60,971 nucleotides of DNA, taken from IMG/VR virus record IMGVR_UViG_3300025941_001121, positions 1-60,971 of that record; one strand, written 5' to 3'. The notes beneath the pieces are model-generated. The model was not told where the DNA came from and made no database searches. It saw only the letters and a program-made list of their open reading frames with translations. The translations under genes and the position numbers were made by a program. Origin of the DNA: a virus. Positions 1 to 60,971 of this stretch are shown here, piece after piece (positions within the stretch are counted from its first letter, which is position 1; each line of letters begins with the position of its first letter).

Positions 1-1338
1 TCATCCACCGGGCATTCTTACATCCCCTCCGGACGACACGCTTGGCGCCATTGGCCTTTTCGTTGGGTCATTGGGCTGCGCACCCGGCCACTCCCCGGGC
101 TCATCGGCGAACCGCATCAGCCGCCAGACGAGTGCGCGGTCGACCTTTTTGCGCTGAAGCGTCCGGGTGTAGACCTCCAGCGTGAGGCGGGCGTCGGTGT
201 GCCCGATCTGCCCCATCACCCAGGCGGGGTCGCGGCCGGCGAAGAAGCAGAGGCTCGCGAAGGTGACGCGCAGCGAGTGGGGGGTGACGGGCGGGAGCGG
301 CGTCTTTCCTTCCTCATCGCGCCGGTGGTTCGTGCGCTTGACCACCTCGCGCAGCATCCGCCGGACGTTGTTCTGGCTGATCCGGGTTCCCTTGCTGGTC
401 GGGAACATCGGCTTGCGCATCGCGACCGGCCGTCCACGCCCGGCGGTATCGGCGACGTGCCGGCGCAGCTCCCCGCTCGCGAAGGCCGTCAGCTCGACGG
501 TCCGTTCTCCCGCTTCAGACTTCGACTCGGGAATGCGCCAATGGTCACCGACTAAGTCGAAGGCGCCCCGGTCGGCAGCCACGGCTTCGCTGATCCTCGG
601 GCCGCCGAGGCAGAGGAGGGCGAGCAGGGCACGGCGCCCGTAGCACTGGTCCGGGCGCTTTCGCTCTTCAAGCTCCGCCTCCCATTCCCCGGCCACCTCG
701 AGCAGGTCGAGGACCATCTCGGGCTCCAACCACGGGCGGCGCTTCTTCTTCACCGTCATGCGCCGCCGCTTGCCGCGGGCGGGGTTCGAGTCGAGCATGT
801 CGTAGTCGACCGCCAAATCGAGCACCTGGGCGAGGACTTCCAGCACGTGGTTCACCGATCGCGGCGACAGAGTTTTGTCGGAGCCCTCGCGGCGGGTCTT
901 GGCCGGCTGCTGCGCCAGGTGATCGCGGAGTTCATCGACCCACTGCTTGTTTATCTCCGACGTCGGCTTGTCGGCGCTGAAGGCAAGGATGTGCTCGTAG
1001 CGCCATTTGTAATCGACTCGGGCGTTCGGGCTGAGATCGCGCTTCTTCTTCTGCCACCAGCGGGAGATCGTGACGTGGATCGTCTCCGAGGTTTCGGGAG
1101 CCTCGGGCTCGTCTGCGGCCGGCACGCCCTCGTCGGGCGGCGTCCAGGTTCCGCGGCGGACCTTTTCCATGATCCGCTCGAGCTCGACCTCTGCCCGCTC
1201 GCGACTCCAGCCTTCGTGGTTGGTCCCGAACGTCACCCGCACCCGCCGCCCTTTGAAGGGCACGCGGGCGCGGAAGGTCACGGTCTTGCCGTCCTTCCAG
1301 CGATGTTCCTCGACGGTGCCAGTTGCCTGCCTCGGCAC
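1..1338 (-). CDS. int: Tyrosine site-specific integrase
   Basis: Phage integrase of the tyrosine recombinase family, 445 residues, the usual length. An N-terminal arm-binding-like part (about 1-75) is followed by a SAM-like core-binding domain (85-190) and the catalytic domain. The full catalytic set is visible: R248 in GGPRISEA, H354 and R357 in TPHSLRVTF, H380 in IGHTDAR and the nucleophile Y390 in LEVYTR. It should catalyse integration and, with an excisionase, excision. The excisionase-like HTH gene lies 12 bases upstream. The stop codon is the first base of the window, so the attachment site, usually beside int, may lie outside or across a circular junction. Family call is very secure; the att site was not located. 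Confidence 0.97.
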   Translation of the reverse strand: MPRQATGTVEEHRWKDGKTVTFRARVPFKGRRVRVTFGTNHEGWSRERAEVELERIMEKVRRGTWTPPDEGVPAADEPEAPETSETIHVTISRWWQKKKRDLSPNARVDYKWRYEHILAFSADKPTSEINKQWVDELRDHLAQQPAKTRREGSDKTLSPRSVNHVLEVLAQVLDLAVDYDMLDSNPARGKRRRMTVKKKRRPWLEPEMVLDLLEVAGEWEAELEERKRPDQCYGRRALLALLCLGGPRISEAVAADRGAFDLVGDHWRIPESKSEAGERTVELTAFASGELRRHVADTAGRGRPVAMRKPMFPTSKGTRISQNNVRRMLREVVKRTNHRRDEEGKTPLPPVTPHSLRVTFASLCFFAGRDPAWVMGQIGHTDARLTLEVYTRTLQRKKVDRALVWRLMRFADEPGEWPGAQPNDPTKRPMAPSVSSGGDVRMPGG

Positions 1339-1350
1339 GGGCAGCGAAAG

Positions 1351-1611
1351 CTAGCGGTCTGCGGGAAGGGCCACGAGCTTGACCCCGCGTGGTGCCCGCC
1401 GCCGACCCGGTCTATGCGACTTTCTCGCGGGGGCCGGGGGAGGGGCGAGGCGCCGTCGGCGCTTCCAGTCCTCCACGCCGGCCGGGTCGAACCGAAGGGG
1501 GGAGCGGGGGCCACCGGTGCGGATCCCGCCGAGCTCGGCGGCGTGTTCGCGCACGTAGTCCTCGCTCATGGCGATCTCCTCCGCGACTTTCGAGGTCCTC
1601 CAGAGCGCCAT
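1351..1611 (-). CDS. Excisionase-like MerR/AlpA-type DNA-binding protein
   Basis: 86-residue basic protein. Residues 3-52 (WRTSKVAEEIAMSEDYVREH ... GVEDWKRRR) have the pattern of the excisionase/HTH_17 winged-helix family: choose the helix, bind, then an Arg-rich wing. The C-terminal 30 residues are Pro/Arg/Lys-rich. Its position just upstream of the integrase, in the same direction, suggests a recombination directionality factor. A transcriptional regulator of int is the main alternative. Starts at ATG three bases after the stop of the ASCH gene. Confidence 0.75.
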   Translation of the reverse strand: MALWRTSKVAEEIAMSEDYVREHAAELGGIRTGGPRSPLRFDPAGVEDWKRRRRLAPPPAPARKSHRPGRRRAPRGVKLVALPADR

Positions 1612-1614
1612 CGT

Positions 1615-2175
1615 CTACGCCTCGGCCACCGCGTCGAACAGGTTGGCCTCCGGCTGACAGAGGCGCCGGGCCTCCTCGGGCTTCATCGCGCCTTTGATCA
1701 GGCGGTTTTCCAGTTCGCTCGCCAGCTCGCCCTTGACGTTCCAGAGTTTCTGCCCGCCTTTGCACGGGATCGGCTCGATGAAGACGTGGGCGCGCTCGAT
1801 GTGCCATTCGAAGCGGCCAGGTTGGTAATCGCCGAAGGCGTGCTCCAGGGGTTCCCACTCGCGGCGATAGGAGATTGACTCCTCGGTCATCTCCCGGCAA
1901 CCGCCGACTTTGGCGATGCCGAGGATCGCGCCGTACGTCAGGTCACCCGGCAGAACCTCGGCGCGCCGGTTGGTGTCGACCCCGGGCACGCAGTGGTAGA
2001 GGGCCATCTGAAAGTCCTGCCGCTTCAGCGCCTTGCGGCCGGCGGGCGGCAGCGTCGCCGTCGCCGCGACGGCGATCCACCCGCGCTCGGGGGTTCCCCA
2101 AGAACGGGTCTCCGTGCCCTTCCACCCCCTTACCAGCAGGGTCGCCCACGGCTGCCAGAGAGACAGAGCCTTCAC
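1615..2175 (-). CDS. ASCH-domain protein
   Basis: 186 residues starting at GTG. The N-terminus (KALSLWQPWATLLVRGWK then TETRSW) is the signature of ASCH domains, a PUA-related beta-barrel fold that binds RNA or modified bases; some members are nucleases or amidohydrolases acting on modified nucleosides. The remainder, with 'AILGIAKVGGC' and 'FEWHIERAHVF', fits the conserved strands of the fold. Phages often encode stand-alone ASCH proteins. The substrate here is unknown. It sits between excisionase and small genes in a tightly packed operon. Because the phage also encodes several methylases, reading or removing modified bases is a possible but unproven role. Confidence 0.8.
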   Translation of the reverse strand: MKALSLWQPWATLLVRGWKGTETRSWGTPERGWIAVAATATLPPAGRKALKRQDFQMALYHCVPGVDTNRRAEVLPGDLTYGAILGIAKVGGCREMTEESISYRREWEPLEHAFGDYQPGRFEWHIERAHVFIEPIPCKGGQKLWNVKGELASELENRLIKGAMKPEEARRLCQPEANLFDAVAEA

Positions 2176-2247
2176 CTAGTGCTGCCTGCCGATCAGCGCG
2201 TAGAGGATGCGCCTGGGCAGGGAGCAGTTGATCCACCAGGGGATCAT
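2176..2247 (-). CDS. Possible 23-residue peptide
   Basis: Tiny reading frame (MIPWWINCSL...) that fills the gap between two genes exactly. Its ATG overlaps the upstream stop as ATGA (2244-2247), and its TAG ends one base before the GTG of the ASCH gene. No homology is recognised. The support is only the tight coupling, which may simply carry ribosomes to the ASCH start. Confidence 0.35.
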   Translation of the reverse strand: MIPWWINCSLPRRILYALIGRQH

Positions 2248-2426
2248 GCGGCGCACCTCATGCAGGGCGTGTAGAAGTCGCGACCGTAGCCGGCCGTGAT
2301 CAGGTAGGCGATCCAGGGGCGCTCGCCGCGGCGGCGGCTCCAGGTCACCTGTGCTCGGAGCGCGGGGCAGTCAGGCCGCGAGTGCCAGCGCAGCGAGACG
2401 GCCGTGATCCAGCGCAGGCCGAACAT
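2244..2426 (-). CDS. Hypothetical 60-residue protein
   Basis: Starts at an ATG overlapping the upstream stop by one base (TGATG at 2424-2428). Sequence begins MFGLRWITAVSLRWHSRPDC; Trp/Arg-rich with a C-terminal CxxC (TPCMRCAA). No family recognised. Retained because both ends are coupled to neighbours and the frame has G/C third positions. Confidence 0.55.
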   Translation of the reverse strand: MFGLRWITAVSLRWHSRPDCPALRAQVTWSRRRGERPWIAYLITAGYGRDFYTPCMRCAA

Positions 2427-2617
2427 CACCACAGAGCCTCCACCTTGAACTCTGCCTTCCAGCCCTCGGCGAACTTCCGAGCCGCGTCCAACGAGATCGG
2501 GGTGTCGCGGGGCTCGTCCTCCCAGTTGCAATCGACGGTGCCGTAGCCGGTGGTCTCCGGGTCGGGTCGGAAGGTGACCGCTTTCGCGACGGGCGGGTTG
2601 GGGCGGCGGCGGGGCAT
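2426..2617 (-). CDS. Hypothetical 63-residue protein
   Basis: Small protein (MPRRRPNPPVAKAVTFRPDP...) with a basic N-terminus and an acidic middle (NWEDEPRDTPISLDAARKF). Stop overlaps the next ATG. No domain recognised. Lies downstream of a hairpin that follows the DUF2303 gene. Confidence 0.6.
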   Translation of the reverse strand: MPRRRPNPPVAKAVTFRPDPETTGYGTVDCNWEDEPRDTPISLDAARKFAEGWKAEFKVEALW

Positions 2618-2636
2618 CAGCTCGCCGTCTCGCGCA

Positions 2637-2664
2637 CGGGGAGCCGGTCGCTGCCGACTCCCCG
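2637..2664 (-). terminator. Hairpin after DUF2303 gene, possible terminator
   Basis: Inverted repeat CGGGGAG (2637-2643) / CTCCCCG (2658-2664) with a further CGG/CCG inner stem and a six-base loop, 21 bases past the stop of the gene ending at 2685. There is no T-run after it, so it may be an attenuating or RNA-stabilising hairpin rather than a true terminator. Confidence 0.35.
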
Positions 2665-2684
2665 CCTGCTGTACTGCCCTGCGG

Positions 2685-3530
2685 TCACTTCGCGGGCGTG
2701 CCCCTGTAGACCCGCTCGAACTTGTCGTCCAAGCGTTCCGCGATCCGTAGCAGCGCGTCTTCGACCGCCCGCTCGGGACGTTCCAGCTTGTAGCCGATCT
2801 GCAGCGAGCCGCCTCGGGCGTTGTGCCGCAGGTTGGCCATTATCTCGACGGGTTCCTCGCCGAGGAACGGCGTCAGCCTGAGCTTGAACTGACGAGGCAC
2901 CTCGATCTCTCCGTCGGCCGTCGCCGCGGTCGCCTTAGTCTCCTCGTCGTACTTGAACTTCTTGGCGCCCGAGTTGAAGTCCACCTTGGAGCGGAAGTGG
3001 ACACCCGTGGTCGCCTCGAAGTTCTCGGCGATTTCGATCAGGGTCGCGGCGTCAGGCTCCGCGACGTCAGGCATCCCTTCGCGCAGATGCTCGGCGAACT
3101 GGGTCTGCAGCATCAGCTCTCCGTCCTTCTTCGCCCACAGCTGCCACTCCGGCGAGAAGCCGAGGTCGAGGACTACCCGGTGCTCGCCCCAGGCGGGCTT
3201 GCCCTTCCCGTTGTCGTCGAGGACCGCAACGATCTTCCCCTCGGTCTCGTGGACCCAGACCGTCGTCGCCTCTTTGTCCTCGTGGGTCTCTACCAAGCCG
3301 ATGAAGCTGGCCACGTCGGAGGGGTGGTAGGTGGCGCGCGGCCGCACCGGCTCCTCCAAGTACTTCTCCAGGTCGATCAGCTCGTGGCGCCCGCCCTCGG
3401 GCAGGACGAGGCTGAGTAGGTCGCCGGGTTCCACTTTGGTCGGCTCGGCTGCCGCAGTCGCGGTGGCTGCGATCACCGCCGCGTCGCTCCCATTGGCGGT
3501 GGCTTCTAGGGTTGCTTCGTGCTCTGACAT
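2685..3530 (-). CDS. DUF2303 (YfdQ-like) phage protein
   Basis: 281 residues. After an Ala/Thr-rich leader of about 35 residues, the body matches the DUF2303 pattern: YHPSDVASFIGLVETHED, a region around FSPEWQLWAKKDG, and NFEATTGVHFRSKVDF. The family is common in phage early regions beside recombination and replication genes; the function is unknown. 31-base gap to the upstream gene. Assignment from recognised sequence pattern; function not inferred. Confidence 0.75.
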   Translation of the reverse strand: MSEHEATLEATANGSDAAVIAATATAAAEPTKVEPGDLLSLVLPEGGRHELIDLEKYLEEPVRPRATYHPSDVASFIGLVETHEDKEATTVWVHETEGKIVAVLDDNGKGKPAWGEHRVVLDLGFSPEWQLWAKKDGELMLQTQFAEHLREGMPDVAEPDAATLIEIAENFEATTGVHFRSKVDFNSGAKKFKYDEETKATAATADGEIEVPRQFKLRLTPFLGEEPVEIMANLRHNARGGSLQIGYKLERPERAVEDALLRIAERLDDKFERVYRGTPAK

Positions 3531-3561
3531 CAGGTGGTGTGTCCTCTCGGGTGGTCGGTTG

Positions 3562-3930
3562 TCAGCTTGCGCTCACGTCGCGCAGGCCGGTGATTTCGCT
3601 TTGCCGGGGGTTCGTCCGCGACACGTTTCCGTGGTCGTCGGTGAACCATCGCGAGGGCTTGGTCGTCGGGCGCGGGGCGTTGACTTTCAGCGTGTCGCTG
3701 AGCACCACCGAGTCCTCGTCGTCCTTTGCCGGCTCGACGCTGATCGTGATCGTTAGGCTGCCCTTCTTCTGGGTGTCCTTGACGGCCTTGACGACCGTCT
3801 GGAGTTCCTCGCTCGCTTCGTTGTGGAGACCACCGCCGCGGTGTTCCATGAGGATCGACGAGACCGTCTTGACCGGCGTCGGCGCCGCCTCGTCGGTCGA
3901 GTCTTTGACGGCTGCTGCTGGCTCAGCCAT
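3562..3930 (-). CDS. Hypothetical 122-residue protein
   Basis: Start taken at ATG 3930 (MAEPAAAVKDSTDEAAP), eight bases inside the end of the HNH gene. The middle (KKGSLTITISVEPAKDDED then VVLSDTLKVNAPRP) resembles small phage early proteins that accompany DUF2303 genes and ends in a short basic stretch followed by SEITGLRDVSAS. No catalytic motif seen. Confidence 0.7.
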   Translation of the reverse strand: MAEPAAAVKDSTDEAAPTPVKTVSSILMEHRGGGLHNEASEELQTVVKAVKDTQKKGSLTITISVEPAKDDEDSVVLSDTLKVNAPRPTTKPSRWFTDDHGNVSRTNPRQSEITGLRDVSAS

Positions 3931-4552
3931 GCAGGGTCCTTTCTCGTTGGTTGGTGGGCGTTGAAGGCTTGGGCCGCACCGGGCACACCCGCCGCAACTC
4001 CCCGTACATCGACTTGCGCCGGACACCCGAGGGGGTCGGCACGTCAAGCCACTTTTCGTCGACTTCCTGGCACGCCTGTTTGCACGCCGCGCTGACCTCG
4101 TCCCAATAGATGAGGAGCGTCTTGACGTTTTCGTGACCGCCGCGGCAGAGCGGGGCGCCGATCCGCGGGTCGAAGAGGATCGCCAGCAGGTCGGCCTCGT
4201 CGAGGTCGGAGTAGTTGGTCTCGATGAAACGCTTCTCGACGATGTGGTGGGCGTCGTAGGGCGGTTCGCAGACATGCCCCTCACGCCGCGGCTTCTCGGC
4301 CGGTGGGCCGACGGGCCGGTAGGTCGAGTAGAAGCAGCCGTGCTTCAGGACCACGTCGTTGAAGTGTTGCCGCGCCGCCCTCCTCGCGGCTGACTCGTTA
4401 TCGGCCTTGAAGCCGCCGCCCTGCTTCAGCTTCGGCTCAGCTCGAAGGCCGCAGTTGGGCTGCGGGCAGAGCAGTTCGCGCGGGTGGAAACCGGGGCTTA
4501 GGTTCGACCGGCCTTTCCAGGTGTGCCCGTTGCGGCAGGCGTAGTTCGCCAT
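3923..4552 (-). CDS. HNH nuclease with N-terminal zinc site
   Basis: 209 residues from ATG 4552, which overlaps the upstream stop by one base. The N-terminus has CRNGHTW and LLCPQPNCG (C6, H10, C29, C34), a likely structural zinc site. Residues 98-145 carry PYDAHHIVEKRF and APLCRGGHENVKTL, matching the first His pair, His and Asn of HNH/NinG-like endonucleases (H102, H103, H140, N142). It probably cuts DNA or resolves junctions in the early recombination operon, like lambda NinG. A homing-type or restriction nuclease is possible, but the position among replication genes favours a recombination role. Confidence 0.7.
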   Translation of the reverse strand: MANYACRNGHTWKGRSNLSPGFHPRELLCPQPNCGLRAEPKLKQGGGFKADNESAARRAARQHFNDVVLKHGCFYSTYRPVGPPAEKPRREGHVCEPPYDAHHIVEKRFIETNYSDLDEADLLAILFDPRIGAPLCRGGHENVKTLLIYWDEVSAACKQACQEVDEKWLDVPTPSGVRRKSMYGELRRVCPVRPKPSTPTNQRERTLHG

Positions 4553-4752
4553 CAGTACCGCCCGTCCGGCGCCGGCTCTTGAAGCTCTGCCTCTGCTCGC
4601 CGCGCCGCCTCGCTGAGGTGATAGTCGTCGGGGCCGGGAGGGGAGATGGCGACGAACCGCCCGTTCTGGGTTAGTTCGGCCAGCAATCCCTCCATGCCTT
4701 CGATGCGGGTCTCGAGGTCGTCGAACCGCTTTTCCAGATCGCGCTTCTTCAT
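4552..4752 (-). CDS. Small coiled-coil protein
   Basis: 66 residues. Residues 1-30 (MKKRDLEKRFDDLETRIEGM...) form a clear heptad helix; the C-terminus is Pro/Glu-rich. No enzymatic motif. Five bases downstream of its neighbour and overlapping the HNH start. Confidence 0.65.
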   Translation of the reverse strand: MKKRDLEKRFDDLETRIEGMEGLLAELTQNGRFVAISPPGPDDYHLSEAARRAEAELQEPAPDGRY

Positions 4753-4757
4753 CGCGC

Positions 4758-5177
4758 TCAGTCACCGCCCTTGTCGATGACTCCGGCGACCGCTAGCTGG
4801 TCGCGCACTTCGTGCAAAAGATGGACCGCCGCCTCAAACTTCTCGACATCGAAAGACACGAGCACCTGCCTGGCCTGCAACTCGCAGTTGGCGACTGCGG
4901 CTTGCCAGACCATCGCCACCGTACGCGGACAATGCACCGACGCCTCGACCACGTCCTCTGCCGTTACGACCGTCCCGCCGACATCGTCCGGGTGCGCGCC
5001 GACATGCTGGAAAGTCACATTCGGGGCGAGCGGCGAGGCCGGCTGAGTCTTGGGATCTATAACGAACACACTGCCGGTGTCGGGGTGGTTGCAGATCCCG
5101 AGAATCCCGTTGGGCTCATCGCCGACGCTGCGGATGGTGGCCGACTTCACGTAGTGCTTGATCTTCAGACCGCTCAC
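4758..5177 (-). CDS. Hypothetical 139-residue protein
   Basis: Start set at GTG 5177, which overlaps the upstream stop as GTGA; longer upstream extensions are Pro/Arg-rich shadows. Globular alpha/beta-looking sequence (IKHYVKSATIRSVGDEP, ICNHPDTGSVFVIDP) with a C-terminal helix (VEKFEAAVHLLHEVRDQL). Family not recognised. Confidence 0.65.
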   Translation of the reverse strand: MSGLKIKHYVKSATIRSVGDEPNGILGICNHPDTGSVFVIDPKTQPASPLAPNVTFQHVGAHPDDVGGTVVTAEDVVEASVHCPRTVAMVWQAAVANCELQARQVLVSFDVEKFEAAVHLLHEVRDQLAVAGVIDKGGD

Positions 5178-5389
5178 CGCGCACCACCCGCTACGCCCCA
5201 CTCCTGGGCCTCGGCGACGGCGCACTCCATCTCCCGGGCAGCGAAGCGGCGGACGACCCGGCCCCGACTCTGCGCCTTTCGCACCAAACGCTTCGCCATC
5301 CGGAGCCGCCGATCGGCGGCGCGCCGATGGCCCTCGAACAGCAGGCGGTCGTTGACGGAAGCTGTGAGGTCGTGGTGCGTGAAGGCCAT
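5174..5389 (-). CDS. Basic helical 71-residue protein
   Basis: Arg-rich helical protein (RRAADRRLRMAKRLVRKAQS). Overlaps both neighbours (TGATG upstream, GTGA downstream). Could bind nucleic acid; no fold recognised. Confidence 0.6.
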   Translation of the reverse strand: MAFTHHDLTASVNDRLLFEGHRRAADRRLRMAKRLVRKAQSRGRVVRRFAAREMECAVAEAQEWGVAGGAR

Positions 5390-5736
5390 TAGGCGGCCCT
5401 CCCGTAGCGCTCGTCAGCGGTGACGTAGTTGCTCCCGCCGATCGCCTTGATCCGGTCACGCGGCGGCGCGGGCGCAGCGCCGTAGCGCGTGCGCGGGCGT
5501 CGCCGCCATGACCGAATCTGCCCCCAGACCCCGGCGAGAACGGTGAGGGCGAACAGCAGGAAGCCGATCGCTAGGACCCGATCCTCTGCCGGTCCGTAGA
5601 TCAGGGTCGCGGCAGCGGTGGTCAGGACGCTGGTCAGCAGCGAGATCGCGTAGATGGCGAGACCGATGAGCGCGAAGAAGATCGTTGCCCCGAGGAACCC
5701 GGGATCTTCCGCTTGCTGTTTGAGCCAGGCGATCAC
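5389..5736 (-). CDS. Two-helix membrane protein
   Basis: 115 residues with two hydrophobic segments, about 14-44 (FLGATIFFALIGLAIYAISL onward) and 52-75 (VLAIGFLLFALTVLAGVWG), then a basic C-terminal tail of about 40 residues. Likely an inner-membrane protein with the tail in the cytoplasm by the positive-inside rule. In the early operon this could be a superinfection or host-membrane modifier; that is inference only. Confidence 0.7.
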   Translation of the reverse strand: MIAWLKQQAEDPGFLGATIFFALIGLAIYAISLLTSVLTTAAATLIYGPAEDRVLAIGFLLFALTVLAGVWGQIRSWRRRPRTRYGAAPAPPRDRIKAIGGSNYVTADERYGRAA

Positions 5737-5996
5737 CGTGCCGCCACCGCCTTTTGCTCGACGTAGGCGTGGACGGTCTTGCCGGTTTCGTCGTCGGTGT
5801 CCTCGAAGTCCAGACCGAGAGCAACATCGCTGGCGGCCGATTCCGCCTCAAGCGGATGCCAACCCGTCTCCAATCTCAGCCGGTCAGCCAGCTCCTCCTC
5901 GGTGCCCAGCTCCCACCGCTCGTACGGAGCGACGCTGTACATCTCGCGCTCGTTCGAGACCTCTACGACGAACCTCGCTGACCCCTCGTCCTTCAT
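5733..5996 (-). CDS. Hypothetical acidic protein behind the repeated promoter
   Basis: 87 residues from ATG 5996 (MKDEGSARFVVEVSNEREM), chosen because GAGGAGG lies five bases upstream. A longer in-frame start (6041) would put the promoter inside the gene. Acidic C-terminal half (DFEDTDDETGKTVHAYVEQ). It is the first gene after the 5996-6056 promoter, so it heads its own transcript. Function unknown. Confidence 0.65.
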   Translation of the reverse strand: MKDEGSARFVVEVSNEREMYSVAPYERWELGTEEELADRLRLETGWHPLEAESAASDVALGLDFEDTDDETGKTVHAYVEQKAVAAR

Positions 5997-6056
5997 CCCA
6001 ACCTCCTCGCTGCTGTTGTCATTGCCTGAAAGATTATACACAGCTCGGGGATGAAA
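5996..6056 (-). promoter_or_regulatory. Leftward promoter and ribosome site, copy 1 of a 61-bp repeat
   Basis: Perfect 61-base copy of 22676-22736. On the minus strand it contains a consensus -10 box TATAAT (6038-6033), a leader of about 30 bases and GAGGAGG in front of ATG 5996. No good -35 is present, and the bases beyond the repeat differ between copies. The identity over untranslated DNA suggests a shared regulator, most simply the repressor encoded beside copy 2. It overlaps the end of the mIHF gene, so it can restart transcription within the operon. Confidence 0.75.
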
Positions 6057-6059
6057 AAG

Positions 6060-6389
6060 CTAGGCCGCGATCTGCTCTTCGCCGTGGCCGGTCACGTCCC
6101 GCAACTCGTCGGCCAGCATCGAGCGCTGGCGGGGGGTGAGGGTGCCCAGGCGCTTGGTCTCGCTCAGGGCCAAGGGCGCCAAGAACTTCCGCGCCCGGAT
6201 CGAACCCCACCGCCGCTGGCTGGTCAGCAGCTCGGCGATCGTCATCGTCTCGGTCTCCGGGGGCGCCTGCTCGACGATCTCAGCGGCGGCGACCCTGCCG
6301 GCGGCGACCTTCCGCTTGAGGGCCGCTCGGGCGAGCCTGACATCGTTGGCCCGGTCAAGGGCCTGCATGTGCTGGGGCTTGGTGGTCAC
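6060..6389 (-). CDS. Actinobacterial-type integration host factor (mIHF) homologue
   Basis: 109 residues from GTG 6389 (GTGA overlap with the upstream stop). The pattern RLARAALKRKVAAGRVAAAE, a spacer, MTIAELLTSQRRWGSIRARKF, then ETKRLGTLTPRQRSMLADEL follows mycobacterial/streptomycete IHF. That family has a long helix, then a helix-two-turn-helix DNA-binding region with conserved R(A/S)RK and T(R/K)RLGxLxxRQR. The bacterial protein bends DNA and is needed for mycobacteriophage L5 integration. A phage copy could assist integrative recombination, replication start or promoter control. It sits with replication genes rather than beside int. Similarity is from memory of the family. Confidence 0.8.
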   Translation of the reverse strand: MTTKPQHMQALDRANDVRLARAALKRKVAAGRVAAAEIVEQAPPETETMTIAELLTSQRRWGSIRARKFLAPLALSETKRLGTLTPRQRSMLADELRDVTGHGEEQIAA

Positions 6390-6607
6390 TGCTCTACCTC
6401 TCTTTCCTGCCGCTCCGTGCGGCGCTTGTAGTTGCGGGCCTGCTCGGCGTAGCGCTCTGCGGCCTCTGGGTTCACGTCTCGGTGCGCGGTTCCCACGGAG
6501 ACTCCGAGGGCCTCGGCGATCTCGCGGATCGTTGGGGTGGGGGTGCGCTTGCGCATCTGGCGGGCCTTGCGGCGGCGCTCTTCGACGGGGGAGAGGGTGG
6601 TGGTCAA
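6386..6607 (-). CDS. Small helix-turn-helix protein
   Basis: 73 residues. Residues 25-50 (TPTIREIAEALGVSVGTAHR) form a classic HTH with recognition helix VGTAHRDV, flanked by Arg/Glu-rich helices. Likely DNA-binding, acting as early regulator or replication accessory. Overlaps mIHF and the following gene. Confidence 0.75.
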   Translation of the reverse strand: MTTTLSPVEERRRKARQMRKRTPTPTIREIAEALGVSVGTAHRDVNPEAAERYAEQARNYKRRTERQEREVEQ

Positions 6608-7182
6608 GCGGCGCTCCTTTCGTCTGCCGGCTCCAGCGTGGGGGCGCGAGCATCGATCACTCGCTGCATCGCCTCGCCGAGCTTGCGGGGTCCGCGCTCA
6701 AGTCCACGGAGCCCGGCGCTCGGCAACCCGGCGTAGGCGTCATCGCGTCGTCGTGCCTCGCGGATGTTGTTGAAGATGTCGCGGAACTGAGCACGCACCG
6801 TCGGCTCGTCCTCCTTCATGTAGGAGAGCTGGGCGCCGCTGATGCGGCGTACCGCCTCGGCCGCCGCCGGACTCTGTTCTTCAAGCCAGCGTGCCGCCTC
6901 CTCGGGGTCGGCTTTGATCGCCGCCCGCTTAGCCAGCCGCCACGCCTCTCCGTGGTCGATCCCGTCTCGGCTCAGCTCGAGGATCCGATTCAGGATTTGG
7001 GCGCCGTTCGGCGGGAACTCGCGGCCGTCGCGATACAGCGTCTCCACGGCGACCTTGACCTGGTCCCCCGGGAATCGCTCCAAGTCGCGGAACCACTTCG
7101 CCGCGACCGGCTCGTCGACGGCAGCGTGCGGCCAGTTGACCCGCATCAGCCCGAGGCATTCGATCCACTCCGAGCGCTTCAT
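6604..7182 (-). CDS. Replication accessory protein, helicase loader/inhibitor-like
   Basis: 192 residues. The N-terminal 70 residues (WPHAAVDEPVAAKWFRDLER onward, then LYRDGREFPPNGAQILNRIL) follow the pattern of small phage proteins (G39P and DnaI N-terminal type) that bind replicative helicase. This fits the gene order initiator then partner at 7985-6604. No Walker A is present, so it is not a DnaC-type ATPase. The C-terminal half is charged and probably flexible. Family call is moderate. Confidence 0.55.
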   Translation of the reverse strand: MKRSEWIECLGLMRVNWPHAAVDEPVAAKWFRDLERFPGDQVKVAVETLYRDGREFPPNGAQILNRILELSRDGIDHGEAWRLAKRAAIKADPEEAARWLEEQSPAAAEAVRRISGAQLSYMKEDEPTVRAQFRDIFNNIREARRRDDAYAGLPSAGLRGLERGPRKLGEAMQRVIDARAPTLEPADERSAA

Positions 7183-7985
7183 GCCGCGCTCTCTTCCGCC
7201 ACGGCCTGCCGGTGGGCTTTTTCCAGTTTCGCCAGGTCCGCAGCCACCGAATCGCGAGCCTTCTTCGAACCGCCACTACCCCCGCCCTTGACGTTCCCGA
7301 GCCACTGGCGCCACTTCCAGGCGATGTCGTCCAGCTTGCGCTCGGCGCCCGGCCCTTCGGTGAAGTAGTGGGCGAACTTTGCCGCCTCGGCCTTCAGATC
7401 CAGGTGGGCATACTCGGCGCAGGCAGTCTCAACGGCTGGCACTTTCGGAGAGGGACGCTGCCTCGCGAACGCGACGGCGTCGAGCGCCGAGAGGATTTCC
7501 GGGTAGGAGCCGGTGCTCGCGGGCGCGCTGCTGCTGCTGTTGTTCCCATTCCTCTCCTTATCCCTTTCCTCTTCCTCTCCTAGGGGGGACTCGTCCCCGA
7601 CGCCTCCGGGACTCGTCCCCGACTCATCGGGGACGAGGTGGATGCCCGGCTCGGGTGGCGGAGGGAGGTTGGACGGCTTGGGCTTTTCGGGGTGCTGGTG
7701 CTCACACCAGTTCTCGATCCCGATGTAGCGCTCGCCGTCCACCTCGTAGCGGATGATCAGCCTCGCCCGCTCCAGTTCCTCCAGCCAGCCCTTCAAGACG
7801 GCCGGAGTCACATCTTCATCGGTTGGGAAGACCTGCCCCAGAATCCACTGCGGCAATTCCTGTAGACGGCCCTCGTCGTCTGCGATGTTCCAGAGAAGGA
7901 TGTTGAGCAACCGAGCATCCCGCGAGACCGCCCGCACCTTTCGGTTCTGCGGGTACTCGGGCTTGACTGATCGGATGCGAGCCAT
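7179..7985 (-). CDS. Phage replication initiator (replisome organiser type)
   Basis: 268 residues. Residues 1-100 (MARIRSVKPEYPQNRKVRAV, then LLNILLWNIADDEGRLQELP and VLKGWLEELERARLIIRYEV) have the winged-helix layout of phage replisome organisers that bind the origin. A Pro/Ser/Glu linker (about 105-160) leads to a C-terminal helical domain with AAKFAHYFTEGPGAERKLDD and a Trp-rich stretch, as in DnaD-like C-termini. It should recruit helicase with the downstream partner. The origin was not identified; it often lies inside such genes. Confidence 0.7.
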   Translation of the reverse strand: MARIRSVKPEYPQNRKVRAVSRDARLLNILLWNIADDEGRLQELPQWILGQVFPTDEDVTPAVLKGWLEELERARLIIRYEVDGERYIGIENWCEHQHPEKPKPSNLPPPPEPGIHLVPDESGTSPGGVGDESPLGEEEERDKERNGNNSSSSAPASTGSYPEILSALDAVAFARQRPSPKVPAVETACAEYAHLDLKAEAAKFAHYFTEGPGAERKLDDIAWKWRQWLGNVKGGGSGGSKKARDSVAADLAKLEKAHRQAVAEESAA

Positions 7986-9713
7986 CTACGCCGCCACCGC
8001 CCCTCTCACCGCATCGCCTTCCAGCAGCGCCGCCTCCAGCGCCTCCAGGTCCTCGGCTAGTTCCGCTCTATCCAGGAGGTCGCTGGCCTCCCCCTTCGTC
8101 GCAGGCACCGGCAGGCGCAGGCGCTTCAAGCTCCGAAACTGCCCGGAGCTAACTATGTCCTCGCGCCACGCTGCTTTCTTGTCAGCGAGGATTCGACTGC
8201 CGAACCGGCGGATCGACTCCTCCGCCGCACCCATGGCATAACTGAGGTCGAGATCACGGGCTAACACGCGGTGCCACCGCGTGCGTTTCCTCGTCCGCTT
8301 ATTGAAAGAGACGGTCACCAGGAGCACGTCGAACCGCTCGTTCACCTTGGGCCAGAGGACCAGCGTCTGGCGCGTCGCGATCGACCGCTCCTCTTCACCG
8401 TCCTTTGGATCTTGGCTGCGACTCAACCCGTAAGGGATGGTCCATTTCTCGTCTACCTGCGTCCAGTTCATGCGATCGCGGCCGAAGAACTTGATCGACT
8501 CGGCGTTGCGCCGACGCCGCTCGGCGACCTCGTCGCGCTCACGCTCTTGCCGCTCGCCAGCCTGTCGTTTTGCGGTCTCCGCTTCGTCGCGCTCCCGCGC
8601 CAGCGCCTCCAGCACGTCCTCGCCCTCCAGCAGCTTCCCGAGGCCGAAGAGGGCGGGGAGGGACTGGATCGACTTGTCGTCTGAGGCGCCGACGATGTCG
8701 AGCACGAGGCAGTCGCTCTTGCCGGGGTAGAGGCGAAGGCCGCGGCCGATGATCTGCGTGTAGAGGGCCTCTGACTTCGTCGGGCGGGCGAGGATGATGC
8801 ACTCGACGCTCGGCTCGTCATAACCCTCGGTCAGCACCTCGACGTTACAGATGATCTTCGTCTCGCCCGCGTGGAAGCGGTGCAGGATCGCGTCGCGCTC
8901 TTCCTTCGGCGTCTCGCCGTCAACCGCCTCGGCGGCATGGCCAGCCTTCCGGAAGACCGCGGCGAGGTGGTAGGCCATCTCTACGGTCGGGGCGAACACA
9001 ATCGACTTGCGGCCTTCCCCGTGCTGCTCATAGGCCGCCAAGACCTCCGCCGGCGTGCCTGCCTCTTCGAGCGCTTCGGCCAGTGCCCCACTCTGAAAGT
9101 CCCCGCGGCTCTTCTTCACCTGCGAGAGGTCGACGTCGACCGCGATCCGCTTCCCCCGCGGCGGGCAGAGGTAGCCCTGTTCAATCATCCACTGCAGCGA
9201 CTTGGCGAAGACGAGCTCGTCCGCGACCTCCTCCAGCGAGCGCCCGTCACCGCGCTTCGCCGTAGCCGTGACCAGCAGCGTCAGCTCGGCGCTGCAGTGG
9301 TCGATGATACGGGTGTAGGAATCAGCGAGGGCGTGGTGGCCCTCGTCCACGATCAGCGTCCCGATCCCCGGCGGTAGCTGGGCGAGGCGGCTCTGCCGCG
9401 CCAGCGTCTGCACCGAGGCGATGACGATCGGGGCGCCGATATCGTTGTAGGTGCCCTTGACGAGGCCGATCTGCATCTCCAGCTCGGGCGCGACAGCGAC
9501 AAGCTTTTCCCGGGCCTGCTGTAGCAGCTCGTCGCGGTGGGCCAGGATCAGGACCGGCTTGTGGGATCGGCGGCGGACGATCTCGCTGAAGATGCAGGTC
9601 TTCCCAGCCCCGGTCGGCGCCACTGCAAGTTGCTTGCGGATCCCGCGGGAAAGCGCCGCCTCGACGGCCTCGACGCATTCGACCTGATAATCGCGAAGGA
9701 CAATGCCGCTCAC
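7986..9713 (-). CDS. SF2 DEAD/DEAH-type DNA helicase
   Basis: 575 residues, GTG start 9713 with GGAGGG upstream. Superfamily 2 motifs in order: Walker A APTGAGKT (32-39), motif Ia ILAHRDELLQQ, DEGH box (123-126), TAT (149-151), motif V region VEVLTEGYDEP and motif VI IGRGLRLYPG (332-341). This arrangement is that of UvsW/RadD-like phage helicases. The C-terminal 200 residues are charged coiled coil followed by a domain of unknown type. Likely role: branch migration, fork remodelling or recombination-dependent replication. Confidence 0.9.
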   Translation of the reverse strand: MSGIVLRDYQVECVEAVEAALSRGIRKQLAVAPTGAGKTCIFSEIVRRRSHKPVLILAHRDELLQQAREKLVAVAPELEMQIGLVKGTYNDIGAPIVIASVQTLARQSRLAQLPPGIGTLIVDEGHHALADSYTRIIDHCSAELTLLVTATAKRGDGRSLEEVADELVFAKSLQWMIEQGYLCPPRGKRIAVDVDLSQVKKSRGDFQSGALAEALEEAGTPAEVLAAYEQHGEGRKSIVFAPTVEMAYHLAAVFRKAGHAAEAVDGETPKEERDAILHRFHAGETKIICNVEVLTEGYDEPSVECIILARPTKSEALYTQIIGRGLRLYPGKSDCLVLDIVGASDDKSIQSLPALFGLGKLLEGEDVLEALARERDEAETAKRQAGERQERERDEVAERRRRNAESIKFFGRDRMNWTQVDEKWTIPYGLSRSQDPKDGEEERSIATRQTLVLWPKVNERFDVLLVTVSFNKRTRKRTRWHRVLARDLDLSYAMGAAEESIRRFGSRILADKKAAWREDIVSSGQFRSLKRLRLPVPATKGEASDLLDRAELAEDLEALEAALLEGDAVRGAVAA

Positions 9714-9804
9714 TTCTGGCCCTCCAGTGCTTCATGTCCTAGCTGGGTCGAAGAAGATCTCGGGCCGACTGTCACAAAAAGGGGTGCTCGCGGCTTTACT
9801 AGAT

Positions 9805-10035
9805 ATGCCGAAGAACTCGATGCACAACAGCCAGCGGGGTAGCGAGCAGGCAGAGCGCCGACGCTGTCCTTCATGCGAACGGGGCGCTGCTCTAAGCGAG
9901 CGGTTCGAGCTGCGAGAGGGAGACCTGCCAGGCGAACCCGAGCCGGCCGTCCCCAAGCAGATCGGGAGCGCCCGCTGCTGCAACTACTGCGGCCACCTCG
10001 TCGGCATCGCTCGGGGGGAAGGATTCGGCCGCTAG
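9805..10035 (+). CDS. Plus-strand zinc-ribbon protein
   Basis: 76 residues from ATG 9805; the start is uncertain (ATG 9820 and GTG 9784 are alternatives) because no clear ribosome site is seen. Contains CPSC and CNYCGH separated by about 35 residues, a likely zinc ribbon, with Glu/Pro-rich sequence between. It opposes the surrounding leftward operon and shares a palindromic CTAG with the neighbour, so both genes stop within four bases (10032-10035). Looks like an inserted cargo gene. The two Cys pairs and G/C-rich third positions argue against a chance frame. Confidence 0.55.
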   Translation: MPKNSMHNSQRGSEQAERRRCPSCERGAALSERFELREGDLPGEPEPAVPKQIGSARCCNYCGHLVGIARGEGFGR

Positions 10036-10361
10036 CCATTTCCCTCACCGCTCTTGTAGTCGGAGCTGGGCTGGGTAAGAAGCAGCAAGCTCGGGCACCG
10101 CCAGGTGTCCCGCATCTCGCCGGGGCGCGCGAAGAAGAGCGGGCGGCTCGCTGCGGTCTCAGGGCGAGGCGCGCCCCATGAGACTTCGACGCCCCAGCCG
10201 CTACCCGGTACCCACTTGATCTCGGCGATCTGCCAACCCTTCAGCCGCGCCCGGCGCTCAAGCTGCCCCTGGTCCGGGCGGCGGCCTTTCCCGCTTAGAC
10301 TCAACAGCCACACCGGCGAGCCGACGACGAGTTTCTGCTGATCGCAGTCGACCAGCTTCAC
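10032..10361 (-). CDS. Hypothetical 109-residue protein
   Basis: Compact beta-rich looking sequence (QKLVVGSPVWLLSLSGKG, GWQIAEIKWVPGSGWGVEV). The C-terminus is LLLTQPSSDYKSGEGNG, containing the LTQ(P/Q)SS motif that recurs in neighbouring proteins. No family recognised. ATGA overlap with the upstream gene. Confidence 0.65.
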   Translation of the reverse strand: MKLVDCDQQKLVVGSPVWLLSLSGKGRRPDQGQLERRARLKGWQIAEIKWVPGSGWGVEVSWGAPRPETAASRPLFFARPGEMRDTWRCPSLLLLTQPSSDYKSGEGNG

Positions 10362-11254
10362 GACTCAGCCCCCTCCGCTACCCCGCCTTCCTGCCCACCG
10401 GAGGACTGCTGGGTAAGGGCATCGAAGACGGCCTCGACGGCAGCCATAGCGTTGCCTTCCCACGTGCCGCGCACCGATTCGGTCAGTTCATCCCAGTGGT
10501 GCTCGGGGAGATCCGGGTAGTGGTCGAAGAACGCGGCGCGGCCGACGACCTCCCGCATCTCCAACGCCTGCTCTCGAAGCTGAGCGAGGGCGACTCCGCC
10601 ACATTGGACTGAGCCGCCCTCGGCTACTGCTCGCCGTCCCAGGGATGGTCCTTCTCGGGCAGCATCGGCATCACCTCCTTGGGGCTGCTGGTTCCCGTCC
10701 TTCTCGGTGTCGTCAAAGGGCGGGAGAGATTGGCCGCGACCATCGTTGGCAACGACTCCTTGCGGTGCGAACGGGTGGTAGCGGGGACAGTCGCAGTCGG
10801 GCACGATGCATTCCCCGCCCGAATCGACGCTGACGGCGCTACGGGGTGACAAGTCCCGCTCCGGCCCCGCGCTCTGGCGGTTAGGAACGTCAGCGCCGAC
10901 TCCGGCGGGCTGCTGGGAGAAGTGGTCGAGGGCTGCGACAAGGCCGCTGCGGAAGTCGGGAACGAGCCTTTCGGGGTTGACCTCAGACCGAGCCATGAGG
11001 TTCGCGTCGCCGGTGTCTGCAACCTCGTCACTCAGCAGCCCAGCCCTTACCTGCTCCAGCGTGTACCTCGGCTCCTCCCCGACCTTGGGAACCCGCACGG
11101 GCTTTCTCGTAGGGCCGACCCACTCGCGAGCGGCAAGGGGCGGTTCGTGTGCTTCGCAGCGACTCCGTTCTTTACCGCTCGAGCCACACTCAGGGCAGCG
11201 CCAGACGAACAGCTCTCCGTCTTCTTCGTAGGCGTGGAGGGTGAGGTGGTTCAC
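10358..11254 (-). CDS. Hypothetical protein with N-terminal zinc finger
   Basis: 298 residues. Residues 15-40 (VWRCPECGSSGKERSRCEAH) form a probable zinc-binding site, and CIVPDCDCPRYH near 150 a second Cys/His cluster. The middle is Ser/Pro/Asp-rich and probably disordered. The C-terminal 90 residues carry helical sequence (LAQLREQALEMREVVGRAAF, EHHWDELTESVRGTWEG) and end ALTQQSSGGQ. It reads as small phage modules joined together. Function unknown. Confidence 0.6.
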   Translation of the reverse strand: MNHLTLHAYEEDGELFVWRCPECGSSGKERSRCEAHEPPLAAREWVGPTRKPVRVPKVGEEPRYTLEQVRAGLLSDEVADTGDANLMARSEVNPERLVPDFRSGLVAALDHFSQQPAGVGADVPNRQSAGPERDLSPRSAVSVDSGGECIVPDCDCPRYHPFAPQGVVANDGRGQSLPPFDDTEKDGNQQPQGGDADAAREGPSLGRRAVAEGGSVQCGGVALAQLREQALEMREVVGRAAFFDHYPDLPEHHWDELTESVRGTWEGNAMAAVEAVFDALTQQSSGGQEGGVAEGAES

Positions 11255-11586
11255 AGAATCTCCTTGCCGGGCGGGTAGGCGTAGAGGACGTGCCCGCGCA
11301 GGAACGCCCCGAGCTGCCGTCGCTTATCGAGCTGGAGCTTGCGCAGGCCCTTGAAGTCGTAGCCGTGGTCGAGCTTCGCGAGGCACTCGATGACCTCCAG
11401 GAGGTCCGCAAGCTCACCGATCTCCCCGTCAACGAGGTACTCGGCGGCCTCCTCCAGCAGCTTCTTCTTGAGCATTGCGAGCCGGGTAGTCGAGCCGACC
11501 GACCAAATCTGAACCGTCCCGTCGTGGACGCTCTCCTGCTCTCGGATGCGGTCCCTCACGAGCTTGATCGGGTAGCCCTCAGCCAT
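11251..11586 (-). CDS. MazG-like nucleotide pyrophosphohydrolase
   Basis: 111 residues. After KLVRDRIREQE, the helical core has EEAAEYL (45-51) and GELADLLEVIE (57-67), giving the ExxE...ExxD metal-binding set (E46, E49, E58, D61) of the all-alpha NTP-PPase superfamily. Such enzymes hydrolyse (d)NTPs or related nucleotides to monophosphates; phage copies may adjust nucleotide pools or alarmones. Specificity cannot be read. ATG overlaps the previous stop by one base. Confidence 0.8.
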   Translation of the reverse strand: MAEGYPIKLVRDRIREQESVHDGTVQIWSVGSTTRLAMLKKKLLEEAAEYLVDGEIGELADLLEVIECLAKLDHGYDFKGLRKLQLDKRRQLGAFLRGHVLYAYPPGKEIL

Positions 11587-11795
11587 TATGGGGTCTCCTC
11601 GTGCTGGGTAGGGGTGGAGCGGCCGAGGGCGATCACCATGCAGCCCACGCCGGGAAGCTGGAGCACGAGCGTCTTCCTGTCAAACTCGTCACCGCCGAAC
11701 CAGACGGGCGGGCGGCAGCCGGGAACACCGAGCCACGGCCCCTCCAGTTCGCGAGCCGGGTAGAACCAGACGCGCTTTCGCCGAGCCTTATCCAC
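11586..11795 (-). CDS. Hypothetical 69-residue protein
   Basis: Start set at GTG 11795 because GAGGAGGGGG lies immediately upstream; an in-frame GTG at 11810 would have no such site. Sequence VDKARRKRVWFYPARELEG and PPVWFGGDEFDRKTLVLQL looks like a small beta-barrel. Ends in STPTQHEETP, another TQ tail. Overlaps the preceding gene by eight bases. Confidence 0.65.
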   Translation of the reverse strand: MDKARRKRVWFYPARELEGPWLGVPGCRPPVWFGGDEFDRKTLVLQLPGVGCMVIALGRSTPTQHEETP

Positions 11796-12222
11796 GCTCC
11801 CCCTCCTCACTCGGAAGGTCAGTCCAAGGGCTGGTCAATTCGCTGCCGTCTGAGAAGGTGGTGATGGAGCGGGACTGGACTCGCATATCGGTGTAGAGAC
11901 TCGTTCTGCGCTGCTTAATGACCCGCCGCGCCGCGTCCTCTGAGCCGAGCGGACAGCCGCCGAGGATGAGCGAGTTACCGGTGTATCGAGCCTTGCCAGT
12001 CACCCGCCATTGCTCTTCCTCTACAGGTGGAGAGTCGAGGGCGGCACGGAGCTTGTCGCTCAGCCGCTCCATACGGGCGAGAACGAGAGAGCCGTGGTGC
12101 TGGACGCCCTCGGAATCCTTGTGGCGCCCCATCTCCTCGCGCAGCCAGTCCATCCCGTGCTTGAGATCGGCCGCGTACTGGACGAGCTCAGTCCGATCCA
12201 GGCGCACCACTACCTCAGCCAC
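11788..12222 (-). CDS. Hypothetical 144-residue protein
   Basis: N-terminal helices (MAEVVVRLDRTELVQYAADL, HGSLVLARMERLSDKLRAAL) and a C-terminal polar half. No known motif. Its C-terminus supplies the ribosome site of the next gene. Confidence 0.6.
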   Translation of the reverse strand: MAEVVVRLDRTELVQYAADLKHGMDWLREEMGRHKDSEGVQHHGSLVLARMERLSDKLRAALDSPPVEEEQWRVTGKARYTGNSLILGGCPLGSEDAARRVIKQRRTSLYTDMRVQSRSITTFSDGSELTSPWTDLPSEEGERG

Positions 12223-12499
12223 GATTGGCCTCCTCGGCGAAGCTAGCTAGGCGGTCGAGCAGGGCTTCGAACTGCCGATGTTCCTTGGCGCTCCGGGGCG
12301 CCGGCTCGCGATTCGCCCGATCCAGCAGCCGTGCCTCCTCTACGGAGAGCACTTGGGGCGAGTCGGCGGGGACGACCTCAACTACTTGCTGGGTAGCAGG
12401 GCCGCGGCCGGTCGGGAAGCACTGCCAGCAGACGTTCCGGAGCGTGGAAGTATCGACGTGCCCTCGCTCACAGACGTAGACCTTCATCGGCGTCTTCAC
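12215..12499 (-). CDS. Small zinc-finger-like protein
   Basis: 94 residues from ATG 12499 (a second ATG five codons in is possible). YVCERGHVDTSTLRNVCWQC gives a CxxxH...CxxC zinc site, followed by a linker with ATQQVVEV and a C-terminal helix (RQFEALLDRLASFAEEANRG). May bind nucleic acid or protein; no family recognised. Confidence 0.6.
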   Translation of the reverse strand: MKTPMKVYVCERGHVDTSTLRNVCWQCFPTGRGPATQQVVEVVPADSPQVLSVEEARLLDRANREPAPRSAKEHRQFEALLDRLASFAEEANRG

Positions 12500-15093
12500 T
12501 TGCTCCCCTCCTCCGGTTCCGAGGGGGCGGGGGTGTCGAGTGCGGCTCCGCGGCAGTGGGCAGCGTCGTTGCGCATGACCGCAGCGTCGTCTTCCAACCG
12601 CCTCGCTCGGACAGCTTCGTCAGCGGCGAACGCTTCCTTGGCCTTGGCCAGTACGGCCTCAGCTTGACGCTCGATGTGCTTCGCCAGCCGCCCTTTTACT
12701 TCTAGGGCGAGAAGCGGGGTGATGAGGGCGAGATCGGCGCGAGCGGCCGACAACGAGTCCTGCCGGGCTTCCACGTAGAGGGAGTCATCGAAGTCGAGCA
12801 CGGAGCGTCCGGTGCTGCGAGCGAAATAGCGCTTCGCCAGCACCTGAACCACGTCACCCTGTGGCTCGGCCGGGGCAAGGGTGAGGTCAGTGAGGAAGCT
12901 CCGGGCGTTCGCGAGCTTGGACGCCCGTTCCTCGTCGGTCAGCTCCTCCCAGCTCGGAAGGTTCTCGCCCAGGGTGCGGAGCTGCCAGAACTTCATCGCC
13001 AGCTTTTCGACGGCGGTTTCCTGTGGCTCGGCCGGGGGCTGCTTGCCTGTGCCTTTGCGCGTGTCCTCAGCGGCCTGCTCGGCATCCTCGCCGCCGTCCT
13101 CGAAGGCTTCCCCGGTGTCAACCTGCTCGGGTGCGACGGACGGGGACCGGTCGGGCTGGATCGCCTTCAGGATCGACTGCGCCTGGTCGAGCATCATCTG
13201 CCGGGTGAGCGACGTGCCGTCCTCGTCCCACTCCCAGCCGTCGCGTTCCGCCAGGACCCTCGCCAGCCGCTCGGCTACCTGCTCGCAGTCCTGTACCTCG
13301 GCCTGTGGTGAGGGAGGCTGAGTAGAGGCGGCGGAGGTCGCCTCGACTCGATAGCGCTGAAGCCCGCCGCTGTTCCCTGGTACTGGCTGGGTGAGCAGGT
13401 GGCGGATCGCTTCGAGGTGTGAGCGGGCATCCTGGCGCCAGCCGTTCCTCGTGCCCTCTGCGGTGTCAGGCCAGCGCGTGACCGCGCCCGTGTTGATCGC
13501 GTGGAACCGGAAGAGCCGTTCAGCCAGAAGCTCAACAGCGCCGTCGATCTCTACCCCGCTGTCCCCCGGTGACTCCGAAGCAGGCTGGTTGGAGCCGGGG
13601 TGGCGCAGAACGTCGGTTAGCGCGTCCTTGACGACTTGGTACGGCAGCGAAATGACTTCGCCGTCGGAGCCCTCAACGATCTGCTTGGTCAGCTCGCGTA
13701 CTACCTCGTCGGAGACCGTGACTCGGTCGGCCGCCGCCAGAACGTCAGCGGCAAGACTCGCGAACCAGTAGCCCTCTAGATCGTGATCGACCATCCAGGC
13801 GCGCGCCGCAGCGGTTGCGGCTTCAAGCCGGTCGCTTCCCTCGTCCACCGGGATCGCCGCGCACGGCCCGTCATGCCCAGCGCCCCGCGTACACCGCCAC
13901 CCAGCAGGAGGAAGCTCACAACGCCGCTCCTCCCCCAGTAGCACGGGGGCGGACTGGCAGTCGGGGCAACCGGGGCAGGTGGTGGTAAACCCACGAGGGT
14001 TCCTGGCGTCGCGTGGAATGGTTCCGCTCCCCTCGCACCGTGGTACCTCGGGGTCCGCCACCAAGGCATCGCCAACCTCCTCGATTTCGTGACCGGTGAT
14101 TCCCGGTACCTCGGGGTCCGTCGCATGCGCTTTGAACTCGTCTTCGCCCTGGCGCGCCTCTTCGCGTTCTACTTCGACCCGCTCGCACGCCGCCACCAGC
14201 TCACGGATGCGCCGGTTGACTTCCTCTCCACCCAGCCAGTCTCCGGTCGTCTCCGTCGCGTCGTGCCAGACGAAGACCTTGCCGGGACGCTGGATCTCGG
14301 CGTCCCTGAGCGCCTGCAACGGATCGCCCTTCGGTACCTCGGGGTCCGCCTCGGGCTGGGTAGGGGCGGGGTTGCCGAGCAGGAACGCGACTTCCCGGAG
14401 AGCGTCAGCGCGCCCTTCCCAGTGACGGGCTTCAGGGCGGTCTGGCCCCCCGGTGCTGGTGTCCAGAAGCTCGGCGGCCTTCTCTTCGCTGTGCCGTTGC
14501 CCGCCGCGCACCTGGACACGTAGCCGCGAAAGCAGCTCCTCAGCCGTCTCACGGTCCTGCTGGGGCGGGTTGGAAGAGGGCTGGGTAAGAGCTGCGCGCA
14601 CGGTGGCCTCGTAAATCGCCCACTGCTCCTCGCTCAGGAAGGTCGCGTGGCTCTTGATCAGCTCAGCCGACGCCTTGTAGTTCGCCTCCCGCGCCGCGTC
14701 CCCAAGAAGTCGCTCCCTTACCACCTGCTCTCGTTCTGCCAGAGCGGCCTCTGCTTCACCCAGCTTGACTTCGGCCTCTTGGAGATCGCAGTAGTGCTGG
14801 TCGGCGCGAGCCTCGTGCTTTTCGACCTCGGCCCGGCCCTCTGCGATTAGCTTCTTGCGGTCCTCATCCCGCTGGCGCTCTACTTCCTTGAGGCGCTCCG
14901 CGTAGGGACCCTCGATCGCGGCCAGGGCCTCCTCCGCTTTCTTCCGATAGGCGACGTTGACGCTGGTGAAGTTCTGGCCTCTCCACCTGCCCTCTCCGTG
15001 CTTTGCCTCGTAGAGGTGCTTGGCCAGCTCCTCGATCTGCTCGAGCCGGCGGTCCTCCGGTACTAGGTCCCTGGAGTCCTTGGGGCCGTTCAC
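12496..15093 (-). CDS. 865-residue protein of repeated helical modules
   Basis: Start at GTG 15093, overlapping the upstream stop (GTGA). It contains at least five and perhaps seven copies of a 40-50 residue module with the pattern (V/E)xLAxxLY......W...........A...L..I. The clearest run from LEQIEELAKHLYEAKHGEG near the N-terminus to VVQVLAKRYFARSTGRSVL near the C-terminus. Between them are a long coiled coil (about 62-140), a Cys/His cluster (WRCTRGAGHDGPC), three ADPEVP segments and TQP linkers. Similar modules occur singly as small actinophage proteins. No catalytic residues seen. It may be a scaffold or decoy protein, or a product of gene fusion. Confidence 0.65.
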   Translation of the reverse strand: MNGPKDSRDLVPEDRRLEQIEELAKHLYEAKHGEGRWRGQNFTSVNVAYRKKAEEALAAIEGPYAERLKEVERQRDEDRKKLIAEGRAEVEKHEARADQHYCDLQEAEVKLGEAEAALAEREQVVRERLLGDAAREANYKASAELIKSHATFLSEEQWAIYEATVRAALTQPSSNPPQQDRETAEELLSRLRVQVRGGQRHSEEKAAELLDTSTGGPDRPEARHWEGRADALREVAFLLGNPAPTQPEADPEVPKGDPLQALRDAEIQRPGKVFVWHDATETTGDWLGGEEVNRRIRELVAACERVEVEREEARQGEDEFKAHATDPEVPGITGHEIEEVGDALVADPEVPRCEGSGTIPRDARNPRGFTTTCPGCPDCQSAPVLLGEERRCELPPAGWRCTRGAGHDGPCAAIPVDEGSDRLEAATAAARAWMVDHDLEGYWFASLAADVLAAADRVTVSDEVVRELTKQIVEGSDGEVISLPYQVVKDALTDVLRHPGSNQPASESPGDSGVEIDGAVELLAERLFRFHAINTGAVTRWPDTAEGTRNGWRQDARSHLEAIRHLLTQPVPGNSGGLQRYRVEATSAASTQPPSPQAEVQDCEQVAERLARVLAERDGWEWDEDGTSLTRQMMLDQAQSILKAIQPDRSPSVAPEQVDTGEAFEDGGEDAEQAAEDTRKGTGKQPPAEPQETAVEKLAMKFWQLRTLGENLPSWEELTDEERASKLANARSFLTDLTLAPAEPQGDVVQVLAKRYFARSTGRSVLDFDDSLYVEARQDSLSAARADLALITPLLALEVKGRLAKHIERQAEAVLAKAKEAFAADEAVRARRLEDDAAVMRNDAAHCRGAALDTPAPSEPEEGSK

Positions 15094-15402
15094 GGCGCGT
15101 CCTTCCAGAAGGGCACGGCGTCGGGGTGGTCGGCCTCGCACTCCAGCCAGCAGGGGAGTTCCGGCACGACGGTTTCCCGATTCATGACCTCGGCGTCGCC
15201 GTGGACGGCGTAGCGCATGTAGATCGGCACCGGGTCGTGTTCCTGGGGGTTCATCCCCGATTCGGCAGCGAGGATCGTCCGGGCGGCCTCAACGGTCTTC
15301 ACCGTCACCCGCTCCAGGTAGCTCCAGTCCTCACCGAAGTTCGGGAACGGCTGCTTTTCGATCCCGTGCAGGTCCACCTGCTTACCACCCTGGGGGTTAG
15401 AG

Positions 15403-15416
<14 letters not shown>
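15090..15416 (-). CDS. Hypothetical 108-residue protein
   Basis: Sequence includes FPNFGEDWSYLERVTVKTVE and DPVPIYMRYAVHGDAEVMNR, a compact alpha/beta-looking domain. Family not recognised. Overlaps genes on both sides, so expressed from the same transcript. Confidence 0.6.
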
Positions 15417-16793
<1,377 letters not shown>

Positions 16794-16797
<4 letters not shown>

Positions 16798-17564
16798 AAG
16801 TGTTCCTTTCGTCCTGCTCTGTCAACTGAGTCGTGCATGGCTAGGCGGCTGCCTCCCGTTCGGGGTTGATGTGCGAGGTGCTGCTGAAGCTGCTCGCCGA
16901 TGAAGCGGGTGTAGGCCGGCGGGATCGCCTGGGTGAGCTCGGCGTTCGTCATCCATTCGATGCCCATCGCCTTGCAGCGCAGCTCGAACTCGCCGGCGTA
17001 GTTGCAGTTCCCGTGGACCCCCACTACCGAGGCGAGCTGGCCTCGATCGGCCATCTTTTTGTCCAAGGACTGGAAGCGGGGCTTCTGCCAGGAGTGTTCG
17101 CAGGGAGGTGCGGAGACCGGGAAGCTGCACTCGAAGAGCCGGTGGCGGCGTACGTCTAGGCCGAAGGAGGAACCGCAGAGGCGGATCGGGTTCTCGAGCG
17201 GGGAGCCAACCACGTTCTCGATCACGTAGGGCAGGCCGGTGGCCTTCAGGAGCTCCCGGGTCTCTGCGATCAGGTCGGGGTGGCTCCCTCGAGCTGCGTT
17301 CGGGGTGATGGTGGAGTAGCGGGGGCAGGGCGGCGAGGCGTGGATGGCGTCTGGCCGCAGGATCGTCAGGCCCGGCCCGCAGAACAAGGCCCCGTCCTTC
17401 GCCAAGGCCGCCGCCATCTCCAATGCATCGGCCTGGATGAGCTGGTCCCCGCAGTAGTTCGGCTGCGGGTTGATGTCGACGCCGACCACGTAAAAGCCCG
17501 CTTCCTGGTAGCCGCGGGTGCAGCCGCCAGCACCACAGAAGAGGTCGAGGAGTACCGGCTTCAA
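16794..17564 (-). CDS. DNA cytosine-5 methyltransferase
   Basis: 256 residues, short for the family. Motif I DLFCGAGGCTRGY (7-19) binds AdoMet, motif IV SPPCPRYS holds the catalytic Cys80, and motif VI is VIENVVG (E116). LCGSSFGLDVRRHRLFE matches motif VIII. The recognition region and final motifs are compact, as in phage enzymes. It should methylate C5 of cytosine in a short sequence. With the next gene and the MT-A70 enzyme it probably protects phage DNA from host restriction. No restriction partner is adjacent, so it is likely an orphan methylase. Confidence 0.92.
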
Positions 17565-19210
17565 GCTGCCGCCCCTTCCTGTTGGTCTTCGGGGTGGAGC
17601 TCTAGGAGCGATCCCTGACCAAGGTCCGCGAGCGCCTTCGACTCACGTTGAGAGCGGCCGACGATCCCCAGGACGTCCTCGACCTCCTCGCCTACGTGCT
17701 GGGACCAGAAGGCGATGCGGGCCTCGGCGATCGCGACGTACTCCGGTTTTCTCTCGATGCCGATGAAGTCGAAGCCCTCGAGGACCGCGGCGCAGCCGGT
17801 CGAGCCGCTGCCGAGGAACGGGTCGAGGACGATGCCACCGGGCGGGGTGACCATCCGGACCAGCCAGCGCATGAGGTTGATCGGCTTGACGGTCGGGTGG
17901 AAGTTGCGCTGCTCGCGCTCGGTGCCGTCGCTTTGGAAGGTGCCGGGCGACTTCTCTCCGCTCGACCAGTTGATCGCCTTCGCCGCGAATCCGTCGAGCC
18001 CCGCGTTCCTCTCAGCCCGTGAGGTCTTAGCGCAGTAAAAGAAGCGCGAGGCGCCGCCGGAGTCGCCATAGCCCTCGTGCCGTTTATCCGACCAGTGCCC
18101 AAAGAGCTCTCCTGCTGCGTGCCCCGGGTCGCGGCTCACTCGAAATGAGTGCGGCCGCTCCCCGCTCTGTGCATCCAGCTCCAGTGCTGCCCCCTCGCCG
18201 AGGACGACGTTGGCGGGCCAGCGGCCGGCGGGGACCTCATAGTCTGAGCGGACCATCTCGCCGTGAGTTGCCCCGTTACCGTTCGCCGTGGCGGGCGTCG
18301 TCCCAGGTGCATCCGGTACGCCCATGATCCGGCAGGCGTCGATGTTCAAACCCCCAGTGCCGTGCTCCAGGACGTTCTCCGCGACGGTGCCGACCAGGGG
18401 CTTGCGGGCGACGACGATCGGCTCGTGTGCGGGCTTCAGGGCGGTGCCCCAGCCCTGCCACTCGGCATCTTCGACCGGGTCGTTCAGCTCCTCGACATTG
18501 GCCTCCAGGTCGCGCCGACGGGCGTCGGCGCGGTCGGAGCCGTAGGGGCTGGCAATCCAGGCGCGGGCAACTCGCCGCGCCCATTTGCAGAGCATCTTGT
18601 GGATGTCGGCGCTCTTGGGAAAACCCGATCCGAAGTACCAGGCGAGGGTGCCGTCGGGCGTCAGCACGGTGCGGCCGTCGGGAGTGTCGATCCGATCGCG
18701 GATCTCGAAGCCGGCGTCCTCGATTCCCGACGCGAGCCGGTGGTGAGTTCGGCTGCCGCCGCAGGCGAGCAGATGGCCACCGGGCTTCAGGACCCGGAAG
18801 GCCTCTCGTGCCCATGCCTCGCACCAGGCCTGGTAGCGGCGGTTTGCGGTGAGGGAGAGGTCGTAGCGGCCGGCGTGCATGGCGCCGCCGCGAACCGTGT
18901 GCTGAGTGTTGTCGGCGCCGGTCGGGCCGCCGAACTTCACGCCCTCTCGCCGGCCGTGGCCGTTGAGAGGTACCCGATCCCGCGCGTGCCCCGCGCCACT
19001 CTCAGGCGACGGTTGCCGCCGACGGCGCTTGCCGGCCTGAAGCGGAACCTCCTCGTCAGGACCGATCGGCGCGAACTCCCCCGGCTGATCCCACTCGTGC
19101 CCCATGAAGCCGATCCCGTAGGGCGGGTCGGTGACTACGGCGTCGACCGATCCCTCGTCGAGCTTGCGCATCTCCGCGATGCAGTCGCCGGCGTGGATCT
19201 CCCAGCTCAA
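17561..19210 (-). CDS. N6-adenine/N4-cytosine DNA methyltransferase
   Basis: 549 residues. Motif IV DPPYGIGF lies at 28-35 and motif I DPFLGSGSTG at 463-472. Motif IV before motif I gives the beta-class order. HPTVKPINLMRWLVRMVTPP just before motif I matches motif X. DPPY fits N6-adenine methylation, but beta enzymes with DPPY can also be N4-C. The long central region (about 50-430) must hold the target-recognition domain. ATGA overlap with the C5 methylase indicates joint expression. Confidence 0.9.
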   Translation of the reverse strand: MSWEIHAGDCIAEMRKLDEGSVDAVVTDPPYGIGFMGHEWDQPGEFAPIGPDEEVPLQAGKRRRRQPSPESGAGHARDRVPLNGHGRREGVKFGGPTGADNTQHTVRGGAMHAGRYDLSLTANRRYQAWCEAWAREAFRVLKPGGHLLACGGSRTHHRLASGIEDAGFEIRDRIDTPDGRTVLTPDGTLAWYFGSGFPKSADIHKMLCKWARRVARAWIASPYGSDRADARRRDLEANVEELNDPVEDAEWQGWGTALKPAHEPIVVARKPLVGTVAENVLEHGTGGLNIDACRIMGVPDAPGTTPATANGNGATHGEMVRSDYEVPAGRWPANVVLGEGAALELDAQSGERPHSFRVSRDPGHAAGELFGHWSDKRHEGYGDSGGASRFFYCAKTSRAERNAGLDGFAAKAINWSSGEKSPGTFQSDGTEREQRNFHPTVKPINLMRWLVRMVTPPGGIVLDPFLGSGSTGCAAVLEGFDFIGIERKPEYVAIAEARIAFWSQHVGEEVEDVLGIVGRSQRESKALADLGQGSLLELHPEDQQEGAAA

Positions 19211-19482
19211 CCCAGCGCTCCCTCTATGGCGGGGGCCAGCCGGTAGTAGTGCTCGAGCGCGCCGCGCCGGGGCTCGGTAGCGGTCAGCTCCAAGAATGCG
19301 ATCTCGACCAGCTTCGTCGTGTGGTAGCTGACGCTAGCGAGTTCCTCTTGAAGCTCGAACGCCATCTCGTTCGGGGACATCGCCCGGCCGTTGTCGATCG
19401 TTAGCAGCTCGAGGATGCTGATCTGGGTCGGGTGCGTCCGCGCGCGGGCTAGGCGCTCCCAGTCGATCGTCGGCGCGGTCAT
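19207..19482 (-). CDS. ArsR-type winged-helix regulator
   Basis: 91 residues. Pattern RARTHPTQISILELL, SPNEMAFELQEELASVSYHT and KLVEIAFLELT matches a DNA-binding winged helix of the ArsR/helix_turn_helix_20 type; no metal-binding Cys pair is present. Located at the start of the methylase pair, so it may regulate them. Confidence 0.75.
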   Translation of the reverse strand: MTAPTIDWERLARARTHPTQISILELLTIDNGRAMSPNEMAFELQEELASVSYHTTKLVEIAFLELTATEPRRGALEHYYRLAPAIEGALG

Positions 19483-20315
19483 GAGGTGCGAACCGTCAGG
19501 CCGGCCTTCTGCGCGAACTTCGCGCCGGGCATCTCGGGCGGCTCGCCCGTCTCCTCGAGAGTGTCGAACATATGGCGCCGCAGCGCCGACATCACGACCT
19601 CCTTCAGCGGCGTACCGTCAGGGAGGAAGTCCGGCAACTGTCGGATGTCCGTCACCTCTGCCTCCCAGCGTTTGGTGGGGACGGCGCCGTGAGGCTTGGG
19701 AATGCCCGGCGCCTGCCGGGCCGGGAGAGCTGGCGCGGGGAGGTTGGCGATCGTCGCCGCACGGGCCTCGGCCGCACGAGCCTCGGAGCACGCCTCATCG
19801 GCCAGGTCCTCCATCTCCGAGTCCTCGGCGGCAAGCTCGATCGCCTCTTCTGCTTCGGCGCGCTTTGCCGCCGCTTCGGCCTCGAGCTTCGCCGCGTCTT
19901 CACGTCGGCGCTCCTCAATTATCCGTTCGGCCTCGCGACGCTCGGCGTCGAGGCGCTCCTGCTCCTCGCGGCGACGGTCTTCCTCGGCCGCGTTGAACTC
20001 GATGACCTTGGCTTTGAGCTTCTTCGCCGCAGTTTCGAGAGGGGCTTTCGAGCGTTTGAACTTTTCGTTGACGCCCTTGACGTAGTCGTTCAGGGGTTTG
20101 ACCGCTTCGGTCCGCTCGCCCTCCAGCTGTTTGAGGTTCGCCGCGAGGGTGGTGAGGATCTGGGTCGCCTGCGTAGCCTCGCCCGCGTTGGTGACCTGCA
20201 CCTCCTCGGCCCAGGCTTCTGCTTGCTTGACGGCTTCCTCCGCTGCGGCGATCTTGGCGGCAGTGGCGTCGATCGCCTCCTGGCGCACCGGCAGCATCTT
20301 GGGGGCAACGCTCAT
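19479..20315 (-). CDS. Coiled-coil protein of the recombination cassette
   Basis: 278 residues, largely coiled coil from 15 to 195 (ATAAKIAAAEEAVKQAEAWA; TEAVKPLNDYVKGVNEKFKR; an EEDRRREEQERLDAERREAE stretch). The C-terminal 75 residues are globular (KRWEAEVTDIRQLPDFLPDG). Such proteins commonly accompany phage nuclease/annealing pairs and may bridge them. Same order here: annealing protein, nuclease, coiled coil. Partnership is inferred from position. Confidence 0.65.
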   Translation of the reverse strand: MSVAPKMLPVRQEAIDATAAKIAAAEEAVKQAEAWAEEVQVTNAGEATQATQILTTLAANLKQLEGERTEAVKPLNDYVKGVNEKFKRSKAPLETAAKKLKAKVIEFNAAEEDRRREEQERLDAERREAERIIEERRREDAAKLEAEAAAKRAEAEEAIELAAEDSEMEDLADEACSEARAAEARAATIANLPAPALPARQAPGIPKPHGAVPTKRWEAEVTDIRQLPDFLPDGTPLKEVVMSALRRHMFDTLEETGEPPEMPGAKFAQKAGLTVRTS

Positions 20316-21187
20316 GCGGTCACCGCCTCGACCGGGGCCGGCGCCTTGCCGATATGACCCTTCATCGTGTAGGCGCGGAGGGCGGCCAGGAACAACTCAT
20401 CCGGAGCCGTGCTCTCGTGAACGTGGTAGTCGCCGTCGGGTCCGAGTCGGACGATCCACCGCCTGTCGGTGGAGATGTATCCGGACTCGACGCGAGCGAT
20501 CTCGTAGCCGGTGAGCGCGATCAGGTTCTCGTCATAGGGCGGCAGCTTTCTCGGCTCGTCGTTCTCGTCGGTGACGATTTCGCCCTTGTTGTTCTTCTCG
20601 TACTTCCACTCCGTCACCGTTTTGAAGTCGATGCTGGTGAGGAGGCCGTCGGGCATCTGCGCGCAGAGGTCGGCGCGGCCGGCGAATCCGTGCTCAAGCG
20701 ACGCGACCATGTACTCGATCGCGAGTGGCTCGGGACTCTGCTCCAGCACGAACTTGAGCCCCGCCGCAATCCATTCCCGCTGGTCGTCGGGAAAGTCCGA
20801 GAGGTTCGGCACATCACCGTCGCGGATCAGCCGCAACAGCACGTCGTGTGCGACATCGCCGCGGGTTCGAGCGACCTTCCACTGGTCGTCGTAGTGCGTC
20901 CCGGCCGCACGCAGCTTGGCGCGAAGCTCGGGCTGCGTCAGGCTCCCGATGTCGACGCCGGACGCCGCCAGTTCGATAATGGCCTGCTCCTGCTTTTTGA
21001 CCGCGCTCGGCATCAACGCCGGCTTGTCAAAAGAGCTGGCGATGGTCGAGATCGACGGGAGCTTCTCGCCGTCGACCCGGTATCGCCGTTCCTGCGGCAG
21101 CCCGTCCACGCCGGTCGAATCCCAGAACTCGACGGTGGCCCCGCTCGGCAACTTCTCGATGGAGTTAGGCGGACGCTTGGCTGCCAT
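20312..21187 (-). CDS. RecB/Cas4-like PD-(D/E)XK exonuclease
   Basis: 291 residues from ATG 21187; it overlaps the annealing gene by 23 bases. Catalytic pattern: RTRGDVAHDVLL (H114), GFAGRADLC (D163) and SIDFKTVTEW (D177, K179), the H-D-DxK order of RecB-family nucleases. No Cys cluster for an iron-sulphur centre is visible, unlike most Cas4. It should resect dsDNA ends to give strands for the annealing protein. C-terminal part has a conserved-looking QxxxY-like region (LTGYEIARVE). Confidence 0.75.
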   Translation of the reverse strand: MAAKRPPNSIEKLPSGATVEFWDSTGVDGLPQERRYRVDGEKLPSISTIASSFDKPALMPSAVKKQEQAIIELAASGVDIGSLTQPELRAKLRAAGTHYDDQWKVARTRGDVAHDVLLRLIRDGDVPNLSDFPDDQREWIAAGLKFVLEQSPEPLAIEYMVASLEHGFAGRADLCAQMPDGLLTSIDFKTVTEWKYEKNNKGEIVTDENDEPRKLPPYDENLIALTGYEIARVESGYISTDRRWIVRLGPDGDYHVHESTAPDELFLAALRAYTMKGHIGKAPAPVEAVTA

Positions 21188-22214
21188 CGACCTTACCGCC
21201 TTTCTGCGACTGGTCGGCGTCTCGGTCCTGAGCGATCTTCTCCAGGTGCGCTTCGACCTTGGCGGCCTGTGCGGGAGTGAGGGCGCCGAGCGCTTCACGC
21301 ACCCCTTCTCCGGACTCTTCGGTCAGGCCGTCCGCGCCGGCCGCGCCGAGCATCACTCCGATCTCCCGGTAGGTCAGCTTCAGCGCCGCGATTCCCGCGC
21401 CGATCTTCTGGACCCGCGCCCCGTCGAGCTTGGGGCGAGACTGGGCTTTGGCGGGAGCGGCCTGGTCCGGGCTGGCCTGCCCGTCCTCGATGTCCTGGGT
21501 GAAGACGGCGGAAGCGCCCGTGACGATCAGAACGGCAGCGACTAGGGCACGCTTCGTTGCCATCTTGACCACGGTGTTCCAGAGGTCGGCGAGGTCGGGG
21601 TTGTCGATCTGCCCGCGTTCCTGACTGGTGATCCGCTCGTCGTCGGCCGCGAAGTTGGCGCCGCACCCGCCCTTCTTGCTCGAGCAGAACCAGCCGGGCT
21701 CCGCGTCCGGTTCATTCCGGGGTGGGTGCTTTGATCGCCACACCGTCTCGGCCTCGCACTGCGGGCACTTCAGATTGGCCGTCCGGAATGCGTATTTCTT
21801 CTCGCGGGTCGAGCAGACCGCCTCGCCCGCGCCTAGACGCGCCCCGCTCGGGGCGTGGAAGATCGTCACGCGAGAGACGACCGTCAGGTGCCCGTCAGCC
21901 CCCCAGCGCTTTTCGTTGCTCGGCTGAACGTCGAGCATGAACAGCGCCGCGAGCTTCTCGGCGCCGGGCTTCAACAGGGTCGGTTTTTCGGTCCCCGGGA
22001 TGACGCCGTAGTCGACGCCCTCCTCCATCGCCTCCTTCTGCGCTTCCTTGATCGCGTCGAGGCGCGCCACGAGTTCCTTGGGCGTGCCTTGAGGCGCAAC
22101 GGCGAGGGCGGGAGTGGGGACAGGGGGCGGCGCGACCGCTACCGCGGCTCCTGCCTCCTCAACTGCGTGGCCATCTATTACCGGCTCTGCGCCGTTAGCA
22201 TTTTCTTGGGACAT
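21165..22214 (-). CDS. Putative single-strand annealing/recombination protein
   Basis: 349 residues. Core EEGVDYGVIPGTEKPTLLKP (64-83) then GAEKLAALF is a recognisable phage family signature near recombination genes. A zinc ribbon follows (C150, C153, C177, C184). The motif WNTVVKMATKRALVAAVLI (202-220) resembles the Rad52/Erf-like helix seen in Sak-type annealing proteins. Position directly before the exonuclease supports a RecT/Erf-like role. The exact family cannot be fixed without a search. The C-terminal third is low complexity with a small helical tail. Confidence 0.6.
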   Translation of the reverse strand: MSQENANGAEPVIDGHAVEEAGAAVAVAPPPVPTPALAVAPQGTPKELVARLDAIKEAQKEAMEEGVDYGVIPGTEKPTLLKPGAEKLAALFMLDVQPSNEKRWGADGHLTVVSRVTIFHAPSGARLGAGEAVCSTREKKYAFRTANLKCPQCEAETVWRSKHPPRNEPDAEPGWFCSSKKGGCGANFAADDERITSQERGQIDNPDLADLWNTVVKMATKRALVAAVLIVTGASAVFTQDIEDGQASPDQAAPAKAQSRPKLDGARVQKIGAGIAALKLTYREIGVMLGAAGADGLTEESGEGVREALGALTPAQAAKVEAHLEKIAQDRDADQSQKGGKVDGSQASA

Positions 22215-22344
22215 CGGGGGTCCAACCTCCTGGTGGTCCCGCCTTGTCGGGGTTGCAGCCCCGGCGGGGTGTGTTCATTGCATTGGCGCCCGGTGGCCTT
22301 GCGGCTGCTGGGCGCTTACTTCTTTGAAGCTCGTTCCTTCCGGG

Positions 22345-22671
22345 TCAGTCAGCCGTCCTCTCGGCGAGGATCGCGCCGATCCGGTCGATCTCGTTGACCA
22401 GCGCGTTGAGGCGAAGGTGCAGGTCGCTCTGCTCAAAGGACAGCGGGAGGGCCGCGGCTATTGCCTGCTCGCGGCACTTTCCAAGTGCCACTCCGGCGCG
22501 CCTGGCGTCATCCGCCTCGATCTCAGGGGGCGTTCCCTCGGGGTGGGCTCCGCCGAGGCCGATCTGCTCTGCCAGCTGGGGCATCGCCAGCCGGACTCCC
22601 GCATCGGTCCGCTCGCGGGCATCGATCAACTGGCTGATCGGCACTCCGTTCAAATCCGAGAAACCCTCCAT
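22345..22671 (-). CDS. First gene of the leftward early operon, unknown
   Basis: 108 residues from ATG 22671, preceded by GAGGAGG within the repeated promoter. Helical sequence: GVPISQLIDARERTDAGVRL, ARRAGVALGKCREQAIAAAL, LHLRLNALVNEIDRIGAILA. First product of the leftward early transcript beside the repressor, the place of Cro- or anti-repressor-type genes, but no HTH is visible. Function not assigned. 130 bases with a hairpin follow before the annealing gene. Confidence 0.65.
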   Translation of the reverse strand: MEGFSDLNGVPISQLIDARERTDAGVRLAMPQLAEQIGLGGAHPEGTPPEIEADDARRAGVALGKCREQAIAAALPLSFEQSDLHLRLNALVNEIDRIGAILAERTAD

Positions 22672-22675
22672 GTGC

Positions 22676-22736
22676 TCCCAACCTCCTCGCTGCTGTTGTC
22701 ATTGCCTGAAAGATTATACACAGCTCGGGGATGAAA
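22676..22736 (-). promoter_or_regulatory. Leftward early promoter, copy 2 of the 61-bp repeat
   Basis: Perfect match to 5996-6056, with TATAAT on the minus strand (22718-22713) and GAGGAGG upstream of ATG 22671. It faces away from the XRE repressor gene, whose own promoter lies about 60 bases to the right: the usual immunity-switch geometry. Spacing from GAGGAGG to ATG is 10 bases here against 5 in copy 1. Confidence 0.78.
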
Positions 22737-22780
22737 GTCGGGCGGCCCGCTCTTTCGTTCCGTCCGGCGACACCGCTATG

Positions 22781-22801
22781 CGGAAGTTTTCCGGTTAGGC
22801 T
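22781..22801 (+). promoter_or_regulatory. Repressor promoter and candidate operator
   Basis: An inverted repeat CGGAA-GTT-TTCCG (22781-22793) lies directly before TAGGCT (22796-22801), which fits an actinobacterial -10 (TANNNT). TAGGCT ends seven bases before GTG 22809, the spacing of leaderless transcripts; no ribosome site is present. The repeat could be the operator for autoregulation. No clear -35. Confidence 0.5.
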
Positions 22802-22808
22802 TCCTGGC

Positions 22809-23306
22809 GTGAACGTGCCGCCGGAGGACTCCGGCCCAGACGACGCGCGCCGGCGCCCCTACGACGAGGTCAGCCTCGAGGTGGGCAACGCCCTACGTCG
22901 CGCGCGCCTTGACGCGGGCCTGTCGCAGGCCGACCTAGGAAAGAGGCTGCGTACGCGGAACGGGACTCCCCTGACCCGCGAAAAGATCAGCACCTACGAG
23001 CGCGGGCAGTTCGTCCCAGAGGAGCGCCTGCGCCCGCAATTGGCGAAAGCCCTTGAAGTGCCCGAGGAGGAGCTGTTCCGTGCCCTAGCGGGAATGGAGC
23101 CCGCCATACCTTTCGTCGGCCAGGTGGCAAAGCGCGTCTCCCGCCTGGAACGTGAACTGAACAGCCTCCGTGAAAGCTTCAACGATCATCTCGCCGCGAC
23201 GGCTGCGGAGTTATCCGCAAGGGAGGCGAATCGCGCCGATCGAGAGTCTCGGAAAGCTGCAAAGCGATCCCCCGGGCGCCGATCTTCCAAGGGTGACCAG
23301 GGCTGA
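22809..23306 (+). CDS. XRE-family phage repressor
   Basis: 165 residues from GTG 22809; an in-frame start at 22731 would overlap the divergent promoter. Residues 24-90 are an XRE helix-turn-helix (ALRRARLDAGLSQADLGKRL ... REKISTYERGQ). A coiled-coil helix follows (VAKRVSRLERELNSLRESFN, 106-125), probably for dimerisation, and then a basic tail (KAAKRSPGRRSSKG). No LexA-type Ser/Lys protease domain, so induction would not be by RecA-driven self-cleavage. Transcribed away from the early operon: the best candidate for the lysogeny repressor. Confidence 0.85.
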   Translation: MNVPPEDSGPDDARRRPYDEVSLEVGNALRRARLDAGLSQADLGKRLRTRNGTPLTREKISTYERGQFVPEERLRPQLAKALEVPEEELFRALAGMEPAIPFVGQVAKRVSRLERELNSLRESFNDHLAATAAELSAREANRADRESRKAAKRSPGRRSSKGDQG

Positions 23307-23565
23307 GCTCATTGCCTACGCGCCGGGTCATGCCCAGCCACTCGGCCAGCAGCTGATCGTCGCGAGCCTCGTTGTGCGGAGCGGGGGAGGCCGGCTGCTC
23401 GACCAGAGCGGGACCGGCCCCACTCCTCTGGGCGGGACGACTATCGGCCAAGAAATCGTCGCTGCCCTGCTGTGAATCGGCCCCGCTCTCGTCGGCTAGC
23501 CCCTCGGCTTCCCCCTGCCGCATCTGCCCTTGCTCCTCTCCGCTGATCGGTGCAGTCCCCTCCAT
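23179..23565 (-). CDS. Doubtful minus-strand frame opposite the repressor end
   Basis: 128-codon frame with plausible stretches (RDDQLLAEWLGMTRRVGNEL) but a Gln/Gly/Ser-rich start, no ribosome site before ATG 23565, and a C-terminus that lies opposite the repressor coding strand. It is the only frame filling 23307-23611, so it is listed, but it may be chance. Confidence 0.25.
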   Translation of the reverse strand: MEGTAPISGEEQGQMRQGEAEGLADESGADSQQGSDDFLADSRPAQRSGAGPALVEQPASPAPHNEARDDQLLAEWLGMTRRVGNELSPGHPWKIGARGIALQLSETLDRRDSPPLRITPQPSRRDDR

Positions 23566-23611
23566 TGGGGACGAACTTTTCGCGCAGTCAACTAAAGGAG
23601 AAGCAGGGTGT

Positions 23612-24247
23612 CTAGGGGGAGTTTTCCCCGGAACTCTCTGAAGCGGCAGGGAATGAGAGAAGTGCAGTCACTAGGCGCACCGGCGGCGCTCCGGACCCGT
23701 TGCGGCGCGCCAAGCTCCGCAGATGAACGTCAGCCACCTTCTCGTAGGCCTCGACCATGATCTCTTCGACTTCCTTCGCGCCCTCGTCGTCGGTCCATAG
23801 CGGCAGGCGAAGGAGCGCGCGGTCTGCCCGCGACTCCATGTCTCCACTCCGGAGGGCGTCCACGGCATCTTTGGTCAGTAGCTCGACAAAGGTTGAACTC
23901 CCGCTATCGCGGACGTCCTCGGGAAGTTCCGCCCACTGATCGCGGGTGAAGTAGAACCGTTCGGCCCGGTACAGGGTGCGCCGGCCGCGCTTAGGGCTCG
24001 AATCGTGCCCAACCTGTTCGACGGCCCCGACCCCTTTCAGAACCCGGATGTGGTCGCGGACCGTTTCGTACGGAATCCCGGTCTCTTCGTGGAGCTCGAT
24101 CGTGCTCCAAGGCCGTTCGCCCAGCCTCGAGAAGATCATCAGCCGCTCGGGGTGCCCCAGCACCTTCAAGACCCGTGGGTCGGCTCCTAGTGGAACTCTC
24201 TGCGCCCTCGCTCCCTTAGGCATCATGGCGTCCGCCGATAGCCGCAT
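23612..24247 (-). CDS. ArsR-like winged-helix transcription regulator
   Basis: 211 residues. Residues 22-90 (LKVLGHPERLMIFSRLGERP, TIELHEETGIPYETVRDHIR, VLKGVGAVEQVG, RGRRTLYRAERFYF) form a clear winged helix of the HTH_20/ArsR type, with a C-terminal helical domain (KEVEEIMVEAYEKVADVHLR). It lies between the repressor and the lysis-region terminator, so it may be a second regulator of lysogeny or of late genes. Palindrome GGGGAGTTTTCCCC sits at its 3' end (23616-23629). Confidence 0.8.
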   Translation of the reverse strand: MRLSADAMMPKGARAQRVPLGADPRVLKVLGHPERLMIFSRLGERPWSTIELHEETGIPYETVRDHIRVLKGVGAVEQVGHDSSPKRGRRTLYRAERFYFTRDQWAELPEDVRDSGSSTFVELLTKDAVDALRSGDMESRADRALLRLPLWTDDEGAKEVEEIMVEAYEKVADVHLRSLARRNGSGAPPVRLVTALLSFPAASESSGENSP

Positions 24248-24291
24248 CCTTGGGATCCCTGGTGTAGCGACGCCTTAAGGAGGTGAGCATC

Positions 24292-24351
24292 TTGAAGCTG
24301 ACCGCTTCGACCAGCGCCATCCCGGCGATCTCGGTCACCAAGACCACCTGA
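24292..24351 (+). CDS. Possible 19-residue peptide with a strong ribosome site
   Basis: AAGGAGGTGAG (24277-24287), a near-perfect anti-16S match, lies five bases before TTG 24292. The frame reads MKLTASTSAIPAISVTKTT and stops at 24351, followed by two palindromes. An in-frame GTG at 24283 is too close to the site. A leader peptide or small effector is possible; no homologue recognised. Confidence 0.35.
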   Translation: MKLTASTSAIPAISVTKTT

Positions 24352-24627
24352 CCTCGTTCGGCCCTAGGGCCAGGCGGGGCCGCCTACTTTCATCCATCCC
24401 GACCATTTGCAGAAGCCTACGTGCAATGCCGGGAACGCGCTGTTTCCCTAAACGGATATAGCGTGACTGGTGGGGCATCGGGAGCTTCGACCTCCTGCTG
24501 CTCTGGGCCGGGTGTCGCTGTTACCCGCAGCGTCCCCGGCCGCTTTACGTTCTGGGCGGCGACGATACCACCTAGTTCTCAGAGCGGTCGAAGCGTCTTG
24601 CGGCGCCTGTCGCCCCGGCCCCGAACG
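24352..24627. other. Intergenic region between early and lysis segments
   Basis: About 275 bases with no convincing gene on either strand. It begins with the palindromes at 24360-24385 and ends at the lysis-operon terminator. A TATAGC box lies in a locally A/T-richer stretch near 24455-24470 (around ACGGATATAGCGTGAC), possibly a promoter. No other structure seen. Confidence 0.6.
24360..24385 (+). terminator. Tandem palindromes, possible rightward terminator
   Basis: Perfect 12-base palindrome GGCCCTAGGGCC (24360-24371) directly followed by AGGCGGGGCCGCCT (24372-24385), then ACTTTC. They start nine bases past the stop of the small plus-strand frame. The U-run is weak, so an operator or RNA structure is also possible. 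Confidence 0.4.
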
Positions 24628-24664
24628 ACAAAAACCCCGCCACCTCTTTCGAGGCAACGGGGCT
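24628..24664 (-). terminator. Rho-independent terminator of the lysis operon
   Basis: On the minus strand, CCCCG...CGGGG encloses an inner CCTC-GAAA-GAGG hairpin and is followed by TTTTTGT (24634-24628). It lies 66 bases past the stop of the last lysis-region gene and should end the leftward late transcript. Confidence 0.85.
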
Positions 24665-24729
24665 TCTGGTCTCAGCCACTCCCCGGGACTGGGAGGGGAC
24701 GGCGATCTATGTTGGGAGACGCTAGCGCG

Positions 24730-24903
24730 TCAGCGGTCCACGGGCGTGACCTTTGACCGCTGGAGGATCGCCGTGACGAGGAACGCGCCGTCGATCAGCA
24801 GGGTTTCCACCGTGCCGGTGTCCAACACGACGTTGAACAGGGCGGCCACGGTGACGACGATGGTCGCAATCGCGGCGATGAGTGCTACAGGCTCGTTCTT
24901 CAA
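24730..24903 (-). CDS. Small two-helix membrane protein, holin candidate
   Basis: 57 residues from TTG 24903, with GGGAGG seven bases upstream. Two hydrophobic segments: PVALIAAIATIVVTVAALFN (5-24) and a second around LLIDGAFLVTAIL (35-47), then a short charged tail. Size, topology and place at the end of the endolysin cluster suit a class II holin or related lysis protein. The TTG start makes it easy to miss. Confidence 0.6.
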   Translation of the reverse strand: MKNEPVALIAAIATIVVTVAALFNVVLDTGTVETLLIDGAFLVTAILQRSKVTPVDR

Positions 24904-24932
24904 CGGAGCCTCCCTTCATTCAGCGCAGCGTC

Positions 24933-25031
24933 TCAGGCCGCGCGCTTTACACGCTTCCAAAATTCGATGAAGAGGGCGGCTATGGCGGCCAGGAGCCATC
25001 GGATGCGCCCGCCCGACTCAGGGGCGTCCAT
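24933..25031 (-). CDS. 32-residue single-helix membrane peptide
   Basis: ATG 25031 follows a strong GGAGGAGGCGGAGG stretch. Sequence MDAPESGGRIRWLLAAIAAL then FIEFWKRVKRAA: one hydrophobic helix and a basic C-terminal end. Overlaps the upstream gene by 14 bases. Likely a lysis or holin-associated peptide. Confidence 0.6.
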   Translation of the reverse strand: MDAPESGGRIRWLLAAIAALFIEFWKRVKRAA

Positions 25032-25209
25032 GTGCCTCCGCCTCCTCCCCCACAACGACCTCCACGATTTGGCCCTCGAGGAGCGGTTCTAAGGGCTCAC
25101 CATCGGCTGACACCAGCCAATAGGCGCCCCCTCCCGGGACGTACTTCTCTTCGACGCGCTCGACCTTGAGACGGCGGCCAGGCTTTGCGCCCTGCGATTC
25201 GTCAGGCAT
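25018..25209 (-). CDS. Hypothetical 63-residue protein in lysis cluster
   Basis: Start ATG 25209 has AAGGAAGAGGAAGG upstream. Beta-rich sequence (RRLKVERVEEKYVPGGGAYW, EGQIVEVVVGEEAEAHGRP). No domain recognised. Overlaps genes on both sides. Confidence 0.6.
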   Translation of the reverse strand: MPDESQGAKPGRRLKVERVEEKYVPGGGAYWLVSADGEPLEPLLEGQIVEVVVGEEAEAHGRP

Positions 25210-25744
25210 TTGAGTCCTTCCTCTTTCGGGCTCGGGTGTGGACACGGTCAGAAGCACGGACCCGGTGACGTTTCGGCCGGGCGTTGTGGAGCATCAGCCA
25301 CGCCTCCGACCGACGGCGGTTCAAGAGCCCCTCCACCACCACCCCGCCGGCGTGGCACCAGTCCTCCCACTGGCGGGCGACCTCCTTCCAGTCGCCCCGT
25401 CGCATCGGGACCATGATGTCCGGGTCGTCGAGGATCCCTGAGCCGCAGTTGAAGACACCGGAGATCAGGGCCATCCGCTGGCGGACGGTGAGCTTGATCC
25501 CCTTCGTCTTGTGGGCCACGACGCGGGCGGCGTCCCTGAGGTCTTGCGCCAGCACCTTGAGAGCGAAGGCGCGGCTCCAAACCGCTCTCGCGCCGGGGAT
25601 CGGCGGCCCCGCGTAGCGCGTGTGGCCGAAACCCTGAGTCGGCACCGGGGGCGATGCGATCGTGTCGAGGTAGACGGTGGCGAAGAAGCCCTCGTACTTG
25701 GCAACGAGTCTCGCCGCCCAGAGCAGCGACCAGTGGCGCCTCAT
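25202..25744 (-). CDS. GH24 phage lysozyme (endolysin)
   Basis: 180 residues. AKYEGFFATVYLDT then PTQGFGHTRY gives catalytic Glu18 with Asp27 and the T-x-G-(F/Y)-G-H strand of T4/lambdoid lysozymes. LISGVFNCGSGIL and GLLNRRRSEAWLML are the conserved C-terminal GH24 segments. It should cleave the glycan backbone of peptidoglycan between MurNAc and GlcNAc. The C-terminus is strongly basic (ARPKRHRVRASDRVHTRARK), perhaps binding the wall. No signal peptide, so export needs a holin. Confidence 0.9.
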   Translation of the reverse strand: MRRHWSLLWAARLVAKYEGFFATVYLDTIASPPVPTQGFGHTRYAGPPIPGARAVWSRAFALKVLAQDLRDAARVVAHKTKGIKLTVRQRMALISGVFNCGSGILDDPDIMVPMRRGDWKEVARQWEDWCHAGGVVVEGLLNRRRSEAWLMLHNARPKRHRVRASDRVHTRARKRKDSNA

Positions 25745-26250
25745 CGGTGCTTCCTCCTTCGGTGCTTGTGGCCGTTCGGCCAGATGCCGAAGACCGCGTG
25801 GAAGAGCAATTTCCAGCGGACCGGTTTCCTGGCGAAGTTCAGGTGGTGGAACTCGCTCCCCGTGTTGTAGGGCTGGAAGATCTCCCAGCCGAGCTCGTGG
25901 CCGGCTGCGATCACATCGTCGACCTGGTCGTCGTTGACATCGAAGCCGACCATCCAGGCAGGTAGGCGAGCGCCCACGGGCCTGCTTGGATCGACCACCC
26001 CGTCGTTCCGCCGGCAGTGGCTTGAGGTCTCCACCGGGTTGGCAGGACCAAACCCGGGCACGCCTTCAGCGTGTTTGCGGATGACCTCTCGCTGGGTCGA
26101 CTTCCCGTTGCGGTGGAGGATCGGCGCCGCGGCGTCGGAGCGGTCGATGCTGTTGTAAGTGCAGCCGGAGACCTTCTTCAGCTTCCGGAACACGGGGTAG
26201 TAGAGCCGCGGGACCGCGCAGCCGTCAATCTCAGCGAACCGGATCGACAT
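25741..26250 (-). CDS. M15-type D,D-peptidase-like endolysin
   Basis: 169 residues, with AAAGGAGG before ATG 26250. ETSSHCRRNDG (H78), WMVGFDVND (D104) and GSEFHHLNFA (E133, H135/H136) match the zinc and catalytic pattern of M15 peptidases (SxH...D...ExxHxxF). It probably cuts peptide cross-links. Directly upstream of the GH24 enzyme with a 4-base overlap, so glycan and peptide cleavage are supplied as two polypeptides. The C-terminus is basic. Confidence 0.72.
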   Translation of the reverse strand: MSIRFAEIDGCAVPRLYYPVFRKLKKVSGCTYNSIDRSDAAAPILHRNGKSTQREVIRKHAEGVPGFGPANPVETSSHCRRNDGVVDPSRPVGARLPAWMVGFDVNDDQVDDVIAAGHELGWEIFQPYNTGSEFHHLNFARKPVRWKLLFHAVFGIWPNGHKHRRRKHR

Positions 26251-26309
26251 CCAGTCCTCCTTTCGGGGTATGGGAGCCGCGCGACTTGGCGGCGGGGTAA
26301 GGTGCAGCC

Positions 26310-26900
26310 GTGCTGGTAGCCGCGTCGGTGTGCTGGGCCGTCGAAGTCCTTGGAGCGCCGATCCTCACCGGCGTGGCCGTAGGCCTCTCCCTACGAGCCG
26401 TCGCGATCTTCGGCGAGATCGGCATCAACAGCCTGAAAGCCGACGAACTGCGCATCGACCTCAGCCGCTGGGTCCGGGACCGCGACCGCCAGTTCGGCGC
26501 CGAGCTGCGAGGGATCCGAACCTCGGCGGGGAACCAGCTGACTGCCGGCAGCACCGAAGACAAGATGAAGGGCGCGATGAAGAACGCCCTTCACGAGTAC
26601 CGGGATCGCGCCAGCACCGGCGTACGCGGCTACAGCAGCTTGGCCCGGTCAGAGGGATGGCTACATCTTCTGATTCGGAGGCTCAGGAAGCAGATACCTC
26701 GGCCGCTCACCATCACCGAGGCCGGACATCTGATCCTCGTCACCTGGCGAAACGTCGAGCCGCCCGTGAAAGGAAGGCCAACGCTCACTCTCGGTCCGGA
26801 AGAAGACCTTTCGCTGGCTGACGACGCGGAGGAGATCTGGCCTCTCGAGTCGGAACCCGGGCTGACGTGGGCGGAGGCAGGGCAGCGAGAGAGCGCCTAA
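26310..26900 (+). CDS. Plus-strand membrane protein, possible lysogenic cargo
   Basis: 196 residues from GTG 26310. A hydrophobic N-terminus (VAASVCWAVEVLGAPILTGV onward, 3-36) is followed by a soluble mostly helical domain. TAAGGT (26298-26303) ends six bases before the start, suggesting a leaderless transcript. It opposes the lysis operon and lies between endolysin and methylase genes: the position of a moron. Could alter the lysogen envelope, for example superinfection exclusion. No family recognised. Confidence 0.65.
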   Translation: MLVAASVCWAVEVLGAPILTGVAVGLSLRAVAIFGEIGINSLKADELRIDLSRWVRDRDRQFGAELRGIRTSAGNQLTAGSTEDKMKGAMKNALHEYRDRASTGVRGYSSLARSEGWLHLLIRRLRKQIPRPLTITEAGHLILVTWRNVEPPVKGRPTLTLGPEEDLSLADDAEEIWPLESEPGLTWAEAGQRESA

Positions 26901-27009
26901 CTGGCCCCTGAGCTAAACGCCCCAGTACCGAACGCGAGCCTTGACAGTCACGTCAGGCCCGCTCGAAGCTCTACGTAGGGGAGGCGCCGCTACCTGAAAG
27001 GGCGCTCCC

Positions 27010-27201
27010 GTGAACGAGGACGATCGACACTTCTGGCTCATGAGGAACCGGGACGGTGGGATCGAAGTCCCGGTCCTGCAGAAGGAGGTGGCGAAGACCT
27101 TCAGGGAGGCGGGGTGGAAGGTGACACGGCTGCCTCTCGCTGCTTTGGAGGAGGTGGATCTGCGGTGCCTGCGAGTCGGGGGTGCCCGGTGCGGGCGGTA
27201 A
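27010..27201 (+). CDS. Small plus-strand protein
   Basis: 63 residues from GTG 27010: MNEDDRHFWLMRNRDGGIEV, then EVAKTFREAGWKVTRLPLAA. Looks like a compact alpha/beta protein. TTGACA lies at 26942-26947, within an inverted repeat TGAC/GTCA, but no good -10 at proper spacing was found. Confidence 0.5.
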   Translation: MNEDDRHFWLMRNRDGGIEVPVLQKEVAKTFREAGWKVTRLPLAALEEVDLRCLRVGGARCGR

Positions 27202-27211
27202 TGTGCTCGGC

Positions 27212-27388
27212 GTGAAGCTCACCTTCTTCCCTACCGCCGATGAGGCCTTCCGCAGCTACGCCGTGATGGGCCGCCTGGTGAATCAGGCGCTCCGCGACCC
27301 TCGAACGCATCGCCGCCGGGCGGCCTTCAGCGCACGCCCCGATTCGCACCGGTCGGCTGCGCTAGCTAGCACCTCTTCAAGCTCGTAG
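27212..27388 (+). CDS. Small plus-strand protein, coupled to the previous gene
   Basis: 58 residues from GTG 27212 (GTG 27203 in frame is an alternative). TAATGT (27199-27204) contains the stop of the preceding gene and could also be a -10 box seven bases before the start. N-terminal half looks real (VKLTFFPTADEAFRSYAVMG); the Ser/Arg-rich end overlaps a minus-strand gene tail. Confidence 0.4.
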   Translation: MKLTFFPTADEAFRSYAVMGRLVNQALRDPRTHRRRAAFSARPDSHRSAALASTSSSS

Positions 27389-27477
27389 ACCGGCTCCGGC
27401 CACTCGACCCTCTCGTCGTCACCGCCACCTGAGACGGTCTTCCACGCCTTTTCCTCTCGGTCGAAGCGGACCTGCAT
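27283..27477 (-). CDS. Hypothetical 64-residue protein at operon end
   Basis: ATG 27477 directly follows the TAA of the MT-A70 gene. N-terminal 40 residues (MQVRFDREEKAWKTVSGGGD, RVEWPEPVYELEEVLAS) look coding; the last 25 overlap the plus-strand gene in antisense. One of the two overlapping tails is probably spurious. Confidence 0.45.
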   Translation of the reverse strand: MQVRFDREEKAWKTVSGGGDDERVEWPEPVYELEEVLASAADRCESGRALKAARRRCVRGSRSA

Positions 27478-28062
27478 TTAGGCGGCGAGTGGAAGTCCAG
27501 AGCTGTTCGCGGACTCGTTGCCCCAGGTGTCCCAGCCGAGTCGCTCTCGGCGGGCGAAGAGCTCCAGGTAGGGGCCGGGCGACGCTTGCTCCACGAGGTC
27601 GTAGAAGGCATCGGGCTTGCGCGAATGTTCAAGCTCGCGGGGCCACAGGTAGGCCGTGGGAAGCGCCTCGCTGGTCTGGAGTCGAAGCGAGCCGCGTACG
27701 CAGAAGAGCCAGTGCTCGGTAGCGCCACGGAAGTAGTATCCGGTCTTGCGAGAGACACGGCTCGGGTCGCCTGAGCAGGTCTTAACCCAAGTGCAGATCG
27801 TCTTCGGCTCGAAGCCCCAGGACCGGGCGATCTCATGTGCCTCCACCATGAAGGCGTTGGTGGTCCAGAGGTAGAGATGGGCGTCTTCGGTGGCCGACTC
27901 CCTAACCGGTAAGGCGGCAATCTCGGCAACGCTCATCCGCGGGTACGTGCTCTCGACTTCATGCCCCTTGCGCCGAGCACCGTCGCGCTTCAAGCCCGGC
28001 GAGCAGGCTTGCCCTGAGTAGCGCCACGGCGGGTCCGCCACGATGGTCCGGTACCCCTCCAC
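27478..28062 (-). CDS. MT-A70 family N6-adenine methyltransferase
   Basis: 194 residues from GTG 28062. DPPWRYSG (10-17) is the MT-A70 catalytic motif, with ATEDAHLYLWTTNAFMVEAH and WGFEPKTICTWVKT typical of the core and ELFARRERLGWDTWGNE the conserved end. The enzyme should make N6-methyladenine in DNA. Compact length is usual for phage members. It is a third, separate methylase of the genome, placed in the late/lysis operon rather than with the other two. Confidence 0.92.
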   Translation of the reverse strand: MEGYRTIVADPPWRYSGQACSPGLKRDGARRKGHEVESTYPRMSVAEIAALPVRESATEDAHLYLWTTNAFMVEAHEIARSWGFEPKTICTWVKTCSGDPSRVSRKTGYYFRGATEHWLFCVRGSLRLQTSEALPTAYLWPRELEHSRKPDAFYDLVEQASPGPYLELFARRERLGWDTWGNESANSSGLPLAA

Positions 28063-28119
28063 TCAGCAGCTTCCCCGCAGCACACAACCGGCAGCTTTGC
28101 CGGTCCCTTCCACCGCCAT
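28063..28119 (-). other. 18-codon frame with a perfect hairpin
   Basis: A frame starting in TGATG at the previous stop and ending one base before the methylase GTG could encode MAVEGTGKAAGCVLRGSC. The same bases hold a perfect 7-bp hairpin, ACCGGCA-loop-TGCCGGT (28087-28104). It may be a coupling peptide or an RNA structure tuning methylase translation. Confidence 0.4.
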
Positions 28120-28430
28120 CACGCGAAGACCGAGAGGTCGAGGTATGCGCAGGCCGGGGCGCCGAGCAAGGCCCAGCCGATGCGCCCGCACGGTCGGCGG
28201 TCGGGGTTCTCGATCAGCTGCTCTTCCTCCGGCTTCAGTTTCAGGCCAAGCCGCTCGCAGAGGGCGGCGACAAGCTGGTGCGGGTTGATCGCGTTCTCGA
28301 TCCAAGGGACCGCGATCAGGTCGAGGTCGCGCTGGCGGCTGCCGTGAACCCCGACCGCGTACCCGCAATCCCAAGCGATCTCGCGCACCTTCTCGATGAA
28401 GCGATCCTGCGCGGCAAGGTCGTACTTCAT
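28119..28430 (-). CDS. Nucleotidyltransferase-fold protein
   Basis: 103 residues. AVGVHGSRQRDLDLIAVPW holds G30-S31-R32 and D35-x-D37, the GS...DxD core of minimal nucleotidyltransferases. HQLVAALCERLGL and PCGRIGWALLG follow. It is small, like antitoxin-type or HEPN-partner nucleotidyltransferases, but no partner is adjacent. Target unknown. Coupled downstream to the MT-A70 gene. Confidence 0.6.
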   Translation of the reverse strand: MKYDLAAQDRFIEKVREIAWDCGYAVGVHGSRQRDLDLIAVPWIENAINPHQLVAALCERLGLKLKPEEEQLIENPDRRPCGRIGWALLGAPACAYLDLSVFA

Positions 28431-29215
28431 CGACAGGCCACCACCTTGCAGGCGGTCTCGCCGACGCTTTCGACCACACCCTGAGCAGCTTCCCCCGTCT
28501 CCCCTACAGCGCCACCGGCTGCTTCGACGGTTTCAGGGAGCGGGTGGGGTTCGGGGGTGGCGGCTTCGCCGGCGGGCGGGCGAATGTCCAGCCCCGTGTC
28601 CGCCGACGCGCTGCCGGAATTGCCTTGGGAAGTAGGCGCAGGAGAGGTCTGGGCCGGATTCTGGCCGCCCGGATGTCCCTGCGCATGTCCACCTTCGTTC
28701 CCGCCTGAGCCCCCGCCCTTACCTGCTTCAGTTCCCTTCCCGCCGCCCCCACTTGGAGACGGCGAAGGTTGCTGGTGGCCGGTGGAACCGGTCTGTTGGG
28801 CATCACCACCCTGGCGCTGCAGTTCGGGCGCACCGTCGAGGTCGACGTCGACATAGAAGCGCTTGCAGTTGCGACCGCGGGTCCCTTCGACCCGCTGGTG
28901 GGCGATGCACTCGGCGACGATGCTTTCACTGGCCGCGAGAGCCTGTCGCAGCGTTTCGCAGCGTTTACTCGGGTCCGCCGGATGCTTACCGCAGGGAGTC
29001 TTCTGAATCCGCGTCACTTCGTTGTGAACGTTCCGGATGCCGTGGCCCTGACCGACGTTGACGATGTTGGCCGTCATGGCCGCCACGAAGCCGGTCGCGG
29101 CTAGCAGGAAGATGACCGCTCCGCGGAGCCGCGCCACCGAGCGGGCGAACTCCGGATCGGAGTTGCGCAGCGCCTTGAGTTTCTCGCTGAAGCTGAGCCC
29201 CTCATACGGAGGCAT
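28427..29215 (-). CDS. Membrane-anchored protein with long disordered tail
   Basis: 262 residues. A cytoplasmic N-terminus (PPYEGLSFSEKLKALRNSDP), one membrane helix (VIFLLAATGFVAAMTANIVN, 34-53), a Cys-containing helical region (C75-C114) and a Gly/Ser/Pro/Gln-rich segment of about 90 residues. It lies directly between the XhlA-like gene and other late genes. May be a spanin- or wall-associated lysis factor; this is inferred from architecture only. Confidence 0.6.
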   Translation of the reverse strand: MPPYEGLSFSEKLKALRNSDPEFARSVARLRGAVIFLLAATGFVAAMTANIVNVGQGHGIRNVHNEVTRIQKTPCGKHPADPSKRCETLRQALAASESIVAECIAHQRVEGTRGRNCKRFYVDVDLDGAPELQRQGGDAQQTGSTGHQQPSPSPSGGGGKGTEAGKGGGSGGNEGGHAQGHPGGQNPAQTSPAPTSQGNSGSASADTGLDIRPPAGEAATPEPHPLPETVEAAGGAVGETGEAAQGVVESVGETACKVVACR

Positions 29216-29433
29216 CAGTGCGGACCTCCCTTGAGGATCACCCAGACGGCCATGCCGACCACGCTGGTGCCGACCGTCAGAACGGCCACGGTCAGCCGGT
29301 TCATCACCGACGTCATCAGGTCCACCTTCACGTCGCGTTCGCCCTCCCGGACATCTCGGGCGGCCTCTCGCCCCTCGATGCCCTCGAGACGATCTTCGAC
29401 TCGTTCGAATCGGCGGTTGGTTTCATCGGTCAT
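29215..29433 (-). CDS. XhlA-like membrane protein, holin/lysis factor
   Basis: 72 residues from ATG 29433, chosen because AAGGAGAGG precedes it. N-terminal coiled coil (MTDETNRRFERVEDRLEGIE onward) and C-terminal membrane helix (LTVAVLTVGTSVVGMAVWVI), the layout of haemolysin XhlA and related phage holin partners. It follows the tail genes, the usual start of a lysis module. Confidence 0.72.
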   Translation of the reverse strand: MTDETNRRFERVEDRLEGIEGREAARDVREGERDVKVDLMTSVMNRLTVAVLTVGTSVVGMAVWVILKGGPH

Positions 29434-29476
29434 CGCCTCTCCTTCGGGGCGGGTGGGGGTAGAGGGCTGGGGGCGC

Positions 29477-31228
29477 TTATGAGCCAAGCCCGAGCGACAC
29501 GAGCTTGGCGCCGAAGCGTTCTTCGAGGGCGGTCAGGCCTTCCTTCGGCGCGTCGAGGGTTACTAATGCGCTCTTGTTGTCGTCGCTCTTGTTCGGCTGG
29601 GTGATCTTGCGATAGGAGCGGTCGGCGGCATCGGGAAACCTCACCTGGTCCCCCGGTTGCACATGCGATGCCGGGCGCCAGATGCCCTTGTCATCCTGCA
29701 CGTAGCCGCTCAAGGTCGCTTCCCCGGAGTGGTCGAGCTGGTTGGCTTCTTCAAGGAAGCGGGCCGCGGTCTTCACCGCTTCAGTGGGGGTCGAGACGGT
29801 GCGCAGTTCCAGCAGATCGCGGCGGACCTTGTTCGCCTTGACGGCTGGGTGATCGGGGTCCGTGATTTCCAGCGCTGCGCTTTCGAACATCGCCCCCGAG
29901 CCCAGCGGGCCGGCCGTCTTCGTGGTGCCGTCCACGTCGCGCCACCTGACCATCAGGTCCCGCCAGAGACGGGTGCCGTCCTGGCCGGTCGCCTTGAGTC
30001 CCGAGGGGCCTGCGTAGGCCTGCCACTTGCGCCCATAGGTGCCGGGGAAGCGAAGCTGGAAAAGGCGGTCCTCGAAGACGAACCAATCGAGCAGACCGTA
30101 TTTCGTCAGCTCGTTGACGAGCTGGGCCATCGAGCCGAGGGTGAACCACGCCTGCGTGATCAGGAAACCGTCGTCTTCGATGCTTTCGTCGGTGGCCTTC
30201 AGCTCGGTCAGGAGCGGGATCGCGTAGAGCAGCATCTGCTTCGCGTAGAAGCCGACTTCGGGCCAGGTGCCTTGGAGGGGAAGCCCGTGCCTGCCTACGA
30301 CGCGAGGGAGCCACGCGGTGACGTCGCCCAGGCGACCGGCGTATTCGTTGTGGGCTCGGCGGTCCCGCACCCGGGCATAGCGCATCCCTTCGCTGAGCAC
30401 GGTGAGAACCTGCTGCAGGGCCGTCGCGCGGTTGTGATCGACGCCTTTTTCGTTGACGGTGAACTTGTCGTCGTTGCCTACCGCGACGTTGCTTTCCCAG
30501 AGTTCTTCAGCCGGGAAGCTGGTGAGCTGGTGGTAGTCGTAGTAGATCGCCCCGATGTCGGGGCCTTCGGTGTAGTAGTCCGCCTCCCCGCCGTCGTCCT
30601 TTTCCGTCGAGGCATCCAGGCTCGAGAAGTCGTTGATGATCGCCGCCGCTACGTCTTCCGGGTTCAGCGGAGAAGTGCCGGTGGAGGTCGAAGCGTCGAG
30701 CTGGATATCTGCTTCAAGGAGCTGCAGCCGCCGCGCCGTGCTCGGCTCACCCCATTTCGAGAGGTCGGAGTCGATGAAGCCGGGTCCGATCTGTCCCTTG
30801 TTGTCTTCGAGGGCGGCCTGGTAGCCGACCGCAGCCGGCTCGATCAGCAGCCTGTCGCCGTCGGTCGCCGGCTTCTTTCGCAGTTCGCCCGACCACACGA
30901 CCTCGCCACCGGGACCCTGTACCTCGATATCGCTGTAGATGTCGAGATCGGGGAAGCTCAGGCGCGGATCGCGGGCAAGGGCGCAGCTCAGCTCCTTGTG
31001 CCCCCCGGGCATCTCCCCGCTCATAGTGAGACCGGAAAAGACGTTCTCCGTGTTCGACTCGTCCTGTGCCCAGCGTCCGCCTAGCTCGCCGGTCGCCGGG
31101 TTGCGGACTAGGACGGCGAGCTTGTCGGGCGGGAACTCTCGGGTGACAACGACACGCCTTTTGCCACCGAAGGGCCGGAGGTCGGAGGTCGGATAGAGGT
31201 CGCTTGAGGGGAAGAGGGCGACTGCCAT
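29477..31228 (-). CDS. Minor tail/baseplate protein
   Basis: 583 residues. The N-terminal region (RVVVTREFPPDKLAVLVRN, then LSFPDLDIYSDIEVQGPGGE) and long middle follow the Gp37-like siphovirus tail-associated proteins that come after the distal tail protein. Located between tail spike and lysis genes. No enzymatic motif detected. The order TMP, Dit-like, spike, then this gene supports a baseplate role. Confidence 0.65.
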   Translation of the reverse strand: MAVALFPSSDLYPTSDLRPFGGKRRVVVTREFPPDKLAVLVRNPATGELGGRWAQDESNTENVFSGLTMSGEMPGGHKELSCALARDPRLSFPDLDIYSDIEVQGPGGEVVWSGELRKKPATDGDRLLIEPAAVGYQAALEDNKGQIGPGFIDSDLSKWGEPSTARRLQLLEADIQLDASTSTGTSPLNPEDVAAAIINDFSSLDASTEKDDGGEADYYTEGPDIGAIYYDYHQLTSFPAEELWESNVAVGNDDKFTVNEKGVDHNRATALQQVLTVLSEGMRYARVRDRRAHNEYAGRLGDVTAWLPRVVGRHGLPLQGTWPEVGFYAKQMLLYAIPLLTELKATDESIEDDGFLITQAWFTLGSMAQLVNELTKYGLLDWFVFEDRLFQLRFPGTYGRKWQAYAGPSGLKATGQDGTRLWRDLMVRWRDVDGTTKTAGPLGSGAMFESAALEITDPDHPAVKANKVRRDLLELRTVSTPTEAVKTAARFLEEANQLDHSGEATLSGYVQDDKGIWRPASHVQPGDQVRFPDAADRSYRKITQPNKSDDNKSALVTLDAPKEGLTALEERFGAKLVSLGLGS

Positions 31229-31234
31229 CTTCGG

Positions 31235-32809
31235 CTACGCCGGCCCGTACCAGTAGGTGCCATCGCAGACGATCGGGTAGGCACCGTCTGCTCCCGGCGT
31301 GACCGTTTCCTTGATTTTCAGGTTTTCGGCTTCGGTCAAGCCCTTCACGAGTTTTGCGGTGCTGCTGAAGATGAGGACGATCCGGTGCCCGGCGAAGGTC
31401 GGCGTGATTTTTTTGATTTCGGTAGTGCCGGTGATCTTGTTGACGCTGCCCCTGGTGCTGACCGAGATCGTGTTTGCCGAGGCCGTCGTTTCCATTGCCG
31501 CCATTTGAAAGTCGCGGCTGGTCCCGTTCGCGTCCTTGAATTTCAGACGCCCCGTAGAGGTGTCGAGCCACATCGTCTTATTGGGCGCATCCGATGCCGA
31601 GGTGCTGATGTAGGTGATCTGCGCCCGGCTGAAGTAAGACGCTTTGCCGATTTTCGTCGGCCCGCCGAGCGTCAGATCCCACTTGATGTCTGCGGCCGGG
31701 GTTTCGTTCGTAACTTCGTTGCCGTCTTTGTCGTAGCAACGGGCGCGGATGATCGAGGATTCGCCGTTCGTCGTGAACTTGAATGCGCCTCCGGTGCCGA
31801 ATTCGTGCATCCAGGGGTCGAGGATTCGTGCCGACGCGCCGCCGTTGAACTCGATCAGCGCCGCATTGGGTTTGCTTGCGCCGTTGAAGATCTCGCCGCC
31901 GATCCACCCCACGACGTTGCCGACGATTTCGATCTGTCGTTCGGTGGCGCCCTCGGCGATGCAGTTGACGCAGCTCACGGCGGTAGCGAGGCGATAGCCC
32001 GTTTTGGTCGCCGAGGAGAGCGTGGAGTCGGAGCACCAGGAATGACAGAGCTCCATGTAGCCGTTGACGGTCCAGTTGAAGCCGACTTCCTTGCACTGGA
32101 TCGACTGGCAGTCGAAGAGCGTCGTGTCGTGGGCTTCGATGTTGAAGGCCTTGCCTTCGCAGCCGATGGCGCGGCAGGTGCGAAAGAAGTTGTCGAGGCC
32201 GACCGTTTTCTGCTCGGTTTCGGTCGAGAGCTTGATGTCGAACCCGTGGCCGTTGCAGTTGACGGCGAGAACCTTGTCGAAGTACCAGTTCTGTGACTGG
32301 AACTTGAAGCCGGCCGAGACCAGGTTGTTGGCCTTGTTCCCGTCGACCAGGAGCTGTTCAACCGCGCCATTCTTCGTCCCGGTTTTTGAGTATTCGTCCC
32401 CTTCCACCGCAACACAGTTCGCCCCGTCTTTGACCTTTATGACCGTTGCCGTCCACCCAGCACCGATCAGCCGTACGTTAGGTGGCACCTTGATGGTTTT
32501 CGAGGTGATGTAAGTGCCTGGCGGGAAAGACACGATTCCGCCGATGCCCCCGCCAGCTTTGCTCGCGACTTCGACGACTGCCGTGATCGCCGCGTAGTCG
32601 TCCGTTTCCCCATCGCCTTTGGCGGCGTAGGCCTTGGACTTGACGTTGAACTCGCCACCGACAACCTCGGCATAGCTCGCGAGGCGTTCTTCAAGGTCGA
32701 CCAGCGCTTCGGCGTTGACTGGAGTTTTCGAGGTCGGTTTTGCTTTCCCCTGCAGGACTGCCAGCAGGTTCGGCTCGTCTTCCCAAGCCTTGGGGATCGT
32801 TGCGGTCAT
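31235..32809 (-). CDS. Tail spike with pectate-lyase-like beta-helix
   Basis: 524 residues; AAAGGAGGG before ATG 32809. After a short N-terminus, AYAAKGDGETDDYAAITAVV (64-83) is the classic entry into the Pectate_lyase_3 beta-helix. Repeating strands follow to about 340 (e.g. GHGFDIKLSTETEQKTVGLD, GCEGKAFNIEAHDTTLFDC), then a C-terminal domain (YISTSASDAPNKTMWLDTST onward). Likely receptor-binding or surface-glycan-cleaving spike. It contains many Cys residues for a spike. Confidence 0.8.
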   Translation of the reverse strand: MTATIPKAWEDEPNLLAVLQGKAKPTSKTPVNAEALVDLEERLASYAEVVGGEFNVKSKAYAAKGDGETDDYAAITAVVEVASKAGGGIGGIVSFPPGTYITSKTIKVPPNVRLIGAGWTATVIKVKDGANCVAVEGDEYSKTGTKNGAVEQLLVDGNKANNLVSAGFKFQSQNWYFDKVLAVNCNGHGFDIKLSTETEQKTVGLDNFFRTCRAIGCEGKAFNIEAHDTTLFDCQSIQCKEVGFNWTVNGYMELCHSWCSDSTLSSATKTGYRLATAVSCVNCIAEGATERQIEIVGNVVGWIGGEIFNGASKPNAALIEFNGGASARILDPWMHEFGTGGAFKFTTNGESSIIRARCYDKDGNEVTNETPAADIKWDLTLGGPTKIGKASYFSRAQITYISTSASDAPNKTMWLDTSTGRLKFKDANGTSRDFQMAAMETTASANTISVSTRGSVNKITGTTEIKKITPTFAGHRIVLIFSSTAKLVKGLTEAENLKIKETVTPGADGAYPIVCDGTYWYGPA

Positions 32810-32867
32810 GCGGCGGCAGCCCTCCTTTGAGGACGAGGTGGAGGTTTACGGAGCGCTCAGGAGGCGC

Positions 32868-32901
32868 TAGGGTGCGGCGCTATGGGAGCGCACGGGTAGT
32901 G
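32868..32901 (+). promoter_or_regulatory. Promoter-like box with five-codon leader frame
   Basis: TAGGGT (32868-32873) lies eight bases before ATG 32882. That ATG opens MGAHG and stops at TAG, which overlaps the next GTG as TAGTG (32897-32901). A leaderless mini-frame could therefore deliver ribosomes to the membrane peptide gene, which has no ribosome site of its own at normal spacing. An inverted repeat AGCGC/GCGCT precedes the box. Confidence 0.45.
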
Positions 32902-33036
32902 GCCGAGCCACCCGAGAACAAGGTCGAGGCAGCCGGGGACGCGATGAAGAGCTGCGGCTGCATCCTTATGCTGTTGCCGCTCCTGGCGATCTGCCTAGCG
33001 TTCCTCTATGCGGTGGTCAGCAGCGCCTTCCACTGA
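32899..33036 (+). CDS. 45-residue plus-strand membrane peptide
   Basis: GTG start coupled to the MGAHG frame. Short charged N-terminus, then CGCILMLLPLLAICLAFLYA (19-38), a single membrane helix with three Cys, possibly lipid- or disulphide-linked. Oriented against the tail operon and followed by a secreted-protein gene: part of a two-gene cargo unit. Confidence 0.55.
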   Translation: MAEPPENKVEAAGDAMKSCGCILMLLPLLAICLAFLYAVVSSAFH

Positions 33037-33051
33037 TAGCCCAGAACGCGC

Positions 33052-33103
33052 TAGGCTGTCCGGACTAAACAAGCGCCCCCGCGACGGGCAAACGTCCGGG
33101 GGC
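33052..33103 (+). promoter_or_regulatory. Promoter box and leader hairpin of the secreted cargo gene
   Basis: TAGGCT (33052-33057), identical to the repressor -10 box, is followed in the untranslated leader by a long hairpin at 33075-33103: GCCCCCG/CGGGGGC, a bulged C, GACG/CGTC and loop GGCAAA. AAGGAGG then stands before ATG 33128. The hairpin may stabilise or regulate the mRNA. Confidence 0.5.
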
Positions 33104-33127
33104 CGGCACCAAGGAGGTTGGTCCTCG

Positions 33128-34126
33128 ATGCGACTGAAGACTCTACTGGCGGCACTTCTCGCGCTCGCATTGCTCATCCCGGCCGGGGCGCGCGCCTACA
33201 CGCCACGGCACGGCAAGCCCTGCCACCACGGCTACAGCAAGCGGTTCAAGCTGGTGAAGAGCGGAAAGCGTCGTCACCGCGTTCGCATCTGCGTGAAGCG
33301 CAAACAGGCCGCGTCTCTGGCGCCCAATCCCTCGTCGGCGGCGAAGACCAAGCTCCATGCGCACCTCGATCCGACCTACACGCGCGACCCGCTGGACCCG
33401 TTCAAGATCACCTACTCGTTCAGCGCCTCGGCAACCCAGGAAGCCTTCGGGGGAGCAGCTGCCCTAGGCGCTACCGTCCCTGCTGTCGAGGAACCGGCGC
33501 CCCTGCCCTCCGGGGTCCTCGCCCTCTATAGCGACGGGAACCTGGAGTGCGCGGTCAATGTTGGCGGCTCAAGCACCGGGAGCGAGTGCCCGGTGCAGTA
33601 CCCGGCGCTTGGGTCGCACACGGTCACCACGATCTACAGCTCCGGGGAAGAGTCGGCCACTGAAACGGAAACCGAGGTGATCGAACCATTGGCGACGAGC
33701 ACGACGCTGAGTGTCAGCTATAAAGAACGCGAAAATCCCGTCTTGCGCCGGGAATTTATGGGGCATTGGTTTGCATGGGAACTTGGCGTCCTCGATGCGT
33801 CGAGCCATGTCGAACCGCCCAACATAAAACCTTCATTCGGGTGCACTGGAGTGTCAATCTCCGGAACATCCGCGTGCGCTACTGCCCTCGACCGTGAAGT
33901 AGTAACAGTCTACGGAATCACTGAATCTTCGTGCGAACCGATCTCATACGTCCAACTTGGTCAGAGTGCGCCGGTTTGGGGCGGCTCTGCGCAGGAATTA
34001 CCCACCGAATGGGTGGCCGAGAGCCCGAGCTTTGGTCGGGCCGTCGCGAAAGGGGCAGGCTATACATCCTCCGAAGCCATGTCCACGTTGGAATTCGGCA
34101 AACCCGAAGTGACATATGGCTGCTAG
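33128..34126 (+). CDS. Secreted Ig-like protein, lysogenic cargo candidate
   Basis: 332 residues; AAGGAGG stands 14 bases before ATG 33128. Signal peptide: MRLKTLLAALLALALLIPAG then ARA, with cleavage after about 23. The mature part has a basic Cys pair region (GKPCHHGYSKRFKLVKSGKR) and an Ig-like beta domain (SGVLALYSDGNLECAVNVGG, SHTVTTIYSSG). The last 130 residues use clearly more A/T-rich codons than the rest of the window, a sign of separate origin. Opposes the tail operon and sits between spike and Dit-like genes, so it is probably expressed in lysogens and exported. Confidence 0.8.
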   Translation: MRLKTLLAALLALALLIPAGARAYTPRHGKPCHHGYSKRFKLVKSGKRRHRVRICVKRKQAASLAPNPSSAAKTKLHAHLDPTYTRDPLDPFKITYSFSASATQEAFGGAAALGATVPAVEEPAPLPSGVLALYSDGNLECAVNVGGSSTGSECPVQYPALGSHTVTTIYSSGEESATETETEVIEPLATSTTLSVSYKERENPVLRREFMGHWFAWELGVLDASSHVEPPNIKPSFGCTGVSISGTSACATALDREVVTVYGITESSCEPISYVQLGQSAPVWGGSAQELPTEWVAESPSFGRAVAKGAGYTSSEAMSTLEFGKPEVTYGC

Positions 34127-34128
34127 GG

Positions 34129-36048
34129 CTATGCCGCCTCTCGCGCGTAGAGGTACGCCGGTCGATAAGACACCTCGACAAGCCCGCTATTCGCACCGCT
34201 ATCGGCGATCGTTCCTAAGTCGCCACGTGACGGGCTGAGCAATCCCCGGAGTGGACGACCCTCGAGGCCCGAGGGCGGAGCGTAGAGGGAGAAACCGCCG
34301 CCTTCTGGGATAAGGCGGCCCCAGATTTCATCGGTCAGGTGTTGCCGGTAGATGCCGTAGCTACTGATCTCCACTGATCGCGTGGCGAAGCACACGCGAT
34401 TGTCTTCAGGCCCTTCGGTGTAGTAGACAGTGATCGTCACGGCGTCAACTTTCGCGACGGCAGCGGCATTCACTGACTGGGCCGCGACGGCGACCCCGAA
34501 GTTGCTTGCGTTTATGTCAGACGCAGACCATTCCTGGCCCCAGAGGTCATGGGAGGTGCCATAGATCTTCGCGGCATCGCTCGTCGGCCATCGTTCGGTG
34601 CTGAGGTGCCAGGACCAGCCGATGGCGCCTCCCTTCACGAGCGATACGCCCCAGTCCTCGATGGCGAAGGCAGCCGATCCCTGTCTCTCAACTGAGACCA
34701 CGATCCCGGCGATGAGAGCGGTGGTGGGAAGAGTGAATCCGAAGCCCGTCGTCTTCAGCCAGTGGCTTACTTCGTATTTGGCGAGTTCGCAGGTGGCGTA
34801 CGTGTTGTCGGAGGCTTTGGCGTTGCCGACGTTTTCCCATTTCTTTTCGCCGGTGCTCGCATCGTCTTCTACGGCGGTCGGGCTTTTGGTCGACTGAATT
34901 TCGGGCGCTTGGTTCGTCTGCGGCGTGGACACTTCCAAGAATTGCTCAACCGGTTCAATGCGGACCCGATCAATACGAATCGTGCCCGACCCTCCCGACG
35001 CTTTGGCCAGCAGTCGCCACTCCCATCGCTGATTGCCGATCGCCGCGACTTCGGGACGACACTCGCCGAGATCCACGATCGCCCAGTCCCCGACGAGTGG
35101 TGCCGTGACGACCCCGCTGTCCTCAATCCAGGCGGTCTGCCCGAGCGGGCGCCATTCCAACTTCAACTGCACATGCCCGACTTCGCTGCTGGGGTCGAAT
35201 ACGCGGAACTTCATTCGCCGCACGCCGACGTGGGTCATGTGGCCGACTCCGGCGATTTCCGAGTCGAGGATGGTCAGCCACCCAGCAGTGAGGGAGGCGT
35301 GTTCGACCACTTCGCCACCGGAGGCACCGGATTTTTCGACCACCGTCGCGCCACCCTTCGGCGTCAGCGCCTCCGCCTCGTAGGTAAGTTCAGCGGTCGG
35401 GCCTTCAGAGTAGTCGCGGGACTCCAGCGCGCAGGTGAGCCCGCGGAGAGCGGCGCTGGCGTTTTCGTTCTTGAACCGGATGCGGATAAGGCCCGGAGCG
35501 GTGCCCAGGACTTCGGCGATTTCGAACTGGAGATCCCGGACTCCCGATGCTTTCACTTCGGCCGCTTCGAGCTCCGTGGTCGCGTACCAGAAGGGGTGGC
35601 GCAAGAGCTTCAGCGTCACGTCGGTTAGCACCTGCTTGTTCGCCATCATCCAGCCCTGCAGGCCGGGGAGAGCGGCGGTATGGACAGGGCAGCCGACCGA
35701 GCCCGCGAAGCCGCCGCCGAGGTCGAAGTCGCGCCTGATCCAGTTGCCGCTTTCGCGCTGGAAGAGGCCGACCTTCGCCTCCAGTTCGTGAAGCGCCTGG
35801 GCGAGCGAGATGTCGCGGTCGCCGCGGACTACCAGCGGGATCGTGCACTCGATGTTCGGCCAGCGCCGGTCGGTCGCGCCTTCGCCGATCGCCCGCCGCA
35901 CCATTTCCAGCTGCGCGCTCGATTCTCCGTAGTCGAGCCGGTCGGCCTTCAGGTAGAACGGGGCGCCTAGGTCATTCTCCCCAGGGATGAAGAGTTCGAC
36001 GCGTTCGGATGCGAACTCGACAGGGTCGAGCGCTAGTGCCTCGGGCAC
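34129..36048 (-). CDS. Distal tail-like (Dit) protein
   Basis: 639 residues, first gene after the tape measure. N-terminal part (VELFIPGENDLGAPFYLKAD, VGLFQRESGNWIRRDFDLGG) resembles the distal tail hub domain. A long beta-rich C-terminal region (LTAGWLTILDSEIAGVGHMT, HVQLKLEWRPLGQTAWIEDS) may be carbohydrate-binding or adhesive insertions, making it larger than typical Dit proteins. Role assigned mainly from gene order. Confidence 0.6.
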   Translation of the reverse strand: MPEALALDPVEFASERVELFIPGENDLGAPFYLKADRLDYGESSAQLEMVRRAIGEGATDRRWPNIECTIPLVVRGDRDISLAQALHELEAKVGLFQRESGNWIRRDFDLGGGFAGSVGCPVHTAALPGLQGWMMANKQVLTDVTLKLLRHPFWYATTELEAAEVKASGVRDLQFEIAEVLGTAPGLIRIRFKNENASAALRGLTCALESRDYSEGPTAELTYEAEALTPKGGATVVEKSGASGGEVVEHASLTAGWLTILDSEIAGVGHMTHVGVRRMKFRVFDPSSEVGHVQLKLEWRPLGQTAWIEDSGVVTAPLVGDWAIVDLGECRPEVAAIGNQRWEWRLLAKASGGSGTIRIDRVRIEPVEQFLEVSTPQTNQAPEIQSTKSPTAVEDDASTGEKKWENVGNAKASDNTYATCELAKYEVSHWLKTTGFGFTLPTTALIAGIVVSVERQGSAAFAIEDWGVSLVKGGAIGWSWHLSTERWPTSDAAKIYGTSHDLWGQEWSASDINASNFGVAVAAQSVNAAAVAKVDAVTITVYYTEGPEDNRVCFATRSVEISSYGIYRQHLTDEIWGRLIPEGGGFSLYAPPSGLEGRPLRGLLSPSRGDLGTIADSGANSGLVEVSYRPAYLYAREAA

Positions 36049-36075
36049 GGGCAGTCCTCCAGGGTCAGGGGCAGG

Positions 36076-39000
36076 TCAGGGGCGGACGCCGAGCCCGAAG
36101 CTTCCGGGCGTCGGGATCGGGGAGCGCGTCTCGTCGATGATCTCCTTGACGGCGACGCGCAGGTTCGGGTCTTTCGAGGTGGCGGTGACGCGGCCGTCGG
36201 GATGCACGTGCAGCTCCTCGATCACCAAGGTGGTCGGGCCACTCTGACCACCCAGCATCCGGCGGGTGTCGTCGGCGGAGTGAATGCGGGTGCCGGTAGG
36301 GAAGTGGGCGATCTCGGGACCCGCCTCGCCCACTAGGGCAACCCCTCCCTTGGCGAAGGCGCCCATGAAGGGGTAGGTGGCCTGGAACTGCGCCAGGGTG
36401 GGGCCGAGCGCGTTGGCGACCGCTTCACGCTGAGCGGCTTGGTGCAGGAGCGATTCCAGGAGCTGTTCGCGCTCGCTCTTTCCCTCCGAGCCGCCGGCGC
36501 CTCCCCCACTGCCACCGATCCCGGCTCCCGCCTGCTGGATCTTCAGGCCGAGTTCTTCGATCGAGGACTGGGTGTCCCAGATGGCGCCGCCGAACCGTCC
36601 CGCCTTCCGCGGCGGGGCGAGGTCCGAGGCGCCGAGGAGGCCGTGCTGATCGGGCCAGTGGATGCCCTGCACTTCGATCAGCGCGTCCTCGAAGCTCCCG
36701 GTGCCCGGGAGAGGCGGGGTGGGCGGAGAGACCGGTACGCCGTTCTTGACGCCGGGGTAGAAGAGGCTGCGGCCTTCGCCGAGGACCGTGCGCAGTTCTT
36801 TGTCCTGGGCACGGAGGGTGGGGAGGCGTGCCCGTTTCTTTTCCCGCTCGGCGATCTCTTTCTTCAGCCCGTCCGGCAGCTCTTTGGCTTTCGGGTGCTG
36901 CTGCTTGAACGCTTCGATATCAGCCTTGACGCGTTCGGAATAGGCGTTGATGTTTTCGATTTCCGTGTCGACTTCATAGATCTTCCCTTCCCAGTGCCAC
37001 TCCAGGGCGGAGACCGAGGGCTGGTCTTTGCCGAAACCGAAGTACTCGGCTTTGAGGATCGTGTTGCGCCACTCGGCCTCCTTGCCGAGGATGTCCTGGA
37101 AGGCGGGGCGCTCAGTCCCGTTGACGTAGCTTTCGAAGCTCTGCAGATAGGACTTTTCGGCTGCTTCGCGTTGGCTGTCGCTCGCGCTCGCGGGAAGGAT
37201 CGGTTCCTGCGGCTCGAGACCGACGATCTGTTCGACGTTCTGGCTCGCGATGTTGTAGGCGCGCTGTTTGGCTTCGATCAGCTGCTCGTAGCCGGTGACC
37301 TTGCCGAGGCCCCGGTGCAGCCGCTGCGAGAAGCGTTTTTTGACGACTTCCCGGCGCTGCTTGGCGCGGGCGTCCTGAAGCTGCTTGAGGCGGGCTTCCA
37401 GGGCGGTGATGTTGTGTTTAAGCACCTGGGCGATCGCTGGCCGGTTCTTTTCCGCCGCCAGTTTGGCCACCCGCCTGTACTGGCCCAGCTCTGCGCGGCG
37501 TTTGCCGATCTCCCTTTCGACGCCCTGGAGCGTCTTCGGGATCGAGGGGAAGTGCAGGGAGTCGGTGCGGCAGCCGTGGTAGATGGCCGGCACGTCTTCT
37601 TTGTAGGTGTGGGCGACTTCCTGGGCTTTGGTTTCGCCCGGGTTTTTTGAGTCCGTGTGGGTGTAGGGCGGGGTGCGATAGCCAGTGATTGGCCTGCCTC
37701 CCGCCGCTTCCCCGATGGTCGATTCGGCGACTTTGTTGGAGAAGTTCCCCGAGATCATCCTGTTGCCGCCGAGGGCGAGCCCGACGTGCCCGGAGCCGCC
37801 GATGACAACGACATCGCCATAGCGAGGCGACGAGTCGGCCGTGCCCCAGCCCCCCCATGCCGCCGCCAGCGGGTAGCCCGAGGGAGGCGTGATCCCGTGG
37901 GCCTGCATGTCGGCGCCGACGAAGGCTCCGCACCACTCGCCCGGGTAGCCGTAGTCGCGGGTCTGGCCGAGGTGGGCCTGCGCCCACTTGACGACGTGGG
38001 TGGCGTCGGCCGGGCCGGCGCTGCCGCTTCGGAGGAAGAGCGGGAGGCTGGCGGTCGACAGTGGCTTGCCGCCGCTCGGCGAACCACCCGCTGCGAGACC
38101 GACTAGGCCGCCCTCCTGCAAGAACTGGCCGCGCTGAATCCAACCCGGCCCCATCTCCCGTTCAACCCGTTCGGCGAAGCCCCGGTATCCACGCGGGTAG
38201 CGCGTATCGCTATAGCCGGTGAACACCTGCGGCGCTGCCCAGCGGGCGAAGTCGGTTGCGCCACCCTCTCGCTGCCAGCGGTCAAGACCGCCGCGCTGGA
38301 AGACATGTGCCCACTCGTGGAGGAGCGCCCCCTCGGCGTACTCGCCGTGCCGCATGAGCTGGTGCATCCAGCCCTTGTCGAAGAAGACCGCTTTACCACT
38401 GTCGGTCTGGACGACTCTGCCGACATCGCCATAGGTCCGGGTGAGGCCCTTGGCGAGATAGTCGCCCGGGGGATAGGGCGAGCTGCCAGAGCGGCCGTAG
38501 AGGTGTGCGGCCCTACCCCAGATGCTGGTGAGGAGGTGGTCCACCGCGGGCGAAGTGCCTTCGCTGACGCTGCCGCCATGCTGAAGGAAAACGGCCTTGC
38601 CGACGGTATCGGTCGGGAACGCTCCGGTCGAGAACCCGAGCTTGCGCACCCCGCCTTCGGTGACATCGATCGCGCGGTTGGTGAACCCGGCAGGCCCCAG
38701 ATCGGTGATCGGCAGCACTGCGGTGTGGCCGTTGATCGAGAGGCGGATGTAGTCGGGGTGCCCGGCCAGCGAATCGGCCATGAAGCCACGGGTGATCTTG
38801 TTGTCCCAGCCGCTTTCGGTGCCAGGGTGCAGGTTCAGCGCCACCCCGGGTCGGGAGGTGTTGCTGCCCCCGGCCGTGGCACCGCCGCTGAACCACGAGA
38901 CCTTGCCGCTCAACGAGTGGCCGTTGTAGGAGTGGGAACTGTCCGTCGTGCTTTTGGTCTTCTGCCTTGCGAGCACCGACTCCGCGCCCTTGAACACCTG

Positions 39001-41985
39001 ATGGATCGCCGCTTGCCCGATCGCCGCCAGCGGGCCGGCCGGGCCGGCCAGCTGCGGTTCGGGTCCGAGGTGGCCGCCTTTCTGGAAGCGGGGCACAGAG
39101 GCGTTCATGGCGGCGAGGTTCCCGGCGCCGATGCGGCTGACTTCGTGCGGCATGAAAACCCGCTCGCCCGGCTCGAGGACCACTGGGACGTGCCCGCCGC
39201 TCTGCAGGCCGTAGGCGCGGCTCGCTTCGCGGTTCATCACGAAGGAGTTGGCCGGCACGACGGTGCGCCAGGAATCGCCGGATCCGGTGCCCGGGACCGT
39301 GAAGCCGCCCGATTGCCGACCGAGGAAGGCAGCTGCGAGGTCGATCCCGGTCGTCGCGATCGCCTTCAGATCGAACGTGACCTTTTTCCCGACGCCCAGG
39401 CCTTTGAGGGCGCTGTTCAGGTTCTGACCGAGGATCCCCAGGCCTGAAGAAACGGCCATGTCCATCGACCCGGCGCTGACTGCGACTTCCTTGGCCATCA
39501 GGAATGCGGCGGCGGCCGTTTCTTTCTGCCCGATCTTCATGTGGGAGACGATCGAGCGGTTGACCTGGCCCGCCGTGTGTTCCATCCGGCGCAGCTTCCC
39601 TTCGGCCTGCCGCAGGTCCAGACCGCTATAGGCGCTGCTGGCTTCCCTGATCGCCTGGCGAATTTCGCCGACCTTCTGCTTCTGGTCGGAGATGACGCGG
39701 TTCAGCGCCCGGCCCTGTTCGCCGAAGCGGTGCTGGACCGGAGTCATGTCTTCGAGCGAACGCGCCCATTCCACGTTGCGGTTTTTGGCCGCCCGGATCG
39801 CTTCGGCGTAGTCGGACTGGTAGTGGGCGAGACGTTTGAACGACTGGTTGGCGGCTTCGGTGAGGTTCTTCGAAGCCCCTTCGGTCCTCATCCGCTGGCG
39901 AAGGCGTTCGATGTGGCGTTCTTCGACCGAGATCGCGACGGCGGAGGAGTGGACGACTTCGCCGATCGCCTTGCCGTGCTGCTTTTCGAGGAAATGCAGG
40001 TTTTCGAGCGCCCTGCGCTTGTCGTCAATCGCTTCGCCCTGCCGGCGGAACGCTTCGAAGACCCGCGTTTCGGCACGAAAGACTCCCAGCGAGCCTTCCT
40101 TTCCGTGCTTGCGGGCATCGGTGAGCCGTTCTTCGGCGTGACGCAGTTCATGCGAGGTGCGGTGGACGTGTTCCTGGGCTTCAGCGACGCGGACCTGGAC
40201 GCCCTTCAGGGCCTGGGCGCTGTCGTGCTCGTTGCCGAGGGCACGGGCCACGCTCTGCGCCGACTGGGCCATCTGCGCCTGCAGCGGCGTGAGCTTCTTC
40301 GTCGGCTCGAGCAGGCCGCCGATGAAGGAGCCGATCCCGGCGCCGACCATCGCCCCCTCGGGGCCGAGAAAGGCTCCCGCGATCCCCCCGACAACGGCGC
40401 CCCCCGCCTTGAAGCCGACCCCTTCCCAATCCCCGTGCAGGCCTGAATCGACGACGTTGACGAGTCCGGCCCCTGCGATGGCGACCGGCAGCGCTTTGAC
40501 GAGTCCACCGCCGAGAGCGCGGGCCGCGTCGGTGCCGAGCATGCGAAAACCACCGAGCTCGCCGCTCATTGCCAGCGAGGAGGCGGCTCGCAGGTCGCCG
40601 AAGAGGGCGCCCCCGGCCTCCACGGCTACAAGCCCGGTCATCGCCTCGCGGAGGGTGCCGACTGCGGTGATCAGCTTGCCGGTGACGATCAGGCCTCCCG
40701 CCAGGCCGATGCTGATGAGCCCAGCCTCTACGGCTGAGCTCTGCAAGCCCGGAGGCATGGACGAGAAGGCGTGCATCGCCCCGTCGGCGAAGTGCGCGAG
40801 ATGTTCAAACCCCGGCACGACTACCGGCAGCAGCGAGCCGCCGATTTCCACCATGTCGGCCTGAATGGAAGACCAGGCCTTTTCGAGTTTCACCGCCGGC
40901 TGTTCGTTCGTCCGTTTCACCGCGTCACCGAAGCGATCGGTGGTGCCTTTGATCTGCTGCATCTTCTGCTCGTAGCGGTCGAGCTGATTTAGCAGCACCA
41001 GCAGCACACGGCCGCGGCCACCGGGGAGAATGTCGCCGAGCACGTGTCCGGCCTCTACGCCCTCCCGCCCACCTGGGAGCTTGTCGAGATGCTCCCGCAG
41101 ATCGGAAAGGGCCGTGAGGAGACCGTGGTGCTTGTGCATGTCCACGGCGAGCGAGGACCCGGTGAGTCCGATCGACTTCAGGGCGCCCTTGGCCTTTTCG
41201 GTGGGATTCGTCAGGAAGTGAAAGGCGGTCGCGAGTTGTGCGGACCACCCGGAGACGTTGTTCGTCTCGTCTCCGAAGACGGCCAGAGCGCCGTTGATGT
41301 CCTGGAGGCTGAGGCCGACCTGCTTGGCCGAGGCGAGGACGCCGGTTCCGAGGGCATCCACCAACTGCGGGAGGCGGAGGTCGCCAGCGCCTACGGTCGC
41401 GTTGACTTCGGCGACGACCCGCTTGAAGTCTTCGGCCCCCTTGATGTCGGTGAACCACACCTGCGACAGCGTCTTCGCGGTTTCTTCGACGTCGGCGCGG
41501 CCAACCATCGCGAGCTTAGACGAGGCCCGTAGGGCATCCATCGCCTTCTTGCCTCGCAGTCCGGCTCCCTCGAGCCGGAACAGGGCGTTCGCCAGCTCGG
41601 TCGGTCCTTGCGGGGAGTTGCGGGCGAGACCGAGGACCGATTGTTCGAGGCGCCCGACTTCCTTCTGGGTGGCGCCGGCCTGGGTGTGGATCAGCTCCAT
41701 CGCCCGCGTGTAGTCCATGCTCGCCTTCCCGGCCGCGTAGCCGAAGAGGCCCAGCGGAACGGTGGCTAGGCCGATTGCCTTGCCGACTCCAGTGATCGTG
41801 CGCCCAGTCGCCTCCATGCGCTTGCCGGCGCTGACGACGCGTTCGCTGCTTCCGACGACGCGACCTAGCGAGCGGTCGGCGTTGGCGGCCGTGGCCGCGA
41901 GCTGGCCGTCGAACTTCGCGAGGCTCGCGCTCGCCGGGCCGGTCTGGGCCTCGACGATGACGCGCAACACCGCAGCGGCGTTCAC
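36076..41985 (-). CDS. Tape measure protein with wall-degrading domains
   Basis: 1969 residues from GTG 41985. Residues 1-400 match the TP901-type tail tape measure core (ASMDYTRAMELIHTQAGATQ, NALFRLEGAGLRGKKAMDAL), then hydrophobic segments (about 420-570) and coiled coils. Three embedded domains follow. The first is a double-psi beta-barrel at about 1025-1135 (KVSWFSGGATAGGSN, LPITDLGPAGFTNRAIDVTE). The second is a zinc-peptidase-like region with HEWAH near 1223. The third is an NlpC/CHAP-like domain with GEWCGAFVG (C1352) and GHVGLALGG (H1400). It sets tail length and should open peptidoglycan during DNA entry. Confidence 0.9.
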   Translation of the reverse strand: MNAAAVLRVIVEAQTGPASASLAKFDGQLAATAANADRSLGRVVGSSERVVSAGKRMEATGRTITGVGKAIGLATVPLGLFGYAAGKASMDYTRAMELIHTQAGATQKEVGRLEQSVLGLARNSPQGPTELANALFRLEGAGLRGKKAMDALRASSKLAMVGRADVEETAKTLSQVWFTDIKGAEDFKRVVAEVNATVGAGDLRLPQLVDALGTGVLASAKQVGLSLQDINGALAVFGDETNNVSGWSAQLATAFHFLTNPTEKAKGALKSIGLTGSSLAVDMHKHHGLLTALSDLREHLDKLPGGREGVEAGHVLGDILPGGRGRVLLVLLNQLDRYEQKMQQIKGTTDRFGDAVKRTNEQPAVKLEKAWSSIQADMVEIGGSLLPVVVPGFEHLAHFADGAMHAFSSMPPGLQSSAVEAGLISIGLAGGLIVTGKLITAVGTLREAMTGLVAVEAGGALFGDLRAASSLAMSGELGGFRMLGTDAARALGGGLVKALPVAIAGAGLVNVVDSGLHGDWEGVGFKAGGAVVGGIAGAFLGPEGAMVGAGIGSFIGGLLEPTKKLTPLQAQMAQSAQSVARALGNEHDSAQALKGVQVRVAEAQEHVHRTSHELRHAEERLTDARKHGKEGSLGVFRAETRVFEAFRRQGEAIDDKRRALENLHFLEKQHGKAIGEVVHSSAVAISVEERHIERLRQRMRTEGASKNLTEAANQSFKRLAHYQSDYAEAIRAAKNRNVEWARSLEDMTPVQHRFGEQGRALNRVISDQKQKVGEIRQAIREASSAYSGLDLRQAEGKLRRMEHTAGQVNRSIVSHMKIGQKETAAAAFLMAKEVAVSAGSMDMAVSSGLGILGQNLNSALKGLGVGKKVTFDLKAIATTGIDLAAAFLGRQSGGFTVPGTGSGDSWRTVVPANSFVMNREASRAYGLQSGGHVPVVLEPGERVFMPHEVSRIGAGNLAAMNASVPRFQKGGHLGPEPQLAGPAGPLAAIGQAAIHQVFKGAESVLARQKTKSTTDSSHSYNGHSLSGKVSWFSGGATAGGSNTSRPGVALNLHPGTESGWDNKITRGFMADSLAGHPDYIRLSINGHTAVLPITDLGPAGFTNRAIDVTEGGVRKLGFSTGAFPTDTVGKAVFLQHGGSVSEGTSPAVDHLLTSIWGRAAHLYGRSGSSPYPPGDYLAKGLTRTYGDVGRVVQTDSGKAVFFDKGWMHQLMRHGEYAEGALLHEWAHVFQRGGLDRWQREGGATDFARWAAPQVFTGYSDTRYPRGYRGFAERVEREMGPGWIQRGQFLQEGGLVGLAAGGSPSGGKPLSTASLPLFLRSGSAGPADATHVVKWAQAHLGQTRDYGYPGEWCGAFVGADMQAHGITPPSGYPLAAAWGGWGTADSSPRYGDVVVIGGSGHVGLALGGNRMISGNFSNKVAESTIGEAAGGRPITGYRTPPYTHTDSKNPGETKAQEVAHTYKEDVPAIYHGCRTDSLHFPSIPKTLQGVEREIGKRRAELGQYRRVAKLAAEKNRPAIAQVLKHNITALEARLKQLQDARAKQRREVVKKRFSQRLHRGLGKVTGYEQLIEAKQRAYNIASQNVEQIVGLEPQEPILPASASDSQREAAEKSYLQSFESYVNGTERPAFQDILGKEAEWRNTILKAEYFGFGKDQPSVSALEWHWEGKIYEVDTEIENINAYSERVKADIEAFKQQHPKAKELPDGLKKEIAEREKKRARLPTLRAQDKELRTVLGEGRSLFYPGVKNGVPVSPPTPPLPGTGSFEDALIEVQGIHWPDQHGLLGASDLAPPRKAGRFGGAIWDTQSSIEELGLKIQQAGAGIGGSGGGAGGSEGKSEREQLLESLLHQAAQREAVANALGPTLAQFQATYPFMGAFAKGGVALVGEAGPEIAHFPTGTRIHSADDTRRMLGGQSGPTTLVIEELHVHPDGRVTATSKDPNLRVAVKEIIDETRSPIPTPGSFGLGVRP

Positions 41986-42063
41986 GACGCCGCCCGGCGC
42001 CTGGAGTTGGAGGAAGGTCTACGATGCAAGTTCCGTGACTCCAGGTCGGAGAGGGGCAGTTAC

Positions 42064-42369
42064 GTGGGCCTACTGAGAGGCCGGGAAAAGCAGCGCCGCT
42101 CGACACGCCCGGTCGCCGTAGGCGAGGGAGACGTAGAGGTCCACCTCCTCGCCGTCGCGGGCAAGAAGGTGCCCGTGATCGAGGTGCTGCGAGCGCGAAT
42201 GGCGCTTCGTCTCGGCGCCGCTCACGCGGTGGTCGAGGAAGCCCCGACGATCATCGGCCGCCACCTGGAGGCCGATGTCGCCGAGGGCTTCGCCCGGGAA
42301 CTACGTGAAGCCGGCGCCTCGGTGGAGCTACTCTCAGTGACCGAGAGGCCCCTTCGAGTCGTGCGCTAG
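42064..42369 (+). CDS. Plus-strand protein resembling the L7/L12 C-terminal domain
   Basis: 101 residues from GTG 42064; GGAGAGGGG stands nine bases upstream. Residues 22-95 follow ribosomal protein bL12 C-terminal domain: VEVHLLAVAGKKVPVIEVLR, LRLGAAHAVVEEAPTII, then VAEGFARELREAGASVELLS, with VI..(V/L)R, LG/A..A...VE.AP and AGA.VE in register. The N-terminal dimer domain is missing. It opposes the tail operon between tape measure and chaperone genes and ends five bases from the chaperone stop. Possible roles are translational-GTPase binding or ribosome interference; unproven. Confidence 0.7.
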   Translation: MGLLRGREKQRRSTRPVAVGEGDVEVHLLAVAGKKVPVIEVLRARMALRLGAAHAVVEEAPTIIGRHLEADVAEGFARELREAGASVELLSVTERPLRVVR

Positions 42370-42373
42370 CGCC

Positions 42374-42529
42374 CTAGCTTTCGGCCCTGCGCTTTTCGCG
42401 TTCGCGGATGAAGAGCTGCCAGGCGCGGAACTCATAGACATCCATCCGCTGTTCCAACTCCCCGACGGTCATCCCCAGCTCGATGGCCAGTTCGAACCGG
42501 AAGGGGATGTCGGTTTCAGGAACCGCGAA
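42374..42529 (-). CDS. Tail assembly chaperone, frameshift extension (T part)
   Basis: About 50 codons in the +1 frame past the G-type chaperone: AVPETDIPFRFELAIELGMT, ELEQRMDVYEFRAWQLFIRE, ending EKRRAES. The 'L.LGMTV.EL..RM...E...W' pattern is typical of the T portion of siphovirus gpGT chaperones. It has no start of its own, so it is made as a fusion of about 170 residues by ribosomal frameshifting near 42527-42530. Confidence 0.8.
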   Translation of the reverse strand, partial: FAVPETDIPFRFELAIELGMTVGELEQRMDVYEFRAWQLFIREREKRRAES

Positions 42530-42887
42530 ACTCGGTCGCTAGAGCGCGGCCCTCCTCCTCGCTGGCGCCAGCCAGGTTGGCGCAGCCCCGGTAGATCCGG
42601 CTCATCGTCGGCGCTGGCCAGTCCTTGACGATCTCATGCCATTCGGACTTGCTGAGATCGGGGTCCGCGCAGTAGGTCGCGAGCAGGTCGGCGATGACCT
42701 CGGGGCTCGAGATCCCGTTGTCCTTGCGCTCGTCAGAGGCCCGTTCGAGGGCATGGGTGTGGTCGATGCTCGGCGTGCGCAGAAGCACGCCCGCATCCTT
42801 CTCTCCCAGCTCGGGAAGCGGCAGCTCTTCCTCGGCGAAGTTGAACTTCGCCTTGGCCTTGAGCTGCTCTTTGGTCAGTCGTTTCAC
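42516..42887 (-). CDS. Tail assembly chaperone (G part)
   Basis: 123 residues, acidic helical protein (FAEEELPLPELGEKDAGVLL, SSPEVIADLLATYCADPDLS). Lies between the major tail protein and the tape measure, the invariant place of tail chaperones, and has the overlapping T frame. The two products should coat and fold the tape measure before tail polymerisation. Confidence 0.8.
   Translation of the reverse strand: MKRLTKEQLKAKAKFNFAEEELPLPELGEKDAGVLLRTPSIDHTHALERASDERKDNGISSPEVIADLLATYCADPDLSKSEWHEIVKDWPAPTMSRIYRGCANLAGASEEEGRALATEFRGS
42527..42530 (-). promoter_or_regulatory. Putative +1 frameshift site TTT-C
   Basis: In the G frame the codons are GAG TTT CGC GGT TCC TGA. Slipping TTT to TTC by +1 moves the Phe-tRNA onto an equally good codon and joins the T frame (TTC GCG GTT CCT). 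A -1 shift here meets a TGA early, so +1 (or -2) is required. Confidence 0.6.
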
Positions 42888-43306
42888 GAGGTCAGTTCCT
42901 TACAGCCTTCGCCGCCGGCGGGTTTGAAGGTGCAGTCCGTGGTCTCGGCCGAACCGACCTGCCCGTCGAGCGGGGTGTATTCCGGCAGGATCGCTTCTTC
43001 GATTTCCCAGCCGGGGTTCGTTTTGGAGACCGTCCCGGAGGCGTGGAGGACTTTGATGGGGAAGGGCGTGTTCGAGCCCTGGAGCGGCGCCAGCGTCCGG
43101 TTGACGGAACCTTCCTCGTGGTCCTGGAAGAAGGTGACCTGGATCGAATCGTCGCTGATGCCGAGCAGGGTTTCTTTCGATTTCGCCCCCATCGCCGTCA
43201 CGTCCTGTTCATCGGCTTTTTTCGGGACGGTGACTTTCTGGACGTGGTCGCTGAGGTCGACGCCGTTGACGAAAACCTTGGCGTCACGGAGGATGCTCTT
43301 CGCCAT
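42884..43306 (-). CDS. Major tail protein
   Basis: 140 residues. AKVFVNGVDLSDHVQKVTVP, TAMGAKSKETLLGISDDSIQ and the beta-rich remainder match tube proteins of siphoviruses with lambda gpV-like fold (NG.DLSD start is typical). Precedes the chaperones. It should polymerise into the tail tube. Confidence 0.85.
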   Translation of the reverse strand: MAKSILRDAKVFVNGVDLSDHVQKVTVPKKADEQDVTAMGAKSKETLLGISDDSIQVTFFQDHEEGSVNRTLAPLQGSNTPFPIKVLHASGTVSKTNPGWEIEEAILPEYTPLDGQVGSAETTDCTFKPAGGEGCKELTS

Positions 43307-43503
43307 TACTGGCTCTCCTTGTCTTTCTTGTCACCGCTCGCCGGGGCGGGGGTGACGGGGGTAATGGCGCCGCTCTCTACGAGGCGGGCCTCCTGATTTG
43401 GGTCGGTGAAGTCGTTGGAGGTCAGCCGCTCTCCCTGGGCGCGCCCAAGGACCGCCTGCCGGCCCGTGACTTCGTAGGACTTCGCGGCCTTGGCTTGCGC
43501 CAT
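43306..43503 (-). CDS. Small protein before the major tail protein
   Basis: 65 residues: MAQAKAAKSYEVTGRQAVLG onward, with a Pro/Lys-rich C-terminus (TPAPASGDKKDKESQ). Small genes of this kind often lie between tail terminator and tube protein. No fold assigned. Confidence 0.6.
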   Translation of the reverse strand: MAQAKAAKSYEVTGRQAVLGRAQGERLTSNDFTDPNQEARLVESGAITPVTPAPASGDKKDKESQ

Positions 43504-43559
43504 CGGGCCTCCTTTCGTGCATGGAGCGCCCAGGTCGGGCGCCCGGATGAAGCGCCGCC

Positions 43560-43904
43560 CTAGGCGACGTAGTCGAGCTTGAACTCGGCGCCCAGGACGG
43601 GGCCGTCAGGGCTCGGGTAAATCCGGTAGCCGGAGTGGCCGATGACGTAGACCTCGGCGACAACGCCTCCTAGGCTCACGTTCGCCTCGAGGGTGGCCCG
43701 CACAGAATGCTCGCCGTCGGGCTCGAGCAAAATGTCGAGCAGCTCCTCGGCCTCGGGGGAAGGGGGGCCGACCGTGACCCCCACGATCAGGCGCTTGGCC
43801 GGGTCATTGTCGTAGTTGGCCTCGCCAAGCGCGACCTTGACGGCGCAGGGAAGCTCAGAGAGTTGGCTGGCGACTGCACGGCGGATCTCGGTCAAGGTGC
43901 TCAC
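43560..43904 (-). CDS. Tail terminator-like protein
   Basis: 114 residues: MSTLTEIRRAVASQLSELPC, AKRLIVGVTVGPPSPEAEEL, AEVYVIGHSGYRIYPSPDGP. The alpha helix then beta-sheet layout and gene position resemble tail terminators or minor tail-completion proteins. Assigned from order and shape. Confidence 0.5.
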   Translation of the reverse strand: MSTLTEIRRAVASQLSELPCAVKVALGEANYDNDPAKRLIVGVTVGPPSPEAEELLDILLEPDGEHSVRATLEANVSLGGVVAEVYVIGHSGYRIYPSPDGPVLGAEFKLDYVA

Positions 43905-44317
43905 GGTTCAACCACCACCCGGTAGAGGCTGCCCCGGTGATAGATGGTCTCGCCGGAATCGTCCTCGGAGTAGGGGGGCATCCCCGACTCGCGCAGGCAG
44001 AAGCGAAGAGACGGGCCGGTGATTTCGAGGTCGGCGTCGTTCAGGATCTCCGCGCACCTGGTGTTAATGTCCTCGGCCCCCTCGGCGTCGAGGCCGCGGC
44101 AGACGCCCTTCACGAGCCAGAGCATCTCTTCGAAGGCCGGGGGGCCTTGCATCGTCCACGAGGGGCGTTCAGGACTCTGCAGGCGGAAGATCGCGTAGGG
44201 GTACGCAGCGTCTGCGGGTGCCTTGTCGTGGTGGATTTCCCCGGGCTTGGAGAGCAGCGCGGCAAGGGCTTCGTCCTCTACCAGCGCTTCTCCGATCGCC
44301 TTGCGCACAGAATCCAT
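43901..44317 (-). CDS. Head-tail joining protein, DUF3168-like
   Basis: 138 residues. N-terminal helix (RKAIGEALVEDEALAALLSK), then YPYAIFRLQSPERPSWTMQG and GETIYHRGSLYRVVVEP fit the tail-completion/DUF3168 layout. The neighbours are gp10-like and tail genes. Moderate call. Confidence 0.55.
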   Translation of the reverse strand: MDSVRKAIGEALVEDEALAALLSKPGEIHHDKAPADAAYPYAIFRLQSPERPSWTMQGPPAFEEMLWLVKGVCRGLDAEGAEDINTRCAEILNDADLEITGPSLRFCLRESGMPPYSEDDSGETIYHRGSLYRVVVEP

Positions 44318-44709
44318 CAGCCGTAGATCCTTGAGACATCGACGAGGAAGGGGCTCCGGCTGGCCTCGGCGGCCGGGGTGAGATAGGGGCGGGCGCTCAT
44401 GCCGGCCCAGCCTGCGGAGTAGGTGATTCCGTCAGGCTTACCCTCGAACTCGCTCTCGGCGCCGCGCTGGCCGGTCCCGTACTCGACGAACACGCTGTAT
44501 TCGACGTTGGTCCCTACTTCGCCGGAGGTGCCCTCGACGTGGGACTCGATGCTGCCGACGAGGTTGCCCGTAACCACAGAGCCGTTGGCGATCAGGTTCC
44601 GCTTCGCGTCGGCCTCGATCGCCATGCAGGTTTTCGATACGGCCACCTCGGCCTTTACCTCGGCCTCGCCGATGATGGCAGGGATCCGGGAGTCCAGTAC
44701 AGCGGGCAT
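44317..44709 (-). CDS. HK97 gp10-like head-tail protein
   Basis: 130 residues. VVTGNLVGSIESHVEGTSGE, GTNVEYSVFVEYGTG and ARPYLTPAAEAS are the hallmark GxL..S...., Y....E.G....PF/YL..A motifs of the HK97-gp10 family involved in head-tail joining or tail completion. Confidence 0.82.
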   Translation of the reverse strand: MPAVLDSRIPAIIGEAEVKAEVAVSKTCMAIEADAKRNLIANGSVVTGNLVGSIESHVEGTSGEVGTNVEYSVFVEYGTGQRGAESEFEGKPDGITYSAGWAGMSARPYLTPAAEASRSPFLVDVSRIYG

Positions 44710-45086
44710 CAGGCCTTCTCCCTTGCCTCGACTTCGCGCAGGATCTCCAGCGAGCGGCGTCGAAGCGCCGTCACCTCGAAGCGCCCGCGCCCTTCGACCT
44801 CGATCTCATTGCTCTCGTCGACCTCGGTGCCCGCGGGCAGGGTGATGACGTGAGTGGTGCGGGCGTCGACCCGGTCTCCGGCGGGTTTCGGCATTGCCCG
44901 GGCGCCCGTGTACTCGCCGCCTTTCAGGGGCGCGAGGCCACATGGGATCGGCCCGCTTTTGGTCTCGGAGACCGTCCGACCACCGGCGCCGTTCGAGGCC
45001 GAGGTGCGGCCGATGATGTAGCAGGTGTCTGGGAGAACGCCTGCCGCCTGCGTCGCCGCGAGCGCCGGGGAGATGCCGAGCGTCAC
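44709..45086 (-). CDS. Head closure protein-like
   Basis: 125 residues: LPDTCYIIGRTSASNGAGGR, TVSETKSGPIPCGLAPL, THVITLPAGTEVDESNEIEV, then a GRGRFEVTALRRRS turn. This beta-barrel pattern is common to stopper/head-closure proteins (SPP1 gp16-like). Gene order supports it. Confidence 0.7.
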   Translation of the reverse strand: MTLGISPALAATQAAGVLPDTCYIIGRTSASNGAGGRTVSETKSGPIPCGLAPLKGGEYTGARAMPKPAGDRVDARTTHVITLPAGTEVDESNEIEVEGRGRFEVTALRRRSLEILREVEAREKA

Positions 45087-45496
45087 GGCCTACCTGCGAC
45101 CGGATTGTCGAACTGCCCGCGCCGGAAGTTCCCCGATTCGAGATCTTCGTCTTCGGCGAAGCCTTCCTTGCGTGTGCGGCTCATTCCGCCCGAGTAAGGC
45201 GCGTGGGAGCCGTTGGCAAGCGAGCGCAGCTCCTTCGCGCGCACCGCGAGGGTCTTCGCCTGCTGGGAGTAGGTGAGCTTGACGTCGCCGGTGGCAACAT
45301 CGGCCTGCTGGGCGTAGCGGCGGGCGACGATCTCGCAGCAGCGGGCGGCAGCCCCGACGGTGCCGCCCTCCTCGGCGAGGGCGTAGGCGATCTCGTCGTC
45401 TGAGACGAGCTGCGCTGCTTCGTCGGTGTCGGGGATCTCGAAGCGGACGGCGTCCTTGTCGCTGGCAGCGGGGTTGCCCGAATAGCTCCAAGCCAT
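45083..45496 (-). CDS. Head-tail connector (gp6/gp15-like)
   Basis: 137 residues from ATG 45496; longer extensions are shadows. Helical N-terminus with FEIPDTDEAAQLVSDDEIAY, AARCCEIVARRYAQQADVAT and KLTYSQQAKTLAVRAKELRS follows the phage adaptor family that binds the portal ring. Confidence 0.75.
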   Translation of the reverse strand: MAWSYSGNPAASDKDAVRFEIPDTDEAAQLVSDDEIAYALAEEGGTVGAAARCCEIVARRYAQQADVATGDVKLTYSQQAKTLAVRAKELRSLANGSHAPYSGGMSRTRKEGFAEDEDLESGNFRRGQFDNPVAGRP

Positions 45497-45497
45497 C

Positions 45498-46544
45498 TCA
45501 ACCCCTCCCCAGCATCCCCGGGGCGATCGAGGCCGGACGGTATGAGGAGTCGACCAAGCGCAATTTCGACCAGTCGATTTCGGCGAGAAACAGCGATGGT
45601 TCCGTGCGCAGCGCAGCGCCGGCTCCACCGACTTTGTTTTCTGGCCCCTTCCAGCCGTCCTTGCCGTAGGTTTCGCTGCCTTCGCGGGTGGATTCACACT
45701 GGCACTTGAAGGCCCCGTTGCCGCCCTTTTCGGTCGCATACATGCCGTAGTCCCGGATCGCGACGGCGATCGCCTTGGCAACCGGGTCTTCAATCGAGGT
45801 AAAGGTCATCGAGGACGGGAAGGTGAAGCAGCTTCCGAGCTGAAGCGCTGCGGGGTCAGAGGTCGTGTCGGTGCTGTCGTGCTTGTGGGCGGGCCAGCGG
45901 TGGGAATTGCGCTCGTAGCCTTCGGTGACCTGGAAGCGAAGGGCGTGAGGGATGTAGCCGGCGCGCGCCTCGTCGGCCGTTATCAGCAGAGCGCCCAGGA
46001 AGTTGCCCGAGGCAGAGCCTCCCCATGCTTTCGATTCGGTGACCCCCGCCCGTGAGCTCGTGTCGAAGTAGCCCGGGTTGGTCGAAACGTTTTCGCAGAA
46101 GCCCGCTTCCTTGCAGTGCCAACCCCGCTGTTCTTTGAATTCAGCCGAGAGGTTGGGTAGCCCCGTATTCGGCCCGTCCTCGGGAAGGTGGCGCATCTTC
46201 CAGAAGTCCCAGTACCTGTTCGTGGAGGGCTGCCAGATCGCTACGTGGTGATCGCCGTCCGTGCCGCCGGCGGCGAGCCACGGACCTGGAGCTTTGAAGG
46301 CGGGGGGAATAGGGACCGCTTCCAGCATCGCGACCTTCGCGGCTTCCGGTTCTTCCTTGTCGAAGAAGACTTTCTGCGTAGGGACGTTCGGCCCCACGAT
46401 GTAGAGCCGACAGCTCCAGTTCTGGTAGTTCAGAGAGGTGGGTTTCGAGTGCGCGGCCAGCGTTGCTACCACGGCATCGGAGGTGGGGTCGATCGGGACG
46501 TCGGCCGGAAGCGGCTGGTTGATGAACGAGTTCGGCGCGAACAT
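45498..46544 (-). CDS. Virion surface protein related to host secreted proteins
   Basis: 348 residues. Segments HHVAIWQPSTNRYWDFWKMR and GALLITADEARAGYIPHALR, with HRWPAHKHDSTDTTSDP and VAKAIAVAIRDYGMYATEKG, match from memory an uncharacterised secreted actinobacterial family (GLI..dEi.aG.I.HAl...WPA....). No signal peptide is present, as expected for a virion component. Located with the capsid decoration genes, so it may decorate the head or connector and bind a surface glycan. Function unknown. Confidence 0.6.
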   Translation of the reverse strand: MFAPNSFINQPLPADVPIDPTSDAVVATLAAHSKPTSLNYQNWSCRLYIVGPNVPTQKVFFDKEEPEAAKVAMLEAVPIPPAFKAPGPWLAAGGTDGDHHVAIWQPSTNRYWDFWKMRHLPEDGPNTGLPNLSAEFKEQRGWHCKEAGFCENVSTNPGYFDTSSRAGVTESKAWGGSASGNFLGALLITADEARAGYIPHALRFQVTEGYERNSHRWPAHKHDSTDTTSDPAALQLGSCFTFPSSMTFTSIEDPVAKAIAVAIRDYGMYATEKGGNGAFKCQCESTREGSETYGKDGWKGPENKVGGAGAALRTEPSLFLAEIDWSKLRLVDSSYRPASIAPGMLGRG

Positions 46545-47462
46545 CTATTCGGTGGAGTGGACCTGGAGGATCGCCGAGGGGAAGGTGAAGCTGGCCGCTG
46601 GCGCGCCGCTCAGCGTGTATCCCGGCACGTAGATGCCGTCCGCCGGAAGGTCGAAGTCCGCTGAGACAAACCGCGCTTCGGATTCTTTGGCTGGGGTCGT
46701 GATGTCCGCCCCGGAGCCGGTCACGGCGGCACCCAAGGTGCTGGTGGCCGATCCGGAGAGTTTGTAGAGGCTGACCGTCGCGGTTACCCCGGGAGCGACT
46801 GAGCCCGTTTTCCAGACGCCGAGAATCCGCAACTTGGTTTTCAGTTCCCCGATCGCCAGGTCTTCGGCCTTCAGTGGGTAGAAAGGAAATGCGTTGGTCG
46901 TGCCAGGCGTGAACGTGGTGGTGTCCTGGCTGCCTGGGATCAGGAAATATTTGGTGCCTGCGCTCGCGGCAGACGTCGCTCCCTTGCCACTAGTCGTCAA
47001 GAGGTTCCTGTAGCGACCGGCGAGGATCATCAGGGCATCGGCTACTGCCTTGCGGGAGGCGGTTTCCGAGTTTCCGGCCGCTGAGGTGAAAGGCGATGCC
47101 GTAGTCAGCGAACGCAGGGACGGCGTTCCTGCCACGCCATCAATGATCGCCGCCGCGATCTTCGCCAACGTCACTGACCCGTCCGCGGGGATGCCGGTCG
47201 TTTCAAAGAAAATCGGGGCGCTCGGTTTCTGCCCCACGTAGATGCCGATGACCTGAGTCCCTGCTTCATTTAGCCGGACATAGAACCGGCCGAGAGGCAG
47301 CGATGACCCCTGGGCGGCTTTGCCGACTTCCGCCACTCCAGCGGCGACGAGGGCGGCAAGGCTCACGTCGTCCGCCTTCAGCACCTTCCCAGCTTCACCA
47401 GCATTGCCGGCGATGGCCCCCTCGAGTACAGAAACGGAGTCAGGATTCGAGACCGAGCCCAT
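46545..47462 (-). CDS. Head fibre-like protein
   Basis: 305 residues. N-terminal ~60 residues (VSVLEGAIAGNAGEAGKVLK) resemble phage head-fibre anchors; a middle region with GSVTLAKIAAAIIDG and a C-terminal beta-sandwich (TATVSLYKLSGSATSTLGAA, DFDLPADGIYVPGYTLSG). Probably a trimeric fibre or decoration. It is translated one base before the next gene. Codons are slightly more A/T-rich than neighbours. Confidence 0.55.
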   Translation of the reverse strand: MGSVSNPDSVSVLEGAIAGNAGEAGKVLKADDVSLAALVAAGVAEVGKAAQGSSLPLGRFYVRLNEAGTQVIGIYVGQKPSAPIFFETTGIPADGSVTLAKIAAAIIDGVAGTPSLRSLTTASPFTSAAGNSETASRKAVADALMILAGRYRNLLTTSGKGATSAASAGTKYFLIPGSQDTTTFTPGTTNAFPFYPLKAEDLAIGELKTKLRILGVWKTGSVAPGVTATVSLYKLSGSATSTLGAAVTGSGADITTPAKESEARFVSADFDLPADGIYVPGYTLSGAPAASFTFPSAILQVHSTE

Positions 47463-47463
47463 C

Positions 47464-47757
47464 TCAGATCTCCGAAAACGTGACGAGGTTGGAGGCGCCC
47501 TCCGCGATTGCGGTGATCTCTCCCGTGTAGTTGTCGATCACCGCATTGCCCCCTTCGGGGTTCAGCATGATGCCTTCTTCTTTCGCTGCGGTCGGACCGA
47601 GGGCGAGCCACACGCGGCTCGCTCCCCGGTTCGTGATGTAGGCGGCAATGCGCTTGCGGTTGGGGGCGAGGAGCTCGGCCGAGGAGGTGCCGACGCTCGC
47701 TTTGCCCTTCGGCTGGGCGGCGGTGTCGCTGGTCGATGAGCGGGTCCACTGGGGCAT
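47464..47757 (-). CDS. Small virion-associated beta protein
   Basis: 97 residues: NRKRIAAYITNRGASRVWLA, LNPEGGNAVIDNYTGEITAI. This pattern is seen in small phage head proteins that fold as beta-sandwich plugs (R...I.N.....V.L..G......G..L.P). Role by position. Confidence 0.6.
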   Translation of the reverse strand: MPQWTRSSTSDTAAQPKGKASVGTSSAELLAPNRKRIAAYITNRGASRVWLALGPTAAKEEGIMLNPEGGNAVIDNYTGEITAIAEGASNLVTFSEI

Positions 47758-47772
47758 TGCCTACCGCCTTCC

Positions 47773-48321
47773 TTACTTGCCTTTGCCCGAGGCTTTGGCC
47801 TTGGGTTTCGCGGCTGCCCTGGATTTGGAGGACTTGCCTTTGCCCGAGGCTTTGGCCTTGGGTTTCGCCTCCTCGCTGATGACAACCAGCTCCCCCTGAT
47901 GGGTGACGATCGCCGAGACCGGCTCGGCCTCGGTTCCCTCCGGCAGGATCTCCTTCTCAGCCACCTCGGCACGCTGCTGATCGCTAAGCGCGAGCGGCTC
48001 GCCGGTGGTGGCGTCGAGCGGCCACCCTGCGGTGATGCCAGGGGTGACCTCGTCGGGGACCTCGACCGGGGCAGGCGGCTCGGTACCGCCACCCTCCAAC
48101 TCGCCGATCCGTTCATGGGCGGCGTCGAGCTTCTCCTTCAGCTCCTTGGCGTGCTTCGCCAAATCGTCGTCGGAGAGGTTCTCCAGGTCGCTGGTCTCTG
48201 CGATCAGCCCGTGGGCAATGAGGGACGCGTAACTGCGCCCCTCTTCACCCTCCGGTACCGGCTCGCCCGGCATGATCGTGTCCTCCCCCCAACGGAGGCG
48301 CTTGAGGGCTACGAAGCCCAT
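47773..48321 (-). CDS. Head-region protein with duplicated Lys-rich tail
   Basis: 182 residues. N-terminus VALKRLRWGEDTIMPGEPVP, a coiled coil (DDLAKHAKELKEKLDAAHER) and a strongly basic tail in which AKPKAKASGKGK appears twice. The basic tail could bind packaged DNA. It lies just after the capsid gene. No domain family is certain. Confidence 0.55.
   Translation of the reverse strand: MGFVALKRLRWGEDTIMPGEPVPEGEEGRSYASLIAHGLIAETSDLENLSDDDLAKHAKELKEKLDAAHERIGELEGGGTEPPAPVEVPDEVTPGITAGWPLDATTGEPLALSDQQRAEVAEKEILPEGTEAEPVSAIVTHQGELVVISEEAKPKAKASGKGKSSKSRAAAKPKAKASGKGK
47775..47868 (-). repeat. 37-bp direct repeat encoding the Lys-rich tail
   Basis: Two perfect 37-base copies at 47775-47811 and 47832-47868, period 57 bases, give the duplicated AKPKAKASGKGK. 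The lack of silent differences indicates a recent duplication. Confidence 0.85.
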
Positions 48322-49328
48322 CAGGACACCACGTTGTGGAAGAAGACGCCCAGCTCCGGAGCCACGACCTTCATGTCGTAGGCGCAGCGGACCTGGAACA
48401 CGTCGGAATGCGCTAGGTCCTCGCGGCCACGCTGGATGACGCCGCCGAACGCGTTAGTCGCGCCCGGGATCAGGCCCGTCCAGGCGAAGATGTAACCGCC
48501 CGAGGGCTGGTCAATCGCCGGGTTCGGCGCCGAGTAGACGAGCAGGGCGTCCTTGCGGCCGACGATGAAGTCGATCGCGTCAGCGGCGCCCTCCTGCGCG
48601 GTGTTCTTGATCGAACCGGGGATGACTACCCGTTCGACGCCGAACAGCTCGGCGAGGATCTCGGCGGTGACGATCCCCCGCTGGGTGTACTTGATCCGGT
48701 CCTTGACTTCCGGGTGGTTCTTGACCACGCGGAAGACGTCGCGTCCCAGCACCAGGGTGTTGGGGTCCATGCCCGTCGCCCCGCCGAGGCCGTCCCGCTC
48801 CTCGTCGAGGAATTCGACCGGTTCGGTGCCCGACTGGTCGAACTGGAGGAACTGGCCCGCACCGGGCGAGGAGCTTGCCCCGGTCAGGTCGGTGCCCCAG
48901 ACTCCCGTGCGGAAGTAGGCCGAGGCCCAGTCGGAGTCGCGGTGGACCATCATCTGTTCGGTCAGCAGCCGCATCCCGGCCCGGTCGGGGTCGAGCGGCT
49001 GGTCGGCGTTGGCCCGCAGGCGATCGTCGAGTTTGTACTCCAGGCCTTCCTCCTCGGCGAGGTAGGTGCCCTGTTCGACGTCGAAGTTGGCCTGGTTGGG
49101 CCGGCCGCCGAGAGGCCGCGGGGCTACCTCGTCGCGCCAGAAGTGGCCCTTCGGGTAGATCGAGTATTTGTCGGACTGTTTCGACACCGGCACGATCGGG
49201 AAGACCTTGTCGGCGACGAATTTCGAGGAGTCCTGGACGAACGCGACCGAGAGGTTCGTCAGGTACTGGTCGATGTGCAGATCGGAGGGCGTAGCGTCCT
49301 TCCGGATCTCAGTAACGGCTCCAGCCAT
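48321..49328 (-). CDS. Major capsid protein
   Basis: 335 residues. LHIDQYLTNLSVAFVQDSSK, FVADKVFPIVPVSKQSDKYS, DWASAYFRTGVWGTDLTGAS, and DPNTLVLGRDVFRVVKNHPE then ILAELFGVERVVIPG match the phage major capsid (E/HK97-fold, P22-like subgroup) of actinophages and related phages. Downstream of scaffold and cement genes as expected. Confidence 0.88.
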   Translation of the reverse strand: MAGAVTEIRKDATPSDLHIDQYLTNLSVAFVQDSSKFVADKVFPIVPVSKQSDKYSIYPKGHFWRDEVAPRPLGGRPNQANFDVEQGTYLAEEEGLEYKLDDRLRANADQPLDPDRAGMRLLTEQMMVHRDSDWASAYFRTGVWGTDLTGASSSPGAGQFLQFDQSGTEPVEFLDEERDGLGGATGMDPNTLVLGRDVFRVVKNHPEVKDRIKYTQRGIVTAEILAELFGVERVVIPGSIKNTAQEGAADAIDFIVGRKDALLVYSAPNPAIDQPSGGYIFAWTGLIPGATNAFGGVIQRGREDLAHSDVFQVRCAYDMKVVAPELGVFFHNVVS

Positions 49329-49358
49329 GGTGATTCTCCTTCTGTAGCTGGGCCGCTC

Positions 49359-49760
49359 TTAGGCGCGGCCAGCGGTCGGGGTGGCCCGGAAGGCGGCAAG
49401 CTCTCCGGAGGCGGCTTTGGCGACGGCGTAGCCGATGACGCGGGTGCCCTGGGTTTTGACTTTTTCGGCTTCGAGGACCGTCGCCGTCGCCGGGACGACG
49501 TGGCCGCTCGCGTCCGAGGACAGGAGCTGGTTCGGTTTCACCGTGGCGCCTGCGACGCACTTGACGCGGCCGGCAACCGCGTAGGTGCCCTGTTGGCCCT
49601 GTTTCGGCTTGTTCTGGAGGACGAAGCCGACCTCGCCGGCTCCGGCTTTCACCAGTTCGCCCGCTTCGTTCAGCTTCACGAGCGTGAACTGGCGGCCGGA
49701 GAGGTCTTCGGCCGCGGGCGCGGTTTCGAGGTCGAACTCGTCGAGCTTTTGAGTTGCCAT
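49359..49760 (-). CDS. DUF2190-like capsid cement protein
   Basis: 133 residues. LSGRQFTLVKLNEAGELVKA, VGFVLQNKPKQGQQGTYAVA, GRVKCVAGATVKPNQLLSS and GTRVIGYAVAKAASGELAAF are the repeating strands of the DUF2190 decoration family. It should bind the outer capsid surface in many copies. Confidence 0.82.
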   Translation of the reverse strand: MATQKLDEFDLETAPAAEDLSGRQFTLVKLNEAGELVKAGAGEVGFVLQNKPKQGQQGTYAVAGRVKCVAGATVKPNQLLSSDASGHVVPATATVLEAEKVKTQGTRVIGYAVAKAASGELAAFRATPTAGRA

Positions 49761-49791
49761 GAGATGTTCTCCTTCTGCCTAGTCGGCGGCT

Positions 49792-50610
49792 TTAGCCGCG
49801 GACCTCGGCGAGGTAGCGCTGCTGCAGGTCGGGGTCGTCCTCGAAGGCCTTCTCAAGCGCCTGCTCCTGCGAGAGCTTGGGGTCGGACTTGCGGATCTCC
49901 TCTGCCTTCTTGGCGGCCTCGTCGTAGGCGCCGCTGGGGGTGACGGAGCCGTTGGCGCCGGCCTCCTTGAGCAGCTCGCTCTTGGCGACCTGCTCGTCGG
50001 CGGCTTTGAGGACGCGTTCCAGCTCCTCGAAGTCGGCCTTGTCAAGCTTCTCGCTGGCCGCCTTCAGGATCGGGCCGAGCTTCGCGGGCTCGACCGTGAG
50101 GGCCTTGAAGTCCTCGGCCTTGGCGATGAACTCCTTGTTCAGGCGCTCGTCGCGCTCTTCCTTGGCGAGTTCGTGTCCTTCGGCGGCCTTCTCCTCCGCC
50201 TTCTGAGCCCGTTCTTCGGCCTTCTGAAGGGCGGCCTTGGCGGCGGGAGAGAGATCCGCCTTCTCCAGCTCTGCCTTTTCGGCGGCCTTGGTGAGGGCGT
50301 CCTCGACCTCCTTGACGACCGACTCCTTGACGTCGGCGCCCTTCAGCGCAGTGACGAGCTCGTCGGCGGACTTGGCGGTCAGGGTCGGCGCTTCGGCCTC
50401 CGGTAGCTCGAGGCCCGCGGCCTTGACGACCTCGGCGACTGCCTCGGGGGTGAGGTCGCTCTTGTGGGCGGCCAGCAGACGGGCAGCACCCGAGAGAGCG
50501 AGGGCGGCGGCGGCGGAGTGCTCGGCCTTCTCGACGAGCTTGCCGAGAGCGTCTTCGTTCTCGACGGGATCGCCGAGCTGGTCGAGCAGCTCCTTGGTGA
50601 GTTTCGACAT
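49792..50610 (-). CDS. Scaffold protein, internal-start short form
   Basis: In-frame ATG 50610 (MSKLTKELLDQLGDP) is preceded by CCAAGGAGGACACCCC, as good a ribosome site as that of the long form. It would give a 272-residue scaffold lacking the 45-residue leader, like the nested Nu3 of lambda. Inferred from sequence only. Confidence 0.6.
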   Translation of the reverse strand: MSKLTKELLDQLGDPVENEDALGKLVEKAEHSAAAALALSGAARLLAAHKSDLTPEAVAEVVKAAGLELPEAEAPTLTAKSADELVTALKGADVKESVVKEVEDALTKAAEKAELEKADLSPAAKAALQKAEERAQKAEEKAAEGHELAKEERDERLNKEFIAKAEDFKALTVEPAKLGPILKAASEKLDKADFEELERVLKAADEQVAKSELLKEAGANGSVTPSGAYDEAAKKAEEIRKSDPKLSQEQALEKAFEDDPDLQQRYLAEVRG

Positions 50611-50745
50611 GGGGTGTCCTCCTTGGGACTGATCGCGCTTCCAGATCAGGAAGCGATTGGGCTCGGACTGCTCGACGGGGTCGCGAACCGCAGCGCGGTC
50701 GACGAGCGACACCCACTCGACGTCGAGATCGGTGAGTTGGGGCAT
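49792..50745 (-). CDS. Scaffold protein, long form
   Basis: 317 residues from ATG 50745 with AAGGAGG upstream. The N-terminal 45 residues (LDVEWVSLVDRAAVRDPVEQ, then PNRFLIWKRD) match the N-terminus of phage head protease/scaffold proteins of XkdF type. The remainder is Ala/Glu/Lys helical scaffold (KAEERAQKAEEKAAEGHELA) and ends GANGSVTPSGAYDEAAK, then a helical C-terminus that should bind capsid. A second strong start lies inside. Confidence 0.75.
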   Translation of the reverse strand: MPQLTDLDVEWVSLVDRAAVRDPVEQSEPNRFLIWKRDQSQGGHPMSKLTKELLDQLGDPVENEDALGKLVEKAEHSAAAALALSGAARLLAAHKSDLTPEAVAEVVKAAGLELPEAEAPTLTAKSADELVTALKGADVKESVVKEVEDALTKAAEKAELEKADLSPAAKAALQKAEERAQKAEEKAAEGHELAKEERDERLNKEFIAKAEDFKALTVEPAKLGPILKAASEKLDKADFEELERVLKAADEQVAKSELLKEAGANGSVTPSGAYDEAAKKAEEIRKSDPKLSQEQALEKAFEDDPDLQQRYLAEVRG

Positions 50746-50789
50746 GTGGCCTCCTTGGCCACGGAAGGGCCGGGGAGAGGGGGTAAGAG

Positions 50790-50989
50790 CTAGGGGAGGA
50801 GCGGCGGCTGGTTGACCGGCGGCTCGATCACTGCATCGGCGGGAACCTCGTTGGCCCACCACCATTCGCCAGGCCGAGGTCGACCGAGAGCTTGTAGTGC
50901 AGGTCATCGTGAAGGTAGGTGTCGCCGGTCTGCTGCGGATGCATGGCCGCGCAGAGGATCGTCCCGTCGGGTCGGATCCGAACGGCCAC
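50790..50989 (-). pseudogene. Small phage gene split by a -1 frame change
   Basis: GTG 50989 starts VRIRPDGTILCAAMHPQQTG then DTYLHDDLHYKLSVDLGL, recognised as an actinophage family N-terminus. This frame then degenerates and stops at 50828. The -1 frame from about 50870 continues GEWWWANEVPADAVIEPPVN and ends at 50790, which looks like the family's own C-terminus. A one-base indel, sequencing error or programmed shift at CTG-GCG would explain it. Confidence 0.6.
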
Positions 50990-50993
50990 AGCG

Positions 50994-52208
50994 CTACTCG
51001 TGCCGGGTGCCGGTGCCGCCGATCGAGAAGCCGGTCAGCCCGCCTTCGCAGACCTGATTCCAGACTTCGGGATCATCGACCCGGACTGCTATCACCCATG
51101 AGCCCTTGAGGACGGGGCGCCCGGCATATTCCATGTCCGCTGGGGCGATGAAGCTCTCGACGGGCACAACTGCGACTTCCTCCTCGGCGTGCTGCACGTC
51201 GTGCTTGCGCGATTCGGCGAGGTAGCGGTGCGCGGCGGCTTCGATGCACTCGGGCTCCTGCCAGTCGCCCTGGGAGTCGGGGACGTGGGGCTGCATGACG
51301 ACGCCGTAGACGATCCGCTTCGCGTCGTCCTTCCAGAGGGGGACCGTCAGCTCGCGGTGATCCTCGTCCTTCCACACCGCCTCGGGCGTCTCGGTCTTTC
51401 GGCGATGGGTGATCGAGTCGACGGCGCGCCGGAGGCGGCTGGCCTTGGCGACGCCTTCGAGCGGGAAGCTCTGGCGCTGTCCCGCCAGGCAGACCGTGAC
51501 CTCGCCGAACTTCAGCGGTACGTTCGGCACGTCCGGCTCGATGTGGTCGTAGGCGAGGGTGATGTGCGGGGTGAAGCCGTGCTCTGAACCCAGCTCGTAG
51601 CCCGCGCCATTCAGCGCTTCGACGACGCGGTGCCGGAACTCCGAGAGGCCCGGCACATCCGGGCTGGCGTAGGTAACCGGTTCCTCGCCTGCGGTGAAGT
51701 GGCCGACGCCGGAGATGTCGCCGCTCAGGGGCGTGGTCGAGAGGGCGACACCTTGGACGACCGCTGCTAGGCGCTCGGGGTCCTCGATCTCCGCCGCTTC
51801 GCCGAGGTAGGCGAGCGTGATGTGTAGGTCAGCCGCAGGTTCCCCGTCGGGGACCGCGAGCTGTTGGGCCACCTCGGGCGCGGGGTACAGCGCCACCATC
51901 GCCCCGGTACCCTTCTGGGCCTTCGTGAGGACCGAAGACGACGCCTTTTCGACAGGCCTGCCGTTGCGGCTGACCAGCACCCAGCCCTCCCCGGAAGGAT
52001 TGCCCTCGTCGCTCACCTCGACGTTCTGCACCTCGCTGATACCGGAGAGCATTCGGTGGATCTCAGGGCCGTTTTCGTCCGCGTCCCCGGCGACATAGTG
52101 GACGGAGCGAGAACGGGGGTTCCAATACAACTGCCCGTAATCGACCGAAGGCGCAGGAGGCTTGAAGTCGATGACGGCCTGAGGCACATTCGCCGCCGGA
52201 CTCGCCAT
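50994..52208 (-). CDS. 2H phosphoesterase fused to XkdF-like prohead protease
   Basis: 404 residues. Residues about 100-250 hold two HxT motifs, LHITLAYLG (H129, T131) and FTPHITLAY (H215, T217), the paired catalytic sites of the 2H phosphoesterase/2'-5' RNA ligase superfamily. Residues 275-404 match the phage serine protease XkdF (S78_2): IVYGVVMQPHVPDSQGDWQE, HDVQHAEEEV (H340), GSWVIAVRVDDPEVWNQV and GGLTGFSIGGTG (S395). The C-terminal part should mature the prohead; the N-terminal part may cut cyclic or 2',5'-linked nucleotides. Residues 1-95 are unassigned. It lies directly before the scaffold region, as proteases do. Confidence 0.82.
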   Translation of the reverse strand: MASPAANVPQAVIDFKPPAPSVDYGQLYWNPRSRSVHYVAGDADENGPEIHRMLSGISEVQNVEVSDEGNPSGEGWVLVSRNGRPVEKASSSVLTKAQKGTGAMVALYPAPEVAQQLAVPDGEPAADLHITLAYLGEAAEIEDPERLAAVVQGVALSTTPLSGDISGVGHFTAGEEPVTYASPDVPGLSEFRHRVVEALNGAGYELGSEHGFTPHITLAYDHIEPDVPNVPLKFGEVTVCLAGQRQSFPLEGVAKASRLRRAVDSITHRRKTETPEAVWKDEDHRELTVPLWKDDAKRIVYGVVMQPHVPDSQGDWQEPECIEAAAHRYLAESRKHDVQHAEEEVAVVPVESFIAPADMEYAGRPVLKGSWVIAVRVDDPEVWNQVCEGGLTGFSIGGTGTRHE

Positions 52209-52212
52209 GCGA

Positions 52213-52395
52213 TCAGCTTTCCCTCAGACCGCGAGCGACCTCTTTGCCGCGTTCCTGGGCATGGCGGTACGCCTCGCGCTCCTCTGCGGTGCGACCTGGC
52301 GTACCGAACGGCTCGGGGCGGCGAAGGTCTAATCCGTCCTCGAAGCCTTGGCGCCGGGCACGCTCAAGATCGAGTTCACGTCGGAGTCCGAACAT
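52213..52395 (-). CDS. Small charged helical protein
   Basis: 60 residues: MFGLRRELDLERARRQGFED then GRTAEEREAYRHAQERGKEV. Highly charged helix, no domain. Lies between protease and decoration genes with short gaps. Confidence 0.55.
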   Translation of the reverse strand: MFGLRRELDLERARRQGFEDGLDLRRPEPFGTPGRTAEEREAYRHAQERGKEVARGLRES

Positions 52396-52399
52396 GCCC

Positions 52400-52741
52400 T
52401 CAGACCCGGAACGCCCGGAATTTCAGTTTGTTGTGGGCCGGGTTGACGTTCACCGAGCCGTTGCTCTGGTTGAAGACCTGGGGCGGGAACGGCCCGATCC
52501 ATTTCGTCGCGCCGGCGGCCACCGTGACGGTGTCCTCTTCGACGTTGATCCCGCCGACCGTCCGGGGCGTGGAGATCGTCACCGCATGGGCGGCTTCGGA
52601 GTCGCTGTTCTGGACTTCAAGGATCACGTCGCCGTCATTGGCTTCGACCACGTTGTTGTTGACCGTGTCGCCGGCGACCTGAGCGGCGGGTTCGACTCCG
52701 GCAACGGTCACCTGGGTGACGGGGATTGCAGTGCGGGCCAC
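52400..52741 (-). CDS. Virion beta-sandwich protein
   Basis: 113 residues: GDTVNNNVVEANDGDVILEV, AHAVTISTPRTVGGINVEED, TVTVAAGATKWIGPFPPQVF. This is the pattern of small phage head/decoration proteins with a beta-sandwich (ND..i.levkN......tv). ATG preceded by GAAAGGAG. Structural role inferred. Confidence 0.65.
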   Translation of the reverse strand: MARTAIPVTQVTVAGVEPAAQVAGDTVNNNVVEANDGDVILEVQNSDSEAAHAVTISTPRTVGGINVEEDTVTVAAGATKWIGPFPPQVFNQSNGSVNVNPAHNKLKFRAFRV

Positions 52742-52790
52742 GATGGGCTCCTTTCGAGGGAGTGCAGCGGGTAGGGACGACTTGGGATCG

Positions 52791-54932
52791 TCAGCGGATG
52801 CGGGGGCCGAAGCCGGGGAGGAACTGAAGCGTGCCCTGGGGGTGCTCGTCAGCCGCGATCGATTCGGCTTCTTCGAAGCTGACGACTTCGCCGCAGCGGG
52901 CGACGCACTCGGGGTCTGAGGAGGCGAGGAGGCCGTCGAGCAGTTCGACGTTCATGACTTCCGGGTGGGCCTTGTAGGAGGCGAGGGCGATCTGCCGCTG
53001 GGCGTTCGCGGTCTCGGTGCGGGCGAGGAGCTGCGAGCGGTAACCCGCCCCGGCCTTGATGAACCGGCCGCCGGGGACGTACTGGCGGATCCGCTCGGCG
53101 GCTTCGGCCCATCCCTCCCCTGCTTCCCGGGCGTCGGCGAGGGCCTTGTAGATCGAGCCGCGGAGCTGCTTTTCGATGTCGAGCATCCCGACCCGTAAGC
53201 CGCCTTCGCGCAGGATGTCCGCTCGAGCCTGCTTCGTGAGGTTGAAGTCAACTGATCGTCCGAGGGCGCCGAGTTCCTCCTTGAACGCCTGGATCATCGA
53301 GTCAGCCACCGCCCCATAGTGGCCGTGGTAGGCGCGGGCGAGCTTGCGGGCGAACTGCGCGGCGCCCACCTCCTGCATGATCTGGTCGGCCACCGTCTGC
53401 TCTTCGGGGGAGACTGAGGCCGCCTTGCGAGCGAGCCGCGAGTAGGCGTTCGCCGCCTCCTCGCCGAAGTCCCGCAGCGCCGAGTTCATCGATAGCTGTA
53501 GGTGGCGCTCGTGGTGGCTTGCCACGTCGAGGTAGCGCTTGCCGAGCTCGGGCGTCTCCACCTCGGCGAGCCGCAGGCTCACGGGGTCTGCACCCTCGGA
53601 CTTCGCCGCCTCCACGGCCGCAGGGGCGGGGAGGCCGGCGCGCTGGTAGATCGCTGCGAGCAGGTCGTTGTCGGGGAAGACGACGGCGCCGGCGGCGGCC
53701 AGTCGCTCCAGGAGCTGGGCCAGAGCGTCGAGGTCGACCCGCCGCACCGTTCCCGGGCGGAGCTGGGGCGGGTCGTCGATGCTCATCCCGTTCAGCGCCA
53801 AGAGGCGCGGGATCGCGTAGCGATTGAAGACAGCGGCGACCGCTTCCATGACCGTGTCGACGAAGGAGCCAAAGATGTCGGCCTTGGCGTCGACCATCGC
53901 GTAGGAGCCGACCTTGTCCTGGCCCGTCAGCAGCATGTCGGCGAGGACGGAGGTCGCGATGTCCTGCCGGTAGCGCTTGATGATCTCGTTGGTGTCGAGC
54001 TGGCGGGAGCCGCCGGTGGTGAGCAGCTCCAGTTCCCAACCCGCAGGCTTGACGATCCCCTCATCCTCGTCGCGGCGGATCGTGGATACGACCTCTTCGG
54101 CCGCTTGGCGGATCTGCGAGTTCGCATCGGAGTAGAGGTCGAAGCTTTCCGGCGGCGTCATCACCGGGATCCCGGCTAGGTCGCGCTCGACCCCGATCGC
54201 CTCAATCTCTTCGATCGTCTTCTTGCGGAACCAGGCGACGTAGGCGTTGCGGAGGATGGAGCGCCCCTCGGGGTTCCCCTTGGCGGTGCGGGTGCGGAAG
54301 AGAAGCGCCTTCTGGATGGGGATCAGGCGCTGCTGTCCGTCCCAGCCGACCTGCCGCATCGCCTGCACGCCGCCGGTCTCGTCGAACTCCCAGTTCCAGA
54401 GGGTCTCCTGGGCGCGGATCGGGAGCTTGCGCCAGCCGACTTTCCCATCGCTGAACCGCGAGGAGGCGGGGGCCGCGGCCTTACGTTCGCCGTCGGTGAT
54501 CGGGGTGTCGGTCTGCGGCCCGTTGCGCTTCTTGAAGACTTCCTCGTGGAAGGACCAGCCGAAGACCAGCATCGAGAGGATTTCGCAGACCACGTCCTCC
54601 CAGGTCGAGGACATGTCGTTCATGCACTCCTCGACGAACTCCGCCGCGCCTGCTTCAGAGCCCTCCTCGACCTCCCAGGGCACACCGCGCGCCAGCATCT
54701 CGATCGCGAAGAGGAAGGCGCCGACCGTGGCGTCGTTGTCGGCCATCTCGCGGAAGACCCAGGCGGCCTTCTTCCCCGAGAGCTGGCGCAGCCACTCCTC
54801 GACGACGAAGCCGCCGTACTGCCGTAGGCCGGTGACGCCGACCTCGTCGAGCGTGGGGCGGCGCTGAGCCCGCTGCACCCGGCCGCCCGCCTTCTTCTGG
54901 ACCATGGGGGAGACCGCGGTGTCCTCGGACAT
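52791..54932 (-). CDS. Portal protein fused to a MuF-like domain
   Basis: 713 residues. The first ~430 (YGGFVVEEWLRQLSGKKAAW, VCEILSMLVFGWSFHEEVFK, IPIQKALLFRTRTAKGNPEG, RYRQDIATSVLADMLLTGQD) match DUF935/Mu gp29-type portals. The C-terminal ~170 contain RSQLLARTETANAQRQIALA, then CVARCGEVVSFEEAESI and DEHPQGTLQFLP, a MuF-like pattern with the usual HPNCRC replaced. It forms the dodecameric DNA gate and may carry an ejected internal domain. Confidence 0.85.
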   Translation of the reverse strand: MSEDTAVSPMVQKKAGGRVQRAQRRPTLDEVGVTGLRQYGGFVVEEWLRQLSGKKAAWVFREMADNDATVGAFLFAIEMLARGVPWEVEEGSEAGAAEFVEECMNDMSSTWEDVVCEILSMLVFGWSFHEEVFKKRNGPQTDTPITDGERKAAAPASSRFSDGKVGWRKLPIRAQETLWNWEFDETGGVQAMRQVGWDGQQRLIPIQKALLFRTRTAKGNPEGRSILRNAYVAWFRKKTIEEIEAIGVERDLAGIPVMTPPESFDLYSDANSQIRQAAEEVVSTIRRDEDEGIVKPAGWELELLTTGGSRQLDTNEIIKRYRQDIATSVLADMLLTGQDKVGSYAMVDAKADIFGSFVDTVMEAVAAVFNRYAIPRLLALNGMSIDDPPQLRPGTVRRVDLDALAQLLERLAAAGAVVFPDNDLLAAIYQRAGLPAPAAVEAAKSEGADPVSLRLAEVETPELGKRYLDVASHHERHLQLSMNSALRDFGEEAANAYSRLARKAASVSPEEQTVADQIMQEVGAAQFARKLARAYHGHYGAVADSMIQAFKEELGALGRSVDFNLTKQARADILREGGLRVGMLDIEKQLRGSIYKALADAREAGEGWAEAAERIRQYVPGGRFIKAGAGYRSQLLARTETANAQRQIALASYKAHPEVMNVELLDGLLASSDPECVARCGEVVSFEEAESIAADEHPQGTLQFLPGFGPRIR

Positions 54933-55162
54933 CAGCGCAGGCCAAGCATCGATCGAGTGCGGGCGCCAGCCGAATGCTGCGGGACGCCGCCGATGAAGTT
55001 GATGGGCTGTACGCCGCCCGCCCGCATCGCACCCTTGAAGGTCACGGCAGGCTTCTTCGTCCGCCCCTTGGCGACCCGGGCCTTTCGCCGCGCCACCTTC
55101 GCCTCACTGCGTTGGTGGCTGTTGCGCCGGTTCGGCTTGGTGCGCTTGGAGTGGCGGGACAT
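54932..55162 (-). CDS. Very basic small protein
   Basis: 76 residues with a Lys/Arg/His/Asn-rich N-terminal 50 (SRHSKRTKPNRRNSHQRSEA) and a Gly/Pro tail. Overlaps the portal start by one base. Likely binds nucleic acid; may be a packaged protein. Not recognised. Confidence 0.6.
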   Translation of the reverse strand: MSRHSKRTKPNRRNSHQRSEAKVARRKARVAKGRTKKPAVTFKGAMRAGGVQPINFIGGVPQHSAGARTRSMLGLR

Positions 55163-55174
55163 GGTCCTCCGGGT

Positions 55175-55438
55175 TCAGGCTTTGACGGTGATGAGGCCGC
55201 GACCGATCGCCTCGGTGCGGCTGGGGGCCTCGCTGTGGTCCCCCTCGCAGACGAGGCGGAAGCGGCCGGTGCCGAGCTTCTCGTCGGCGACGATGGGAAT
55301 CCCGCGGAACTCCTCCCAGCGGAGGCGCTCGACCTCGAAGGGGCTCATGCGGATCTCCAACAGCGGTGAGCCGCAGTTGCCGTTGTGGCGGACTACCGCG
55401 GCCTGAAGGGCGGCGAGGTTCTTGGCGGAGGCGCTCAT
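55175..55438 (-). CDS. Hypothetical 87-residue protein
   Basis: MSASAKNLAALQAAVVRHNG, EIRMSPFEVERLRWEEFRGI, GRFRLVCEGDH. Reads like a compact alpha/beta phage protein that is often found near terminase genes. No function assigned. Confidence 0.6.
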   Translation of the reverse strand: MSASAKNLAALQAAVVRHNGNCGSPLLEIRMSPFEVERLRWEEFRGIPIVADEKLGTGRFRLVCEGDHSEAPSRTEAIGRGLITVKA

Positions 55439-55632
55439 GCGCCTTTCTCAGCCTGCTGCTGGCTTATGTGTTTGCACGTAGAGAAGAAGGCGGACGGGTC
55501 GGCGTCGGCGTTGCCAATGAGGATCTCTTTGCAGATGCGCCTATAGCCCTCGGCCTGAGCGAGCAGGGTGTCGGCTTCGTTGCCGCTGTAGGTCTTGAGG
55601 ATCACGTTGCATTTGGCGGTGGCTTCAGCCAT
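55435..55632 (-). CDS. Hypothetical 65-residue protein
   Basis: Start ATG 55632 (MAEATAKCNVILKTYSGNEA) with GGGACC upstream, not a strong site. Contains EGYRRICKEILIGNADADPS. Helical; no family recognised. Stop overlaps the next gene. Confidence 0.55.
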   Translation of the reverse strand: MAEATAKCNVILKTYSGNEADTLLAQAEGYRRICKEILIGNADADPSAFFSTCKHISQQQAEKGA

Positions 55633-55710
55633 TCGTTGCGGTCCCTTCGTGGGGTAAGAATGGAAGAGATGCCCGGCAGTGCTCGACGAAGCGAGGAGGC
55701 CGGGCAGGAC

Positions 55711-55784
55711 TGAGCGGGCAGGCAGAGGGTCCGGACTTCCCCCGCTGAAAAGGCGAGGCTCCAACTGCCCTGAGCCGCGCACCC
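55711..55784 (-). tRNA. tRNA-like fragment, degenerate (Lys-TTT-like)
   Basis: A good D-arm (GCTC-AGGGCAGTTG-GAGC) and anticodon stem-loop (CTCGC-CTTTTCA-GCGGG, loop 55746-55752) are present, but no TTC-containing T-arm or matching acceptor 3' strand. Probably a decayed tRNA-Lys just downstream of tRNA-Ser. Confidence 0.35.
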
Positions 55785-55802
55785 ATTCGGCGCGTGCTCT
55801 AG

Positions 55803-55890
55803 CGGAGCGACAGGGACTCGAACCCCGAAGGCGGCGGCTGCCGCCCTACGCGCTTAGCGGGCGCGCTCCTCGTCCTGCCGGACTCGCTCC
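55803..55890 (-). tRNA. tRNA-Ser(GCT)
   Basis: 88 bases. Acceptor GGAGCGA/TCGCTCC with discriminator G, a long variable arm (GGCGGC/GCCGCC) of class II tRNAs, T-arm CGGGG-TTCGAGT-CCCTG and anticodon stem CGCGC/GCGCG. The loop is CCGCTAA, anticodon GCT, with C instead of the usual U33, and base 8 is not U. It may be functional but atypical. No encoded CCA. Confidence 0.75.
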
Positions 55891-55898
55891 GTGAAGGT

Positions 55899-56273
55899 TC
55901 AGACTGGTTCGGCCCGGTGAGGACCAGCGGCGAAGGAGAAGACTTCGGCCTGCGGCTCGGGCTCGGGAGCAAGGGGTTGATCAGGCTCGGGGAGTTCGAC
56001 GCTGACCGGCCCGGCGAACACGGGCGAGGTTGACGACCCGGTCGTGTACGGCTTCTCCTCCGGCATCGCAGCGGAGACGATACGTTCTGCGTCCTCTCTG
56101 GCGATGGGCCAGCGCTCGCGGTCCCCGCCGCACTCGATGTCGGCCCAGTAGATGCGCGAGGCCGGGATCGTCACGTCCACGCCAGCTTCACGGGCGTCTT
56201 CTTCTAGTTCGTTGGCTAAAGGATCCGAGAACCACCCGACTGCATGGACGGTGACTAATCGCATGGCGTGCAT
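55899..56273 (-). CDS. Hypothetical 124-residue protein near terminase
   Basis: Start ATG 56273 (an ATG three codons on is possible). MRLVTVHAVGWFSDPLANEL, AREAGVDVTIPASRIYWADI, then a Pro/Glu-rich C-terminus. Alpha/beta look; family not recognised. Follows the large terminase gene by 17 bases. Confidence 0.6.
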   Translation of the reverse strand: MHAMRLVTVHAVGWFSDPLANELEEDAREAGVDVTIPASRIYWADIECGGDRERWPIAREDAERIVSAAMPEEKPYTTGSSTSPVFAGPVSVELPEPDQPLAPEPEPQAEVFSFAAGPHRAEPV

Positions 56274-56290
56274 TCTACCCCGCATCCCGG

Positions 56291-57883
56291 CTACCCCAGC
56301 TTGTGCCGCGACCGAGCCGTCTTGATGATCGGCGCTGCCGCCAGCGGGGCTTTCGAGAGCCAGTCGAGCACCTGGGAGAGCGAGTCGACCTGGTCGTCGT
56401 GGGCGCCGTTGGGGAAGACAGCATGCTCGTGGGTGAAGTCGTCGACCCGCGTCGGCTCGAACTCCAGCCGGTGCTTGGTTCCGTCCTCCTCGGTCCATTC
56501 GAACGGAGGGGGTGCGGGGATGTACTCGGCCTCGGGGATGTGGACGTTCCCGGCCTCGACCTGCGGCGTGACCGCCGCGGCGCGGGCCTCCTTGGACTCT
56601 TTCGGGTTGATCTCAACCATCCCGGGAATCGTCTTCTTGAAGGTGTTGAGGACCGCCTCGCCGTTGGCCTTCTTCTCGATCAGCTTCGCCTCGCAGGGCT
56701 GCCACTGCTCGACCGCGAGAACCGCTTTCAGGGTCTCGGTGAAGCTGAGGCGTGCGCGGACCTGGCCGACTAGATAGCGGTCAGCGCCGCGGATCGCCCA
56801 GACTTGCCCGACCACGTAGCTCGAGGACTCCTTCTGGGAGTCGGAGAACCGCATGTCCCAGGTGGCGACGTGGCGGGGCCAGGGCGGCAGGTCCTCGGGA
56901 CGGTAGAGCTTCCACCAGTGCTTCTTGAACATCCCGCCCTCGGCGGGAGCCGGGCGCTGCTGCAGTTGCCCGGCGTAGCCGTAGGAACCCTGTTCGCGCA
57001 GTAGCTCGTCGAGTTTCTCGCGGCCGAGCCTGACCGGCTCCAGCAGCTCGCCCTCTTCGGCACGGGGGTCCCCGGGCAGCTCGCGCCCTGAGGGCAGCAT
57101 CACCGACTCGGGGCAGACGAACGGGTGGGAGGGCTCGTATTCGGCGGGGAGGCACAGGTGGTGCCAGTCACCGCGCTCCAGCAGATAGCCGGTCAGGTCT
57201 TCCTCGTGGAGGCGCTGCTGGACGATCACCGCGGCGGCCTGGGCGTTGTTGAAGCGGCTCGTCATCGTGCCGCTCCACCACTCGTTGGCGTTGATCCGTT
57301 CCGTGTCCGAGCGCGCCTGGTCGGCACCGAGGGCGTCGTCCACGACGATGCGATCACCGCCCTGACCCGTTGCCATCGCTCCGACCGAGGTCGCGAGGCG
57401 ATAGCCGGTCGCGGTGTTTTCAAACCGCATCTTCTCGTTCTGGTCTTTCGCCAAGCTCCACGGATCGTCATGGAGCAACGAGAGGACGCCTTGGTAGCCG
57501 ATGCGCTCGAAGAGCGTTCCCTCTTCGGCGCCGCCCTTGGACTCGATCAGGAGGCGCGTCGCGCGCGAGTGCTCGCTGCTCAGCTTCGAGGAGTAGGACG
57601 CATAGAGCCAGCGCAGCGAGGGATGGTCGAGCCAGTCCCAGGCGGGGTAGAAGATCGAGGAGACCAGGCTCTTGCCGGTTCGCGGAGGGACGTTGATGAT
57701 GAGGCGGAGCAGCTCGCCCCGCGAGACGGCTTCGAGGTGCTCGGCGACGACATCCACATGCCACCCGGCTACGAATGGCGTGGCCGGCTCAAGGATCGGC
57801 CATGCCTGCCGGATGAACGTGCCGAGCGAGCGGCGGCAGCGCTCGGCTAGAAGTTCGTCACGGGAGGGGAGGTGCGTGAGCAT
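56291..57883 (-). CDS. Terminase large subunit
   Basis: 530 residues. ATPase: Walker A NVPPRTGKSLVSS (64-76), adenine-side motif WLYASYSSKLS, and Walker B GDRIVVDDALGA (about 166-177). Nuclease: TWDMRFSDSQ (about 341-350) and AHDDQVDSLSQ (494-504) supply the RuvC-like acidic residues. It cuts concatemers and drives DNA into proheads through the portal. Two small genes separate it from the small subunit, with a terminator and promoter-like box between. Confidence 0.95.
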   Translation of the reverse strand: MLTHLPSRDELLAERCRRSLGTFIRQAWPILEPATPFVAGWHVDVVAEHLEAVSRGELLRLIINVPPRTGKSLVSSIFYPAWDWLDHPSLRWLYASYSSKLSSEHSRATRLLIESKGGAEEGTLFERIGYQGVLSLLHDDPWSLAKDQNEKMRFENTATGYRLATSVGAMATGQGGDRIVVDDALGADQARSDTERINANEWWSGTMTSRFNNAQAAAVIVQQRLHEEDLTGYLLERGDWHHLCLPAEYEPSHPFVCPESVMLPSGRELPGDPRAEEGELLEPVRLGREKLDELLREQGSYGYAGQLQQRPAPAEGGMFKKHWWKLYRPEDLPPWPRHVATWDMRFSDSQKESSSYVVGQVWAIRGADRYLVGQVRARLSFTETLKAVLAVEQWQPCEAKLIEKKANGEAVLNTFKKTIPGMVEINPKESKEARAAAVTPQVEAGNVHIPEAEYIPAPPPFEWTEEDGTKHRLEFEPTRVDDFTHEHAVFPNGAHDDQVDSLSQVLDWLSKAPLAAAPIIKTARSRHKLG

Positions 57884-57895
57884 TGCTATCCCTTG

Positions 57896-58069
57896 TCATT
57901 CTGCCTTCGCCTCCCACGCTTCGATCTGGTCCAATCGGTAGCGGTAGTACTTCCCCAGCTTCACGACCGGGATCGTGCCTTCTCGTGTAAGGCGGTAGAC
58001 GTGGCCCTTCGGGACTTGCCAGCGCTCAGCTAACTGCTTCGCGGTCATCAACTGAAGGGGGCTATCCAC
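57896..58069 (-). CDS. Excisionase/AlpA-like HTH protein between terminase genes
   Basis: 57 residues from GTG 58069 (ATG 58048 is an alternative). MTAKQLAERWQVPKGHVYRL then TREGTIPVVKLGKYYRYRLD and QIEAWEAKAE is a textbook HTH_17/excisionase fold. TAATCT (58083-58078) lies eight bases before the GTG, suggesting a leaderless promoter directly after a terminator. Its place between small and large terminase is unusual; it may control late transcription. Confidence 0.75.
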   Translation of the reverse strand: MDSPLQLMTAKQLAERWQVPKGHVYRLTREGTIPVVKLGKYYRYRLDQIEAWEAKAE

Positions 58070-58074
58070 AACCT

Positions 58075-58124
58075 AGAAGATTAAGCGGGGCGGCTGGCAC
58101 CGAAGATACGAAGCCAGCCGCCCC
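58075..58124 (-). terminator. Strong hairpin between terminase subunit genes
   Basis: A perfect 12-bp stem GGGGCGGCTGGC / GCCAGCCGCCCC (58087-58098 and 58113-58124) with a 14-base loop, followed on the minus strand by GCTTAATCTTCT. Likely a rho-independent terminator or attenuator after the small-terminase transcript. The TAATCT inside the tail may also be a -10 box for the next gene. Confidence 0.7.
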
Positions 58125-58196
58125 ATGAGTTCATTCGCGCCTAAACGAATGTGCCCTCAATCATACACCGCTGGGTGGCGGCGAAATGTCACAGCT

Positions 58197-58268
58197 TTAT
58201 TGCTCCAGATAGGCGTCGAGGTCCGTTCGCCGCAGCAGGGTCCGAGAGCCGTCGCGAGTCCGTTTCAC
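58197..58268 (-). pseudogene. 23-codon fragment resembling an excisionase C-terminus
   Basis: GTG 58268, four bases past the small-terminase stop, opens MKRTRDGSRTLLRRTDLDAY then LEQ and TAA. The 'G.R..LRR.DLDAYLE' pattern is the C-terminal wing and helix of HTH_17 proteins, without the N-terminal helix-turn-helix. Either a remnant or a tiny coupled peptide. Confidence 0.4.
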
Positions 58269-58269
58269 G

Positions 58270-58827
58270 CTACCCCTCCGCGTCCATCTTGGCGGCGAGC
58301 TGCTCGAGGGCCTCGATCTCCTCGTCGCTCAGCTTCGAGAGGTCGACCTTGACCCGGCGCTCGACGGTGCCGGAGTGCTTGACGTCAACCCGGTCGCGGT
58401 ACTTCTCCGGGCGCCGCGCCTTCAGCATGAACTCCAGAAGCCGGTCGGAGTACTTCCTGACGCTGGTCACGTGAACGCCTGCGGAGACCATCGGCTCCTC
58501 GACCCCCTCGACGGCGCGGCGATATGCCTCGCGCTCCATCTCCTCGGTCGTTTCCTCCTCGACGTCGGCCCAAGCGATTGCGAAGTCCTCGTTGCGCTGG
58601 CGCTCGACGTAGGCGGTCTGGCGGCTGATGCCGATCGCCTCGCAGGCCTTCGACACCATCCCGAGGTCACGGAAGGCTTGCAGCCACTCGTCCCGGTCCC
58701 AGCGCTCTACACGCGTGCGCGATGAGTCAGAGCTGTCATCGTGGGGATGCCTGCCGCAACGGTCGGTTCCCTTCTTCGCGCTGGCGGCGCAAGGCTTGCC
58801 GTCCTTGCGCTCCCCTGAGCACCTCAT
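58270..58827 (-). CDS. Terminase small subunit
   Basis: 185 residues. N-terminal CSGERKDGKPCAASAKKGTD with C3, C13 and C24 suggests a zinc knuckle. Then WLQAFRDLGMVSKACEAIGI and SRQTAYVERQRNEDFAIAW form the DNA-binding HTH typical of phage small terminases. A helical oligomerisation part (YSDRLLEFMLKARRPEKYRD) and a C-terminal acidic helix follow. Located upstream of the large subunit. It should recognise the packaging site. Confidence 0.85.
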   Translation of the reverse strand: MRCSGERKDGKPCAASAKKGTDRCGRHPHDDSSDSSRTRVERWDRDEWLQAFRDLGMVSKACEAIGISRQTAYVERQRNEDFAIAWADVEEETTEEMEREAYRRAVEGVEEPMVSAGVHVTSVRKYSDRLLEFMLKARRPEKYRDRVDVKHSGTVERRVKVDLSKLSDEEIEALEQLAAKMDAEG

Positions 58828-58949
58828 CGCCCGTACTCCAGGTCAGCGCGGATCTCGGCTTCGAGTCGCTCCCGGCGTTCCTCTTCCGCCGCTTCGGCAA
58901 GCTCCGGGTTAGCGGAGGCGAACAGCTCCCACATCGTCACCGAACTCAC
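58824..58949 (-). CDS. 41-residue acidic helical peptide
   Basis: GTG 58949 overlaps the upstream stop (GTGA) and the stop overlaps the small-terminase ATG (ATGA). Sequence VSSVTMWELFASANPELAEA then an Glu/Arg-rich helix. Function unknown; coupling on both sides supports translation. Confidence 0.55.
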   Translation of the reverse strand: MSSVTMWELFASANPELAEAAEEERRERLEAEIRADLEYGR

Positions 58950-59212
58950 GACAGCTCGATCCCGGCGTTTTCGAGGGTCGCCTGCGCTCCGACCTCCCGT
59001 GCCCGCTCCAGCACCCAGCGGAGGTGGTCGCGAGCGTCCTGCGGTTTGGCGGCGCCGTCCACCCGAACGAAGAGCTTGTAGAAGCGGCTGTTGTCGTCGC
59101 GGCTCGTGCCGGCGTCGAGGCGCACATTGAAGGTGGGGCGCATCTCGTCCCCTGCTTCGTAGCGCTGGCTCTCGATCTGCTCGAAGAGCGCGTGGGCGTC
59201 CTTCCTGGTCAT
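58946..59212 (-). CDS. Hypothetical 88-residue protein
   Basis: Start ATG 59212 with AAGGAGG nine bases upstream. RKDAHALFEQIESQRYEAGD, TFNVRLDAGTSRDDNSRFYK, LFVRVDGAAKPQDARDHLRW. Alpha/beta protein, not recognised. First gene of the terminase transcript. Confidence 0.65.
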   Translation of the reverse strand: MTRKDAHALFEQIESQRYEAGDEMRPTFNVRLDAGTSRDDNSRFYKLFVRVDGAAKPQDARDHLRWVLERAREVGAQATLENAGIELS

Positions 59213-59396
59213 GCGGGTGCCCTCCTTTGTCGGGGCCTTCGGTTGCCCGGCTGGCGCCTTTCGGCCAAGGCCGGATCGGGGTTGTGTGAATCGAAGCGGC
59301 CACCGGCCTGCCTGCCCTGTCGTCAACTCGCCGTCGGCTCAGCCCCGTAGGGCTCAGGCGACGGCCCAGGGCTGGGCGAGGTCTCGGTGGTCCAGG

Positions 59397-59467
59397 CTGC
59401 GGGCCAGGGGATCGAACCTCGGTCTCTTGCTCCAGAGGCAAGCGTGCTGCAGATACACCAGCCCGCA
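59397..59467 (-). tRNA. tRNA-Gln(CTG)
   Basis: 71 bases. Acceptor TGCGGGC/GCCCGCA with discriminator G (U1-A72 as in other tRNA-Gln), anticodon stem CTTGC/GCAAG, loop CTCTGGA with anticodon CTG, and T-loop TTCGATC. The T-stem has one A-C mismatch. No encoded CCA. Reads CAG, a codon abundant in this genome. Confidence 0.82.
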
Positions 59468-59899
59468 GGAAGTCGACCTCACCGTGTGCGGCGCCCTTCG
59501 CCACGGCGAGGAGAGGTATGTGGGCCGTTCCGCGCTGGGCGCTCTCGCGTACGGCTGGGACCGCTGGGATCAGCAGCGGCGGTTGCCCGGTTACCCGTCG
59601 GCGCCGGTCCGGTAGGCGCAGGGTTCCCTACGCACAGCCCGATTCGATCCGCCCGTCGGCGGGTGCCTCACATGGATAGGAGGCTCGTGATAAAGACTCG
59701 CCCCTGCCCGGGCGGTAAGCATCCGGGCTCGGGGCAAAGCGGGCAGGCAGTGTCCGCACGGTCAGCACTCTCGGGTGCGGCGGGCTTACCTGCCACTGGC
59801 ATCGCCCATCAACTGGTCACGAACGGTTCGTATCCGGGTCGAAGTGGGGGACGCGCAAGGGCCTCGGATCGGCTGAGGTTGAAGAGGCTGCGCGTCCTA

Positions 59900-59970
59900 T
59901 TGCCGTGGCGAGAGTCGAACTCGCTTCTGCGGCTTATGAGGCCGCCGACTTACCCTTTGTCCTCACGGCG
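59900..59970 (-). tRNA. tRNA-Met(CAT), initiator-like first pair
   Basis: 71 bases. Anticodon stem GCGGC/GCCGC, loop CTCATAA (anticodon CAT), T-arm GCGAG-TTCGACT-CTCGC, D-stem GAC/GTC. The acceptor has a C1-A72 mismatch followed by six pairs, the mark of initiator tRNA, but the anticodon stem lacks the three G-C pairs of tRNA-fMet. A lysidine-type Ile tRNA cannot be excluded. No encoded CCA. Confidence 0.75.
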
Positions 59971-60233
59971 GCGAAGACTCCCGGTGTCCGATCAAAGAGT
60001 GAGAACACCGGGCAGCGGACCTGGCATTGTGAACGTGCCGCCCTTGGCAGAGGGCTGCGGTCCTTGTGCCTCTAGCCGCGACGGCGATGAATCCGAAGGC
60101 GGCGAGACGATGACCCAGGAAAGCGCCTGGCCCGTGTGCGGACGTACTTCGCCCACCGGCAGACGTGGCCCAAATATAGCCGTGGGCCGTGGCTAATTGT
60201 GGCTGCAGCGTGACCCTACCCGGAAATTACGGC

Positions 60234-60277
60234 CTAAAACGAGCGACGCCGCCCCGGTAAGGGAGCGGCGGCGGCTC
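60234..60277 (-). terminator. Terminator after the HTH gene
   Basis: Large G/C hairpin: GAGC (60241-60244) pairs with GCTC (60274-60277), with an inner GCCGC/GCGGC stem. On the minus strand it is followed by GTTTTAGG. It lies 65 bases past the stop of the gene ending at 60342. Confidence 0.6.
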
Positions 60278-60341
60278 GGCAATGTCGCGAACGCGGAGGT
60301 TGGCCCACGTTCGCTATGGGCACAGTCTATCGGGTGGTGCC

Positions 60342-60971
60342 TCAGGCAGCGAGGGACTGCTCGGGCCAGTATCGCTGCACGGTGGACTTCCCGACCCCGA
60401 GACGGTCGGCGGCTTTCTGCTGACTCATGCCCCGGTTGGCGAGGCTCGCGACCTTGCGGGTGCGGTCCTCCTCATCCATGTCGAGGAAGCTGGAGCGTGG
60501 CCGGCCGTCGTGCTCATTGCGGCCGTGCATCCGGCGCGCCTTCTTCACCCAGCCTTCGGTGACCTTGGCTCCGGAGCGGCTCTCGGTGAAGGCGACGTAG
60601 AGCGGATCCTTACCCTCATACCACTCGACGATTCGTTTGGCCTGCGCTTCCTCCGCCTTGCCGCCGTCGCGCGGATCGTTGTCGAGTAGTTCACCGCGGC
60701 GGAGCTCGATGCGGTGGTCGGCCTTGAACCGGAAGTCTTCGTAGTCGTCCCAGGCCAGCATTACCAACACTCGGAGCTGACGCGGGTCGTCGGCGTGGGC
60801 CTCGAACTCGGCCTTGTAGTACTCGTACAGTGACATTGGGCCGCGCTTGGGGATGCCCGAGCTCGCGCCGTGGGTGGTGACCTTGTCGGCATCCAGGTTC
60901 GCCGTCGAGCCGTCCCCCAGCATTTGCAGTTTGCCGAGTACCTCGCGGATCATCTGCTCGAGGATGGTCAC
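60342..60971 (-). CDS. C-terminal HTH protein, possible regulator or terminase partner
   Basis: 209 residues from GTG at the last bases of the window; an upstream extension cannot be excluded. Middle: MSLYEYYKAEFEAHADDPRQ, LAWDDYEDFRFKADHRIELR and GWVKKARRMHGRNEHDGRPR. The C-terminal 35 residues (VASLANRGMSQQKAADRLGV then GKSTVQRYWP) form a clear helix-turn-helix. Such genes upstream of phage terminases are often late activators or packaging-site binding proteins. If the genome is circular, this gene starts directly after the integrase stop. Confidence 0.7.
   Translation of the reverse strand: MTILEQMIREVLGKLQMLGDGSTANLDADKVTTHGASSGIPKRGPMSLYEYYKAEFEAHADDPRQLRVLVMLAWDDYEDFRFKADHRIELRRGELLDNDPRDGGKAEEAQAKRIVEWYEGKDPLYVAFTESRSGAKVTEGWVKKARRMHGRNEHDGRPRSSFLDMDEEDRTRKVASLANRGMSQQKAADRLGVGKSTVQRYWPEQSLAA

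Follow-up and report, generated by a model that had tools for sequence, protein, structure and literature searches.

Genes at the locus

The window analyzed here is an entire viral record of 60,971 bases, and because its genome has an integrase, the phage is probably temperate. On the minus strand the tail genes follow one another, and among them, between the start of the tape measure gene (41985) and the stop of the tail assembly chaperone (42374-42376), stands a single gene on the plus strand that encodes the C-terminal domain (CTD) of the ribosomal stalk protein bL12 (L7/L12), in the place and orientation originally predicted (Table 1). Two related phage contigs, IMGVR_UViG_3300009553_000023 (G001) and IMGVR_UViG_3300044694_000148 (G002), carry orthologs. 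A TTG at 42007 was dropped as a candidate start because the ortholog begins at the GTG equivalent to 42064.

Table 1. Features in and around the bL12 CTD gene of the window
Feature	Position	Strand	Description and evidence
bL12 CTD gene	42064-42369	+	GTG start, 101 aa; PF00542 match, overlay on 1ctf, orthologs in two phage contigs
bL12 domain proper	42136-42330 (residues 25-89)	+	PF00542 match
Shine-Dalgarno-like GGAGAGGGG	42048-42056	+	7 nt 5' of the GTG; purine-rich counterpart in 3/3 phages
Upstream block TACGAT...GTGACTCC	42020-42042	+	Shared almost unchanged by window and G001; G002 lacks it
Tail assembly chaperone, first frame	42516-42887	-	123 aa; 76% and 55% identity in the two relatives
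Tail chaperone, second frame	42374-42541	-	Frame translations in three phages; stop at 42374-42376
Tape measure protein	36076-41985	-	PHROGs tail length tape measure protein, E 4.2e-36
Major tail protein	42884-43306	-	PHROGs major tail protein, E 1.7e-20

The first frame of the chaperone matched nothing in Pfam or PHROGs, so its name rests on position and frame arrangement. The second frame is offset from the first by +1 or -2, in an identical layout in all three phages, and is presumably reached via a frameshift; around the stop, the overlap of the two frames is nearly identical in the window and G001. The stop codons of the bL12 gene and of the second chaperone frame converge, 4 bases apart. 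At this convergent junction strong hairpins are predicted in G001 and G002 (L002, approximately 3600-3640; L019, approximately 4680-4730), and no T run was seen by eye beside the hairpins in either phage.

Evidence that the frame is a gene

Compared with its ortholog in G001, the window gene has a dN of 0.362 and a dS of 0.936 (NG86, 99 codons), and dN/dS fell below 1 by all three methods for this one pair, with a dS high enough to make the ratio rough. Tail genes in the same comparison are under stronger constraint, and the bL12 CTD protein, at 56% identity between the window and G001 versus 76 to 87% for its neighbors, has evolved faster. In all three copies G+C is low at second codon positions, as in genes. 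The ribosome-binding site of its own that had been ascribed to the gene recurs in all three phages, as a G-rich or purine-rich Shine-Dalgarno-like stretch 6 to 7 nt 5' of the start. A search for sigma-70-type promoters found none, and the promoter type of the host may differ; the conserved block upstream of the gene is possibly a promoter or operator.

Because two related contigs carry the frame opposite their tail genes and dN/dS is below 1, the frame is a gene and not a chance one. A spurious or decaying frame would fit the antisense position, in a stretch through which tail transcription has to pass, and the lack of a recognized promoter, but it is barely credible given that the frame is open in three orthologs, each with a Shine-Dalgarno-like site, that selection is apparent in the one pair compared, and that neither of the two phages compared has a stop-free antisense frame.

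Domain identity and predicted fold

PF00542 (Ribosomal_L12, the CTD) matches the window protein with an E value of 1.8e-11, and the scores of the three orthologs (44.6, 54.8, and 47.7 bits for the window, G001, and G002) all exceed the family cut-off of 25.9. The N-terminal dimerization domain, PF16320, was not matched in any of the three, as the original prediction had held; a control cellular bL12 (L099) showed both domains, with PF16320 at 1.1e-21. The window and G001 proteins also stay below the TIGR00855 equivalog cut-off, scoring 36.5 and 47.8 bits against 84.4. By sequence, the best chains in the PDB are those of the Escherichia coli L7/L12 CTD, at approximately 3e-5.

Structure prediction leads to the same family. 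From an input alignment of two sequences, AlphaFold returned five models with mean pLDDT values from 77.7 to 44.6, of which the best was used. Its topology is strand-helix-helix-strand-helix-strand, with pLDDT values of 87 to 95 over 10-residue blocks of residues 21 to 90 and low confidence for the first 15 to 19 and the last 7 residues. The model overlays the E. coli CTD structure 1ctf with a Z score of 13.6 and a root mean square deviation of 0.7 Å over 68 residues at 37% identity, and L7/L12 of Mycobacterium tuberculosis with a Z score of 12.5. Both the profile search and the overlay proposed for checking the original assignment thus uphold it: the frame at 42064-42369 encodes a bL12 CTD. 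The window protein had no match in PHROGs, and the PADLOC models gave zero matches to all three orthologs.

Distribution among related phages

Relatives were obtained through tape measure and capsid queries. G001, reached with the tape measure, matches the window in the location and direction of the gene; the G002 copy, which encodes a protein with 35% identity to that of the window, lies after the chaperone gene and runs opposite to it, on a contig that stops near the expected start of the tape measure gene. Capsid identity to the window is 84% for G001 and 77% for G002. A capsid alignment, which found 465 confirmed viral stretches of which 80 were kept, provided a wider sample, and PF00542 was run against every one of the 80. 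Only the two closest by capsid, G001 and G002, had a match; the next-closest capsids, at 53 to 60% identity, had none, and the 78 records lacking a match include many fragments, so that absence is not certain for each. Three bacterial genomes were searched alongside, and two of them contain a full-profile bL12 match.

More distant tail relatives lack the insertion as well. In Rhodococcus phages Shagrat, Madraxi, and REQ1, Pontimonas phage phiPsal1, and contig L167, the tape measure gene and the gene preceding it have no other gene between them (0/5), as judged by annotation in the first four and by a list of open reading frames in L167. Phage morons are genes that are absent in relatives and sit between conserved genes, with a promoter and terminator of their own. 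Because the five distant tail relatives lack the insert and 78 of the 80 capsid-related records lack a match, the bL12 CTD gene looks like an accessory, moron-like gene, and an insertion that became fixed in a single small clade; the earlier description of it as cargo agrees with this distribution.

Other routes reached little more. Used alone, the bL12 protein as query recovered no phage record, no genome contig, and no viral contig except G001. A query with the major tail protein alone did not reach the gene-bearing relatives, the tape measure alignment returned G001 again, and further tail queries yielded a single additional contig, the more distant L167, which lacks the gene. Genome contigs that might point to a host were limited to Methylococcaceae, Nitrospirae, and Desulfobacteraceae records, all with distant capsids. 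Plasmid records gave 18 matches covering 57 to 71% of the query, mostly annotated as rplL or located in chromosome-sized records; rplL is also annotated on 11 Clostridioides difficile plasmid records of 97 to 150 kb (H110-H120).

The helix 4-5 surface

Factor binding by bL12 is attributed to a conserved positive site on helices 4 and 5 (PMC6753160). High conservation is described for residues K65, K70, K81, and K84, and weakened EF-Tu binding for replacements of K65 or K70, even by Arg (PMC10602876), while K65R is reported to be active in poly(Phe) synthesis (PMC6110070). We compared the phage proteins with 61 cellular CTDs, 3 of which were left out of invariant counts because of gaps, leaving 58 with the full segment; as 59 of the 61 come from the loci that scored highest in two draws by phylum, the comparison is weighted toward typical bL12s, and the host group of the phage is not known to be represented in either draw.

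Within this set, 30 positions are at least 90% conserved, and the window, G001, and G002 proteins keep 16, 17, and 14 of them. The losses fall on charged residues: of 20 uncharged conserved positions the three proteins keep 14, 14, and 13, and of 10 charged ones only 2, 3, and 1. The fold core is retained in all three, but the contact lysines of the GTPase-facing side, whose conservation the original prediction had put forward for checking, are mostly lost. In the order window, G001, and G002, position 65 is K, K, and R; position 70 is E, H, and R; position 81 is G, S, and S; and position 84 is H, H, and V. All three proteins have Arg in place of Gly79 and retain R73, and G002 has a two-residue insertion at the junction of helices 4 and 5. 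Each of the three helix 4-5 segments carries a net charge of +3, within the range of +1 to +4 seen in the 58 cellular bL12s.

Since K70, K81, and K84 are changed and Gly79 is replaced by Arg while the net charge is still +3, the helix 4-5 face is rearranged rather than neutralized. This counts against the domain being a faithful copy of the host stalk, yet it is compatible with binding of translation factors. With the conserved charged positions mostly replaced, even though helices 4 and 5 keep their net charge, the titration of IF2, EF-Tu, or EF-G suggested originally is unproven.

Comparison with known phage and cellular proteins

The original prediction knew of no phage role for this fold, a statement overtaken by the literature. 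Mizuno et al. (2019, PMC6375957) report bL12 domains in seven cultivated proteobacterial phages and in uncultivated ones, in variable genomic context, and L7/L12 is listed among the genes of huge phages (PMC7162821). Phage copies of the bL12 domain have thus been known since 2019, and the copy in the window clade is an additional case; among the open-licence papers searched, neither this clade nor a decoy built on the stalk domain was seen to be reported.

Like the proteins of that study, the window protein is a bL12 CTD in a phage genome, and there too the domain is sometimes the entire protein, as in the 98-aa protein of Ralstonia phage RSB3 (PMC6375957). The phage copies described there are given as approximately 30 to 40% identical to cellular bL12, and purifying selection is reported for virus ribosomal protein genes (PMC6375957), with which our single-pair dN/dS agrees. 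In contrast, the seven phages are said to keep the residues contacting uL11, EF-G, and EF-Tu (PMC6375957), while here the conserved charged positions are mostly replaced. The present gene also differs in belonging to a distinct clade, whose major tail protein is nearest to those of Rhodococcus and Pontimonas phages, and in lying opposite a tail operon. It shares the CTD fold with cellular bL12 and differs from it in lacking the N-terminal dimerization domain and in scoring under the TIGR00855 cut-off.

Further phage proteins score above the PF00542 cut-off, namely EGole gp3, DFL12phi1 orf75, a fusion protein of REC1, and a large protein of phiA41. In the first three, the match is confined to profile positions of approximately 5 to 37. 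In Pseudomonas phage REC1 (L106, 1270-1743), a release-factor-type RF-1 domain is fused to the first half of the bL12 CTD. In Pectobacterium phage phiA41 (L104, 1093-3201), unlike the stand-alone window protein, the domain lies inside a 702-aa protein, which in another record is called an RIIB lysis inhibitor and whose gene adjoins one annotated as an HSP90/gyrase-type ATPase. Partial CTD matches (within profile positions of approximately 5 to 55, including the factor-binding helix hairpin) occur in several phage and bacterial proteins, in L102 (1231-1671) and L105 (1435-1755) and in genomes G119, G126, G133, G203, and G218. A cellular bL12 query against 50,697 phage records found 69 at E values up to 1, part of which, with full-length bL12 at 60 to 80% identity, look like host DNA.

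Candidate functions

We tentatively favor, with somewhat less than even confidence, a stalk mimic that acts off the ribosome with an altered choice of partner. The product of this accessory gene would be a soluble, probably monomeric bL12 CTD. Without an N-terminal domain it would neither dimerize nor dock on uL10 in the usual way, and its action would be expected to take place away from the ribosome. Its helix 4-5 face, which resembles that of the stalk, may engage a protein whose usual target is the stalk, the rearranged positive surface shifting partner choice instead of reproducing the host stalk exactly. The likeliest partner would be a translational GTPase or a stalk-docking regulator, and the outcome could be a tuning of host translation in lysogeny or infection. 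In favor of such a mimic are the domain match and predicted fold, the missing dimerization domain, the dN/dS value, the distribution among relatives, and a helix 4-5 net charge in the cellular range. Against it stand the few conserved charged positions kept, the reported effect of K65 and K70 replacements on EF-Tu binding, an evolution faster than that of neighboring genes, and the lack of a recognized promoter.

Those same observations suit a second reading, which we consider somewhat unlikely, that a CTD captured from a bacterium has drifted into a job unrelated to the stalk, such as a small phage protein-protein adaptor. Each of the three orthologs has lost most of the charged conserved positions and retains more of the uncharged ones, the protein changes faster than the tail genes, and G002 has its insertion between helices 4 and 5. 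However, the net positive charge of this segment is unchanged, R73 is present and position 65 is basic throughout, and drift of surface residues is common without a change of role.

Less likely still is a decoy, in which the free domain would capture a defense effector that uses the bL12 stalk to reach the ribosome, of the type of the CARF-RelE ribonuclease Cami1. The model matches the bL12 domain chain in the Cami1-ribosome entry 8phj, the title of the 2023 Science paper on Cami1 includes "ribosomal stalk-captured," and an arms race would suit a gene that is accessory, evolves fast, and encodes an altered surface. On the other side, PADLOC models do not match the protein. If true, this reading would mean that translation is shielded from stalk-docking defense ribonucleases during infection or in the lysogen.

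That the protein takes the place of host bL12 in the ribosome, a role proposed for other ribosomal proteins of phages, seems improbable. Viral bL12 and bS21 expressed in E. coli are reported in ribosome fractions, but the same study states that purification of ribosomes with tagged viral bL12 was not achieved (PMC6375957). The dimerization and uL10-docking domain is absent here, for which reason incorporation into ribosomes in the ordinary way appears unlikely from the protein's domain content. A protease adaptor like ClpS, which has the same overall fold, aligns with the model at Z scores of 8 to 10, and is annotated in phages, is more improbable again: the best ClpS Z score is 9.9 versus 13.6 for the bL12 CTD, and the window protein matches bL12 profiles and not the ClpS family (Pfam, E up to 1).

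Significance

Unrelated phages carry copies of the bL12 stalk domain, in various settings. The gene described here is a compact, stand-alone case in three natural variants, in which the contact surface is altered and the fold is kept, making it a good subject for a partner search. Such a search would serve the question of whether phages steer translation, or blunt defenses that dock on the stalk, with a domain of this kind.

Follow-up and report, generated by a model that had tools for sequence, protein, structure and literature searches.

Why would a phage fuse its prohead maturation protease to a 2H phosphoesterase? The question is raised by a 404-aa minus-strand open reading frame (50994..52208) of the window, a linear IMG/VR contig of 60,971 bases that may be incomplete. 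The ORF lies at exactly the coordinates given in the initial annotation. It starts with ATG, is preceded by a plausible Shine-Dalgarno sequence (GAGGG), and its GC content by codon position (0.72/0.45/0.85) has the same pattern as that of the adjacent genes. As had been claimed, the chain combines a complete 2H phosphoesterase (PF13563, residues 124-234, 4.9e-14, 53.1 bits against a cut-off of 27) with an XkdF-type protease (PF14550, residues 293-403, 7.8e-29, 100.7 bits against a cut-off of 24), and PHROG 14859 aligns over both domains (residues 99-404, 9.7e-28); such matches are far stronger than chance would give. From the N-terminus, and all on the minus strand, the protein consists of a small beta/alpha region (residues 24-85, 51954..52139, pLDDT ~70), for which no family match was found, the 2H domain (residues 98-250, 51459..51917), a linker (residues 255-291, 51336..51446) and the protease domain (residues 293-403, 51000..51332).

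The two HxT motifs are H129-I130-T131 (51816..51824, minus strand) and H215-I216-T217 (51558..51566, minus strand), 86 residues apart as originally reported; judged from the sequence, H129, T131, H215 and T217 are the expected catalytic tetrad. The domain also matched the LigT_PEase profile (2.9e-6) and, among PDB sequences, the Thermus 2'-5' RNA ligase 1iuh (1e-4). An AlphaFold2 model of the fusion protein, built with a 50-sequence alignment, showed 2H topology with pLDDT >90 over residues 98-250. In a Foldseek search of the PDB, the best matches of this region were drCPDase (5h7e, 9e-9) and E. coli LigT (5ldm, 2.5e-8), behind which came rotavirus VP3 and further 2H enzymes, among them the phosphodiesterase of Burkholderia phage BCSR5 (PDB 9q2y), on which a literature search found no paper; Usb1 was also listed. 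The HxT motifs are therefore surrounded by a confidently predicted 2H fold with LigT/CPDase neighbours, and the two Hx(T/S) motifs and the bilobed fold place the domain in the 2H phosphoesterase superfamily.

The protease half is likewise complete. The PF14550 match covers profile positions 8-125 of 126, a full-length domain, and H340 and S395 (in GxSIGG) are invariant among the aligned 2H-XkdF fusions, which makes them candidate catalytic residues of a predicted XkdF-type (Peptidase_S78_2) prohead protease. In the AlphaFold2 model, the protease (mostly pLDDT 80-90) forms a domain separate from 2H, and most of the linker has pLDDT <50; this mostly low-confidence, disordered segment is a possible site at which 2H could separate from the protease. 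A fold match to a structural protein of psiM2 was discarded as evidence for a virion-borne 2H: the protein (ORF12) is annotated as an XkdF protease, so that the 141 matched columns most likely come from the protease half. Profile searches of the fusion gave 2H and protease domains only, with no RNA ligase nucleotidyltransferase domain, and we dropped the database label "RNA ligase" carried by genes of this type.

The fusion gene sits in an ordinary head cluster with every gene on the minus strand. It is preceded by the genes for the terminase large subunit (56291..57883, phrog_38 2e-90) and for a portal-MuF fusion protein that has no 2H insert (52791..54932, Portal_Mu 2.9e-33, phrog_113 4.7e-81), and it is followed by those for a probable scaffold, for a small head protein and for the major capsid protein (48321..49328, phrog_1005 1.2e-84). 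The product of 49792..50745 is probably a scaffold or assembly protein, as its position directly downstream of the fusion suggests; its PHROG matches are weak and to families of unknown function, and its likely start is the ATG at 50745, preceded by AAGGAGG. Between these two genes, the minus strand at 50828-50991 encodes about 50 aa (VAVRIRPDGTILCAAMHPQQTGDTYLHDDLHYKLSVDLG...); this short ORF is probably a phage gene that length cut-offs excluded. The record contains three tRNA genes, Ser-GCT (55802-55890), Gln-CTG (59395-59467) and Met-CAT (59900-59970), the first of which falls within the head cluster. Elsewhere in the window, two neighbouring genes at 16794-19210 look by eye like DNA methyltransferases, and a gene for a tyrosine integrase (1-1338) points to a temperate lifestyle.

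The initial annotation had viewed the fusion as an isolated case; it proved to be part of a large family. A tblastn search of phage records showed that Microbacterium phage ValentiniPuff and a number of Arthrobacter phages, among them Laroye, Salgado and Edmundo, also encode 2H followed by XkdF. Like the fusion studied here, gp18 of Edmundo, Laroye and Salgado and gp7 of ValentiniPuff are single chains (~370-390 aa); overall identity to our protein is 34% and 27%, respectively. Their genes adjoin portal and MuF genes and, in Edmundo, lie upstream of the major capsid gene. They differ from our fusion in having another N-terminal region and a 2H domain on a separate branch. In these phages, the annotation of the gene varies between capsid maturation protease, RNA ligase and aldolase class I. 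Our results indicate that the latter two labels are wrong or misleading; near-identical Arthrobacter phages (GenBank MF140427, KU160654 and others) give one and the same gene conflicting labels. The 2H domain also occurs within a MuF protein of Streptomyces phage Abt2graduatex2, at the end of a DUF935 portal in Deinococcus and in an S78 protease of a Streptomyces plasmid-prophage. Stand-alone 2H genes were found next to a protease gene or near a portal gene in Gordonia phage YungMoney (gp19) and Mycobacterium phage Tyke (gp97). The Bacillus XkdF proteins that we compared are without 2H.

A single-sequence query of viral contigs gave no matches, whereas an alignment-based scan gave 247 relatives, of which we retained the best 80. 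At least 65 of these 80 have 2H and a recognised head protein in a single chain: an S78 protease (23), a portal (20, some with MuF), XkdF (10), a Mu-type or DUF2213-type protease (7), or a protease-capsid polyprotein or capsid protein (5); in the remaining 15 loci, no head domain was recognised in the 2H chain. Bacterial prophages (Streptomyces, Nonomuraea, Chloroflexi and others) likewise fuse 2H to S78, XkdF, portal and MuF. More distant cellular 2H proteins from the same scan are mostly stand-alone (~180-250 aa). On a tree of 99 2H sequences, parsimony counted at least 11 carrier changes, a number that is not firm, as it comes from one quick tree with poorly supported deep branches. A single clade of XkdF-fused sequences was rejected (AU test, p=0.0027). 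The 2H domain is thus a member of a phage family whose carrier changes from one head protein to another. It would be an effector attached to a head protein, as in the polyvalent MuF/portal type: its carrier here is the prohead protease, and those of its relatives are portal, MuF and protease-capsid proteins. The head location proposed in the initial annotation has in this respect gained comparative evidence, since proteases, portals and protease-capsid proteins have repeatedly acquired the domain.

The closest relatives of our 2H among the best 80 of the 247 show a carrier change directly. One (L011) is again in an XkdF protein. In two others (L010 and L012), 2H domains 62% and 56% identical to ours lie as an insert at the boundary of portal body and MuF region. 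The portal-MuF protein at 52791..54932 is 51% identical to the L010 portal over 431 aa and runs straight into MuF with no 2H. From these 2H-bearing portals and their 2H-less homologue, we conclude from the alignments that 2H changed carrier among close relatives yet remained in the head.

Does the head need the enzyme or only the fold? Both catalytic His residues are retained in 92 of 92 family sequences; full HxT/S pairs are present in 88, and the other four differ at one Thr only. Conservation of motif 1 is partly built in, as this motif was in the search pattern, but motif 2 was not in the viral search pattern, and H215 is nevertheless found in all 92. Among the sampled 2H-XkdF fusions, both His were kept in 11 of 11, so that loss of these residues while the protease stays was not seen. 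Taken together, the sequences point to a catalytically intact, active enzyme, and because the His residues are kept throughout and the domain has been grafted repeatedly onto head proteins, an active enzyme appears to be needed in the head, and both its location and its activity seem to be under selection. A binding function of 2H in the prohead, for nucleic acid or for protein and with catalysis irrelevant, would fit the domain's occurrence mostly in assembly proteins and its insertion between domains without disruption. Such a role is disfavoured by the catalytic conservation through many carrier changes and by the lack of 2H in the portal at 52791..54932 and the Bacillus XkdF proteins, and we regard it as very improbable.

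The family assignment of 2H bears on what it would cut. An association with Acb1, raised in the initial annotation, was not supported: the Acb1 profile PF23474 scored 17.8 bits against a cut-off of 27, which rules out membership on score, and the fold is closer to LigT/CPDase. Our domain shares with Acb1 the 2H fold, the HxT/HxT tetrad and phage origin, but Acb1 is a small free protein (PMC9117128), whereas the 2H here is fused. The LigT/ThpR family, RNA 2',3'-cyclic phosphodiesterases that are among the closest solved folds, was also not reached by profile (TIGR02258, 35.1 bits against a cut-off of 65.7). LigT is a cellular, stand-alone enzyme in which Arg130 coordinates phosphate (PMC5283653), whereas in the phage fusion this position, read from the alignment with Thermus 1iuh, is occupied by Tyr220 (51549..51551, minus strand). 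Tyr is found there in 92% of the phage 2H family. A phage-versus-cellular contrast at this position drawn from the surveyed loci was dropped, since the genome search pattern itself required Tyr or Trp; the comparison is limited to Thermus 1iuh and published LigT. With Tyr in place of the phosphate-binding Arg, substrate handling may differ from that of LigT. The rotavirus VP3 C-terminal 2',5'-phosphodiesterase, also a fold match, is a 2H domain within a virion protein; virus and carrier are unrelated, and activity is known for VP3 but predicted here.

With LigT and CPDase as the closest folds and three tRNA genes in the record, the enzyme could instead be one that heals RNA ends, opening, once injected or made late, 2',3'-cyclic phosphates on tRNA or other RNA cut by host anticodon nucleases. 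A 2022 survey (PMC9503650) proposes end healing for some phage 2H proteins. The Tyr at the LigT Arg position speaks against it, and the head fusion would be left unexplained. Searches of the record for RtcB, a PF09414 RNA ligase, an AAA_33 kinase and KptA gave none of them; an RNA repair pathway of the phage's own is accordingly not evident, although in a possibly incomplete record such absence proves little. Iyer et al. 2017 (PMC5512222) never observed polyvalent-type 2H domains beside RNA ligases. We consider end healing distinctly unlikely.

An injected 2H might also be a Usb1-like RNase acting on host RNA. In Iyer et al. (PMC5512222), 2H domains fused to MuF or portal are proposed either to degrade defence nucleotides or to act as RNases, the latter by comparison of 2H-MuF/portal architectures with those of PBECR RNases. 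Usb1 is among the Foldseek matches, but the nearest relatives in sequence and fold are CPDase and LigT rather than Usb1, and this option has little probability in our estimate.

The reading we prefer is that an active 2H is carried by the prohead protease as head cargo, injected with the DNA and directed against host defence; we give it an even chance of being right. 2H would be a metal-independent phosphodiesterase that late in infection goes into the prohead along with the protease. The flexible linker would be cleaved or tolerated, and proteolysis at this disordered segment would perhaps free 2H. The enzyme would remain in the head and reach the next cell together with the DNA, where it would most likely cut a nucleotide- or RNA-type defence product ahead of phage gene expression, either an oligonucleotide signal that is cyclic or 2',5'-linked or an RNA-type product such as a 2',3'-cyclic phosphate end. 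A nucleotide signal is the likeliest target because 2H enzymes cut such bonds (Acb1, PMC9117128; VP3), because the RNA ligase, RtcB, kinase and KptA genes were not found, and because early delivery helps against fast alarms. Packaging, injection, release from the protease and the anti-defence role are what we infer. By the time particles are mature, prohead proteases have often been degraded or lost, and a 2H cargo on the protease might for this reason not survive.

The main rival to capsid cargo is late action on the spot, in which 2H cuts an alarm signal at the head assembly site of the producing cell and the fusion ensures co-expression and co-localisation, not injection. Some defences sense capsids, as is reported for a Thoeris-type TIR system (PMC11312562), and the stand-alone 2H genes in the head clusters of YungMoney and Tyke indicate that fusion is not always required. 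Co-expression, however, does not require repeated covalent fusion to varied carriers, including portals and protease-capsid polyproteins, and Acb1 works as a small free protein (PMC9117128). We judge late local action unlikely, if less so than the other alternatives.

Extending the cargo reading to the whole family, we propose, with somewhat less than even confidence, that 2H is a transferable capsid cargo regrafted among head proteins, which would enter with the DNA and disarm nucleotide-signalling immunity, maturation freeing the enzyme where it is fused to a protease. Acb1 presumably must be made after infection. An injected 2H would, in contrast, counter nucleotide-signalling defences at time zero, in parallel to the virion-borne 2',5'-phosphodiesterase of rotavirus. 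Carrier swapping also provides natural head-targeting fusions, a possible guide for phage protein delivery, and the cultured Arthrobacter and Microbacterium phages make the hypothesis directly testable.

Parts of this picture have precedents. The 2022 survey (PMC9503650) proposes that 2H-MuF and 2H-portal proteins are packaged and injected against nucleotide-signalling defences, and mentions Nudix domains fused to a capsid-processing serine peptidase; actinobacteriophage surveys describe VIP2 toxin with MuF and fusions of protease with capsid (PMC7302621). The 2H-MuF/portal fusions of PMC5512222 and PMC9503650 share superfamily and head attachment with ours, but the carrier here is the prohead protease. 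Within the searched text passages of these two papers, no 2H-prohead protease or 2H-capsid polyprotein fusion is named; proteins with the 2H-XkdF layout are already grouped by PHROG. The enzyme and the packaged-effector idea are thus known, the protease carrier is under-described, and comparative evidence of repeated carrier switching is added here.

Three observations concern the domains around 2H in the surveyed loci. A recurring domain of ~57 aa (YWxxGxGxxxIxWGxPGxFxRC..., apparently phrog_6439) adjoins 2H in S78, MuF and other fusions (L004, L008 [ORF 5362-7560, residues 410-467], L024, L053, L075, L098 and others) and is also present in the separate protease beside the stand-alone 2H of YungMoney; as it is missing from the 60,971-nt window, a common head-targeting signal is not supported here. 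In three loci (L055, L082 and L099), protease, scaffold and major capsid protein are parts of one polyprotein (930-1050 aa), and 2H is at its N-terminus. In five others (L032, L080, L084, L031 and L076), long proteins combine 2H with Zeta toxin, ADP-ribosyltransferase, histidine phosphatase or acetyltransferase domains, and these are multi-effector proteins of the polyvalent kind.
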